From a virus: DNA of 25,213 nucleotides. The stretch is taken from positions 1 to 25,213 of the IMG/VR virus record IMGVR_UViG_3300021356_000151; one strand, given 5' to 3'. Position 1 is the stretch's first letter, and each line of letters starts with the position of its first letter. The position numbers and the translations under genes were made by a program. The notes beneath the pieces were generated by a model. That model worked only from the letters and a program-made list of their open reading frames with translations. It was not told where the DNA came from and searched no databases. Below are positions 1 through 25,213 of the stretch, one piece after another.

Positions 1-354
1 GCAGATGTTACAATCAACCAAGGCGGTAACTTGGCGGCAAAGATTCTTGCGAACAACAGTCAGACCTTGATGACAGTATATACGATTCCTAAGAACACTA
101 CTGGATACTTGCTGAAGTTTCAAGGTAGTGCAGATAAAGACACAGACGTGAAGTTCAGGTTGATGGCGCGAGAACCAAAAAGAGTTTTTAACATCAAGGG
201 ACAGTGGGGTACTCGTGCGGGTAATGCAGCAAACTACGACTATCCGGTACCCTTAGTTTTTCCGGAATTGACCGACATCAAAGTAGAAGCGACCACCGGT
301 GCATCGTGTGGATGTGGTGCAATTTTTGATTTAATACTTGTAAACGACTTTTAA
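1..354 (+). CDS. Virion-type protein of unknown role, 3' part (5' end outside window)
   Basis: Frame 1 is open from the first base to a TAA at 352-354, so the gene begins upstream; the in-frame TTG at 31 is unlikely to be the start because the frame is already open before it. The visible 117 residues lack a signal peptide or membrane segment. They look beta-rich: a stretch reading TIPKNTTGYLLKFQG is followed by alternating polar and hydrophobic residues (DVKFRLMAREP), and the tail has a CGCG near the C-terminus. From memory, similar sequences occur in marine T4-like phages near structural genes, and the late promoter just downstream fits a structural neighbourhood. No enzyme motif is visible. 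It could be a tail, fibre or head-decoration component; the choice between these is not supported. Confidence 0.6.
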   Translation, partial: ADVTINQGGNLAAKILANNSQTLMTVYTIPKNTTGYLLKFQGSADKDTDVKFRLMAREPKRVFNIKGQWGTRAGNAANYDYPVPLVFPELTDIKVEATTGASCGCGAIFDLILVNDF

Positions 355-359
355 TTTTG

Positions 360-367
360 TATAAATA
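360..367 (+). promoter_or_regulatory. T4-type late promoter octamer TATAAATA
   Basis: Exact match to the T4 late promoter octamer in the gap between the gene ending at 354 and the gene starting at 462. With the octamer placed at -13 to -6, transcription would begin near 373, giving a leader of about 89 bases that contains the inverted repeat at 390-416. T4 late promoters need the phage late sigma factor and sliding clamp; those genes are not in this window. Confidence 0.75.
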
Positions 368-389
368 ATATGTAACATTGGTAGTGATT

Positions 390-416
390 GGTAGAATTTG
401 TCTCTGACTTTCTACC
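390..416 (+). promoter_or_regulatory. Inverted repeat in late leader (possible RNA hairpin)
   Basis: GGTAGAA (390-396) and TTCTACC (410-416) form a perfect 7-bp stem with a 13-base loop. No T-run follows, so a simple intrinsic terminator is not indicated. It lies inside the predicted leader of the gene at 462. The 8-base repeat ATTGGTAG occurs at 377-384 and again at 387-394, overlapping the left arm. Confidence 0.4.
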
Positions 417-461
417 CATTTAGTTTTGACAAATGGAAGAAACCAACAGGAGATTACGATA

Positions 462-875
462 GTGGCTAAACCACTTGGCTTCAAAGACTTTATATCGCCG
501 GATGATACTCAGAAGGCAGACGACGAACTCGCGTATCAGGCGCGGAAACGAAAGCGGTACACCTCTTCTGAGGCACTGAGTCTTCAGGGTCGTCGCGCCC
601 TTGCCCGTGCGATGAAGAGAAACAAAGCGAAGATCAAGATGGGTCGCAAACGTGCGGCACAAAAGACCGCAACTCAGGGTAAGATAGTCAATCGCGCCCA
701 ACGACAAGCAAGAAATATTCTTTTCAAAAAGATCACTAAGGGAATGTCTCGTGGTGATCTCAGTCCTGCGCGTCGTAAAGAGATTGAGAAGAAAGTTGCA
801 ATGATGAAGGGCAAGGTTTCTGCGCTTGCGCGAAGAATTATGCCCGATGTGAGAAAGGCTGATAGGAAGAGATAA
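462..875 (+). CDS. Small, very basic protein with capsid-targeting-like N-terminus
   Basis: I chose the GTG at 462 (137 residues) because AGGAG lies 9 bases upstream at 449-453; an upstream in-frame TTG at 426 lacks a comparable site. The protein is extremely rich in Lys and Arg, with runs such as QARKRKRY, RAMKRNKAKIKMGRKRAAQKT and ARRKEIEKKV, and looks largely helical. The N-terminus MAKPLGFKDFISPDD resembles the capsid-targeting peptide of T4 internal proteins around the aromatic positions, but has Pro where the cleavage Glu would be. From memory the family is common beside the nucleotidyltransferase gene in marine T4-like phages. A DNA-binding or head-internal role is inferred from charge, late promoter and neighbours. 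The next gene overlaps by one base (TAATG). Confidence 0.75.
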   Translation: MAKPLGFKDFISPDDTQKADDELAYQARKRKRYTSSEALSLQGRRALARAMKRNKAKIKMGRKRAAQKTATQGKIVNRAQRQARNILFKKITKGMSRGDLSPARRKEIEKKVAMMKGKVSALARRIMPDVRKADRKR

Positions 876-2293
876 TGACACCAGTAGTACCATCATTTAA
901 ACAATACTTAGTTGAAGAGGAACGCGAAGCGTACTTCACGTTCGGGCGTATGAATCCGCCACACATTGGTCATGGTAAGTTGATGAATGTTATGTCTGCA
1001 AAGGCAGGTAAGACTCCGTATAAGATTTACCTATCACAGTCACAGGATGCTCGCAAGAACCCTCTTTCCTTCGAACAGAAAATTAAGTACGCTCGTAAGA
1101 TGTTCCCCAAACACGCACGGAACGTCATCATGGACAAAAAGATTCGAACCCCAATGGACGTTGCGTCTAAGTTGTACGAACAGGGATACAACAAAATCAA
1201 CATGGTTGTGGGAGAAGATCGTCACGCAGAATTCACAACGTTGTTAAATCGTTACAACGGACAGAAGGGTCGACACGGTTTCTATAACTTCGAGAAGATC
1301 AATGTCATTTCATCGGGATCACGTGATCCAGACGGCGATGCTGAACAGGGTATGTCTGCAACAGTCCAACGTGAAGCCGCAAAGCAAAACGATTTCACAA
1401 AGTTCTCTCAAGGACTTCCAACCAACATGTCAAACAAGGATGCGAAGAAACTGTTTAACGATCTTCGCATTGGTATGGGTCTCAAAGAAGTAAGAGAGTT
1501 CAAGAACAAAGTAAACTTCGAACCCGTATCTGAGACTCGCGAAAAGTATATTGAAGGAGAACTATTTAATGAAGGAGACGAAGTCCGAATCAGATCTGGC
1601 GAAAGAGGGACTATACATCGCCTTGGGACTAATTACGTTATTGTTGATCTTGGTGAAGGTGTTCGCAGATTTTGGTTAGATGATGTGGAACTGGTTGAAG
1701 ATACAATGACTGATATTCGCAACTTTTTTGATCGTCACATGAACAAGAAGAAGTACGAGAAGGCGGTTCGTCTGTTCCTTAACATGCGTAAGAAAAATCC
1801 TGGCCAGTCAAACAAGATGTTGCGTAAGGTGGGTCAGATGACCGGTCTGGACATTCGTGAGATCGATCGAGTTCTCCGTGACATGGTCAAACAGGGTATA
1901 ATGCCAAAACATCTACTCAACTATCCTTCGATACAGAGACCCGTCAGCGAAGAGAATCAACCTGAGTGGGGTACGCCTGCATCAACTAAAAAGGCAAAGA
2001 AAGTCACGCCTGGCGAAGTACAAGAAGACGAAGTCAAGTTCGCGAGAGATCAGATTGCCAAAGAGTTAGAACGCGACAAAGAAAAATTCAAAGACATGGT
2101 CGCTCGGGCGAGACTTGCTCGTGCACGTCGTAAAAATCGAGAAGCAGATATAAAAGATAAACAGGAATCGAAAGGGAATCCTGTTGCAAAGAACCTGAAC
2201 AAGTTCAACAAACCCGCAACGCACAAGGATAAAAAGAAAGATGCGAAGCGTGGATACGTCAAACACAAGGGTCAACTCAATGGCGGAGATTAA
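875..2293 (+). CDS. HIGH-motif nucleotidyltransferase with KOW-like domain and basic tail
   Basis: A 472-residue protein starting at ATG 875 behind AGGAAG (864-869). Residues about 17-205 look like the cytidylyltransferase-like (HIGH) nucleotidyltransferase superfamily: FTFGRMNPPHIGH has the H30-x-G-H33 signature, and ISSGSRD plus GMSATVQR (159-166) stands where the ISSTxxR-type motif closes the active site. This superfamily transfers NMP to a phosphate acceptor (NMN, pantetheine phosphate, glycerol phosphate); the substrate here cannot be told. Residues about 233-275 form a KOW/SH3-like beta segment (GDEVRIRSGERGTIHRLG), followed by a helical segment and a highly charged tail. The N-terminus SFKQYLVEEE aligns with the T4 capsid-targeting peptide, with L-V-E at the cleavage position, and a second L-V-E occurs at 273-275. 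I infer a packaged protein. Confidence 0.8.
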   Translation: MTPVVPSFKQYLVEEEREAYFTFGRMNPPHIGHGKLMNVMSAKAGKTPYKIYLSQSQDARKNPLSFEQKIKYARKMFPKHARNVIMDKKIRTPMDVASKLYEQGYNKINMVVGEDRHAEFTTLLNRYNGQKGRHGFYNFEKINVISSGSRDPDGDAEQGMSATVQREAAKQNDFTKFSQGLPTNMSNKDAKKLFNDLRIGMGLKEVREFKNKVNFEPVSETREKYIEGELFNEGDEVRIRSGERGTIHRLGTNYVIVDLGEGVRRFWLDDVELVEDTMTDIRNFFDRHMNKKKYEKAVRLFLNMRKKNPGQSNKMLRKVGQMTGLDIREIDRVLRDMVKQGIMPKHLLNYPSIQRPVSEENQPEWGTPASTKKAKKVTPGEVQEDEVKFARDQIAKELERDKEKFKDMVARARLARARRKNREADIKDKQESKGNPVAKNLNKFNKPATHKDKKKDAKRGYVKHKGQLNGGD

Positions 2294-4505
2294 GTTAGAA
2301 GATCTACGCAAGTGGTTCGGTAAGGGCAAGAAAGGTGATTGGGTTCGAGTCGGTACTGACGGAGAGATCAAGGGACAATGTGCACGAGAGCCAGGCGAAG
2401 GTAAACCCAAGTGTATGCCTCGTTCGAAAGCACATTCAATGGACAAGAAAGATCGTGCGTCATCTGCACGACGAAAGAGACGCGCAGATCCTATGGCAGA
2501 TCGGCCTGGAACTGGGAACAAACCCATTATGGTTAAGACAGATAAAAAGGAATCAGTAGTGTACGAAGACGTTAACATGAAAAATGTTGATAAACTCAAG
2601 GCCGCTGCGAGAGACTTTGGTAAAAACAGAGACATAAACTCCAAGTCAATCGAAGATGCATTGATGACGATTGTGCAGTCAATGAGGGTTTTGGACAAAA
2701 GCACTTCTGGACGAGCTGATGTCAAACACGAAAAAATTATTGATAAACAAATAGTTCGAATCAATAACATCATCAACAAAACTAATTATGGCAAAACGGG
2801 TCAATCAGAAGAAGGTAAAGAGATAGTAAAAATTCTCAACAAACACAAACTCAATGGGCCAAGAGGGTTCCACAAAGTAATTTACGAAGGGATAGAAATG
2901 AACGAAAGAAACGCCGGTAAGTCTGCGACCGGATATAACATCTATCACGATACTTATTCTGCGGCAATGCAACACGCATATGCTCATGCTAAGAAGAAAC
3001 ATGGTGTAACTGTACGTCCTAGTGAGATTGACGATAAAGTTGCAACGGGCCCAAAGAAACCTTCGACTGGTAAAACCGTATCACATATTCTCAAAACAGA
3101 CAAGAAACAAAACCTTCACGTTCAAGTATACAACACTGGTCGCAAGTACGAGTTGAATATGTACGTTGAGTCGGTCAACGAAGCATCAAAAGTTCCCGCA
3201 GGGATGAAATTCATTGCTTCCTATGTTTACAAGGATGCGAATGGTAAAGACCATACTCACCGTCATCTACGCAAAGGCACCAAGATGACTGACCCTGTTG
3301 TTGTTTACATTGACGATAAAGAATGGAAGACTTTTCAATCATTCACCAAGGCAAAACAAGCAGCCATCAATCACATCAAAGGTATGAAGGAATCAGTAGA
3401 CATGAACGAAGAAACTGCGATAGCGCACCAGACACCTTATGGTACTGTCACGGCATATAAGAGAGACACAAAAGGTATGCGTGGCAAACAAGACGGATTC
3501 AAGTTGACACTCAAGACTAAGAGTGGTAAGACTGTCGATCTAGGTAGTCATCCAAAGCCAACAAAAGCAAATGTCATGTCAATCGTCAAGAATGTGATGC
3601 AGAAAGAGTCAGTCGAACTAGACGAAGATAACAAATTCTTCTTCGTGAGAGTGGGTAAGCCCGGCGACACCATGACCGTCAAATATAAGGCAAAAAACTC
3701 GCGTGAAGCATTGAAGAAAGCGAAGTCTCGGCATTTTGGCAATCCAGTTACACTAGACCCGAATCAAAAACAGGGTCGACCTGTAGGCCCATTGGAGTCA
3801 GTCGATCTCGAAGAGAAGAATGTGCCAACCAACCCTGCACTCTGGGCGAAGTTCAAGGCACAGGCAAAGGCAAAGTTTGATGTTTATCCCTCAGCGTATG
3901 CTAACGGATGGGCTGCAAAGAAATACAAAGCAGCAGGTGGTAGTTGGAAAAAGGAGAGTGTTGAAATGCCAGAACAAAAAACTTTCTGGGACGTTCGTGA
4001 AGGTTCGTGTGAAACCATGAACGCACAGACCAAGAAAGATGAGAAACCACCCTTCAAACCTACTCGTAGGGTTGGTGTGAAGAAAGATCGTTTCGGTAAT
4101 GTCGTCAAGGACAAGAACCGTGCGAAGCATCTCGCGAAGTTGGCGATGCGTGGTGAAGGTGTGAAGAAAGCGGCAGATATGTTTGGTGTGGCGAGTCAAA
4201 TGAAGAAAGGTCGTAACCCTGATGCTAAGGTTGGTGCAAATAGACAAGCAAGACGCGATGCATACAAGCGAGATCTTGCAAGACGCGGTATAAAGAAAGA
4301 GTCAGTCGAACTTGGTGAGAGAAAACTCGATGTAAGGAATCTCGACGATCAGGAATTATTTAAGAAAGCAGTTGCAATTGCTATGGACAAATTTCCCAAA
4401 GATAGGAAGCGTGCAGAACGAGAGATTGCAAAACTCGATCGTGGACAAGAGTTGTTAAGGCATCAAGTAGTGCAAACTGCTCTCAAAAGAGCACCTTATC
4501 AGTAA
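2280..4505 (+). CDS. Modular head-internal polyprotein candidate with repeated ESVxLxE peptides
   Basis: I chose ATG 2280 (741 residues) because AAGGGT lies at 2267-2272; it overlaps the previous gene by 14 bases. Residues 1 to about 77 (KLEDLRKWFGKG, then a Cys- and Lys/Arg-rich part) resemble DUF5872 from memory. The rest is a chain of unrelated small domains separated by a recurring peptide: ESVVYED (E91), IEMNE (205-209), ESVNE (297), ESVDMNE (371-377), ESVELDE (443-449), ESVDLEE (506-512), ESVEMPE (559-565), ESVELGE (674-680). Most end L-x-E or M-x-E, like the L/I-x-E sites cut by the T4 gp21 prohead protease. Between them lie a GYNIYHDTY domain (about 218-295), a KNVPTNPALWAKF domain (513-558) and others of unknown function. 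After the 559-565 site comes KTFWDVREG, matching the start of the next protein. Cleavage in the prohead is inference. Confidence 0.8.
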   Translation: MAEIKLEDLRKWFGKGKKGDWVRVGTDGEIKGQCAREPGEGKPKCMPRSKAHSMDKKDRASSARRKRRADPMADRPGTGNKPIMVKTDKKESVVYEDVNMKNVDKLKAAARDFGKNRDINSKSIEDALMTIVQSMRVLDKSTSGRADVKHEKIIDKQIVRINNIINKTNYGKTGQSEEGKEIVKILNKHKLNGPRGFHKVIYEGIEMNERNAGKSATGYNIYHDTYSAAMQHAYAHAKKKHGVTVRPSEIDDKVATGPKKPSTGKTVSHILKTDKKQNLHVQVYNTGRKYELNMYVESVNEASKVPAGMKFIASYVYKDANGKDHTHRHLRKGTKMTDPVVVYIDDKEWKTFQSFTKAKQAAINHIKGMKESVDMNEETAIAHQTPYGTVTAYKRDTKGMRGKQDGFKLTLKTKSGKTVDLGSHPKPTKANVMSIVKNVMQKESVELDEDNKFFFVRVGKPGDTMTVKYKAKNSREALKKAKSRHFGNPVTLDPNQKQGRPVGPLESVDLEEKNVPTNPALWAKFKAQAKAKFDVYPSAYANGWAAKKYKAAGGSWKKESVEMPEQKTFWDVREGSCETMNAQTKKDEKPPFKPTRRVGVKKDRFGNVVKDKNRAKHLAKLAMRGEGVKKAADMFGVASQMKKGRNPDAKVGANRQARRDAYKRDLARRGIKKESVELGERKLDVRNLDDQELFKKAVAIAMDKFPKDRKRAEREIAKLDRGQELLRHQVVQTALKRAPYQ
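2550..4319 (+). repeat. Dispersed coding repeat: eight ESV/x-(L/M)-x-E linker peptides
   Basis: Copies begin at 2550, 2892, 3168, 3390, 3606, 3795, 3954 and 4299; the 2892 copy lacks ESV and reads IEMNE. Some are also repeated at DNA level: the 19-mer AGAAAGAGTCAGTCGAACT occurs at 3601-3619 and 4294-4312, and GAGTCAGTCGA is shared with 3795. Spacing ranges from about 160 to 345 bases, so domains rather than the linkers set the period. The pattern suggests modules added by recombination at linker sequences. Confidence 0.8.
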
Positions 4506-4861
4506 TGAAGACATTTAAAGACATTCGAGAAGCAGTCTCTCCTGCCCAACAGGCAGCGATTGCAATCTCCAAGAAAGAACGCGGAGAGAAACCTAAGAAC
4601 GAACGTAAACTCACACCTGCTGAGTTAAAGAAGAGAGAAAAGGTTGCCAAGGCAATTGAACGGGACAACCCTGATATGCCCATGGCAAAGAAAATGGCTA
4701 TCGCAACTGCGACAGCAAAGAAAGAGGGTAGTAGTGCACAGTCTCGATTAGATCGTCGTGCGGCGAAACATGGACTAGGTTCTAAGGAACGATTAGACCG
4801 AATTAAAAAGGCACGGGATTTTTTCAGTAAACCACCACCCGGCTCGAAGAAATCTGCATAG
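4505..4861 (+). CDS. Small basic protein with T4 internal-protein-like N-terminus
   Basis: A 118-residue protein whose ATG overlaps the polyprotein stop (TAATG); there is no strong ribosome-binding site, so translation is probably coupled. The N-terminus MKTFKDIREA closely resembles the T4 internal-protein targeting peptide MKTYQEFIAEA, and I-R-E fits the I/L-x-E cleavage rule of T4 gp21. The body is helical and basic, with SPAQQAAIAISKKERGE, DNPDMPMAKKMAIATATAKKE and a Pro/Lys tail. From memory these segments recur in proteins of marine T4-like phages. A capsid-internal, DNA-associated role is inferred. Its first residues are nearly the same as residues 567-575 of the upstream polyprotein. 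Confidence 0.8.
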   Translation: MKTFKDIREAVSPAQQAAIAISKKERGEKPKNERKLTPAELKKREKVAKAIERDNPDMPMAKKMAIATATAKKEGSSAQSRLDRRAAKHGLGSKERLDRIKKARDFFSKPPPGSKKSA

Positions 4862-4862
4862 G

Positions 4863-4870
4863 TATAAATA
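4863..4870 (+). promoter_or_regulatory. T4-type late promoter octamer TATAAATA, possibly leaderless
   Basis: Exact TATAAATA two bases after the preceding stop codon and only five bases before the ATG at 4876. If the octamer occupies -13 to -6, the transcript would begin at or within a base or two of that ATG, leaving no room for a ribosome-binding site. Confidence 0.65.
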
Positions 4871-4875
4871 AGACT

Positions 4876-5145
4876 ATGAAAACGTTTAGACAACATTACG
4901 ACGAAGCAACATACCAAGGTAAGAAGGTTACCTTGAACAAACCTATGCCTGGCGATGTTAAAAAGTCAAAGGTCTACGTAGATCCAGACGGTGACGGTAA
5001 GGCGAAAAAAGTTAACTTTGGTGATAAGAATATGACGATCAAGAAGAGTAATCCTGCGCGTCGTAAATCATTCAGGGCACGTCACAACTGTGACAATCCT
5101 GGCCCCAAGGATAAGGCACGCTATTGGTCGTGTAAGGCATGGTAA
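4876..5145 (+). CDS. DUF6321-like small protein with capsid-targeting-like N-terminus
   Basis: 89 residues. The start MKTFRQHYDEA aligns position by position with T4 MKTYQEFIAEA (Y-D-E in place of I-A-E). The rest reads VKKSKVYVDPDGDGKAKKVNFGD, then a basic stretch ending in RRKSFRARHNCD and YWSCKAW. The Cys pair and the RKSFRARH segment resemble, from memory, DUF6321, a domain found in marine phages and some bacteria whose function is unknown. The DPDGDGK segment could be a loose acidic metal-binding loop. No ribosome-binding site is visible upstream; the late promoter at 4863-4870 ends five bases before the ATG. Inferred to be a packaged virion protein. The alternative is a free small DNA-binding protein. 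Confidence 0.75.
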   Translation: MKTFRQHYDEATYQGKKVTLNKPMPGDVKKSKVYVDPDGDGKAKKVNFGDKNMTIKKSNPARRKSFRARHNCDNPGPKDKARYWSCKAW

Positions 5146-5151
5146 AAACAA

Positions 5152-5442
5152 ATGGCCACTGAAACAAATGGATCGCGATTAAATCGCATCGAAGAAAAAT
5201 TAGATCGAATGTCAGAAGCAATTGTGCAACTGGCACGTGTAGAAGAAAAGATGGGCGACTTGGAAGTCCGTCGCGCAGAGCAACACGAACGTATGAATCG
5301 TTTGTCAGAGAAGATTGACAACATCGATTCGCACGTTACAACTTTAGTAGAAAAAGTAGCATTTATGCAGAAATTCGCGTGGGCACTCATTGGTGTTGTT
5401 GCGACTGTAGTGGGTGCAACATTAACCAATTATCTTTCTTGA
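5152..5442 (+). CDS. XhlA-like coiled-coil protein with C-terminal membrane segment
   Basis: 96 residues starting at ATG 5152, six bases after the previous stop. Residues about 6-70 form a heptad-rich coiled coil (LNRIEEKLDRMSEAIVQL, RLSEKIDNIDSHVTTLVEKV). Residues about 74-95 are a single membrane segment (FAWALIGVVATVVGATL). This layout is that of the haemolysin XhlA-like family, which occurs widely in phages and is sometimes linked to lysis. Here the gene sits in the late virion cluster and away from the endolysin at 20604, so a holin accessory role is possible but unproven. No strong ribosome-binding site is visible. Confidence 0.7.
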   Translation: MATETNGSRLNRIEEKLDRMSEAIVQLARVEEKMGDLEVRRAEQHERMNRLSEKIDNIDSHVTTLVEKVAFMQKFAWALIGVVATVVGATLTNYLS

Positions 5443-5455
5443 CCGGAGAATAAAA

Positions 5456-6262
5456 ATGAACAGTGAACACTTTAAGAGAATGGCAGAACTGTGGGCGGAA
5501 GTACAGGAGAAGAAGACTCTTGATCCCGTAAACCCCAAGGCTGTCAAAAAGAAATTTGATGACCGAAAGGACAAGGACATCGACAATGACGGAGATGTAG
5601 ATTCTTCAGATGAGTATCTGCACAAGCGTCGTAAGGCGATTGCGAAGAACGAAGCCAAGGACGAAATGGACAAGTGTCCAGAATGTGGTGGATCTATGGA
5701 GAACCACGAACCAGACTGTTCTCGTGCGGAAAAGTCTGACAAGAAAAAGTTGGAAGACGACAAAGATCTTGACGCAGGCAATTCTAGGAAGGCACTGAAG
5801 CACGACTGTGCAACACACGTTACATCTGAACAGTGGGGTTACGGTGAGTGCATATCCGGTCAGCACACACTCGTAGAACAGGAAGATGGCACTGGTGTTG
5901 TAACTCACTACGACGTAATGTTCGAACACGGTATCGAGATGGATGTCCCCGTAGAGTCTCTGACAATCATCGCTGAGAAACATCATATGCACGCTCAGAA
6001 GAAGCATAAGGTGAAGGAAGCAAAGCAACCTAATCAATCTGGTGCAAAGGCAGAGAAGATGCTTGACAAGTTCAAGGGTAAGGGTGCACAAGACATGGCG
6101 AAGGACAACAATCTCGAAAATCCTAAGCACGCCGAAATCACACCTGAAGAGGAAGGTCACGACGACGCATCCAAGGCAGGACGTGTAACCAAGCAGTCAA
6201 AGGCTCGCAATGGTGACAACTTGACTGTAGGAGATAAGACACCACCTAAAGGGGGCAAGTAA
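5456..6262 (+). CDS. EF-hand/zinc-motif modular protein, probable virion or scaffold-associated
   Basis: 268 residues, starting at ATG 5456 behind GGAG. Domains in order: a helical N-terminus; a calcium-loop motif D41-x-D43-x-D45-G-D47 followed by DEYLHKRRKAI; a short Cys motif CPECGG with C88 (C74, C77, H84, C88 could bind zinc); a beta-rich domain about 115-180 with QHTLVEQEDGTGVVTHYDV; and a low-complexity charged tail ending TVGDKTPPKGGK. From memory the KDIDNDGDVD and QHTLVEQ segments are shared among several modular structural proteins of marine T4-like phages. The highly charged, lysine-rich composition fits a core or scaffold component, but no catalytic signature is visible. It overlaps the next gene by one base (TAATG). 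Confidence 0.7.
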   Translation: MNSEHFKRMAELWAEVQEKKTLDPVNPKAVKKKFDDRKDKDIDNDGDVDSSDEYLHKRRKAIAKNEAKDEMDKCPECGGSMENHEPDCSRAEKSDKKKLEDDKDLDAGNSRKALKHDCATHVTSEQWGYGECISGQHTLVEQEDGTGVVTHYDVMFEHGIEMDVPVESLTIIAEKHHMHAQKKHKVKEAKQPNQSGAKAEKMLDKFKGKGAQDMAKDNNLENPKHAEITPEEEGHDDASKAGRVTKQSKARNGDNLTVGDKTPPKGGK

Positions 6263-6582
6263 TGGCAGCACCTAAGAACTCAGTACCAACACCTCGTGGG
6301 TGGGTACATGAAAGAACAGGAGAACTATTGAAGGCGCAGAAACTATCTGCGTCATTCATTGCAACATGGCACGGCACTGCACAAGGTGTCATGGTTGAAC
6401 CAAAAACTCCAGCAAAACCTGTTACAACTCCACGTAAACCTCGTGTAACAAAGAAGATGGTCGAAGAGACATATGCACCTCAAACTCTTCATGAAGCGCC
6501 TGCGGATGAGAAATTCATTCCTGCTTCAGAACATAACTACTTTGCTACAGAGATCGAAGGGCCTATCGGAGATCCTGAGTAA
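6262..6582 (+). CDS. Conserved phage protein of unknown function
   Basis: 106 residues, TAATG-coupled to the gene before and to the gene after, with GGGGG at 6251-6255 upstream as a ribosome-binding site. The N-terminus reads SVPTPRGWVHERTGELLKAQKLS, which resembles from memory a recurring N-terminal segment in marine T4-like phage proteins. The middle is Pro/Thr/Lys-rich and probably unfolded (KTPAKPVTTPRKPRVTKK); the end is acidic. It has no signal peptide, membrane segment or catalytic motif. Position in the late cluster suggests a virion or assembly role. Confidence 0.65.
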   Translation: MAAPKNSVPTPRGWVHERTGELLKAQKLSASFIATWHGTAQGVMVEPKTPAKPVTTPRKPRVTKKMVEETYAPQTLHEAPADEKFIPASEHNYFATEIEGPIGDPE

Positions 6583-6908
6583 TGGGTGAAGAACTAGAAA
6601 AGGCAGGATATCACCCCGCAGACGTAAACGGGGACGGTAGTGTGAGTGAAGAAGAGTCTCGCATGTATCTTGAGTTCAAACGTAAAGAACTCGAAGACGC
6701 AGATGCAATGCGTGACGCACAACGTAGCATGACATGGTTCGCACTGTTCGGACTGTTGCTCTATCCGTTTGCGGTTGTACTGGCAGACGGTGTTGGTCTG
6801 GATCAAGCATCAAAGATTTTGGGTGACATGGCTGCAACATACTTTGTATCGGTTGCCGCAATTGTCGCAGCGTTCTTTGGTGGACAGGCATATTCTGCTA
6901 AAAAATAA
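6582..6908 (+). CDS. Small membrane protein with EF-hand-like loop
   Basis: 108 residues, TAATG-coupled to the gene before it, with GGAG upstream. Residues 14-25 match an EF-hand loop (DVNGDGSVSEEE: D14, N16, D18, G19, E25). A charged helix follows, then two membrane segments at about 51-69 and 84-104. The N-terminal part would lie in the cytoplasm if the positive residues before the first segment stay inside. Size and two-helix layout would allow a holin or holin-like function, but its location in a virion-protein cluster also allows a membrane-anchored assembly role. No family name is certain. Confidence 0.65.
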   Translation: MGEELEKAGYHPADVNGDGSVSEEESRMYLEFKRKELEDADAMRDAQRSMTWFALFGLLLYPFAVVLADGVGLDQASKILGDMAATYFVSVAAIVAAFFGGQAYSAKK

Positions 6909-6917
6909 CGACAATAT

Positions 6918-6972
6918 CTACGTTTCTACGTAATACTACGTATTGAGATCGTCCACTGCATTATGGTATGAT
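6918..6972 (+). promoter_or_regulatory. Sigma70-like promoter with three CTACGT repeats upstream
   Basis: TTGAGA (6943-6948), an 18-base spacer and TATGAT (6967-6972) form a reasonable host-type promoter. Upstream lie three copies of CTACGT at 6918, 6926 and 6936, which also make two short dyads: TACGT-TTCT-ACGTA (6919-6932) and AATAC-TAC-GTATT (6932-6944). They could bind a regulator or form a weak hairpin after the gene ending at 6908. Confidence 0.45.
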
Positions 6973-6980
6973 TATAAATA
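6973..6980 (+). promoter_or_regulatory. T4-type late promoter octamer TATAAATA
   Basis: Exact octamer that begins at the base after the sigma70-like -10 hexamer. Predicted start near 6986 gives a 29-base leader to the ATG at 7015. The stacked elements suggest the exported-protein cluster is expressed both early and late. Confidence 0.7.
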
Positions 6981-7014
6981 GATACGATCTTGACTGAATT
7001 AAAGGATGATTTCA

Positions 7015-7581
7015 ATGCGTTATTTTTTTATTACATTACTGTTTTTATCGACCAGTGCGTTTGCACAGGACAACACACCTACAGATCCGGCAACACCACC
7101 CGAAGATGTTATTGTTACGCAGTCTACGACAGACAGCACGGTGACTACTAGAACGGATTCTACAACAACTCTCAAGTCGCCTCCCGCTTCTGCGATTACT
7201 CCGACGATCAATACATCAAACTCCGATCTTTGTACGTTCGGTGTCGCGGGTGCCGTGCAGACTCAGATACTTGGTATTTCTACCGGTACTCAGGTCACCG
7301 ATGAAAATTGTGAACGGCTCAAGAATGCTAAGGTCATGTACGATATGGGGATGAAGGTAGCTGCAGTAAGCATCATGTGCCAAGACAAACGGGTTTTTGA
7401 CGCTATGATGAACGCAGGAACGCCATGTCCATACGATGGAATGATTGGTGAAGATGCAAAACAAGCATGGGAACTTGCAGAGATAAACTCTGAAGACGAA
7501 GACGAAGGAATGTCAGATGGAACTAAGACAGCTATTGGGGGCGGCGGTGTTGCTGCTTTGCTCCTCGCACTCTTACTCTAA
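7015..7581 (+). CDS. Secreted phage protein with C-terminal hydrophobic tail
   Basis: I chose ATG 7015 (188 residues) because AAAGGA (7001-7006) is then well spaced; an in-frame ATG at 7006 overlaps that site. Residues 1-17 form a classical signal peptide ending SAFA, with cleavage before QDN. A Thr/Ser-rich, probably disordered stretch follows (TTDSTVTTRTDSTTT), then a folded domain with four cysteines (about 65-145), an acidic stretch, and a Gly-rich hydrophobic end (GGGGVAALLLALLL). From memory the folded domain occurs in marine T4-like phages with no known function. It would be exported by Sec and anchored in the inner membrane or act in the periplasm. First of five exported proteins in a row. 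Confidence 0.75.
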   Translation: MRYFFITLLFLSTSAFAQDNTPTDPATPPEDVIVTQSTTDSTVTTRTDSTTTLKSPPASAITPTINTSNSDLCTFGVAGAVQTQILGISTGTQVTDENCERLKNAKVMYDMGMKVAAVSIMCQDKRVFDAMMNAGTPCPYDGMIGEDAKQAWELAEINSEDEDEGMSDGTKTAIGGGGVAALLLALLL

Positions 7582-8392
7582 CGAAGTATTTGGTGTAACG
7601 CAGAACGCAACCTCGTTTGGTTATCAGTGGGTGATGTCACAGATCTTGCCTCAACAGGCAGGATTGAAAGTCAACTCAGTGATTTATCAGTACACCACTG
7701 TCAAAGAAACCGAAGATGACATGTTAGTTCATATTCAAAACGAAAATGCTCTGGGATCTGGTTACATATTCCGTGAGACCGATGATTGGTCTGGTATACC
7801 TGGCAATACAATCAGTAAAGATGTCGCGGTACCACTGATTGAGATCGATTACTGGGGACTAGGATCAATAGAAGTAGAAGGTAAGGGTGAAGTAATTGAC
7901 GCAGAAGTAAAGTACGGTTATCAGTACGATCCTTGTTTTGACCCACAGACAAGTCCAGACTGCCCCGGCTACGTAGAACCCTTCGCGTTAGATTTACTTG
8001 AACCAGATGTTATAGATCCGCTCGACGATGAGTTTGTCCAAGACGAATTAGACAGAAAGGCAAACATGCGAGCGCAAGAGGAAGAAGAAAAACGTAGACA
8101 GCGAAGAAAGATTGCTGAACAAGTTGAGGAAGATGATGAACGATTAGAACAACTTCTTGGTATAGAAATTGCATCAAACGAATATTCTGTGGAGCAGTCT
8201 GCTCTACACAACAATCTTATGGCACTGCGTGGTCTACCAGTGGCATATACCTATTCTATAGATGGGGGGACGTACAAGGATGTTGTTGTACTGCCGGATG
8301 CAGAACTGCCCAAAAATAGAAGAGCATTGAGCGTGGGCTTGGCGCAAGAACTTAGGCACCAAGAGTTAGTTAATCTACAGTATGCAAAGTAA
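7517..8392 (+). CDS. Secreted phage protein with coiled-coil segment
   Basis: 291 residues starting at ATG 7517, inside the preceding gene in another frame (65-base overlap), with GAAGGA upstream at 7504-7509. The N-terminus MELRQLLGAAVLLLCSSHSYS is a signal peptide. A beta-rich domain follows (about 25-150), then a strongly charged helical segment with EEEEKRRQRRKIAEQVEEDDERLEQLL, and a C-terminal domain ending LPKNRRALSVGLAQELRHQELV. From memory it has counterparts in marine T4-like phages always near similar exported proteins; its function is unknown. The long overlap suggests tight co-translation with the upstream exported protein and perhaps a shared complex in the periplasm. Confidence 0.75.
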   Translation: MELRQLLGAAVLLLCSSHSYSNEVFGVTQNATSFGYQWVMSQILPQQAGLKVNSVIYQYTTVKETEDDMLVHIQNENALGSGYIFRETDDWSGIPGNTISKDVAVPLIEIDYWGLGSIEVEGKGEVIDAEVKYGYQYDPCFDPQTSPDCPGYVEPFALDLLEPDVIDPLDDEFVQDELDRKANMRAQEEEEKRRQRRKIAEQVEEDDERLEQLLGIEIASNEYSVEQSALHNNLMALRGLPVAYTYSIDGGTYKDVVVLPDAELPKNRRALSVGLAQELRHQELVNLQYAK

Positions 8393-8417
8393 GTAAGTAA
8401 CAAAGGGAGAACATACA

Positions 8418-8921
8418 ATGTTCAATAAAACATTTATATTATTAGTTATGATGACCTTTGGTTTAAATGCATATGCGAGTACATCTGTTCCTGTTTCAGG
8501 ATCAGTCGAGTCCAAGTGTGTTGTTACACAAGACGTTATTGGCGTCTATGGTAACCCATTGCCTGGCGTACTTAGCACTGACCCAGCTGACGGTGGTGTA
8601 CGCCCAGTTGTGCGATTTGACGTGGTTCAAGCGAGTTACTATACCGCGAAAATCACTCATCCTGATTCTTTCACTGAGAGTCCCGCACTATCTGACGTTG
8701 TATACTGGACGGGGTCTGCTTCGGTAGATCAAGTATCTGACGCTGGTATGTCCTCTTATGACACCGACAAAGTAGAATACAACAACGTGACAGAATTTTT
8801 CTTGACCGTTGCAGGTTCAACTTGGTTCAAGGTGGATTCAGAGGCAACCTACGGTGTTGGTCGTGCGCTGCCCGGCGGTAGTTATCAGGCAGCTGTAATG
8901 GCGGAATGTATCGCAATCTAA
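8418..8921 (+). CDS. Secreted beta-rich protein (pilin/spore-coat-U-like look)
   Basis: 167 residues; AAAGGGAGA precedes the ATG at 8418. Signal peptide to about residue 20 (MFNKTFILLVMMTFGLNAYA). The mature part begins with VPVSGSVESKC, has one further Cys near the end (MAECIAI), and alternates polar and hydrophobic residues throughout. Paired end cysteines and the closing GGSYQAAVMAECI recall the immunoglobulin-like folds of fimbrial subunits and spore-coat-U proteins, but this is only a resemblance. Similar proteins occur from memory in marine T4-like phages. Likely periplasmic or outer-surface. Confidence 0.7.
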   Translation: MFNKTFILLVMMTFGLNAYASTSVPVSGSVESKCVVTQDVIGVYGNPLPGVLSTDPADGGVRPVVRFDVVQASYYTAKITHPDSFTESPALSDVVYWTGSASVDQVSDAGMSSYDTDKVEYNNVTEFFLTVAGSTWFKVDSEATYGVGRALPGGSYQAAVMAECIAI

Positions 8922-8930
8922 GGTGTGACA

Positions 8931-9308
8931 ATGCGTTATATTATGTTAATGTGGGTGTTCATGAGTGGGTATGTAAGTGCTCATGAGTGGACACCCACAT
9001 ATCCAAAAGCCGAAACATCTCATATCCCCAATATTTTAAAAGTAGAAATGAAGTTGTTCAATAGTAGAGAAGATGTTCTTTACTATGAGATAGGTGTGTT
9101 CGACAAAGATTGGAATCCAAAACCCTTCGCATTGATTGGTGGTGAAACCTATGTGAAGGTAGAGTATCAACAAACCAAGTGGTTTGATGTGTTTATACGA
9201 AACAAAGATATAGATAGTGTTGTGTATATCTGTTCTAAGTCTAAGTTGTTTGAAGAAGAGTATACCAAACCTATGTTTTTTTCGAGGATCTGCTCGAAAT
9301 TAAAGTGA
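8931..9308 (+). CDS. Small secreted protein, chaperone-like beta domain
   Basis: I chose ATG 8931 over the in-frame GTG at 8925 because AAGG (8920-8923) overlaps the GTG. The 125 residues begin with a signal peptide ending YVSA, cleaved before HEW. The mature part (KVEMKLFNSREDVLYYEIGVFDKDWNPKPFA) resembles the first domain of periplasmic fimbrial chaperones in its strand pattern. Two Cys lie near the end (YICSKSK, RICSK). It directly follows the pilin-like exported protein at 8418, so a chaperone-subunit pair is a possible reading, not a shown one. The signal-peptide codons contain a long inverted repeat (8951-8998). Confidence 0.7.
   Translation: MRYIMLMWVFMSGYVSAHEWTPTYPKAETSHIPNILKVEMKLFNSREDVLYYEIGVFDKDWNPKPFALIGGETYVKVEYQQTKWFDVFIRNKDIDSVVYICSKSKLFEEEYTKPMFFSRICSKLK
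8951..8998 (+). repeat. Nested inverted repeat inside signal-peptide codons
   Basis: GTGGGTGT (8951-8958) pairs with ACACCCAC (8991-8998), and inside it CATGAG (8960-8965) pairs with CTCATG (8980-8985). The direct repeat TCATGAGTGG occurs at 8959-8968 and 8981-8990. The arms start 20 bases after the A of the ATG at 8931. In mRNA this would make a 14-bp interrupted hairpin. Confidence 0.6.
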
Positions 9309-9314
9309 GAAAAA

Positions 9315-9764
9315 ATGAAAAAGTTTATTATACTACTATTGGTGTTTGTGAGTGTCGGGGTAAAGGCACAGTCGAGTTCTGTGAATTTAGCAATCCCGTC
9401 TTCGCCACAAAGCTACCAATCAGATAGAGTTAGATCCGGACAGTTTGAGTGCTCTCAGGCTATCGGGTCTTCGACTAATGTAGAGTTCGGTGTGGTGGGT
9501 TTGATGAATCAGAATGGCCCATATGACAACCGGTTCAACGTTTCTAATGTTGCGGTTACACCCGAAGGATACAATCAGAACGATTTCGTTCGTGACGTTG
9601 GTGTCTATGCAAAGATAACAATTCCTATCGGTGCACCCAAGAAACGTCTCGACTGTAATCGACTATACGAATTAGAACTCCGTGCACGAGAGTTAGAGAT
9701 AAGAAAGTTAGAGATGGAAGTTGCAAATCTAAGAAACTTAAAGTTCGCAAACGATGGACAATAA
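9315..9764 (+). CDS. Secreted phage protein with C-terminal helix
   Basis: 149 residues from ATG 9315, with GTGAGAA upstream. Signal peptide to about residue 18 (MKKFIILLLVFVSVGVKA). The mature protein has a beta-rich domain with two cysteines (FECSQAIGSSTNVEFGVVG; LDCNRLYEL) and a conserved-looking VGVYAKITIPIGAPKKR, then a helix that alternates Leu and charged residues (ELELRARELEIRKLEMEVANL), likely a coiled coil. Last of five exported proteins. I know no function; similar sequences are found, from memory, in marine T4-like phages. Confidence 0.7.
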   Translation: MKKFIILLLVFVSVGVKAQSSSVNLAIPSSPQSYQSDRVRSGQFECSQAIGSSTNVEFGVVGLMNQNGPYDNRFNVSNVAVTPEGYNQNDFVRDVGVYAKITIPIGAPKKRLDCNRLYELELRARELEIRKLEMEVANLRNLKFANDGQ

Positions 9765-9891
9765 CATAAAATCAGAACTTGATGAAAACAACAATATGAT
9801 ATGGACGGTGTACGATGAAGATGGGTTTATCATCATACGGACAACCGACAAAAAGTTGGCAATAGGAGCATACAAAAATGGCAGAATTTGA
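9754..9891 (+). CDS. Small overlapping gene, 45-residue protein
   Basis: ATG 9754 to TGA 9891 encodes MDNNIKSELDENNNMIWTVY and a further 25 residues. It overlaps the end of the preceding gene by 11 bases and the start of the next by 14, filling the only gap between them. Residues 16-35 look like a small beta structure (IWTVYDEDGFIIIRTTDKK). The ribosome-binding site is weak, so expression would depend on coupling. The unbroken frame across the gap and its normal composition are the support. Confidence 0.5.
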   Translation: MDNNIKSELDENNNMIWTVYDEDGFIIIRTTDKKLAIGAYKNGRI

Positions 9892-10360
9892 AGTTGCTGG
9901 TATGACATTCAAAGGGGGAAAGGCGGCGGTTGTCTTGACTGCTCTGTCGACTTTGGGTGGTGCCTCATGGGGTGCGTTTGAGTTTTACAAAGACTACATG
10001 GACATGCGAGAGATTGTCCAGAACATTGACGTTGATGCAATCGATGCTCGTAATGCTGTAATCGAAACAAAACTCGACGAGGCCATCGACTACACACGCG
10101 ACATTAAAAATTCCCTAAAGGATGACATCACTCGAATAGAACGTGTCTCAGAACGCACTTCAGGACGTGTGAAGGACATTCAGGACGATATTGATGAGAG
10201 ACTTAGGGAAGTTTCGGATCTTACTCGTGAAACGGAAAAAGACGTGCGAGACACCATGCGAGACCTAGAGGATCGTATTGATGGTAAGATGACGAAACTT
10301 GATACTGATCTTCGCGACACATTACAAAAGGCATTAGATAATCCTCTCGCTGATCAGTGA
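9878..10360 (+). CDS. Membrane-anchored coiled-coil protein
   Basis: 160 residues from ATG 9878 behind TAGGAG. Residues about 12-35 are Gly/Ala-rich and hydrophobic (GGKAAVVLTALSTLGGASWGAF), a probable membrane or hydrophobic helix. The rest is a long, highly charged coiled coil (DDITRIERVSERTSGRVKDI, DVRDTMRDLEDRIDGKMTKL). There is no signal peptide. From memory it resembles a family common in marine T4-like phages without known role. The shape would suit a structural or membrane-attached spacer protein. Confidence 0.65.
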   Translation: MAEFEVAGMTFKGGKAAVVLTALSTLGGASWGAFEFYKDYMDMREIVQNIDVDAIDARNAVIETKLDEAIDYTRDIKNSLKDDITRIERVSERTSGRVKDIQDDIDERLREVSDLTRETEKDVRDTMRDLEDRIDGKMTKLDTDLRDTLQKALDNPLADQ

Positions 10361-10362
10361 CA

Positions 10363-10370
10363 TCTAAATA
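10363..10370 (+). promoter_or_regulatory. Variant late promoter octamer TCTAAATA (tentative)
   Basis: One mismatch from TATAAATA, lying in the 39-base gap before the gene at 10400. It overlaps an inverted repeat GACATC (10359-10364) / GATGTC (10389-10394). A predicted start near 10376 would leave a 24-base leader. Confidence 0.35.
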
Positions 10371-10399
10371 CTAGAGTAATTAATTTTGGATGTCGATGT

Positions 10400-10771
10400 A
10401 TGCAACTTTTTGATGAACTAAATGATGATAACTTTGAACTCTTTGCGATCCGCAGTTACTACAATCCTCGTTGTGTGGATGCAGAAGAGTTTTATGAAGA
10501 TCTCAACCGTTTTAAATACGTAAAGAGACTGATCACTCGTTACCGTGATAACGGTGACCCACCCGTACACCTTCTGTTAAATCACTTGGTTGTTATCTTC
10601 AATGTGTTTGGTATCGAAGGTGGTCTCAAAATGCTTGAGTTCAAATTCCCTGTATGGGATGATTGGGAGATTATAAAACCGTTCTTGATCTATCTTCGAG
10701 TTACCGAAAACACTAAATACTCAAGTATCTCTATGGATCAACGTATAGTTGACAAATTAAGGAAAATATAA
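10400..10771 (+). CDS. Conserved marine T4-like phage protein, unknown function
   Basis: 123 residues. It is rich in aromatic residues and looks all-helical: NDDNFELFAIRSYYNPRC, EEFYEDLNRFKYVKRLITRY, LLLNHLVVIFNVFG. No signal peptide, metal motif or catalytic signature is visible. From memory the family (ELNDDNF..FYED..RFKYVKR) is frequent in marine T4-like phages. The next gene starts at the base after its stop codon, so the two are likely co-translated. The ribosome-binding site is weak. It could be a virion component or a small regulatory protein. Confidence 0.7.
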   Translation: MQLFDELNDDNFELFAIRSYYNPRCVDAEEFYEDLNRFKYVKRLITRYRDNGDPPVHLLLNHLVVIFNVFGIEGGLKMLEFKFPVWDDWEIIKPFLIYLRVTENTKYSSISMDQRIVDKLRKI

Positions 10772-11353
10772 ATGTCGTTAGCAAGCAGAGCCGGTGATTT
10801 ATTCTATACATTTAGGTTTATAAAAATGTTAACCACACCGTTCAAAGACACCGATGCATTTAAGTTAGGTATCATCGACGAAAATGGTAAACGTATAAAA
10901 AGTAAACAGGTCAAGACTTCTGAAGAGAAGTCTGCGTTTACTACCTTCCATCGTTTGGTATTTAATCTCAAGAAACTGTTAGAGAAATTGCCCGGCGGTA
11001 AGAACACTCTCTCATCCTATGCCGCAGCTTTGTTTCTTCTCAGAGAAAAGTATGAGTTGTCGGACGATTCTATTCAAAAGATTTTGGACAAGATGGAAGT
11101 TGATACAACCAACGTGGTTAACGAAGGTTGGTATCAGATGAACAACAATGTGTTGATGCCAGGCGTATACAAATTGAAAGAAGATAAGTTAGATATTCCC
11201 CAGTGCAACGACATTGCATTTAAAGGTGACACGATCCGCGTAAAAGAGAACTGTACCCCTATGGGCAATATTGCGGGAATGAATGTTTACATGGTCGAAC
11301 ATATAAATACTAGACAACCCATTTATGTCACCCTTGGAGACATCTACCGATGA
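10772..11353 (+). CDS. Conserved phage protein, probable structural, unknown function
   Basis: 193 residues from ATG 10772, with AAGGA at 10759-10763 and no gap to the previous stop. The N-terminal half (LASRAGDLFYTFRFIKMLTTPF, TTFHRLVFNLKKLLEKLPGGK) is helical and conserved in my memory of marine T4-like phages. The C-terminal half (about 115-193) is beta-rich, ending NTRQPIYVTLGDIYR. It has no transmembrane segment or enzyme motif. Its last codons contain the late promoter at 11302-11309 and overlap the next start by ATGA. Confidence 0.7.
   Translation: MSLASRAGDLFYTFRFIKMLTTPFKDTDAFKLGIIDENGKRIKSKQVKTSEEKSAFTTFHRLVFNLKKLLEKLPGGKNTLSSYAAALFLLREKYELSDDSIQKILDKMEVDTTNVVNEGWYQMNNNVLMPGVYKLKEDKLDIPQCNDIAFKGDTIRVKENCTPMGNIAGMNVYMVEHINTRQPIYVTLGDIYR
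11302..11309 (+). promoter_or_regulatory. T4-type late promoter octamer TATAAATA (intragenic)
   Basis: Exact octamer inside the 3' end of the preceding gene. The predicted start near 11315 gives a 35-base leader to the ATG at 11350, which encodes a protein with a capsid-targeting-like N-terminus. Confidence 0.65.
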
Positions 11354-11511
11354 AAAGTTTTAAACAGATGTGTGATGAAATGATGACTGCCGCAGATGCA
11401 GGTATACCACACGACACTAAAGACGCAGTTTTTAAGAAGAAGAAAAAACCAAAGGTCATGACTAGACACTATATTGAAGTATCTGGTAAGAGACGAAGAC
11501 AGACGAAATGA
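11350..11511 (+). CDS. 53-residue basic protein with capsid-targeting-like N-terminus
   Basis: ATG 11350 overlaps the previous stop (ATGA) and its own stop overlaps the next start at 11508 (ATGA). The N-terminus MKSFKQMCDEM aligns with the T4 internal-protein peptide MKTYQEFIAEA, with Glu at the same position, although the residue two before it is Cys rather than Leu or Ile. A Lys-rich stretch (FKKKKKPKVM) and an Arg-rich end (GKRRRQTK) make it strongly basic. Both flanking overlaps, an exact late promoter 41 bases upstream and the unbroken frame support a real gene. Inferred role: a small internal head protein bound to DNA. Confidence 0.7.
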   Translation: MKSFKQMCDEMMTAADAGIPHDTKDAVFKKKKKPKVMTRHYIEVSGKRRRQTK

Positions 11512-11798
11512 TTCGTTTGCTACCGGTCATATTGTTACTGTCCGGTTGCGTTGCAGTATCGCCGAATCTTGAGTCACATGAAGATTTAGTAACGGGTCAG
11601 TTGTATTACTCGTTAGAATTAGGAGTGTCATACCCTAAAAAGAAATTTATGACACCGGAAGAGTGGACAGAATATCATGAAGCGCCCGATAGTATGAAAG
11701 AAGCGCTTTATAGATCATACAAGGAGCGCGAAGAAATTGAAGCGAATTGGTCAAATTTTATCAACAACTGTATCCTTGCTGGGACGTTGGACTGTTAA
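11508..11798 (+). CDS. Small lipoprotein
   Basis: 96 residues. The N-terminus MIRLLPVILLLSGC is a lipoprotein signal with lipobox L11-S-G-C14, so Cys14 would be lipidated after Sec export. The residue after Cys is Val, not Asp, which in enterobacteria favours sorting to the outer membrane. The mature part is mostly charged helix (PEEWTEYHEAPDSMKEALY, YKEREEIEANW), with two more cysteines at the end. It lies just before a spanin-like pair and may be part of the lysis or envelope set. It could also act in superinfection exclusion. No function is recognisable. Confidence 0.7.
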   Translation: MIRLLPVILLLSGCVAVSPNLESHEDLVTGQLYYSLELGVSYPKKKFMTPEEWTEYHEAPDSMKEALYRSYKEREEIEANWSNFINNCILAGTLDC

Positions 11799-12003
11799 AC
11801 CATTCGTTTGGTTCTGGATCAAATACTTCGTCAATGAGTGGGAAGTTACGGTCTGGTATGATCCCAAACAAAAAACTCGTTATGTTTTCAAACACGTTGA
11901 AATAGTTGGCCCGAAAAAATTAAAGGGCAAACTGATCAGTGGAGAACCGTTTGAACTAAATACACAAGAACCCTTCAACTATCAAGTACGGAAGATAAAA
12001 TAA
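11737..12003 (+). CDS. Small membrane-associated protein, start uncertain
   Basis: The frame runs 88 residues from a TTG at 11737, overlapping the lipoprotein gene by 62 bases. No ATG or GTG lies before the conserved-looking part and the ribosome-binding site is poor, so a later TTG at 11776 is also possible. Residues about 17-30 are aromatic and hydrophobic (LGRWTVKPFVWFWIKYF), probably membrane-attached. After this comes NEWEVTVWYDPKQKTRYVFKHVEIVGPKKLKG, a small beta domain. From memory the NEWE.TVWYD segment is conserved in marine T4-like phages. Function unknown. It ends TAATG into the spanin-like gene. Confidence 0.6.
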   Translation: MKRIGQILSTTVSLLGRWTVKPFVWFWIKYFVNEWEVTVWYDPKQKTRYVFKHVEIVGPKKLKGKLISGEPFELNTQEPFNYQVRKIK

Positions 12004-12422
12004 TGTTTGCAATGATTAAAATGTTACCCCTACTTATTGTCTTGGCAGGTGGGGGATATATGTATCATACTCAACAGATCGCAGTAAGAGATGCGACTAT
12101 TGCTCAACTCGAAACCAATGCAGTTACTCTTCAAAACAATCAAGTCCGATTAGAGACCGCGTTAGAACGCGAACAGACTGCGCGAGAACAGGCAGAGAAT
12201 AATCTACAGAACCAACTCAAAGCAGTGGGTGAACTCACTTCAAGAAATGCTGCGTTAACCGCAGAACGAGATGAGTATCTTGGCATTTTCAAACGTCACG
12301 ACATGACTCGACTTGCTCGTGCAAAACCCGGCTTAATAGAACCACGAATTAACAAAGGAACCGCAGAAGTGTTCCGCGCAATAGAAAATGACTCTAGGGA
12401 GATTGAAGATGCGGATTCTTAG
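12003..12422 (+). CDS. Inner-membrane spanin-like protein (i-spanin candidate)
   Basis: 139 residues, TAATG-coupled to the gene before it. One N-terminal membrane segment (about 4-21, MIKMLPLLIVLAGGGYMY) is followed by a long periplasmic coiled coil (LETALEREQTAREQAENNLQ) and a C-terminal domain with PGLIEPRINKGTAEVFRAIE. This is the layout of an i-spanin (Rz-like), which spans the periplasm and joins a lipoprotein partner to fuse the two membranes at lysis. The next gene, a lipoprotein, starts inside its last codons, as in Rz/Rz1-type pairs. From memory the RINKGTAEVFR segment is widespread in marine phages. The spanin call rests on architecture and gene pairing only. Confidence 0.6.
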   Translation: MFAMIKMLPLLIVLAGGGYMYHTQQIAVRDATIAQLETNAVTLQNNQVRLETALEREQTAREQAENNLQNQLKAVGELTSRNAALTAERDEYLGIFKRHDMTRLARAKPGLIEPRINKGTAEVFRAIENDSREIEDADS

Positions 12423-12855
12423 TGCACTAATCCTTTTATTGTTTGTTACAGGTTGTTCCAGTATTCCAGGCTTCAAACCGCAACCGATGGTTGCACCTGA
12501 ACCTATTATTAAAACAGTTACAGAGTACAAGACTCTTGAGATATATCAACCGCCTCTACCCGAAGCAATCAGACTTGAAGATGTAGAATTTTTTGTTATA
12601 ACAGAAAAGAACTTTGACGAACAGGTCGCAAAATTAGAAAAGATGCAGAGTGGAACCTATGTCCTGTTTGGACTCACTCCACAAGACTACGAGAACATGG
12701 CATACAACTTACAAGAGTTACGCAGGTATGTTCGTCAACAGAAGGAAATAATTCTTTACTATAGGCAGGCAACTCAAGGGGACGCGGATACAGATTCCGA
12801 AGATTGGTTGGAACGCAATGAAGAAATTGTGGATGACCAGTTGACATCACCCTAG
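12409..12855 (+). CDS. Outer-membrane lipoprotein, o-spanin candidate
   Basis: I chose ATG 12409 (148 residues) because AGGGA lies at 12396-12400; an in-frame upstream start lacks one. The N-terminus MRILSALILLLFVTGC is a lipoprotein signal with lipobox V13-T-G-C16 followed by Ser-Ser, compatible with outer-membrane sorting. A Pro-rich stretch follows (PGFKPQPMVAPEPIIK), as is usual for Rz1-like proteins, then a folded helical domain (about 50-125). It overlaps the i-spanin candidate by 14 bases. It is longer than most Rz1 proteins, so an additional function is possible. From memory this family is common in marine T4-like phages with no proven role. Confidence 0.6.
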   Translation: MRILSALILLLFVTGCSSIPGFKPQPMVAPEPIIKTVTEYKTLEIYQPPLPEAIRLEDVEFFVITEKNFDEQVAKLEKMQSGTYVLFGLTPQDYENMAYNLQELRRYVRQQKEIILYYRQATQGDADTDSEDWLERNEEIVDDQLTSP

Positions 12856-12869
12856 ATATAGTGTATTAT
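12841..12869 (+). promoter_or_regulatory. Sigma70-type promoter before nrdA
   Basis: TTGACA (12841-12846), a 17-base spacer and TATTAT (12864-12869). It overlaps the last codons of the preceding gene. Transcription would begin near 12876 and cover nrdA and the genes to 17472, suggesting early or middle expression by host RNA polymerase. Confidence 0.7.
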
Positions 12870-12905
12870 ATCTAATCCTGTAACGAATAACCTGAGTGCC
12901 TTTTT

Positions 12906-14876
12906 ATGCCTGTTAAGATAGACAAATCCCGTGACGCCTTATTACAAGATTATGCCGTCGGGATGCTTAAAGACTTTTACCTAAACGAATATGAATCATC
13001 ACCCCAAGAAGGATACCGAAGAGCCGCAACAGCGTGGTCTGCTGGCGACGATCTTCTCGCACAGAGACTCTATGAGTACGTCTCTAAGAAATGGTTTATG
13101 TTTGCTTCTCCGGTATTGTCGAATGCTCCGAACGGGCATGGTAAAGGCAAAGGAATGCCTATCTCATGTTTCCTTACCTACGTTCCGGACACTCTTGAGG
13201 GCCTCATTGATCATACTTCTGAACTGCGTTGGCTTAGTGTTTATGGCGGCGGTGTTGGTGGACATTGGTCAGACGTTAGAACAGTATCAGATGTCGCGCC
13301 TGGCCCAATACCTTTTCTCCATACCGTAGACGCGGACATGATTGCCTACCGACAGGGTAGGACACGTAAGGGTTCGTATGCGGCATATATGGATGTGTCA
13401 CACCCCGACATCGTCGAGTTCCTGAACATGCGTATTCCTACAGGTGACGTTCAACGTAAGGCATTGAACCTTCACAACGCACTCAATATCACAAACGAAT
13501 TCATGCAGGCGGTGATCGACAACACAGACTTTGATCTACGAGACCCCAAGGATGACACTGTCAAGGAGTCTATCAATGCACGTAAGTTGTGGGAACGAAT
13601 CTTGGAAGTTCGTTTCCGTACCGGTGAACCCTACCTGAACTTCATCGACACTGCGAACGAACATCTACCACAGCCCCTGAAAGATCTGGGGTTGCGTATC
13701 AACGGGTCTAATTTATGTAATGAGATCCACCTACCAACGAGTGCGGATCGTACAGCGGTTTGTTGCCTTTCGTCTCTAAATTTGGAGTATTATGATGAAT
13801 GGAAGGACACTACTATTGTCGGGGATCTTGTTAGGATGCTTGATAATGTATTGCAGTATTTCATTGATAACGCACCTGATACGGTCGCAAGAGCAAAGTA
13901 TAGTGCACTCCGTGAACGATCAATTGGTCTTGGAGCAATGGGTTTCCATTCCCTTCTACAAAAACATGGAGTTGCTTGGGAGTCTGATAAAGCGCGAGAA
14001 ATCAACGATGTTGTGTTCTCTAAAATCAATTCCGACGCAGTTAGAGAAACACAAAGACTGGCCGAAGAACGAGGGGAATATCCAGACGGTGTCGGTTCAG
14101 GTCGAAGGAACTCACATCTTCTTGCGATTGCCCCCAATGCATCCAGTGGCGTTATCTTGTCAACGTCTCCGTCTATTGAACCCGCCAAAGCGGTTGCATA
14201 CACCCACAGAACGAGAGCTGGTAGTTTCCTTGTAAAGAACGTGTACTTCGAAGAACTTCTCAACGAGAAAGGCGAGAACAACGAGTCGGTGTGGACATCA
14301 ATCATCACCAACAAAGGATCGGTGCAACACCTACCATTCTTGACTGAGGGTGAGAAGGCGGTGTTTAAGACTGCACAAGAGTTAGATCAGAATTGGGTAG
14401 TACAACACGCCGCAGATCGACAACCCTACATATGTCAAGGTCAGTCTGTGAATCTATTCTTCCCTGCCGGTGCGGAGAAGTCGTATGTGAACAAGGTACA
14501 CATCAAGGCGTGGAAAGAAGGTCTCAAGGGATTGTACTACCTACGCACAGAGGCAAAGTCTCGTGCAGAAAACGTATCAGAGAAAGTAGAACGGGTTGCA
14601 CTACAGGACGACAACCGGTCTATAGTTTATTCTAAAAAGAATTGTCCCTTCTGTGCAATGGCAATGGAGGAACTTAAACTTCGTGGTATACCTTTTGACA
14701 AGGTTGATCTCGAAGAAATTGGGAAAACTGCTTCAGAGGTCACGGGCAGGAAGGTAAATACAGTACCACAAATTTACATTGAAGGTGAATACGTGGGTGG
14801 ATATGACGATCTTATGAAGAAGTTAGACGCAACAAACGCTAACCAATCGGAGGAATGTCGCGCATGTGAAGGATAA
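12906..14876 (+). CDS. nrdA: Class I ribonucleotide reductase large subunit with built-in glutaredoxin
   Basis: 656 residues. NrdA reduces ribonucleoside diphosphates to deoxy forms for phage DNA synthesis, with NrdB (15964) as radical source. Visible catalytic residues: C88 (PISCFL), the N269-x-C271-x-E273 triad (GSNLCNEI), C286 (CCLSSLN) and the radical-path pair Y544-Y545 (GLYYLRT). The protein begins directly at the ten-stranded core helices, so the N-terminal ATP-cone that senses dATP is missing. Residues about 572-642 are a glutaredoxin domain (YSKKNCPFC with C580/C583, cis-Pro region TVPQIYI, then GGYDD), placed between the core and the mobile C-terminal tail that ends EECRACEG (C651/C654). 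It would therefore re-reduce its own tail. Start ATG 12906 has only a weak ribosome-binding site; the sigma70 promoter lies just upstream. Confidence 0.95.
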   Translation: MPVKIDKSRDALLQDYAVGMLKDFYLNEYESSPQEGYRRAATAWSAGDDLLAQRLYEYVSKKWFMFASPVLSNAPNGHGKGKGMPISCFLTYVPDTLEGLIDHTSELRWLSVYGGGVGGHWSDVRTVSDVAPGPIPFLHTVDADMIAYRQGRTRKGSYAAYMDVSHPDIVEFLNMRIPTGDVQRKALNLHNALNITNEFMQAVIDNTDFDLRDPKDDTVKESINARKLWERILEVRFRTGEPYLNFIDTANEHLPQPLKDLGLRINGSNLCNEIHLPTSADRTAVCCLSSLNLEYYDEWKDTTIVGDLVRMLDNVLQYFIDNAPDTVARAKYSALRERSIGLGAMGFHSLLQKHGVAWESDKAREINDVVFSKINSDAVRETQRLAEERGEYPDGVGSGRRNSHLLAIAPNASSGVILSTSPSIEPAKAVAYTHRTRAGSFLVKNVYFEELLNEKGENNESVWTSIITNKGSVQHLPFLTEGEKAVFKTAQELDQNWVVQHAADRQPYICQGQSVNLFFPAGAEKSYVNKVHIKAWKEGLKGLYYLRTEAKSRAENVSEKVERVALQDDNRSIVYSKKNCPFCAMAMEELKLRGIPFDKVDLEEIGKTASEVTGRKVNTVPQIYIEGEYVGGYDDLMKKLDATNANQSEECRACEG

Positions 14877-14881
14877 AGTGC

Positions 14882-15589
14882 ATGACAACAATAAAAAGTT
14901 TTGGTGGTAAATCTCGCGTTAAAGGCTGGATGATTCTCAAAAGAGAAAAGTCCCAATCTTTTAGAAATTTTGTTAGAGGTAAAACGGAGTACGACAGTAG
15001 ATACAATAAAAAATTAGAGAAGTTCTTTATTCAGAATGAAGTTGATCAAAGGAGAGTTGCAATTGATGTTGGCGCATCATATGGTTTTGTGACTGAGTAC
15101 CTGAGTCAATCTTTTGATGAGGTAAAGTCTTTTGAAATCGTACCACAAATCAGACAATGTTTAGAAATCAATGTGGACTATCGCGAGATGGACAACGTTG
15201 AAGTTTTTCCGTGTGGTTTGGCCGACGAAGAAAAAACTATTGACATTTGGTTCAATCCATTGTATACTGGGCATTCATCTGCATATATGAACGACGACAT
15301 CAATCGAGAAGGTGACACTATCGAATGTGAAGTTCGAGCGTTAGATTCTTTTCAGTTTGAAAACGTAGACTTTCTGAAGATAGATGTCGAAGGTGCAGAA
15401 TTAGATGTATTAAGGGGTGGTATGAATACGATTGAAACACATCGTCCTATCATTACCACAGAACACGCACAAAAAACACCGGAAGCTATACGAAACTCTT
15501 ATGAGGTAATAACTCTAATGGATAGTTTGAACTACAGATATGTTAAAACTATTTGTGGAGACTTCGTATGGGTTCCAGAGGAATTTTAA
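14882..15589 (+). CDS. FkbM-family SAM-dependent methyltransferase
   Basis: 235 residues, ATG 14882 behind AAGGA. Residues 61-68 (IDVGASYG) are the SAM-binding glycine loop; residues 163-180 (DFLKIDVEGAELDVLRGG) are the FkbM signature. FkbM enzymes O-methylate sugars or polyketides, so the likely target is a glycan. The gene sits between nrdA and iscU, where a methyltransferase has no obvious job, and its first part looks more AT-rich than its neighbours. It may be a late insertion or belong functionally to the glycan cluster starting at 21400. The downstream iscU starts right after its stop, so it is co-transcribed. Confidence 0.85.
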   Translation: MTTIKSFGGKSRVKGWMILKREKSQSFRNFVRGKTEYDSRYNKKLEKFFIQNEVDQRRVAIDVGASYGFVTEYLSQSFDEVKSFEIVPQIRQCLEINVDYREMDNVEVFPCGLADEEKTIDIWFNPLYTGHSSAYMNDDINREGDTIECEVRALDSFQFENVDFLKIDVEGAELDVLRGGMNTIETHRPIITTEHAQKTPEAIRNSYEVITLMDSLNYRYVKTICGDFVWVPEEF

Positions 15590-15964
15590 ATGTATTCTGA
15601 TAAAGTATTAGACCACTACGAGAATCCTCGTAACGTGGGCAAGTTTAATCGAGAAGATGAGGATGTAGGTACAGGTATGGTTGGCGCGCCTGCTTGTGGT
15701 GATGTAATGCAGTTACAAATAAAGGTCAACGAAGATCACATCATCGAAGATGCCAAGTTCAAGACCTATGGATGCGGAAGCGCAATCGCATCATCCAGTT
15801 TGCTTACCGAATGGGTAAAAGGTAAGAGTCTCGATGAAGCTGGAACAATTACAAACACGGAGATCGCAAAAGAACTTTCACTCCCACCCGTTAAAATTCA
15901 CTGTTCCGTGTTAGCGGAAGATGCAATCAAAGCAGCCATAAAAGACTACAAGGAAAAACATTAA
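15590..15964 (+). CDS. iscU: IscU-type iron-sulfur cluster scaffold
   Basis: 124 residues, the normal length of bacterial IscU, from ATG 15590 behind GAGGAA. All cluster ligands are present: C36 and D38 (PACGD), C62 (YGCGSA) and C105 (KIHCS). The LPPVK motif (98-102) recognised by the HscA chaperone is intact. IscU receives sulfur from IscS and assembles [2Fe-2S] clusters for transfer to apo-proteins. No cysteine desulfurase, chaperone or ferredoxin gene is in the window, so it must use host partners. It lies between the two ribonucleotide reductase genes, overlapping nrdB by one base (TAATG). The two radical-SAM proteins at 22241 and 24550 need [4Fe-4S] clusters and are possible clients. Confidence 0.92.
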   Translation: MYSDKVLDHYENPRNVGKFNREDEDVGTGMVGAPACGDVMQLQIKVNEDHIIEDAKFKTYGCGSAIASSSLLTEWVKGKSLDEAGTITNTEIAKELSLPPVKIHCSVLAEDAIKAAIKDYKEKH

Positions 15965-16923
15965 TGTCATTACTAGACTTTAGTAAAACGTACAAACCCT
16001 TCCAGTACCCTTGGGCAGTTGAACTGTCAAAGAAACATGAAGAGGTGCACTGGATCGAAGATGAAGCGGAGTTGAGCGAAGATGTCCAAGACTGGAAAAC
16101 CAAACTCACCGAAGACGAAAAAGAATTCATCACGCAAGTATTGCGACTGTTCACACAGTCTGACGTTCAGGTTGGGGAGAACTACCACGAGTTACTCATC
16201 CCTAAATTCAAAAACAATGAAGTGCGAAATATGCTCTCTTCCTTTGCGGGTCGAGAAGCCGTCCACCAAAGAGCCTACGCATTGCTCAACGACACGCTTG
16301 GTCTTCCCGACGAAGAGTACCACAAGTTTCTCGAATATAAAGAGATGGCGGACAAAGTAGATTTCATGAAAGAGGGTGACACTTCTTCTCATACAGGTCT
16401 GGCCCTTGCGCTGGCACAGTCTGTATTCAACGAGGGCATGTCTTTGTTCAGTTCCTTTGTCATGCTACTCAATTTTCAACGGTTCGGTAAGATGAAGGGT
16501 ATGGGTACGATCGTCGAGTGGTCTATCCGTGACGAAACTCTACACGTGCAGGGTAACGCAAAGTTGTTCCGGACATTCTGTGAGGAACACCCTCGCATCG
16601 TAAATGATGAACTCAAGTCGAAGATATATAGTATGGCGCGGAATGCCGTAGACCTTGAAGACAAGTTTATCAATCTTGCATTCAAGGGTAACGATGTTCA
16701 GGGTTTGACAAAAGAGGAAGTGCGTCGATACATTCGACATATTGCAGATCGCCGTCTTTTGCAACTTGGACTCAAAACTAAGTTTAGACAAAAAGACAAT
16801 CCACTCCCATGGCTTGATTGGGTGTTAAACGGTGCATCTCATGATAACTTCTTTGAGAAGCGAGTCACCGAATACTCCGTAGTCGGTATGGAAGGCGAAT
16901 GGGGGTGGGAAGAGGTAGCATGA
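15964..16923 (+). CDS. nrdB: Class I ribonucleotide reductase small subunit
   Basis: 319 residues, TAATG-coupled to iscU with AAGGA upstream. It is the radical-generating partner of NrdA. The carboxylate/histidine metal ligands can be placed: D67 (TQSDVQ), E98 and H101 (GREAVHQRAY), E157 (FNEGMS), E191 and H194 (RDETLH). Tyr105 aligns with the radical tyrosine Y122 of Escherichia coli NrdB, so a di-iron (or Mn/Fe-type) tyrosyl radical enzyme is expected. It is shorter than the 376-residue E. coli protein. The separation of nrdB from nrdA by a methyltransferase gene and iscU is unusual. Confidence 0.95.
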   Translation: MSLLDFSKTYKPFQYPWAVELSKKHEEVHWIEDEAELSEDVQDWKTKLTEDEKEFITQVLRLFTQSDVQVGENYHELLIPKFKNNEVRNMLSSFAGREAVHQRAYALLNDTLGLPDEEYHKFLEYKEMADKVDFMKEGDTSSHTGLALALAQSVFNEGMSLFSSFVMLLNFQRFGKMKGMGTIVEWSIRDETLHVQGNAKLFRTFCEEHPRIVNDELKSKIYSMARNAVDLEDKFINLAFKGNDVQGLTKEEVRRYIRHIADRRLLQLGLKTKFRQKDNPLPWLDWVLNGASHDNFFEKRVTEYSVVGMEGEWGWEEVA

Positions 16924-16924
16924 A

Positions 16925-17056
16925 ATGGAATATGAATACACCTTGGTGTGTGCCGCTTGTGAGAGTCACGTAACACTCATAGTAGAAGACACCGAAGAAA
17001 AACCAACACACTGTCCTATGTGTGGATCTCCCGCAACAGATGAGTGGGAAGATTAA
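16925..17056 (+). CDS. 43-residue zinc-ribbon protein
   Basis: ATG 16925 begins one base after the nrdB stop and its TAA overlaps the next ATG (TAATG). The protein has two Cys pairs, C9-x-x-C12 (LVCAACES) and C30-x-x-C33 (HCPMCGS), 17 residues apart, with beta-type sequence between: a rubredoxin-like or zinc-ribbon knuckle pair. The rest is acidic. It could bind zinc, or iron like a small rubredoxin. Placement in the reductase operon is suggestive of an accessory, but partner and function are unknown. Confidence 0.75.
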   Translation: MEYEYTLVCAACESHVTLIVEDTEEKPTHCPMCGSPATDEWED

Positions 17057-17472
17057 TGTGGTACTTTCGAGACAGTGGCGAACCTTTCGAACCCGATGAA
17101 GAATTCTTGTCGCAGTACGTTGGGTTCGTCTACTGCATCACAGAAGAGGACACCGGTAAAAAGTATATCGGTAAGAAGTTCTTCTGGTCACGCCGTAAAC
17201 TCCCCCCATTGAAAGGTAAGACTCGCAAACGTATAAAGGTCGTTCAATCTGACTGGCAAGACTATTTTGGTTCAAGTGAAGAACTGAAACAGTTGGTCGA
17301 GTCTAAGGGTAAGAACGTCTATCACCGCGAGATATTACACCTGTGCAAAACAAAAGGTGAATGTAGTTACCTAGAAGCCAAAGAACAATTTGACAGAAAT
17401 GTCTTACTTGATGATAAATACTATAATGAATTTATTGGATGTAAGATACATTCGAAACATCTAAAATTATAA
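17056..17472 (+). CDS. SegE-like GIY-YIG nuclease-family protein
   Basis: I chose ATG 17056 (138 residues) because it overlaps the previous stop; an in-frame start at 17044 lies inside the zinc-ribbon gene. GFVYCIT (23-29) and KYIGKKFF (36-43) make the GIY and YIG motifs. Arg46/Arg47, His90-Arg91-Glu92, Glu107 and Asn124 sit where the later active-site residues of GIY-YIG nucleases are expected. The spacing and the KYIGKKFFW string match SegE-like phage proteins. T4 Seg enzymes are free-standing homing endonucleases. No separate DNA-binding domain is obvious, so homing is not certain. It closes the reductase operon. Confidence 0.8.
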   Translation: MWYFRDSGEPFEPDEEFLSQYVGFVYCITEEDTGKKYIGKKFFWSRRKLPPLKGKTRKRIKVVQSDWQDYFGSSEELKQLVESKGKNVYHREILHLCKTKGECSYLEAKEQFDRNVLLDDKYYNEFIGCKIHSKHLKL

Positions 17473-17475
17473 ATA
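17468..17475 (+). promoter_or_regulatory. T4-type late promoter octamer TATAAATA
   Basis: Exact octamer overlapping the stop codon of the GIY-YIG gene. The predicted start near 17481 gives a 22-base leader to the GTG at 17503. It separates a late gene from the early-type reductase operon. Confidence 0.75.
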
Positions 17476-17502
17476 ACTTTATACATTCAACGAGGTTTTA
17501 TT

Positions 17503-18210
17503 GTGTTACGTTTTCAACAATACTTAGAGGAAGGTGTCAACGATCCTGCGATCTTCAAGGCAGTATTTCTCGCAGGTGGGCCCGGTTCTGGTAAGTCATT
17601 TATTGTAGGTAAGACCGGTCTTACGTCGATGGGATACAAGGTTGTCAACTCTGACGATGCGTTTGAAGCGGCAATGAAAAAGGCGGACATGGAAATGACG
17701 CCTGACAATATCTTCTCTCCAAAGGGTCAAGAACTACGTGGTAAGGCAAAACGTCTCACAGGCACGAAACAGGCGCGTTACATAAAGGGTCGGCTGGGTC
17801 TAGTGGTCGATGGTACCGGTAAAGACCCTGAAAAGATCGCACGACAGGCACAGAAGATCCAGGCATTGGGTTACAAAGCCGCAATGATTTTTGTCAACAC
17901 AGACCTCGATACCGCATTGAAACGCAATCGTATGAGAGCGCGTTCACTCCCCGACGCAGAAGTAGAAGCGTATTGGAAAGCAGTCCAGCGCAATACTGGT
18001 AAATTCCAACGCATGTTTGGTAAAGAAAATTTCCTTGTAGTTGATAATAGTGAAGGTAAGAACTACGAGAAAGAAACACTTCGTGCATATCGTGATGTTC
18101 GAAAGTTCACCGATCAACCTCATAACAAGAAAGCACAGAAGTGGATTGATACAGAGAAGGCCGCTATCCGTCAAGCGGGTAGGTCGCGTGGTGGAAGTGG
18201 TAGTAGATAA
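17503..18210 (+). CDS. P-loop kinase-like protein with capsid-targeting-like N-terminus
   Basis: 235 residues from GTG 17503, with CGAGG about ten bases upstream. The Walker A motif GGPGSGKS is at 25-32, a Walker-B-like LGLVVDGTG at 98-106, and an Arg-rich lid RNRMRARS at 141-148. The pattern fits the zeta-toxin/polynucleotide-kinase-type P-loop phosphotransferases; the substrate is unknown (sugar-nucleotide, nucleic acid end or protein). The N-terminus MLRFQQYLEEG aligns with T4 internal-protein peptides and L-E-E fits the L-x-E cleavage rule. The C-terminus is Lys/Arg/Gly-rich. It has its own late promoter and sits alone between two early-type units, which supports a packaged role more than a nucleotide-pool role. 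Confidence 0.8.
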   Translation: MLRFQQYLEEGVNDPAIFKAVFLAGGPGSGKSFIVGKTGLTSMGYKVVNSDDAFEAAMKKADMEMTPDNIFSPKGQELRGKAKRLTGTKQARYIKGRLGLVVDGTGKDPEKIARQAQKIQALGYKAAMIFVNTDLDTALKRNRMRARSLPDAEVEAYWKAVQRNTGKFQRMFGKENFLVVDNSEGKNYEKETLRAYRDVRKFTDQPHNKKAQKWIDTEKAAIRQAGRSRGGSGSR

Positions 18211-18213
18211 CAC

Positions 18214-18242
18214 TTGACAACACGCCTACATATCTGTATAAT
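18214..18242 (+). promoter_or_regulatory. Consensus sigma70 promoter
   Basis: TTGACA (18214-18219), exactly 17 bases, TATAAT (18237-18242): both hexamers are perfect. Transcription would start near 18249, about 19 bases before the ATG at 18268. Expected to be a strong early promoter for host RNA polymerase. The transcript would meet the terminator at 18922-18944. Confidence 0.88.
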
Positions 18243-18267
18243 GAGTTTTATGCGATAAGGAAATATC

Positions 18268-18705
18268 ATGGCAATTACCAAGACCCGTTTACAAGTTTAT
18301 GAAATTTTAGATAAGGCAGCTAAACAACGTGCCAAGAAAGACAAGATACAAGTGTTACGCGACAATGAGATGATGGCACTGAAAGACGTGCTTCGCGGAA
18401 CATTCGATAAAGTTATCCAGTGGAATCTACCAACTGGCCCTGTACCCTACACTCCATCTTCCGAAGAATCCCCGCCAAGTTCTCTATTGAAGACACATAT
18501 GAACTTCAAATATTTTGTGAAGGGTTTACTGGAATCCGAAAGATTATCTCCCGTAAAAAGGGAGAAGATGTTCATTGACATGTGTGAGTCAGTGCACCCT
18601 CGTGATGCAGAAGTGTTAGTCGCTATGATAAACAAGAATCCGCCCATTAAGGGTATCACAAAGACACTGGTAAAGGAGGCATTTCCAGATTTAATCGTTG
18701 AATAA
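18268..18705 (+). CDS. DUF6433-like conserved T4-like phage protein
   Basis: 145 residues from ATG 18268 with AAGGAAA upstream. The sequence includes ALKDVLRGTFDKVIQWNLP, then PVPYTPSSEESPPSS, FKYFVKGLLESERLSPVKRE and GITKTLVKEAFPDLI, which match from memory the DUF6433 family found across cyanophages and other T4-like phages. It looks soluble and helical. The function is unknown. Its position directly behind a consensus host promoter marks it as an early, highly expressed gene, which suggests a role in host takeover or replication. Confidence 0.8.
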   Translation: MAITKTRLQVYEILDKAAKQRAKKDKIQVLRDNEMMALKDVLRGTFDKVIQWNLPTGPVPYTPSSEESPPSSLLKTHMNFKYFVKGLLESERLSPVKREKMFIDMCESVHPRDAEVLVAMINKNPPIKGITKTLVKEAFPDLIVE

Positions 18706-18735
18706 TTTCCCACGTTACAACAATAAGGAGAGAGT

Positions 18736-18906
18736 ATGGTTGAACCAAATCAACTAGAAAGACTTAGAAAAGACTCGCGAGAGTTGGGACATTACATTCA
18801 TAAATTGCAAAAAAGGGGGAAAGCAGATATTGCATATAAAGTTGCGAAACGACAAACGTTTTTAGATACTGCAATATCACAAGCTGAAACTCGACTAAGG
18901 GGGTGA
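18736..18906 (+). CDS. 56-residue helical basic protein
   Basis: ATG 18736 follows a strong ribosome-binding site (AAGGAGAG, 18725-18732). The protein reads MVEPNQLERLRKDSRELGHY, then HKLQKRGKADIAYKVAKRQ and a final helix ending ETRLRG. It is charged, probably a two-helix hairpin, without Cys or membrane segment. It is the second and last gene of the early unit and is followed within 16 bases by the terminator. Very short helical proteins of this kind are common in T4-like phages; function unknown. Confidence 0.75.
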   Translation: MVEPNQLERLRKDSRELGHYIHKLQKRGKADIAYKVAKRQTFLDTAISQAETRLRG

Positions 18907-18921
18907 TCCTTATCTGGAACT

Positions 18922-18944
18922 GGCCCCCTTGATGGGGCCTTTTT
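18922..18944 (+). terminator. Intrinsic terminator
   Basis: GGCCCC (18922-18927), loop CTTGAT, GGGGCC (18934-18939), then five T (18940-18944). It is a perfect six-bp GC stem with a U-run, ending the unit that starts at the consensus promoter. The 9-mer TCTGGAACT flanks it on both sides (18913-18921 and 18949-18957). The next gene starts only 20 bases later. Confidence 0.88.
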
Positions 18945-18963
18945 CATTTCTGGAACTACATTT

Positions 18964-19242
18964 ATGCCTACATACGATTTAAGAAACAAAGAGACCGGAG
19001 AAGTAAAAGAGATGTTTGTCTCTATCTCCAAGAAAGAAGAAATGGTTTCCTCTGGACAGTGGGAACAAGTACATCTAAGTGTACCAGAATTAGTTACTCA
19101 TACAGGTTCAGTGTTGGGTAAGACATCCGGTGATTGGAAAAACAAACTGGATCAAATCAAAAAACAGTCTGGTGGTAATACCGGACTATCAGACGCGAAG
19201 AAACGTAAGTACGGATTCGTAGATAACTCGATACATAATTGA
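18964..19242 (+). CDS. FmdB-like protein lacking its zinc cysteines
   Basis: 92 residues. The start MPTYDLRNKETGEVKEMFVSI matches the beginning of FmdB-type zinc-ribbon proteins and their T4-like phage relatives, which normally continue with a Cys pair; this protein has no cysteine at all. After residue 45 it diverges into a charged segment with VLGKTSGDWKNKLDQIKKQ. Bacterial FmdB proteins are putative regulators; the phage role is unknown. The ribosome-binding site is poor, and the start lies only 20 bases after the terminator, so read-through or an unseen promoter must provide mRNA. It overlaps phoH by one base. Confidence 0.7.
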   Translation: MPTYDLRNKETGEVKEMFVSISKKEEMVSSGQWEQVHLSVPELVTHTGSVLGKTSGDWKNKLDQIKKQSGGNTGLSDAKKRKYGFVDNSIHN

Positions 19243-19937
19243 TGAAGACTAAACAACAAATGAACGAGTCGATGAATATTCGTCTTGACGATATGCGTAC
19301 TATCGAACCCATTACCGGTGCACAGAAATATGCATGGCAATCATGGCGCGAGGGAGACAACCTCGCCATGGTGGGTACTGCGGGTACAGGTAAGACATTC
19401 CTTGCAATGTATCTCGCACTTGAAGAAATCATGGATAAGAGTACCCCGTTTGATTCTCTACGTATCATCCGCAGTGCCGTACCCACACGAGAGGTTGGGT
19501 TTTTGCCTGGCACAATTGACGAAAAACTGGATGCATTCACTGGGCCTTATCGTGCCGCTGCGGCGGATCTTTTTGAAGATGATCGCGCATATGAAAAACT
19601 CGTGCATAATAAATATATACAGTTTGAATCAACATCCTATATAAGAGGTGTGACATTCGATAATACGATTGTTTTGGTAGATGAGATGCAAAACCTTAAC
19701 TACCACGAACTGGATTCCGTGATGACACGGATTGGACATTGTTCTAAAATCATTTTCTGTGGAGATTACAAACAGTCTGATTTCAAACAGATGTCTGATA
19801 AACAGGGTATCAATACCTTCCTTGAGATACTTGAACAATTGAAACACTTTTCGGTCGTTGAGTTCAGTTGGGAAGATATTGTCCGGAGTGGTCTCGTAAG
19901 AGACTACATAATGACAAAGGAGTGGATGGGGCTATGA
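19242..19937 (+). CDS. phoH: PhoH-like ATPase
   Basis: 231 residues from ATG 19242; a TTG three bases upstream also lies in frame. Walker A GTAGTGKT is at 45-52, Walker B VLVDEMQN at 144-151 and the GDxxQ motif (GDYKQSD) at 174-180. IRSAVPTREVGFLPGT (76-91) is the PhoH-family signature region. PhoH is an RNA-related P-loop ATPase seen in most marine T4-like phages and often used as a marker gene; its true role during infection is unsettled. It lacks the extra RNA-binding domains of some bacterial forms. It overlaps the next gene by ATGA. Confidence 0.92.
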   Translation: MKTKQQMNESMNIRLDDMRTIEPITGAQKYAWQSWREGDNLAMVGTAGTGKTFLAMYLALEEIMDKSTPFDSLRIIRSAVPTREVGFLPGTIDEKLDAFTGPYRAAAADLFEDDRAYEKLVHNKYIQFESTSYIRGVTFDNTIVLVDEMQNLNYHELDSVMTRIGHCSKIIFCGDYKQSDFKQMSDKQGINTFLEILEQLKHFSVVEFSWEDIVRSGLVRDYIMTKEWMGL

Positions 19938-20176
19938 GTGACCTATTCGATTTTGGTTTTACGGCCGTCACGGAAGACGAACTCGAAGTAGTACAGTCAA
20001 CCACGGCGAAGGTAGAAACCACAACAGACACACTAGATAAGTTGTACAACGCAATCACGCCGTTGTTAAACAATCTAAAAGCAAATCCTGAAAAGGATTA
20101 CATTTACTGGCCTAATCGGTTAGATAAGGTAGAACAATTCGAAGATCATCTACAGAAGATCTATAGGGGAGAGTGA
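19934..20176 (+). CDS. Small conserved T4-like phage protein
   Basis: I chose ATG 19934 (80 residues), overlapping the phoH stop by four bases with AAGGAG (19917-19922) upstream; the frame extends further upstream only through phoH. MSDLFDFGFTAVTEDELEVVQ and KANPEKDYIYWPNRLDKVEQFEDHL are conserved segments in T4-like phages from memory. It is acidic and helical, without catalytic motif. Function unknown. It ends TGATG into the next gene. Confidence 0.75.
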   Translation: MSDLFDFGFTAVTEDELEVVQSTTAKVETTTDTLDKLYNAITPLLNNLKANPEKDYIYWPNRLDKVEQFEDHLQKIYRGE

Positions 20177-20607
20177 TGACCAGAGAAGACGCGCTTGCTG
20201 AATTAAATGCGACGTGGAAGTATCGGTATGACACTGAACAGTATTTGTCTCGCGACTTTTGGACAATAATGAAAGAACCACCATACGAAGGCGACTGCGA
20301 AGATTATGCGCTCACTCTTCTATGGTTGATGAACGATAAATCTATGTGGAAGTTCTGGTGGTCATTGATCACCTACAAAGCACAGATGCGTCGAGTAATT
20401 ACAAGGAATGGTGGTGGTCATGTTGTGTTAAAAATGGGAGATTCTTACTGCGACAACTGGACTAAGGAATTTGTGACATGGGATGTCATGAGTGAACTAG
20501 GACACAAAAAGAATTGGTGGTTTTACACACCATTAGATGTTGCGGTAAAAATGGTAGTAGGCAGGATCAAACGATCCATCGACAGTTTTTTGGAGAACAA
20601 AAAATGA
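20176..20607 (+). CDS. Transglutaminase-like cysteine protease (BTLCP-type)
   Basis: I chose ATG 20176 (143 residues) because AGGGGAG (20165-20171) then has useful spacing; a GTG at 20173 is too close. The motif EGDCEDYAL contains Cys41, GHVVLKMGDSYCDN contains His82 and Asp93, giving the Cys-His-Asp triad of bacterial transglutaminase-like cysteine proteinases. It has no signal peptide; residues 56-64 are Trp-rich (SMWKFWWSL). Possible substrates are peptides, including peptidoglycan crosslinks or host proteins. It overlaps the endolysin gene by ATGA, so the pair may be expressed together. The substrate is not inferable. Confidence 0.75.
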   Translation: MTREDALAELNATWKYRYDTEQYLSRDFWTIMKEPPYEGDCEDYALTLLWLMNDKSMWKFWWSLITYKAQMRRVITRNGGGHVVLKMGDSYCDNWTKEFVTWDVMSELGHKKNWWFYTPLDVAVKMVVGRIKRSIDSFLENKK

Positions 20608-21050
20608 ACAGAGAAGCAGTTTTTGAACAGTTAAAAATCGACGAAGGAGTTGAACATGAGATTTATCTTGACCATCTTGGATATCCTACTTTCGGAGTCG
20701 GTCATCTCGTGCTTGAGTCAGATCCAGAGCACGGATTACCCGTCGGAACAGTCGTATCAGATGAGCGCGTTGCGGAGTGTTTTGACAGAGACCTCGATCT
20801 GGCAATAAGTGAGTGTGTTGCACTTTACGGTGCAGACATCTGGGAAGGATTTCCTGGCGAGGTGCAAGAGATTCTCGTGAACATGATGTTCAACATGGGA
20901 CGTACACGTCTGGGTAAGTTCAAGAAGTTTAACGCAGCATTGGAAAATGGTGATTGGGCGACCGCAGGGCTTGAAGGACGCGACAGTTTATGGTATCGTC
21001 AAGTAACTAATCGTGCAGAACGTCTTATGTCGAGAATGGATAATGTCTAG
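20604..21050 (+). CDS. T4-lysozyme-type endolysin
   Basis: 148 residues from ATG 20604 with GGAG at 20592-20595. It is a GH24 muramidase cleaving the MurNAc-GlcNAc bond. IDEGVEHEIYLDHLGYPTFGVGH carries the catalytic E14-x8-D23-x5-T29 triad, spaced as in T4 lysozyme (E11, D20, T26). The end, SLWYRQVTNRAERLM, matches the T4 C-terminal region. It lacks a signal peptide, so it would need a holin to reach the wall. Candidate holins in the window (6582, 5152) lie far away. Length is near the 164 residues of T4 gpe. Confidence 0.93.
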   Translation: MNREAVFEQLKIDEGVEHEIYLDHLGYPTFGVGHLVLESDPEHGLPVGTVVSDERVAECFDRDLDLAISECVALYGADIWEGFPGEVQEILVNMMFNMGRTRLGKFKKFNAALENGDWATAGLEGRDSLWYRQVTNRAERLMSRMDNV

Positions 21051-21243
21051 GCGAAGACAGTCTCGTAGATCTGACTACATACCCATGCGTATGGAACAAC
21101 TCAAGATCGAACGAGACAATCCGCACAACTCGCCTATCGATGCTGAGTGGTACAACCGTATCATTCAGGAACTCGATTGGGCGAACATGATGACTGAAGA
21201 GTCTGAACATACTAATTGTTTTATGGAGAAAGAAGAGAAGTAA
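21043..21243 (+). CDS. Small charged phage protein
   Basis: I chose ATG 21043 (66 residues), overlapping the endolysin stop by eight bases; the frame continues upstream only inside that gene. The N-terminus is Arg-rich (MSRRRQSRRSDYIPMRME) and the middle reads AEWYNRIIQELDWAN, followed by an acidic end. It has two conserved-looking parts from memory of marine T4-like phages (RRSDYIP; WYNRIIQELDW). No function is recognised. Confidence 0.7.
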   Translation: MSRRRQSRRSDYIPMRMEQLKIERDNPHNSPIDAEWYNRIIQELDWANMMTEESEHTNCFMEKEEK

Positions 21244-21246
21244 ATT

Positions 21247-21399
21247 ATGGCAAAGTACAGCCGATATGATCCTCGTAATAAAAAGAAAGACCGACACAAG
21301 AATCGATATCTTGGTAGGACACAAAAACCAGAACGCAGAGAACTCGATAAGGACGATATCGAACTGCAACGATACTACGAATCATTTAGAGTGAAATAA
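21247..21399 (+). CDS. 50-residue basic phage protein
   Basis: ATG 21247 to TAA 21399, with AGAAGAGAAG upstream. The sequence MAKYSRYDPRNKKKDRHKNR is strongly basic and the end RELDKDDIELQRYYESFRVK mixed-charge and helical. It fills the gap between two well-supported genes and ends exactly one base before the next ATG. Function unknown; nucleic-acid binding is plausible from the charge. Confidence 0.65.
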   Translation: MAKYSRYDPRNKKKDRHKNRYLGRTQKPERRELDKDDIELQRYYESFRVK

Positions 21400-22254
21400 A
21401 TGAGTAATTGGTTCCGCGAACCAATCTCTGGACAACCTATTTTTGTTAATGAAAATTATGAAATAGATTGGCGCGGAACGATTGGAGTAGGTGATATACT
21501 GTATGGGTTGAACTGTGCACACTCACTCGCGCACATGTTCAACCATCCTATCAAGATGAATGTGTTCTGGACACACGATGAAGACTACATCTATCATTAC
21601 GAAGATCCTGAAACTATCATCCAACGTTCACACTATCTACACAGTATGTACCATCGTCAGAGTGATGTCACGGTCAATCACATATTCAATTCTACTGATC
21701 AAGAGATCGAGAAACTGAGGTGGCGAGGATTCGGTCACATCAAGGATCAACAACGAGTCATTACCTTTGGTCACTGGCCATTCCGAAAGGAATTGTATCA
21801 CAAGGGTATACCTAAGAAAGTTGTATTCTGGAGACCAACCTTCAACCGTGAAATTCCAAGTGGTGGTAAGAAATGGAAGATGACCTTTACGGTTGGTGAG
21901 TGGGAACGTATCATACAGTTCCTAGAACTCAAAGGATACAACCTAGTTGAACTAGGATATCGCACACCCGTCAATGAAGCTCTGTATCATATACGCACCG
22001 CATCTTTTTGTATTTTCTATGATGGTATGTGGCAGTATATCTCGCGCAATCTGTGCAAACCAGTAATCACATTAGGTGGCAGTTCTATTGCAAAGGTTCA
22101 CAGTCCACAAGGAATTCATTTCTCTGAACCACATGATCCAAAAAACCACTTCTGGGATTACCTATATAAATTACCAAGGAACGAACAACACCTAAATAGT
22201 AGAGCAAATCGTTATAAAAATAGTCTATGGGATAAAATAAATGTTTCAGATTGA
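21400..22254 (+). CDS. Probable glycan-related protein, possible glycosyltransferase
   Basis: 284 residues from ATG 21400, directly after the previous stop. No DxD motif is clear. Features seen are WRGTIGVGDILYGLNCAHSLAHMF near the N-terminus and, near the C-terminus, FCIFYDGMWQYISRNLCKPVITLGG, which resembles the nucleotide-sugar side of GT-B enzymes such as ADP-heptose transferases in shape (Gly-rich strand-loop after a helix). The call rests mainly on the following genes (radical SAM, two GT-A-like transferases). It overlaps the radical-SAM gene by 14 bases. A non-enzymatic role remains possible. Confidence 0.5.
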   Translation: MSNWFREPISGQPIFVNENYEIDWRGTIGVGDILYGLNCAHSLAHMFNHPIKMNVFWTHDEDYIYHYEDPETIIQRSHYLHSMYHRQSDVTVNHIFNSTDQEIEKLRWRGFGHIKDQQRVITFGHWPFRKELYHKGIPKKVVFWRPTFNREIPSGGKKWKMTFTVGEWERIIQFLELKGYNLVELGYRTPVNEALYHIRTASFCIFYDGMWQYISRNLCKPVITLGGSSIAKVHSPQGIHFSEPHDPKNHFWDYLYKLPRNEQHLNSRANRYKNSLWDKINVSD

Positions 22255-23218
22255 TCGTGCAGTGATAGAAATCAACGGGGGGTGTAACTTCTCGTGTAGT
22301 ATGTGTCCACAGGATATGCGTACCGGTGGCAGACACAAAGACTTTTTGCGTAAGATGACTCTCATTGAGTTTGAAGCAAATGTCGCAGACTGTGCAAAAC
22401 ACGGTCTCAATGTAGTCAACCTTGACGGTAGTGGTGAGGCGACACTGAATCGCAACCTACCAGAGTATATCAAGATTGTCAAGCGTTATGGCGCAAAGGC
22501 AGTTATCTTTTCAAACGGTTTTAATATGAAGGGTCAGTTTATGCGCGACTGTGTCGACGCAGGCCTTGACTTCTATCGGTTCTCATTCATTGGGTCAAAT
22601 CGTGAACAATACGACAAATGGATGTACAATCGTATCGGTAGTAACTATGATATAATCATAAATAACATACGCGAAATGAAAAAATATGTGGATGAAACGC
22701 AATCCACATGCACTGTTGCAACGTATCACCTTATAACTGACAACGATAACCTTGACCAAGAACTTGAAGAATACAAGTCTCTTGTTGAGGACTTAGGCGT
22801 CTCCACAGAAATCTGGAAGATGCACAACTGGAGCGGAGTTTACAAACCGGAATATGACAGAAACGGAAGTGTTAAAACTTGTGGTCGTCCTTTCAGTCCC
22901 GATGTCGTTATACGGGCTGGTGGTCTGGACGGTCGTTCAGGGGCAGTTGCGCCATGTTGTCAAGTCCTTGGAAGAGACGAAGAAGCAGTTCTTGGACATA
23001 CAAGCGAGTCAACAATCGAAGAAATCTGGTACGGAGAAGCATACGAACAATTAAGGGAACAACACCGAACCGGTGACTATCCTGATTTCTGTAAGGGGTG
23101 TGACTTCCTACTCGATGATCCAGAAGTGTTAGTGTACACCAATTTTGGTCGTGACAATTATAAGATGTACGGTACAGAATTTGATCTGGATGATTATCGC
23201 GATGTCACAACGACCTGA
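22241..23218 (+). CDS. Radical SAM enzyme with SPASM-type C-terminus
   Basis: 325 residues from ATG 22241, with GGGATAA upstream. Residues 15-22 (CNFSCSMC) are the CxxxCxxC site of the SAM-cleaving [4Fe-4S] cluster. NLDGSGEATLN (60-70) corresponds to the SAM-binding GGE-like motif. The C-terminal region has C214 (CGRPF), C239/C240 (APCCQV), and C284 and C287 (FCKGCDF), a SPASM-like auxiliary cluster set. SPASM enzymes modify peptides or sugars and some act as dehydrogenases or epimerases; the context of glycosyltransferases points to a sugar or nucleotide-sugar substrate. It needs iron-sulfur clusters, and iscU is in the same window. Confidence 0.88.
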   Translation: MFQIDRAVIEINGGCNFSCSMCPQDMRTGGRHKDFLRKMTLIEFEANVADCAKHGLNVVNLDGSGEATLNRNLPEYIKIVKRYGAKAVIFSNGFNMKGQFMRDCVDAGLDFYRFSFIGSNREQYDKWMYNRIGSNYDIIINNIREMKKYVDETQSTCTVATYHLITDNDNLDQELEEYKSLVEDLGVSTEIWKMHNWSGVYKPEYDRNGSVKTCGRPFSPDVVIRAGGLDGRSGAVAPCCQVLGRDEEAVLGHTSESTIEEIWYGEAYEQLREQHRTGDYPDFCKGCDFLLDDPEVLVYTNFGRDNYKMYGTEFDLDDYRDVTTT

Positions 23219-23759
23219 AGTATGGATGATCCAAATCCCCGACAATCCTCGTTCGATGTATTATCGTGGACGGGTCGAAGAGTCATGGAAAGATTATAAG
23301 GTTAAATACTTCAACGCAATCACGCCACAGAATCCACCGAAACACAAATACTTGAACTTTGGTAAAAAACGTGATACAATAGAGTTCACTGATACTGAAA
23401 TAGCTGTATGGTATAGTCATGTAGAGTTATGGGCAAAGGCGAGAACCAGACCGATTCTGATTATCGAACACGACGCACTTTTGGTTGAACCAATACCAGA
23501 TGAACTGTTTGATAATGATATGGTTTGTTTTGGACATACTGGTAAATCAAAACAGACTTTGCCTGGCCTTGCGTACTACCTTACACCTGAGATTGCTAAG
23601 ATCATGGTAAACGGAGTCAAGAACACAGAAACTATTGCATGGAACTCGGACGGGTCTATACATAGTTATTGTAAAAAGCATGGAGTGTTCGCGACAGAAC
23701 ACGTGTATCAAGTGCAGAACCGTTCGATTGGAACAACTATAGAGCACCTTAAAAAATGA
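23202..23759 (+). CDS. GT25-like glycosyltransferase
   Basis: I chose ATG 23202 (185 residues), overlapping the previous gene by 17 bases; the frame extends upstream only through that gene. Residues 63-96 read TDTEIAVWYSH, then RPILIIEHDALLVE: the order SEIACxxSH followed by a strand and an acidic ExD is the pattern of glycosyltransferase family 25 (lipooligosaccharide galactosyltransferases), with E-H-D here. GT25 enzymes transfer sugars from UDP donors to LPS or protein. The next gene overlaps by ATGA. Probable target: a surface glycan, virion protein or modified base. Confidence 0.75.
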   Translation: MSQRPEVWMIQIPDNPRSMYYRGRVEESWKDYKVKYFNAITPQNPPKHKYLNFGKKRDTIEFTDTEIAVWYSHVELWAKARTRPILIIEHDALLVEPIPDELFDNDMVCFGHTGKSKQTLPGLAYYLTPEIAKIMVNGVKNTETIAWNSDGSIHSYCKKHGVFATEHVYQVQNRSIGTTIEHLKK

Positions 23760-24553
23760 GAAGATTGATATATCAAGTTTGTTTGGGAAAGGCGAAGGAT
23801 TCCAAACTATACGCACACTGTATTGAGAGTGTCAAGAAGTATTGTAAAAGACACGGCATCAAACATCTGGTGCAATCACAACCAGTATTGTGTATTCGTC
23901 CAGATCCTTTCATGAGTAATCGTTCCGAAGAGTCGTGGAAAAAACACGGTGGGTTCCTACCTATCTACGAGAAAGAGAATGCGTTTCGCCAAGAGTTTCT
24001 ACACAAGTATGATCAGATTGCGATTGTAGATGCAGACATCTTCATCCGTGACGATGCACCAAATATCTTTGACGACTTTGATAAGAACACAGTGTTTGGC
24101 GCAGTCTGTGAACGTGAAATGCCTATCAACGAGAAGTACAAGGCAAAGATCACCAACTACTCAATCATGCAGTATAAACCACTGCACAACACAAGAGTCG
24201 ACTTTAAGCCCAACAACCTTGGGTTTGAGTTTTTCAATATGGGGTTGATCCTTTTCAACACAAAAAAACTAGAACCGTTTTTGCGTGGACAAGACCCACA
24301 ACAGTTTATTGAACGTGGAGAGTTCATGGACTTCGTGAATGGTAAGGGTGCATGGAAATGGTCGACTGATCAAACTCTGTTGAACTTCTGGATCAAGAAA
24401 CACCGTATACCGATTCAACATCTAAGTTGGAAGTGGAATGGGTTGTACACCGCAAATACTAATATACCTGAGTGCAACTTCATACATTTCTTTTTAAAAG
24501 ATTTACTGCCCTCACAAGGGGAAAACGTCGAAGAGTTAATGAAACTGATATGA
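23756..24553 (+). CDS. GT8-like glycosyltransferase with DxD motif
   Basis: 265 residues from ATG 23756. Residues 90-100 (IVDADIFIRDD) have the D92-x-D94 metal and nucleotide-sugar binding motif preceded by a hydrophobic strand, as in GT-A glycosyltransferases. FFNMGLILFNTKKLEPFL is typical of the second half of GT8-like enzymes (N-x-G-x2-L-F), and KWSTDQTLLNFWIKK supplies the later D-Q motif. It has no signal peptide. It shares ATGA junctions with both neighbours, so is part of one operon. Acceptor unknown. Confidence 0.8.
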   Translation: MRRLIYQVCLGKAKDSKLYAHCIESVKKYCKRHGIKHLVQSQPVLCIRPDPFMSNRSEESWKKHGGFLPIYEKENAFRQEFLHKYDQIAIVDADIFIRDDAPNIFDDFDKNTVFGAVCEREMPINEKYKAKITNYSIMQYKPLHNTRVDFKPNNLGFEFFNMGLILFNTKKLEPFLRGQDPQQFIERGEFMDFVNGKGAWKWSTDQTLLNFWIKKHRIPIQHLSWKWNGLYTANTNIPECNFIHFFLKDLLPSQGENVEELMKLI

Positions 24554-25213
24554 AATCTTACGAAGAAAAAACACAAAAATTTTCTACTTGGGGGGACAAG
24601 TATCTTCATCACACCGATGTGTTATACTCTATTCAGTATGAAGATAAGTTCAAACCAATCAATGTACAACTCTGTCTATGTGAGGTCTGTGACAGTGATT
24701 GTCCTTTCTGTTCGGTGGCTGCAAGACCACTGAAGAGTTATATACCTTGGGACAAACTCACAAAGATGTTAGTGGACTTTCGCGAGATGGGTGCAAAGGC
24801 ATTAGAGATTACCGGTGGTGGTAATCCTATGTTGTACCGTGACAGGAAAGCAAAAAAGAACATCAATGATGTTGTAAAGTTTGCGGGTGATCTGGGGTTT
24901 GATATCGGTATCATTACCAACTCAGAGAATATCGAAAGACATCTCAACCCCGAAGTTTACGAATATGTAAATTGGTTACGGGTCAGTCTAATTAAACTGG
25001 ATGAAGGCAAAGACCCCGAAGACTATGATTTCGGTTCTTTTCCTCGTGACCGTATTGGTATTAGTTATATCATATATGAAAGTACAGGAGGTGTACCAGA
25101 CGAACTCTCTCGAACTAATAAACCTTATGTTGGTACCACGGTAGAAAGTATTCGTAAGATTGCACGATTGGTAGAGTTGAATCCCCAACTAAAATTTTGT
25201 CGCATCGGTGGTA
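24550..25213 (+). CDS. Second radical SAM enzyme, 3' end outside window
   Basis: ATG 24550 overlaps the previous stop by four bases, and the frame stays open to the right edge (221 codons). Residues 47-54 (CDSDCPFC) are the CxxxCxxC motif, with extra cysteines C42 and C44 just before. LEITGGGNPML is the GGE/SAM-binding region. The C-terminal part that would show SPASM or B12 domains is missing. It is not close in sequence to the radical-SAM protein at 22241 beyond the core motifs, so the cluster has two different radical enzymes. The substrate is likely related to the flanking glycosyltransferases; this is inference from context. Confidence 0.85.
   Translation, partial: MKSYEEKTQKFSTWGDKYLHHTDVLYSIQYEDKFKPINVQLCLCEVCDSDCPFCSVAARPLKSYIPWDKLTKMLVDFREMGAKALEITGGGNPMLYRDRKAKKNINDVVKFAGDLGFDIGIITNSENIERHLNPEVYEYVNWLRVSLIKLDEGKDPEDYDFGSFPRDRIGISYIIYESTGGVPDELSRTNKPYVGTTVESIRKIARLVELNPQLKFCRIGG

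Follow-up and report, generated by a model that had tools for sequence, protein, structure and literature searches.

A modular phage protein with junctions matching a capsid maturation site is a likely polyprotein of internal head proteins

Results

We identified a 741-aa open reading frame (ORF) that is likely a virion-packaged polyprotein, from which a gp21-type prohead protease would free about nine internal head proteins and whose cassettes would be exchanged at the cut sites. Its modular anatomy and the rebuilding of a cut-site motif at most new junctions are shown; cleavage, packaging and ejection are inferred. The DNA examined, referred to as the window, is a 25,213-nt stretch (positions 1–25,213 of IMG/VR virus record IMGVR_UViG_3300021356_000151) from a marine T4-type virus infecting bacteria. 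An earlier note, made from the sequence alone, had proposed a cleaved set of free head-internal peptides. Sequence tests supported this interpretation because of segment swaps, gp21 in related genomes, a matching capsid site, colocalization with capsid targeting sequences (CTSs) and cyanophage virion proteomes, with cleavage and packaging of this protein itself inferred.

An ORF of nine basic segments

The ORF and its segments are as follows (all on the + strand):
2280–4505, +, polyprotein ORF, 741 aa, ATG at 2280; relatives L002–L034
2280–2567, +, segment D1, aa 1–96, pI 10.0, DUF6321-like; phrog_3477/12753/727
2568–2906, +, segment D2, aa 97–209, pI 9.6
2907–3182, +, segment D3, aa 210–301, pI 9.7
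3183–3410, +, segment D4, aa 302–377, pI 9.6; 12 copies in differing contexts
3411–3626, +, segment D5, aa 378–449, pI 9.6
3627–3815, +, segment D6, aa 450–512, pI 9.8; also in L016, L051 and L037
3816–3974, +, segment D7, aa 513–565, pI 9.8, DUF5872-like, under the Pfam cutoff
3975–4319, +, segment D8, aa 566–680, pI 10.4, opening with an internal targeting-like KTFWDVRE
4320–4502, +, segment D9, aa 681–741, pI 10.1, ending without a linker

An upstream ATG at 2241 provides an alternative start giving 754 aa; the start in relative L034 is the equivalent of the 2280 ATG. As the earlier note had claimed, repeated linkers split the protein into about nine small domains: eight hydrophobic-x-Glu junctions, of which five read ESV[ED][LM]xE, separate nine segments. 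With masses of 5.9–13.0 kDa and pI values of 9.6–10.4, all nine segments are basic and meet the small basic product criterion of gp21-processed internal head proteins. The predicted D4 model is a compact fold of four strands and a helix (pLDDT 86) with a disordered linker tail (48), and that of D3 has a helix-helix-three-strand arrangement (pLDDT 82). Joint MAFFT alignments of the mosaic proteins misplaced segments and were left out of structure prediction. Fold searches returned nothing significant for the D4 and D3 models against the PDB (best E values of 0.37 and 0.64) or for the D3 model against viral models (best E value of 0.14); segment functions, therefore, stay unassigned.

The junctions carry a non-random linker

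The eight junctions are located as follows, with a slash marking the putative cut:
2550–2567, +, junction 1, ESVVYE/, E at aa 96
2883–2906, +, junction 2, YEGIEMNE/ (GIEMNE), E at aa 209; in L016, the same junction leads directly into D4
3168–3182, +, junction 3, ESVNE/A, E at aa 301
3390–3410, +, junction 4, ESVDMNE/, E at aa 377
3606–3626, +, junction 5, ESVELDE/, E at aa 449; 19-mer copy at 3601–3619
3795–3815, +, junction 6, ESVDLEE/, E at aa 512
3954–3974, +, junction 7, ESVEMPE/, E at aa 565
4299–4319, +, junction 8, ESVELGE/, E at aa 680; 19-mer copy at 4294–4312

Chance expectation was derived from 5,000 composition-preserving shuffles of the window protein. ESV[ED][LM]xE, observed five times, did not arise in any of the 5,000, and the ESV tripeptide occurred seven times versus a mean of 0.15. 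What departs from chance is the complete linker and not the [LIM]xE tripeptide: an unusual frequency of [LIM]xE alone was considered and rejected (9 versus 5.0, P = 0.06).

At the DNA level, the 19-mer AGAAAGAGTCAGTCGAACT is repeated exactly at 3601 and 4294, as previously claimed. Linkers within one protein share more codons than expected (88/149 versus 60) and their serine codon is TCN in 41 of 42 cases, compared to 75% in the same loci. Some linker DNA is, therefore, common by descent; other linker copies (GAGAGTGTT) do not share DNA by descent. A main role of the linkers as targeting sequences themselves was rejected, as they have no counterpart to the aromatic MK[ST]Fxx of CTS-like N termini.

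Segments are shuffled among relatives

The same segments appear in relatives in different orders (D4-D3, D1-D4-D2 and D7-D5) or as separate genes that start right after a CTS-like peptide ending in xRE/A. Occurring apart, reordered and standalone, they meet the viral-polyprotein criterion of several independent products per chain. We assessed the segment edges in new contexts against 2,000 random placements. The left edge carried [LIMVFY]xE in 31 of 39 junctions (null 6.8, maximum 17) and the right edge in 25 of 32 (null 5.8, maximum 13), while the control motifs xD and xK showed no enrichment at these edges. A linker was present in 37 of 40 internal segment copies and absent in 14 C-terminal copies. 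The motif is missing at some junctions, for example, MND in L016. Related phages display precise segment indels and swaps at linkers, supporting, together with the partial common descent of linker DNA, the earlier claim of domain gain by recombination at linkers; the proposed comparison of domain order in related phages revealed reordered segments with the motif at most new edges. A breakpoint test over all proteins without domain definitions was weaker but pointed in the same direction ([LIMV]xE ratio of 1.7 versus ~1.0 for xD and xK). Because KxE and PxE were also raised, this test is not our main evidence.

Junctions match the capsid maturation site of the clade

T4 gp21 cleaves after L/I-x-E, and a 10-aa CTS is enough for packaging. 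At the eight junctions, P3 is L in three, M in three and V in two. The claim that L-x-E fits the T4 rule and M-x-E is a near match held: only three of eight junctions satisfy the strict rule, whereas all eight fit the [LIVM]-x-E capsid site of the clade itself. In 37 distinct relatives, the maturation site of the major capsid protein reads [L/I/V/M]-x-E/A (P3 L28, I6, V2 and M1; Ala at P1' in 28). The linkers are similar (P3 L52, I14, V8 and M6), with Ala at P1' in 20 of 80 versus a 9% background (P = 2e-5). A cognate specificity excluding L/M-x-E would have refuted the reading, but the capsid site includes L-x-E and, rarely, M-x-E; as V-x-E is likewise among its rare forms, the M/V-x-E junctions are credible. 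No capsid genes lie in the 25-kb fragment that makes up the window, and the protease evidence comes from related contigs and the cultured Methylophilales phage Melnitz: gp21 (PF03420) and gp23 were found in seven of seven related contigs that reach the capsid genes, and a gp21-family protease was found in Melnitz as well.

The gene neighborhood is linked to virions

Four features adjoin or lie within the ORF:
875–2293, +, nicotinamide/cytidylyl-transferase gene, N terminus FKQYLVE/E; 14-nt overlap with the polyprotein start
3978–4001, +, internal targeting-like peptide KTFWDVRE/G; the L013 counterpart reads MKTFWELRE/A, inside the protein
4505–4861, +, small basic protein, targeting-like N terminus MKTFKDIRE/A
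4876–5145, +, small basic protein, targeting-like N terminus MKTFRQHYDE/A; phrog_7595

Both linkers (43 within 3 kb versus 4) and T4-like CTS-like N termini of the form MK[ST]FxxLRE/A (43 within 3 kb versus 2) concentrate near the NMNAT gene. In the Synechococcus cyanophage S-SCSM1, ORFs 89–93 of the same neighborhood are virion proteins detected by MS (PMC9602691; 974 peptides), two of them with the linkers EEVENVDE/R (ORF 89) and EEVELDE/R (ORF 92). The Melnitz protein QZI94974 contains EEIEIDE and EKPEMDE. S-SM1 virions contain the cytidylyltransferase (T4-GC190, PMC3037559), and the nicotinamide/cytidylyl-transferase family is present in S-SCSM1, S-SM1 and S-CBWM1 virions. Unlike the window protein, these cyanophage proteins have fewer linkers each, and neither processing nor a polyprotein was noted in the relevant sections of those papers. 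The window protein lacks a CTS at its own N terminus, having only the internal KTFWDVRE, and 9 of 23 multi-linker proteins carry an N-terminal CTS. We, therefore, liken it in its working to an internal protein (IP) precursor without classing it as one.

Proposed processing and alternative explanations

In the proposed model, the polyprotein would be made late in infection and enter the prohead core with neighbors bearing T4-like capsid-targeting N termini. During head maturation, the gp21-type protease would cleave each [L/I/M/V]-x-E linker behind its Glu. The freed segments would remain with the DNA and, as T4 IPI, IPII, IPIII and Alt do, pass into the next host on ejection. Since a linker would serve any pair of segments, recombination at or near linkers could add, remove or rearrange cassettes with processing retained. 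A role of the segments against host defenses or in host takeover is possible, although inferred. Several points count against the model: only three of eight sites obey the strict T4 rule, the motif is missing at some junctions, many head proteins of SPN3US are left uncut by its protease, core entry remains unexplained without an N-terminal CTS, unless it occurs through D1 or the internal KTFWDVRE, and virion presence is known for relatives only, with no cleavage data for the window protein.

The linkers might instead be uncleaved flexible joints in a single multidomain head-internal or DNA-binding protein, with modules recombining at short homologous linker DNA. Partial homology of that DNA (shared codons, Ser nearly always TCN) and the lack of proof for cleavage are compatible with this view, but we consider it unlikely: a plain flexible linker needs no conserved P1 Glu, hydrophobic P3 and Ala-rich P1' resembling the capsid maturation site, and the same segments work as separate genes directly behind the CTS-like xRE/A peptide. 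There is still less to recommend a reading in which cleaved fragments are core or scaffold pieces, as in T4 gp22, gp67 and gp68, that exit the head to free space for DNA and do not reach the host. Although gp21 also cuts T4 core proteins into many peptides, the segments here are folded (D4 and D3 models), basic and highly conserved units exchanged between genomes, neighboring products stay in mature S-SCSM1 virions and relatives encode the scaffold gp22 as a separate gene. Harder still to sustain is a multidomain 'polyvalent' conflict protein that is injected in one piece, an embedded peptidase performing any release. Phages and plasmids do have modular multidomain proteins for injection, and release of this kind has been proposed (PMC5512222), but a Pfam scan of the window protein and eight homologs found no peptidase, polyvalent or known conflict-system domain, and the linkers fit the site expected for a head protease encoded by the phage itself.

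Comparison to known systems

Polyproteins typify RNA viruses and retroviruses; in tailed phages, the nearest known cases are internal proteins with a single cut and scaffolds that are broken into pieces. A gp21-processed polyprotein would resemble T4 IPI, IPII, IPIII and Alt (PMC9026906, PMC3012670) in its small basic products, CTS-like N termini in the gene cluster, hydrophobic-x-Glu cut and rapid exchange between related phages. In T4, however, every such protein comes from a separate gene and bears a single N-terminal CTS (Alt having an additional C-terminal cut), whereas up to nine segments share a chain here, neighboring ones being separated by a putative cut site. T4 gp22, gp67 and gp68 likewise have several gp21 sites per chain, but their scaffold fragments mostly exit the head, while the sites in the window protein separate conserved folded modules. 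Head proteins of phiKZ and SPN3US (PMC5694885, PMC10052503) share a gp21-related protease, x-E cuts and multiple sites per protein, which, in contrast to the present case, sit in removed propeptides and not between exchangeable modules; many SPN3US head proteins escape cutting by the protease. Polyvalent proteins (PMC5512222) combine 2–15 shuffled domains in one phage protein, and their authors drew the viral-polyprotein comparison. They contain known enzymatic domains and embedded peptidases, as opposed to unknown small basic domains and the site of a trans-acting head protease.

A bolder reading, which we judge somewhat more likely than not, is that marine T4-type phages store small injected proteins as an exchangeable collection, in the form of polyproteins processed by the head protease. 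Cassettes bounded by [LIVM]-x-E would be acquired, lost and permuted among genomes, and the protease of capsid maturation, acting in trans on a DNA-phage polyprotein, would turn one gene product into many virion-packaged effectors. If true, a large class of proteins annotated as 'hypothetical' in highly abundant marine phages could be placed within the head and would gain a rule for processing and functional-unit boundaries for annotation, and anything between two [LIVM]-x-E linkers would become a candidate injected effector, perhaps directed against host defense. The cultured relatives Melnitz and S-SCSM1 make the reading directly testable.

Individual segments in relatives

D1 is also N-terminal in L013, L016, L034, L025 and an S-B43 'structural protein'. 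D2 recurs in L016 with 98% identity and D4 directly after it, and follows D4 in L015, L014 and L034. D3 has 16 further copies elsewhere, Melnitz included, of which those at the C terminus end without a linker. D5 comes immediately after MKTFQELREAVG in L051, after D7 in L013 and before D4 in L024. D8 is a standalone gene in L036, starting MKSFKSIREA, and a 97% identical copy of D9 is located after ESVDLEE in L031/L008.

A proposed polyprotein of small basic segments

The record (25,213 bases, from an uncultivated virus) has the gene content of a T4-type marine phage. Its closest named relatives in the searches run were Methylophilales phages (Melnitz), with cyanophages (Kyanoviridae) more distant. 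ORF 2280-4505 encodes a 741-aa protein, the proposed polyprotein, in which all eight junction peptides claimed by the earlier note, each ending in hydrophobic-x-Glu, were confirmed between nine segments (D1-D9, N- to C-terminal). ESV[ED][LM]xE occurs five times, compared to none across 5,000 shuffles of the protein. The 19-base repeat within the ORF, also claimed to be identical at the DNA level, is exact. Taken strictly, L-x-E stands at just three of the eight junctions, with M-x-E (three) or V-x-E (two) at the others.

Every segment is small and basic. AlphaFold models of D4 (pLDDT 86) and D3 (pLDDT 82) are compact, and pLDDT falls to 48 at the linker residues ending D4. We regard this anatomy as shown. 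Searches of solved structures with both models, and of viral models with D3, gave no significant match. Pfam returned only DUF-type domains: DUF5872, which falls below the cut-off in D7, plus DUF3008 and DUF5824 in relatives.

Segment exchange at linkers

Among IMG/VR relatives, the same segments recur in different combinations, demonstrating segment exchange. In the relative L002/L016, D2 and D4 are 98% and 95% identical to the window, while D3 is precisely absent and YEGVEMNE leads straight into ASKVPAGM.

Segment order in further related loci (x as recorded)
L022: D4 then D3
L034: D1-D4-D2
L013: D1-D2-D4-x-D7-D5
L024: D5-D4
L027 and L020: D3-D4 among unrelated neighbours

For segments in new contexts, [LIMVFY]xE was sought from -4 to +5 residues around each edge. 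It was present at the left edge in 31/39 cases (6.8 expected from random placement in these proteins) and at the right edge in 25/32 (5.8 expected); xD and xK controls showed no enrichment in this test. Many counts come from related contigs and are, therefore, not fully independent events. Segments at protein ends lack a linker: C-terminal D3 copies (n = 9) stop at YIQ, YIT or YVS, whereas those inside a chain run on as YVESVNE, YTESVDLDE and similar. The linker, therefore, belongs to the junction rather than to the segment. The Fisher value for linker presence versus C-terminal position is descriptive only, as the motif does not fit into a short C-terminal remainder and two contigs break off at that point.

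Where two linkers of one protein share a residue, the codon is also identical in 88/149 cases (60 expected), and linker serine is TCN in 41/42 (versus 75% in the same loci). Linkers are thus in part derived from one another, and this shared ancestry would favour recombination there. Kinship among loci weakens the P value here. Synonymous differences between linkers indicate that the peptide itself is maintained.

Separately, the polyprotein of L016 (3170-4975) carries an HNH_3-like stretch, just under the Pfam cut-off, fused N-terminally upstream of D1, and L076 (11622-13244) contains several near-tandem EEAEQIDELSKKTLGSYVKKA modules, each preceded by an ExxID/LDE linker, as one amplified module.

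Inferred cut-site preference

The T4 prohead protease gp21 cleaves after L/I-x-E (PMC9026906). The window stops short of the gp21 and gp23 (major capsid protein) genes; each of the seven related contigs that extend as far as the capsid genes has a gp21-family protease and gp23, as does Melnitz. Across 37 distinct N-terminal regions of the clade's major capsid protein, the maturation site, assigned through homology to the T4 position and not experimentally, has L28 I6 V2 M1 at P3 (the hydrophobic position), then x-E, with Ala following Glu in 28. The 80 sampled linker matches have L52 I14 V8 M6 at P3, which the search pattern confined to LIMV, and Ala after Glu in 20 (9% background). This match with the capsid protein is shown. 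Because both site types include M and V at P3, we interpret M-x-E and V-x-E as natural variants of the clade's rule; that these junctions fall within its cut-site variation is likely, although inferred from sequence alone with a homology-assigned capsid site.

Proposed virion location and processing

Two genes downstream of the polyprotein begin with MKTFKDIREA and MKTFRQHYDEA, resembling the T4 capsid targeting sequence (CTS), whose opening ten residues are enough for packaging (PMC9026906). At loci picked by a neighbouring nicotinamide/cytidylyl-transferase (NMNAT) gene, not by segment content, both linkers and CTS-like N-termini cluster inside 3 kb of that gene, at counts of 43 against four and 43 against two, respectively. 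Mass spectrometry places the corresponding NMNAT of cyanophage S-SCSM1, together with ORFs 89, 90, 92 and 93, in the virion, although the authors of that study caution that some of the detected proteins could be carry-over. Two of these ORFs bear the linkers EEVENVDE|R and EEVELDE|R. Cytidylyltransferase was also detected in S-SM1 virions (PMC3037559), and D1 is N-terminal in an S-B43 protein that carries the annotation 'structural protein', whose basis was unchecked.

The window polyprotein lacks an N-terminal CTS, as do 14/23 multi-linker proteins. An internal KTFWDVRE precedes D8; its L013 counterpart, MKTFWELREA, is a mid-chain CTS, a pattern resembling the fusion of an entire CTS-bearing gene into the chain.

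We consider it likely that the polyprotein is packaged, cut and ejected, all three steps being inferred. The chain would enter the prohead core, perhaps through core binding by either D1 or the internal KTFWDVRE; the prohead protease would cut it at the linkers, and the freed basic proteins would remain with the DNA for ejection. This route borrows the presence of cluster products in relatives' virions and the T4 cut rule. In the open literature searched (subscription journals lay outside coverage, leaving priority uncertain), we found no polyprotein that a head protease cleaves into exchangeable internal proteins; the nearest published systems there are T4 internal proteins, phiKZ/SPN3US propeptides and 'polyvalent proteins'.

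Other window genes

The NMNAT-like protein (875-2293), adjoining the polyprotein ORF, also has a modular tail, with DUF7230 at its end; a FFDRHMNKKKYEKAVRLFLNMRKKNPG-type stretch similar to one in this protein recurs within the L022 polyprotein. The protein at 5456-6262 contains a DKDIDNDGDVDSSDEYLHKRRKA stretch found again in several same-cluster proteins of L008, L009 and L020. A P-loop (zeta-toxin-like) kinase at 17503-18210 has a CTS-like N-terminus (FQQYLEE|GV) and, therefore, might be packaged too. At 12906-16923, sequence inspection suggested a ribonucleotide reductase large subunit fused to a C-terminal glutaredoxin, with an IscU/NifU-like scaffold gene lying between its gene and that of the small subunit.

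Follow-up and report, generated by a model that had tools for sequence, protein, structure and literature searches.

The closest described counterpart of the locus analysed here is the host recognition cluster of pelagimyophages, whose glycosyltransferases, mostly of family GT8, are accompanied by radical-SAM cassettes and for which lipopolysaccharide (LPS) modification is proposed (PMC7029224). Our locus resembles that cluster in belonging to a T4-like marine phage, in encoding several glycosyltransferases and in carrying radical-SAM cassettes; however, the sections of that paper drawn on here describe no unit in which a GT-B-fold protein is joined to the radical-SAM enzyme that we term rSAM1 (PMC7029224). 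The pelagiphage HTVC008M, moreover, has in our phage collection a relative of only the second radical-SAM enzyme of the locus, rSAM2, and none of rSAM1. A preliminary description had presented the locus as a good candidate for an undescribed modification system. Glycosyltransferase/radical-SAM cassettes are already known from pelagimyophages (PMC7029224), and what holds of that claim concerns the rSAM1 family and its chemistry. New here are a phage-restricted rSAM1 family, the coupling of rSAM1 to the GT-B gene and a module of rSAM2 with a methyltransferase. Literature searches found nothing on Phage C48C1, on a phage carbamoyltransferase with radical SAM or on SPASM proteins with polysaccharide synthesis.

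The window, that is, the stretch analysed, comprises all 25,213 bases of an IMG/VR record and derives from a T4-like phage of marine origin. By NrdA, the nearest phage is Phage C48C1 (Kyanoviridae; 79%), followed by Methylophilales phages (66.5%). In a pelagimyophage host recognition cluster the glycosyltransferase and radical-SAM genes adjoin tail fibre genes; upstream of its own cluster, C48C1 encodes three large proteins that carry no annotation. The five overlapping genes listed in the preliminary description, from an uncertain glycosyltransferase to an edge-cut second radical-SAM gene, were recovered as open reading frames spanning positions 21400-25213 (Table 1). Family matches bore out the SPASM-type radical-SAM enzyme, the GT25-like transferase and the truncated radical-SAM enzyme, as well as the FkbM and IscU genes upstream. 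Chance can be excluded for the cluster because an identical gene order repeats across dozens of contigs. The phage records compared are metagenomic contigs, several of which, at 144-156 kb, served to judge absences, and neighborhood genes are simple ORF calls.

Table 1. Coordinates and family evidence for the cluster genes and two upstream genes of the window
Feature	Position	Strand	Evidence
Putative glycosyltransferase with predicted GT-B fold, 284 aa	21400..22254	+	AlphaFold model, WaaC/TibC-like fold
rSAM1, radical SAM with predicted twitch-type SPASM domain	22241..23218	+	PF04055 47.0 bits (cut-off 29.5); PF13186 (SPASM) 34.7 bits (cut-off 21.5)
GT25 glycosyltransferase	23202..23759	+	PF01755 29.3 bits (cut-off 24)
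GT8-like glycosyltransferase	23756..24553	+	PF01501 23.6 bits, slightly below cut-off 24.3
rSAM2, radical SAM, first 221 residues only (gene cut by record end)	24550..25213	+	PF04055 30.9 bits (cut-off 29.5)
FkbM-family methyltransferase, upstream	14882..15589	+	PF05050 73.5 bits; TIGR01444 88 bits
IscU Fe-S scaffold, upstream	15590..15964	+	TIGR01999 225.7 bits (cut-off 192.4)

The protein encoded by the first gene of the cluster has no match by sequence in Pfam, PHROG or NCBIfam, and a PDB sequence search with its family returned nothing useful. Its AlphaFold (AF2) model, built from a 40-sequence alignment (pLDDT 86.7), retrieved TibC and WaaC at the top of a Foldseek search (probability 0.99), and a second aligner (VIA) gave Z-scores of 11.2 for WaaC and 10.9 for TibC over about 200-210 residues, where models without a clear match typically reach a best Z of 7-8. 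Two motifs, G31-D32 and Y207-D208-G209, are invariant in the family; D208 falls on D261 of WaaC in a weak local profile alignment (50 columns, low probability), so that the C-terminal aspartate of the known enzymes has a counterpart, as does, by eye, their GxGD loop. Unlike WaaC and TibC, to which it is 12-14% identical, the protein has a shorter chain and lacks a match to PF01075. This GT9 heptosyltransferase profile matched in none of the 14 phage records searched, so that the protein counts as a GT-B protein of WaaC/TibC-like fold and at most as a candidate member of GT9. Judged from its model, it is a putative glycosyltransferase of the GT-B fold.

The radical-SAM motif of rSAM1 (CX3CX2C; C15-X3-C19-X2-C22) is invariant, along with the auxiliary cysteines C214, C239, C284 and C287. 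The full seven-cysteine SPASM set is absent, C240 adjoining C239 with no further CX5CX3C run, and the auxiliary set is, as predicted from these positions, of the twitch type. Among five PDB sequence matches the best, reached weakly by the C-terminal domain of rSAM1, was the aminocyclitol-acting BtrN, a 2-deoxy-scyllo-inosamine dehydrogenase (26.8 bits in two weak pieces), which likewise combines a radical-SAM domain with a twitch and whose auxiliary-cluster GxxPC and CxxC motifs align with those of rSAM1. The two nevertheless differ, with a local match of 15 bits and about 55 more residues in rSAM1 than in the listed BtrN chain (269 aa). A fold search with the rSAM1 model (pLDDT 69.8) placed the sugar-acting BlsE and DesII first, but it does not discriminate, since MoaA and viperin score close behind.

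We recovered 334 relatives of rSAM1 in IMG/VR, whereas among 84,980 cellular genomes scanned there were just two close matches, the next being 23% identical and none of the rest above 34%. Both cellular-bin contigs with a close match carry genes of this phage group (PhoH, lysozyme, the GT-B protein and glycosyltransferases), and a cellular origin was rejected on this gene content, the contigs being phage DNA misbinned in MAGs. The rSAM1 family is thus phage-restricted within that collection and the sensitivity of the scan. Over 561 same-locus pairs, median identity was 75% for rSAM1, a figure inflated because the pairs were picked by rSAM1 similarity, 60% for PhoH and 40% for the GT-B protein. 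When loci were instead chosen by PhoH, rSAM1 occurred in 25 of the 36 with at least 5 kb downstream, and two loci of that set (L121 and L134) have glycosyltransferases and rSAM2 without rSAM1, which marks it as a common but dispensable module.

The GT-B gene directly precedes rSAM1 in 75 of 82 loci, and in 52 of these 75 adjacent pairs the two frames share 4-38 nt, which suggests translational coupling. This arrangement supports the pairing of radical chemistry with sugar transfer proposed in the preliminary description, the two kinds of enzyme belonging to a single unit. In most loci rSAM1 is followed by GT25 and GT8-like genes; the DxD-type motif of the GT8-like protein reads DAD and aligns, in a weak profile alignment, with the DAD of Escherichia coli WaaJ. 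The preliminary description advised reading past the right edge, and close relatives supply that sequence: in L004, whose rSAM1 is 96% identical, the order runs through GT25, GT8, rSAM2 (369 aa), a methyltransferase, a GDPD-like protein, a HAD phosphatase/nucleotidyltransferase fusion, FkbM and further glycosyltransferases. In other loci the place of rSAM2 and its methyltransferase is taken by a different cassette, which encodes a protein with a GATase domain, a cupin and sulfotransferase-like proteins, and 62 loci have a NodU-type carbamoyltransferase upstream. Marine T4-like phages share a modular glycan island, of which the locus represents one version. The upstream FkbM methyltransferase of the window possibly belongs to the same island, its protein cluster reappearing downstream of rSAM2 in three loci (L004, L006 and L064). 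IscU, which had been suggested to serve the same pathway, did not hold up as a dedicated partner of rSAM1: NifU_N is found in only 4 of 12 rSAM1-bearing phage records, and IscU in 5 of the 21 loci in which NrdB could be seen.

Complete copies of rSAM2 in relatives are 367-374 aa long, several of the remaining copies being cut by contig ends. In the complete proteins C47, C51, C54, C265, C288, C342 and C345 (L004 numbering) are invariant down to 20-25% identity; four of these are auxiliary cysteines, in a C-terminal auxiliary Fe-S cluster domain. Both rSAM1 and rSAM2 are oxygen-sensitive radical enzymes. For rSAM2 and its METHYLTRANSFERASE, a single methyltransferase family adjoins the radical-SAM gene in the window's group, in HTVC008M and in SynMITS9220M01; 18 of the 24 members of the methyltransferase cluster come from loci of the window's group, where the gene lies after rSAM2. 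In the Pelagibacter phage HTVC008M and the Synechococcus phage SynMITS9220M01, the pair stands beside a carbamoyltransferase and a UDP-glucose dehydrogenase, or beside heptose genes. Heptose synthesis in the window's phage group was rejected, the GmhA-type profile PF13580 matching only in SynMITS9220M01 and below cut-off. A viperin-like antiviral role for rSAM2 was likewise rejected (NF038283, 36.6-36.9 bits versus a cut-off of 180).

Bacteria carry a similar arrangement. Proteins resembling rSAM2 (E <= 1e-20) occur in 26 of 398 genomes in the phylum of a Magnetococcales MAG, and in 17 of 24 loci examined a relative of the phage methyltransferase is adjacent; every methyltransferase match in these 24 loci adjoins an rSAM2-like gene. 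As in the phages, the operons of the MAG and of other genomes of its phylum place the homologous methyltransferase directly after the rSAM2-like gene, although pairwise similarity between the bacterial and phage proteins is low. Several of the bacterial operons also contain transketolase genes split into halves, together with a HAD protein and an HldE-like enzyme whose two domains are reversed in order; none of these lies near rSAM2 in the window's phage group. These associations tie rSAM2, by gene context, to the synthesis of unusual sugars.

The sugar-nucleotide enzymes sought by the preliminary description are indeed phage-encoded, but they lie about 40-60 kb from the radical-SAM/glycosyltransferase cluster. 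Of 12 phage records, 9 carry a single epimerase gene matching PF01370. Next to the epimerase, inside the replication module, C48C1 and six genomes from metagenomes have a homologue of UDP-glucose dehydrogenase. The PDB relatives of the epimerase (6zl6 and others) carry only the name 'Epimerase domain-containing protein'; we take them to be UDP-glucuronate 4-epimerase structures, and on that assumption the two enzymes would yield UDP-GlcA and UDP-GalA.

We favor, at about even odds (roughly 0.5), a reading in which the locus forms part of a phage-encoded island for decorating a surface glycan. The three glycosyltransferases would add sugars to an acceptor accessible from the cytoplasm, drawing probably on NDP-sugars of the host and on UDP-uronic acids made by the phage. 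One of the sugars in that glycan may be the substrate on which rSAM1 and rSAM2 perform 5'-deoxyadenosyl-radical chemistry (oxidation, epimerisation or deoxygenation), and what rSAM2 produces would then be the substrate of the methyltransferase adjoining it. As acceptor, the likeliest would be the LPS core or another surface glycan of the host, changed during infection, which might block competing phages or protect the cell. LPS core synthesis employs enzymes of the WaaC-like fold, of GT25 and of GT8, which counts for this reading, as do the LPS modification proposed for related phages (PMC7029224), the lack of a clear membrane segment in the cluster proteins examined, the glycan-biosynthesis genes past the edge, the upstream carbamoyltransferase, the GT-B/rSAM1 pairing, the weak BtrN match, the rSAM2/methyltransferase context and the absence of a DNA-modification starter enzyme. 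No flippase (PF01943) or initiating sugar-phosphate transferase (PF02397), as in a Wzx/Wzy-type locus, was found in 12 phage records, and the cluster proteins of six examined loci have no clear membrane-like segment, a small holin-like neighbor having one. These absences indicate as acceptor an existing host surface glycan or a virion protein; the product probably extends the former or decorates the latter. A further step, tentative and in our estimate doubtful, would make rSAM1 a phage-only enzyme whose product, a sugar or sugar-linked group, has no known cellular counterpart; throughout a large group of marine T4-like phages, the GT-B protein coupled to rSAM1 would attach this product to the infected cell or to the virion.

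The same enzymes might instead act in the cytoplasm to glycosylate a virion protein, such as a tail fibre or capsid decoration, and the glycan tailored by the radical enzymes would then be the one on that protein; we consider this rather unlikely. A cytoplasmic acceptor would suffice given the missing membrane segments, flippase and initiating phosphoglycosyltransferase, and TibC, one of the two closest folds to the GT-B protein, is a protein heptosyltransferase; the LPS enzyme WaaC is, however, equally close. Promoter context also bears on this alternative: in none of 80 copies do the 120 nt upstream of the GT-B gene contain a T4-type late promoter motif, whereas the first gene of the neighboring alternative cassette is preceded by one in 28 of 28 (background 5%). 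This mildly favors non-late expression of the GT-B/rSAM1 unit and speaks against a virion protein, with read-through from upstream late genes possible. Members of the GT8 and GT25 families glycosylate proteins too, and the absence of an exporter fits virion-protein glycosylation as well as it fits the surface-glycan reading; both observations tell against the latter. Many SPASM enzymes, including most of those characterised, act on peptides, which weighs against a sugar substrate and for a maturase role, in which rSAM1 would modify a protein or peptide and its glycosyltransferase neighbors would reflect a target both radically modified and glycosylated. The stronger conservation of rSAM1 than of the GT-B protein, in a set chosen by rSAM1 identity, would suit such a fixed substrate. 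Yet there is no small conserved precursor-like ORF near rSAM1, its common neighbors being glycosyltransferases, and its four auxiliary cysteines resemble those of the twitch enzyme BtrN and not the full SPASM seven, so that we regard this role as decidedly unlikely.

The DNA base that the preliminary description listed among its possible targets fared worst, and hypermodification of viral DNA bases by sugar and radical chemistry appears highly improbable. The dehydrogenase and epimerase do sit within the replication module in several genomes, C48C1 and another genome (G011) encode Tet_JBP, and a third (G005) has, by eye, a DNA C5-methyltransferase-like ORF. Against this, PF00303 (thymidylate synthase/dCMP-hydroxymethylase) matched in none of 11 phage records while controls were positive in 9 of 14, Tet_JBP is missing from 10 of 12 rSAM1-bearing records, and the DNA methyltransferase of C48C1 is of the N6-adenine type; to our knowledge, moreover, the glycosyltransferase families of the cluster do not include DNA glucosyltransferases. 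A hydroxymethyl-base route was accordingly rejected for want of PF00303, and one through TET because only 2 of 12 records have Tet_JBP. The sugar chain most likely has the surface of the infected cell or the virus particle, and not viral DNA, as its destination.

Radical-SAM enzymes require strict iron-sulphur chemistry, and the conservation of one confined to viruses therefore implies that its product repays this demand. Should a glycan of the cell surface or virion be what rSAM1 tailors, this would point to a route by which abundant marine phages alter the recognition of cells or particles. The rSAM2-methyltransferase pair, common to phages of SAR11 and Synechococcus and to bacterial sugar loci, offers a tractable two-gene unit toward a new sugar modification.

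The alternative cassette, which in other loci replaces the second radical-SAM enzyme and its methyltransferase, opens with a conserved 232-aa protein (protein cluster 19) that returned no match in a Pfam search, followed by GATase, cupin and sulfotransferase-like proteins. The late-promoter motif ATAAATA precedes the gene for this first protein in 28 of 28 loci. Among NCBIfam models the GATase scores highest against gamma-glutamyl-CDP-amidate hydrolase, with 65.5 bits where the cut-off is 250. The cassette is reminiscent of the Campylobacter phosphoramidate capsule pathway, although this score lies far under the cut-off. Separately, a relative lacking the SPASM-type radical-SAM enzyme carries an ORF that, by eye, looks similar to UDP-sulfoquinovose synthase.

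Coordinates of the genes and cassettes discussed
Feature	Position	Remark
IscU, phage-encoded	window 15590-15964	over curated equivalog cut-off
Nucleotide-sugar epimerase and UDP-glucose dehydrogenase pair	L176:10327-12227 = C48C1 35326-37226	
Alternative cassette (protein cluster 19 and genes after)	L007:12374-15000 and 27 other loci	
UDP-sulfoquinovose synthase-like ORF	L136:4820-6007	
Alternative oxidase	L176:1280-1831 = C48C1 26279-26830	PF01786, 224 bits
Tet_JBP dioxygenase domain	C48C1 50309-50755; G011 130083-130541	2/12 related phage records

IscU, flanked by the FkbM-family methyltransferase gene and NrdB, is scattered among relatives. Two phage contigs (L086, L087) were binned into one Sphingobacteriales MAG and one Euryarchaeota MAG.

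Phage C48C1 (Kyanoviridae) also encodes an alternative oxidase and, like the related record G011, a Tet_JBP domain. Its epimerase/dehydrogenase pair sits within the DNA replication module, an arrangement kept in six more genomes.
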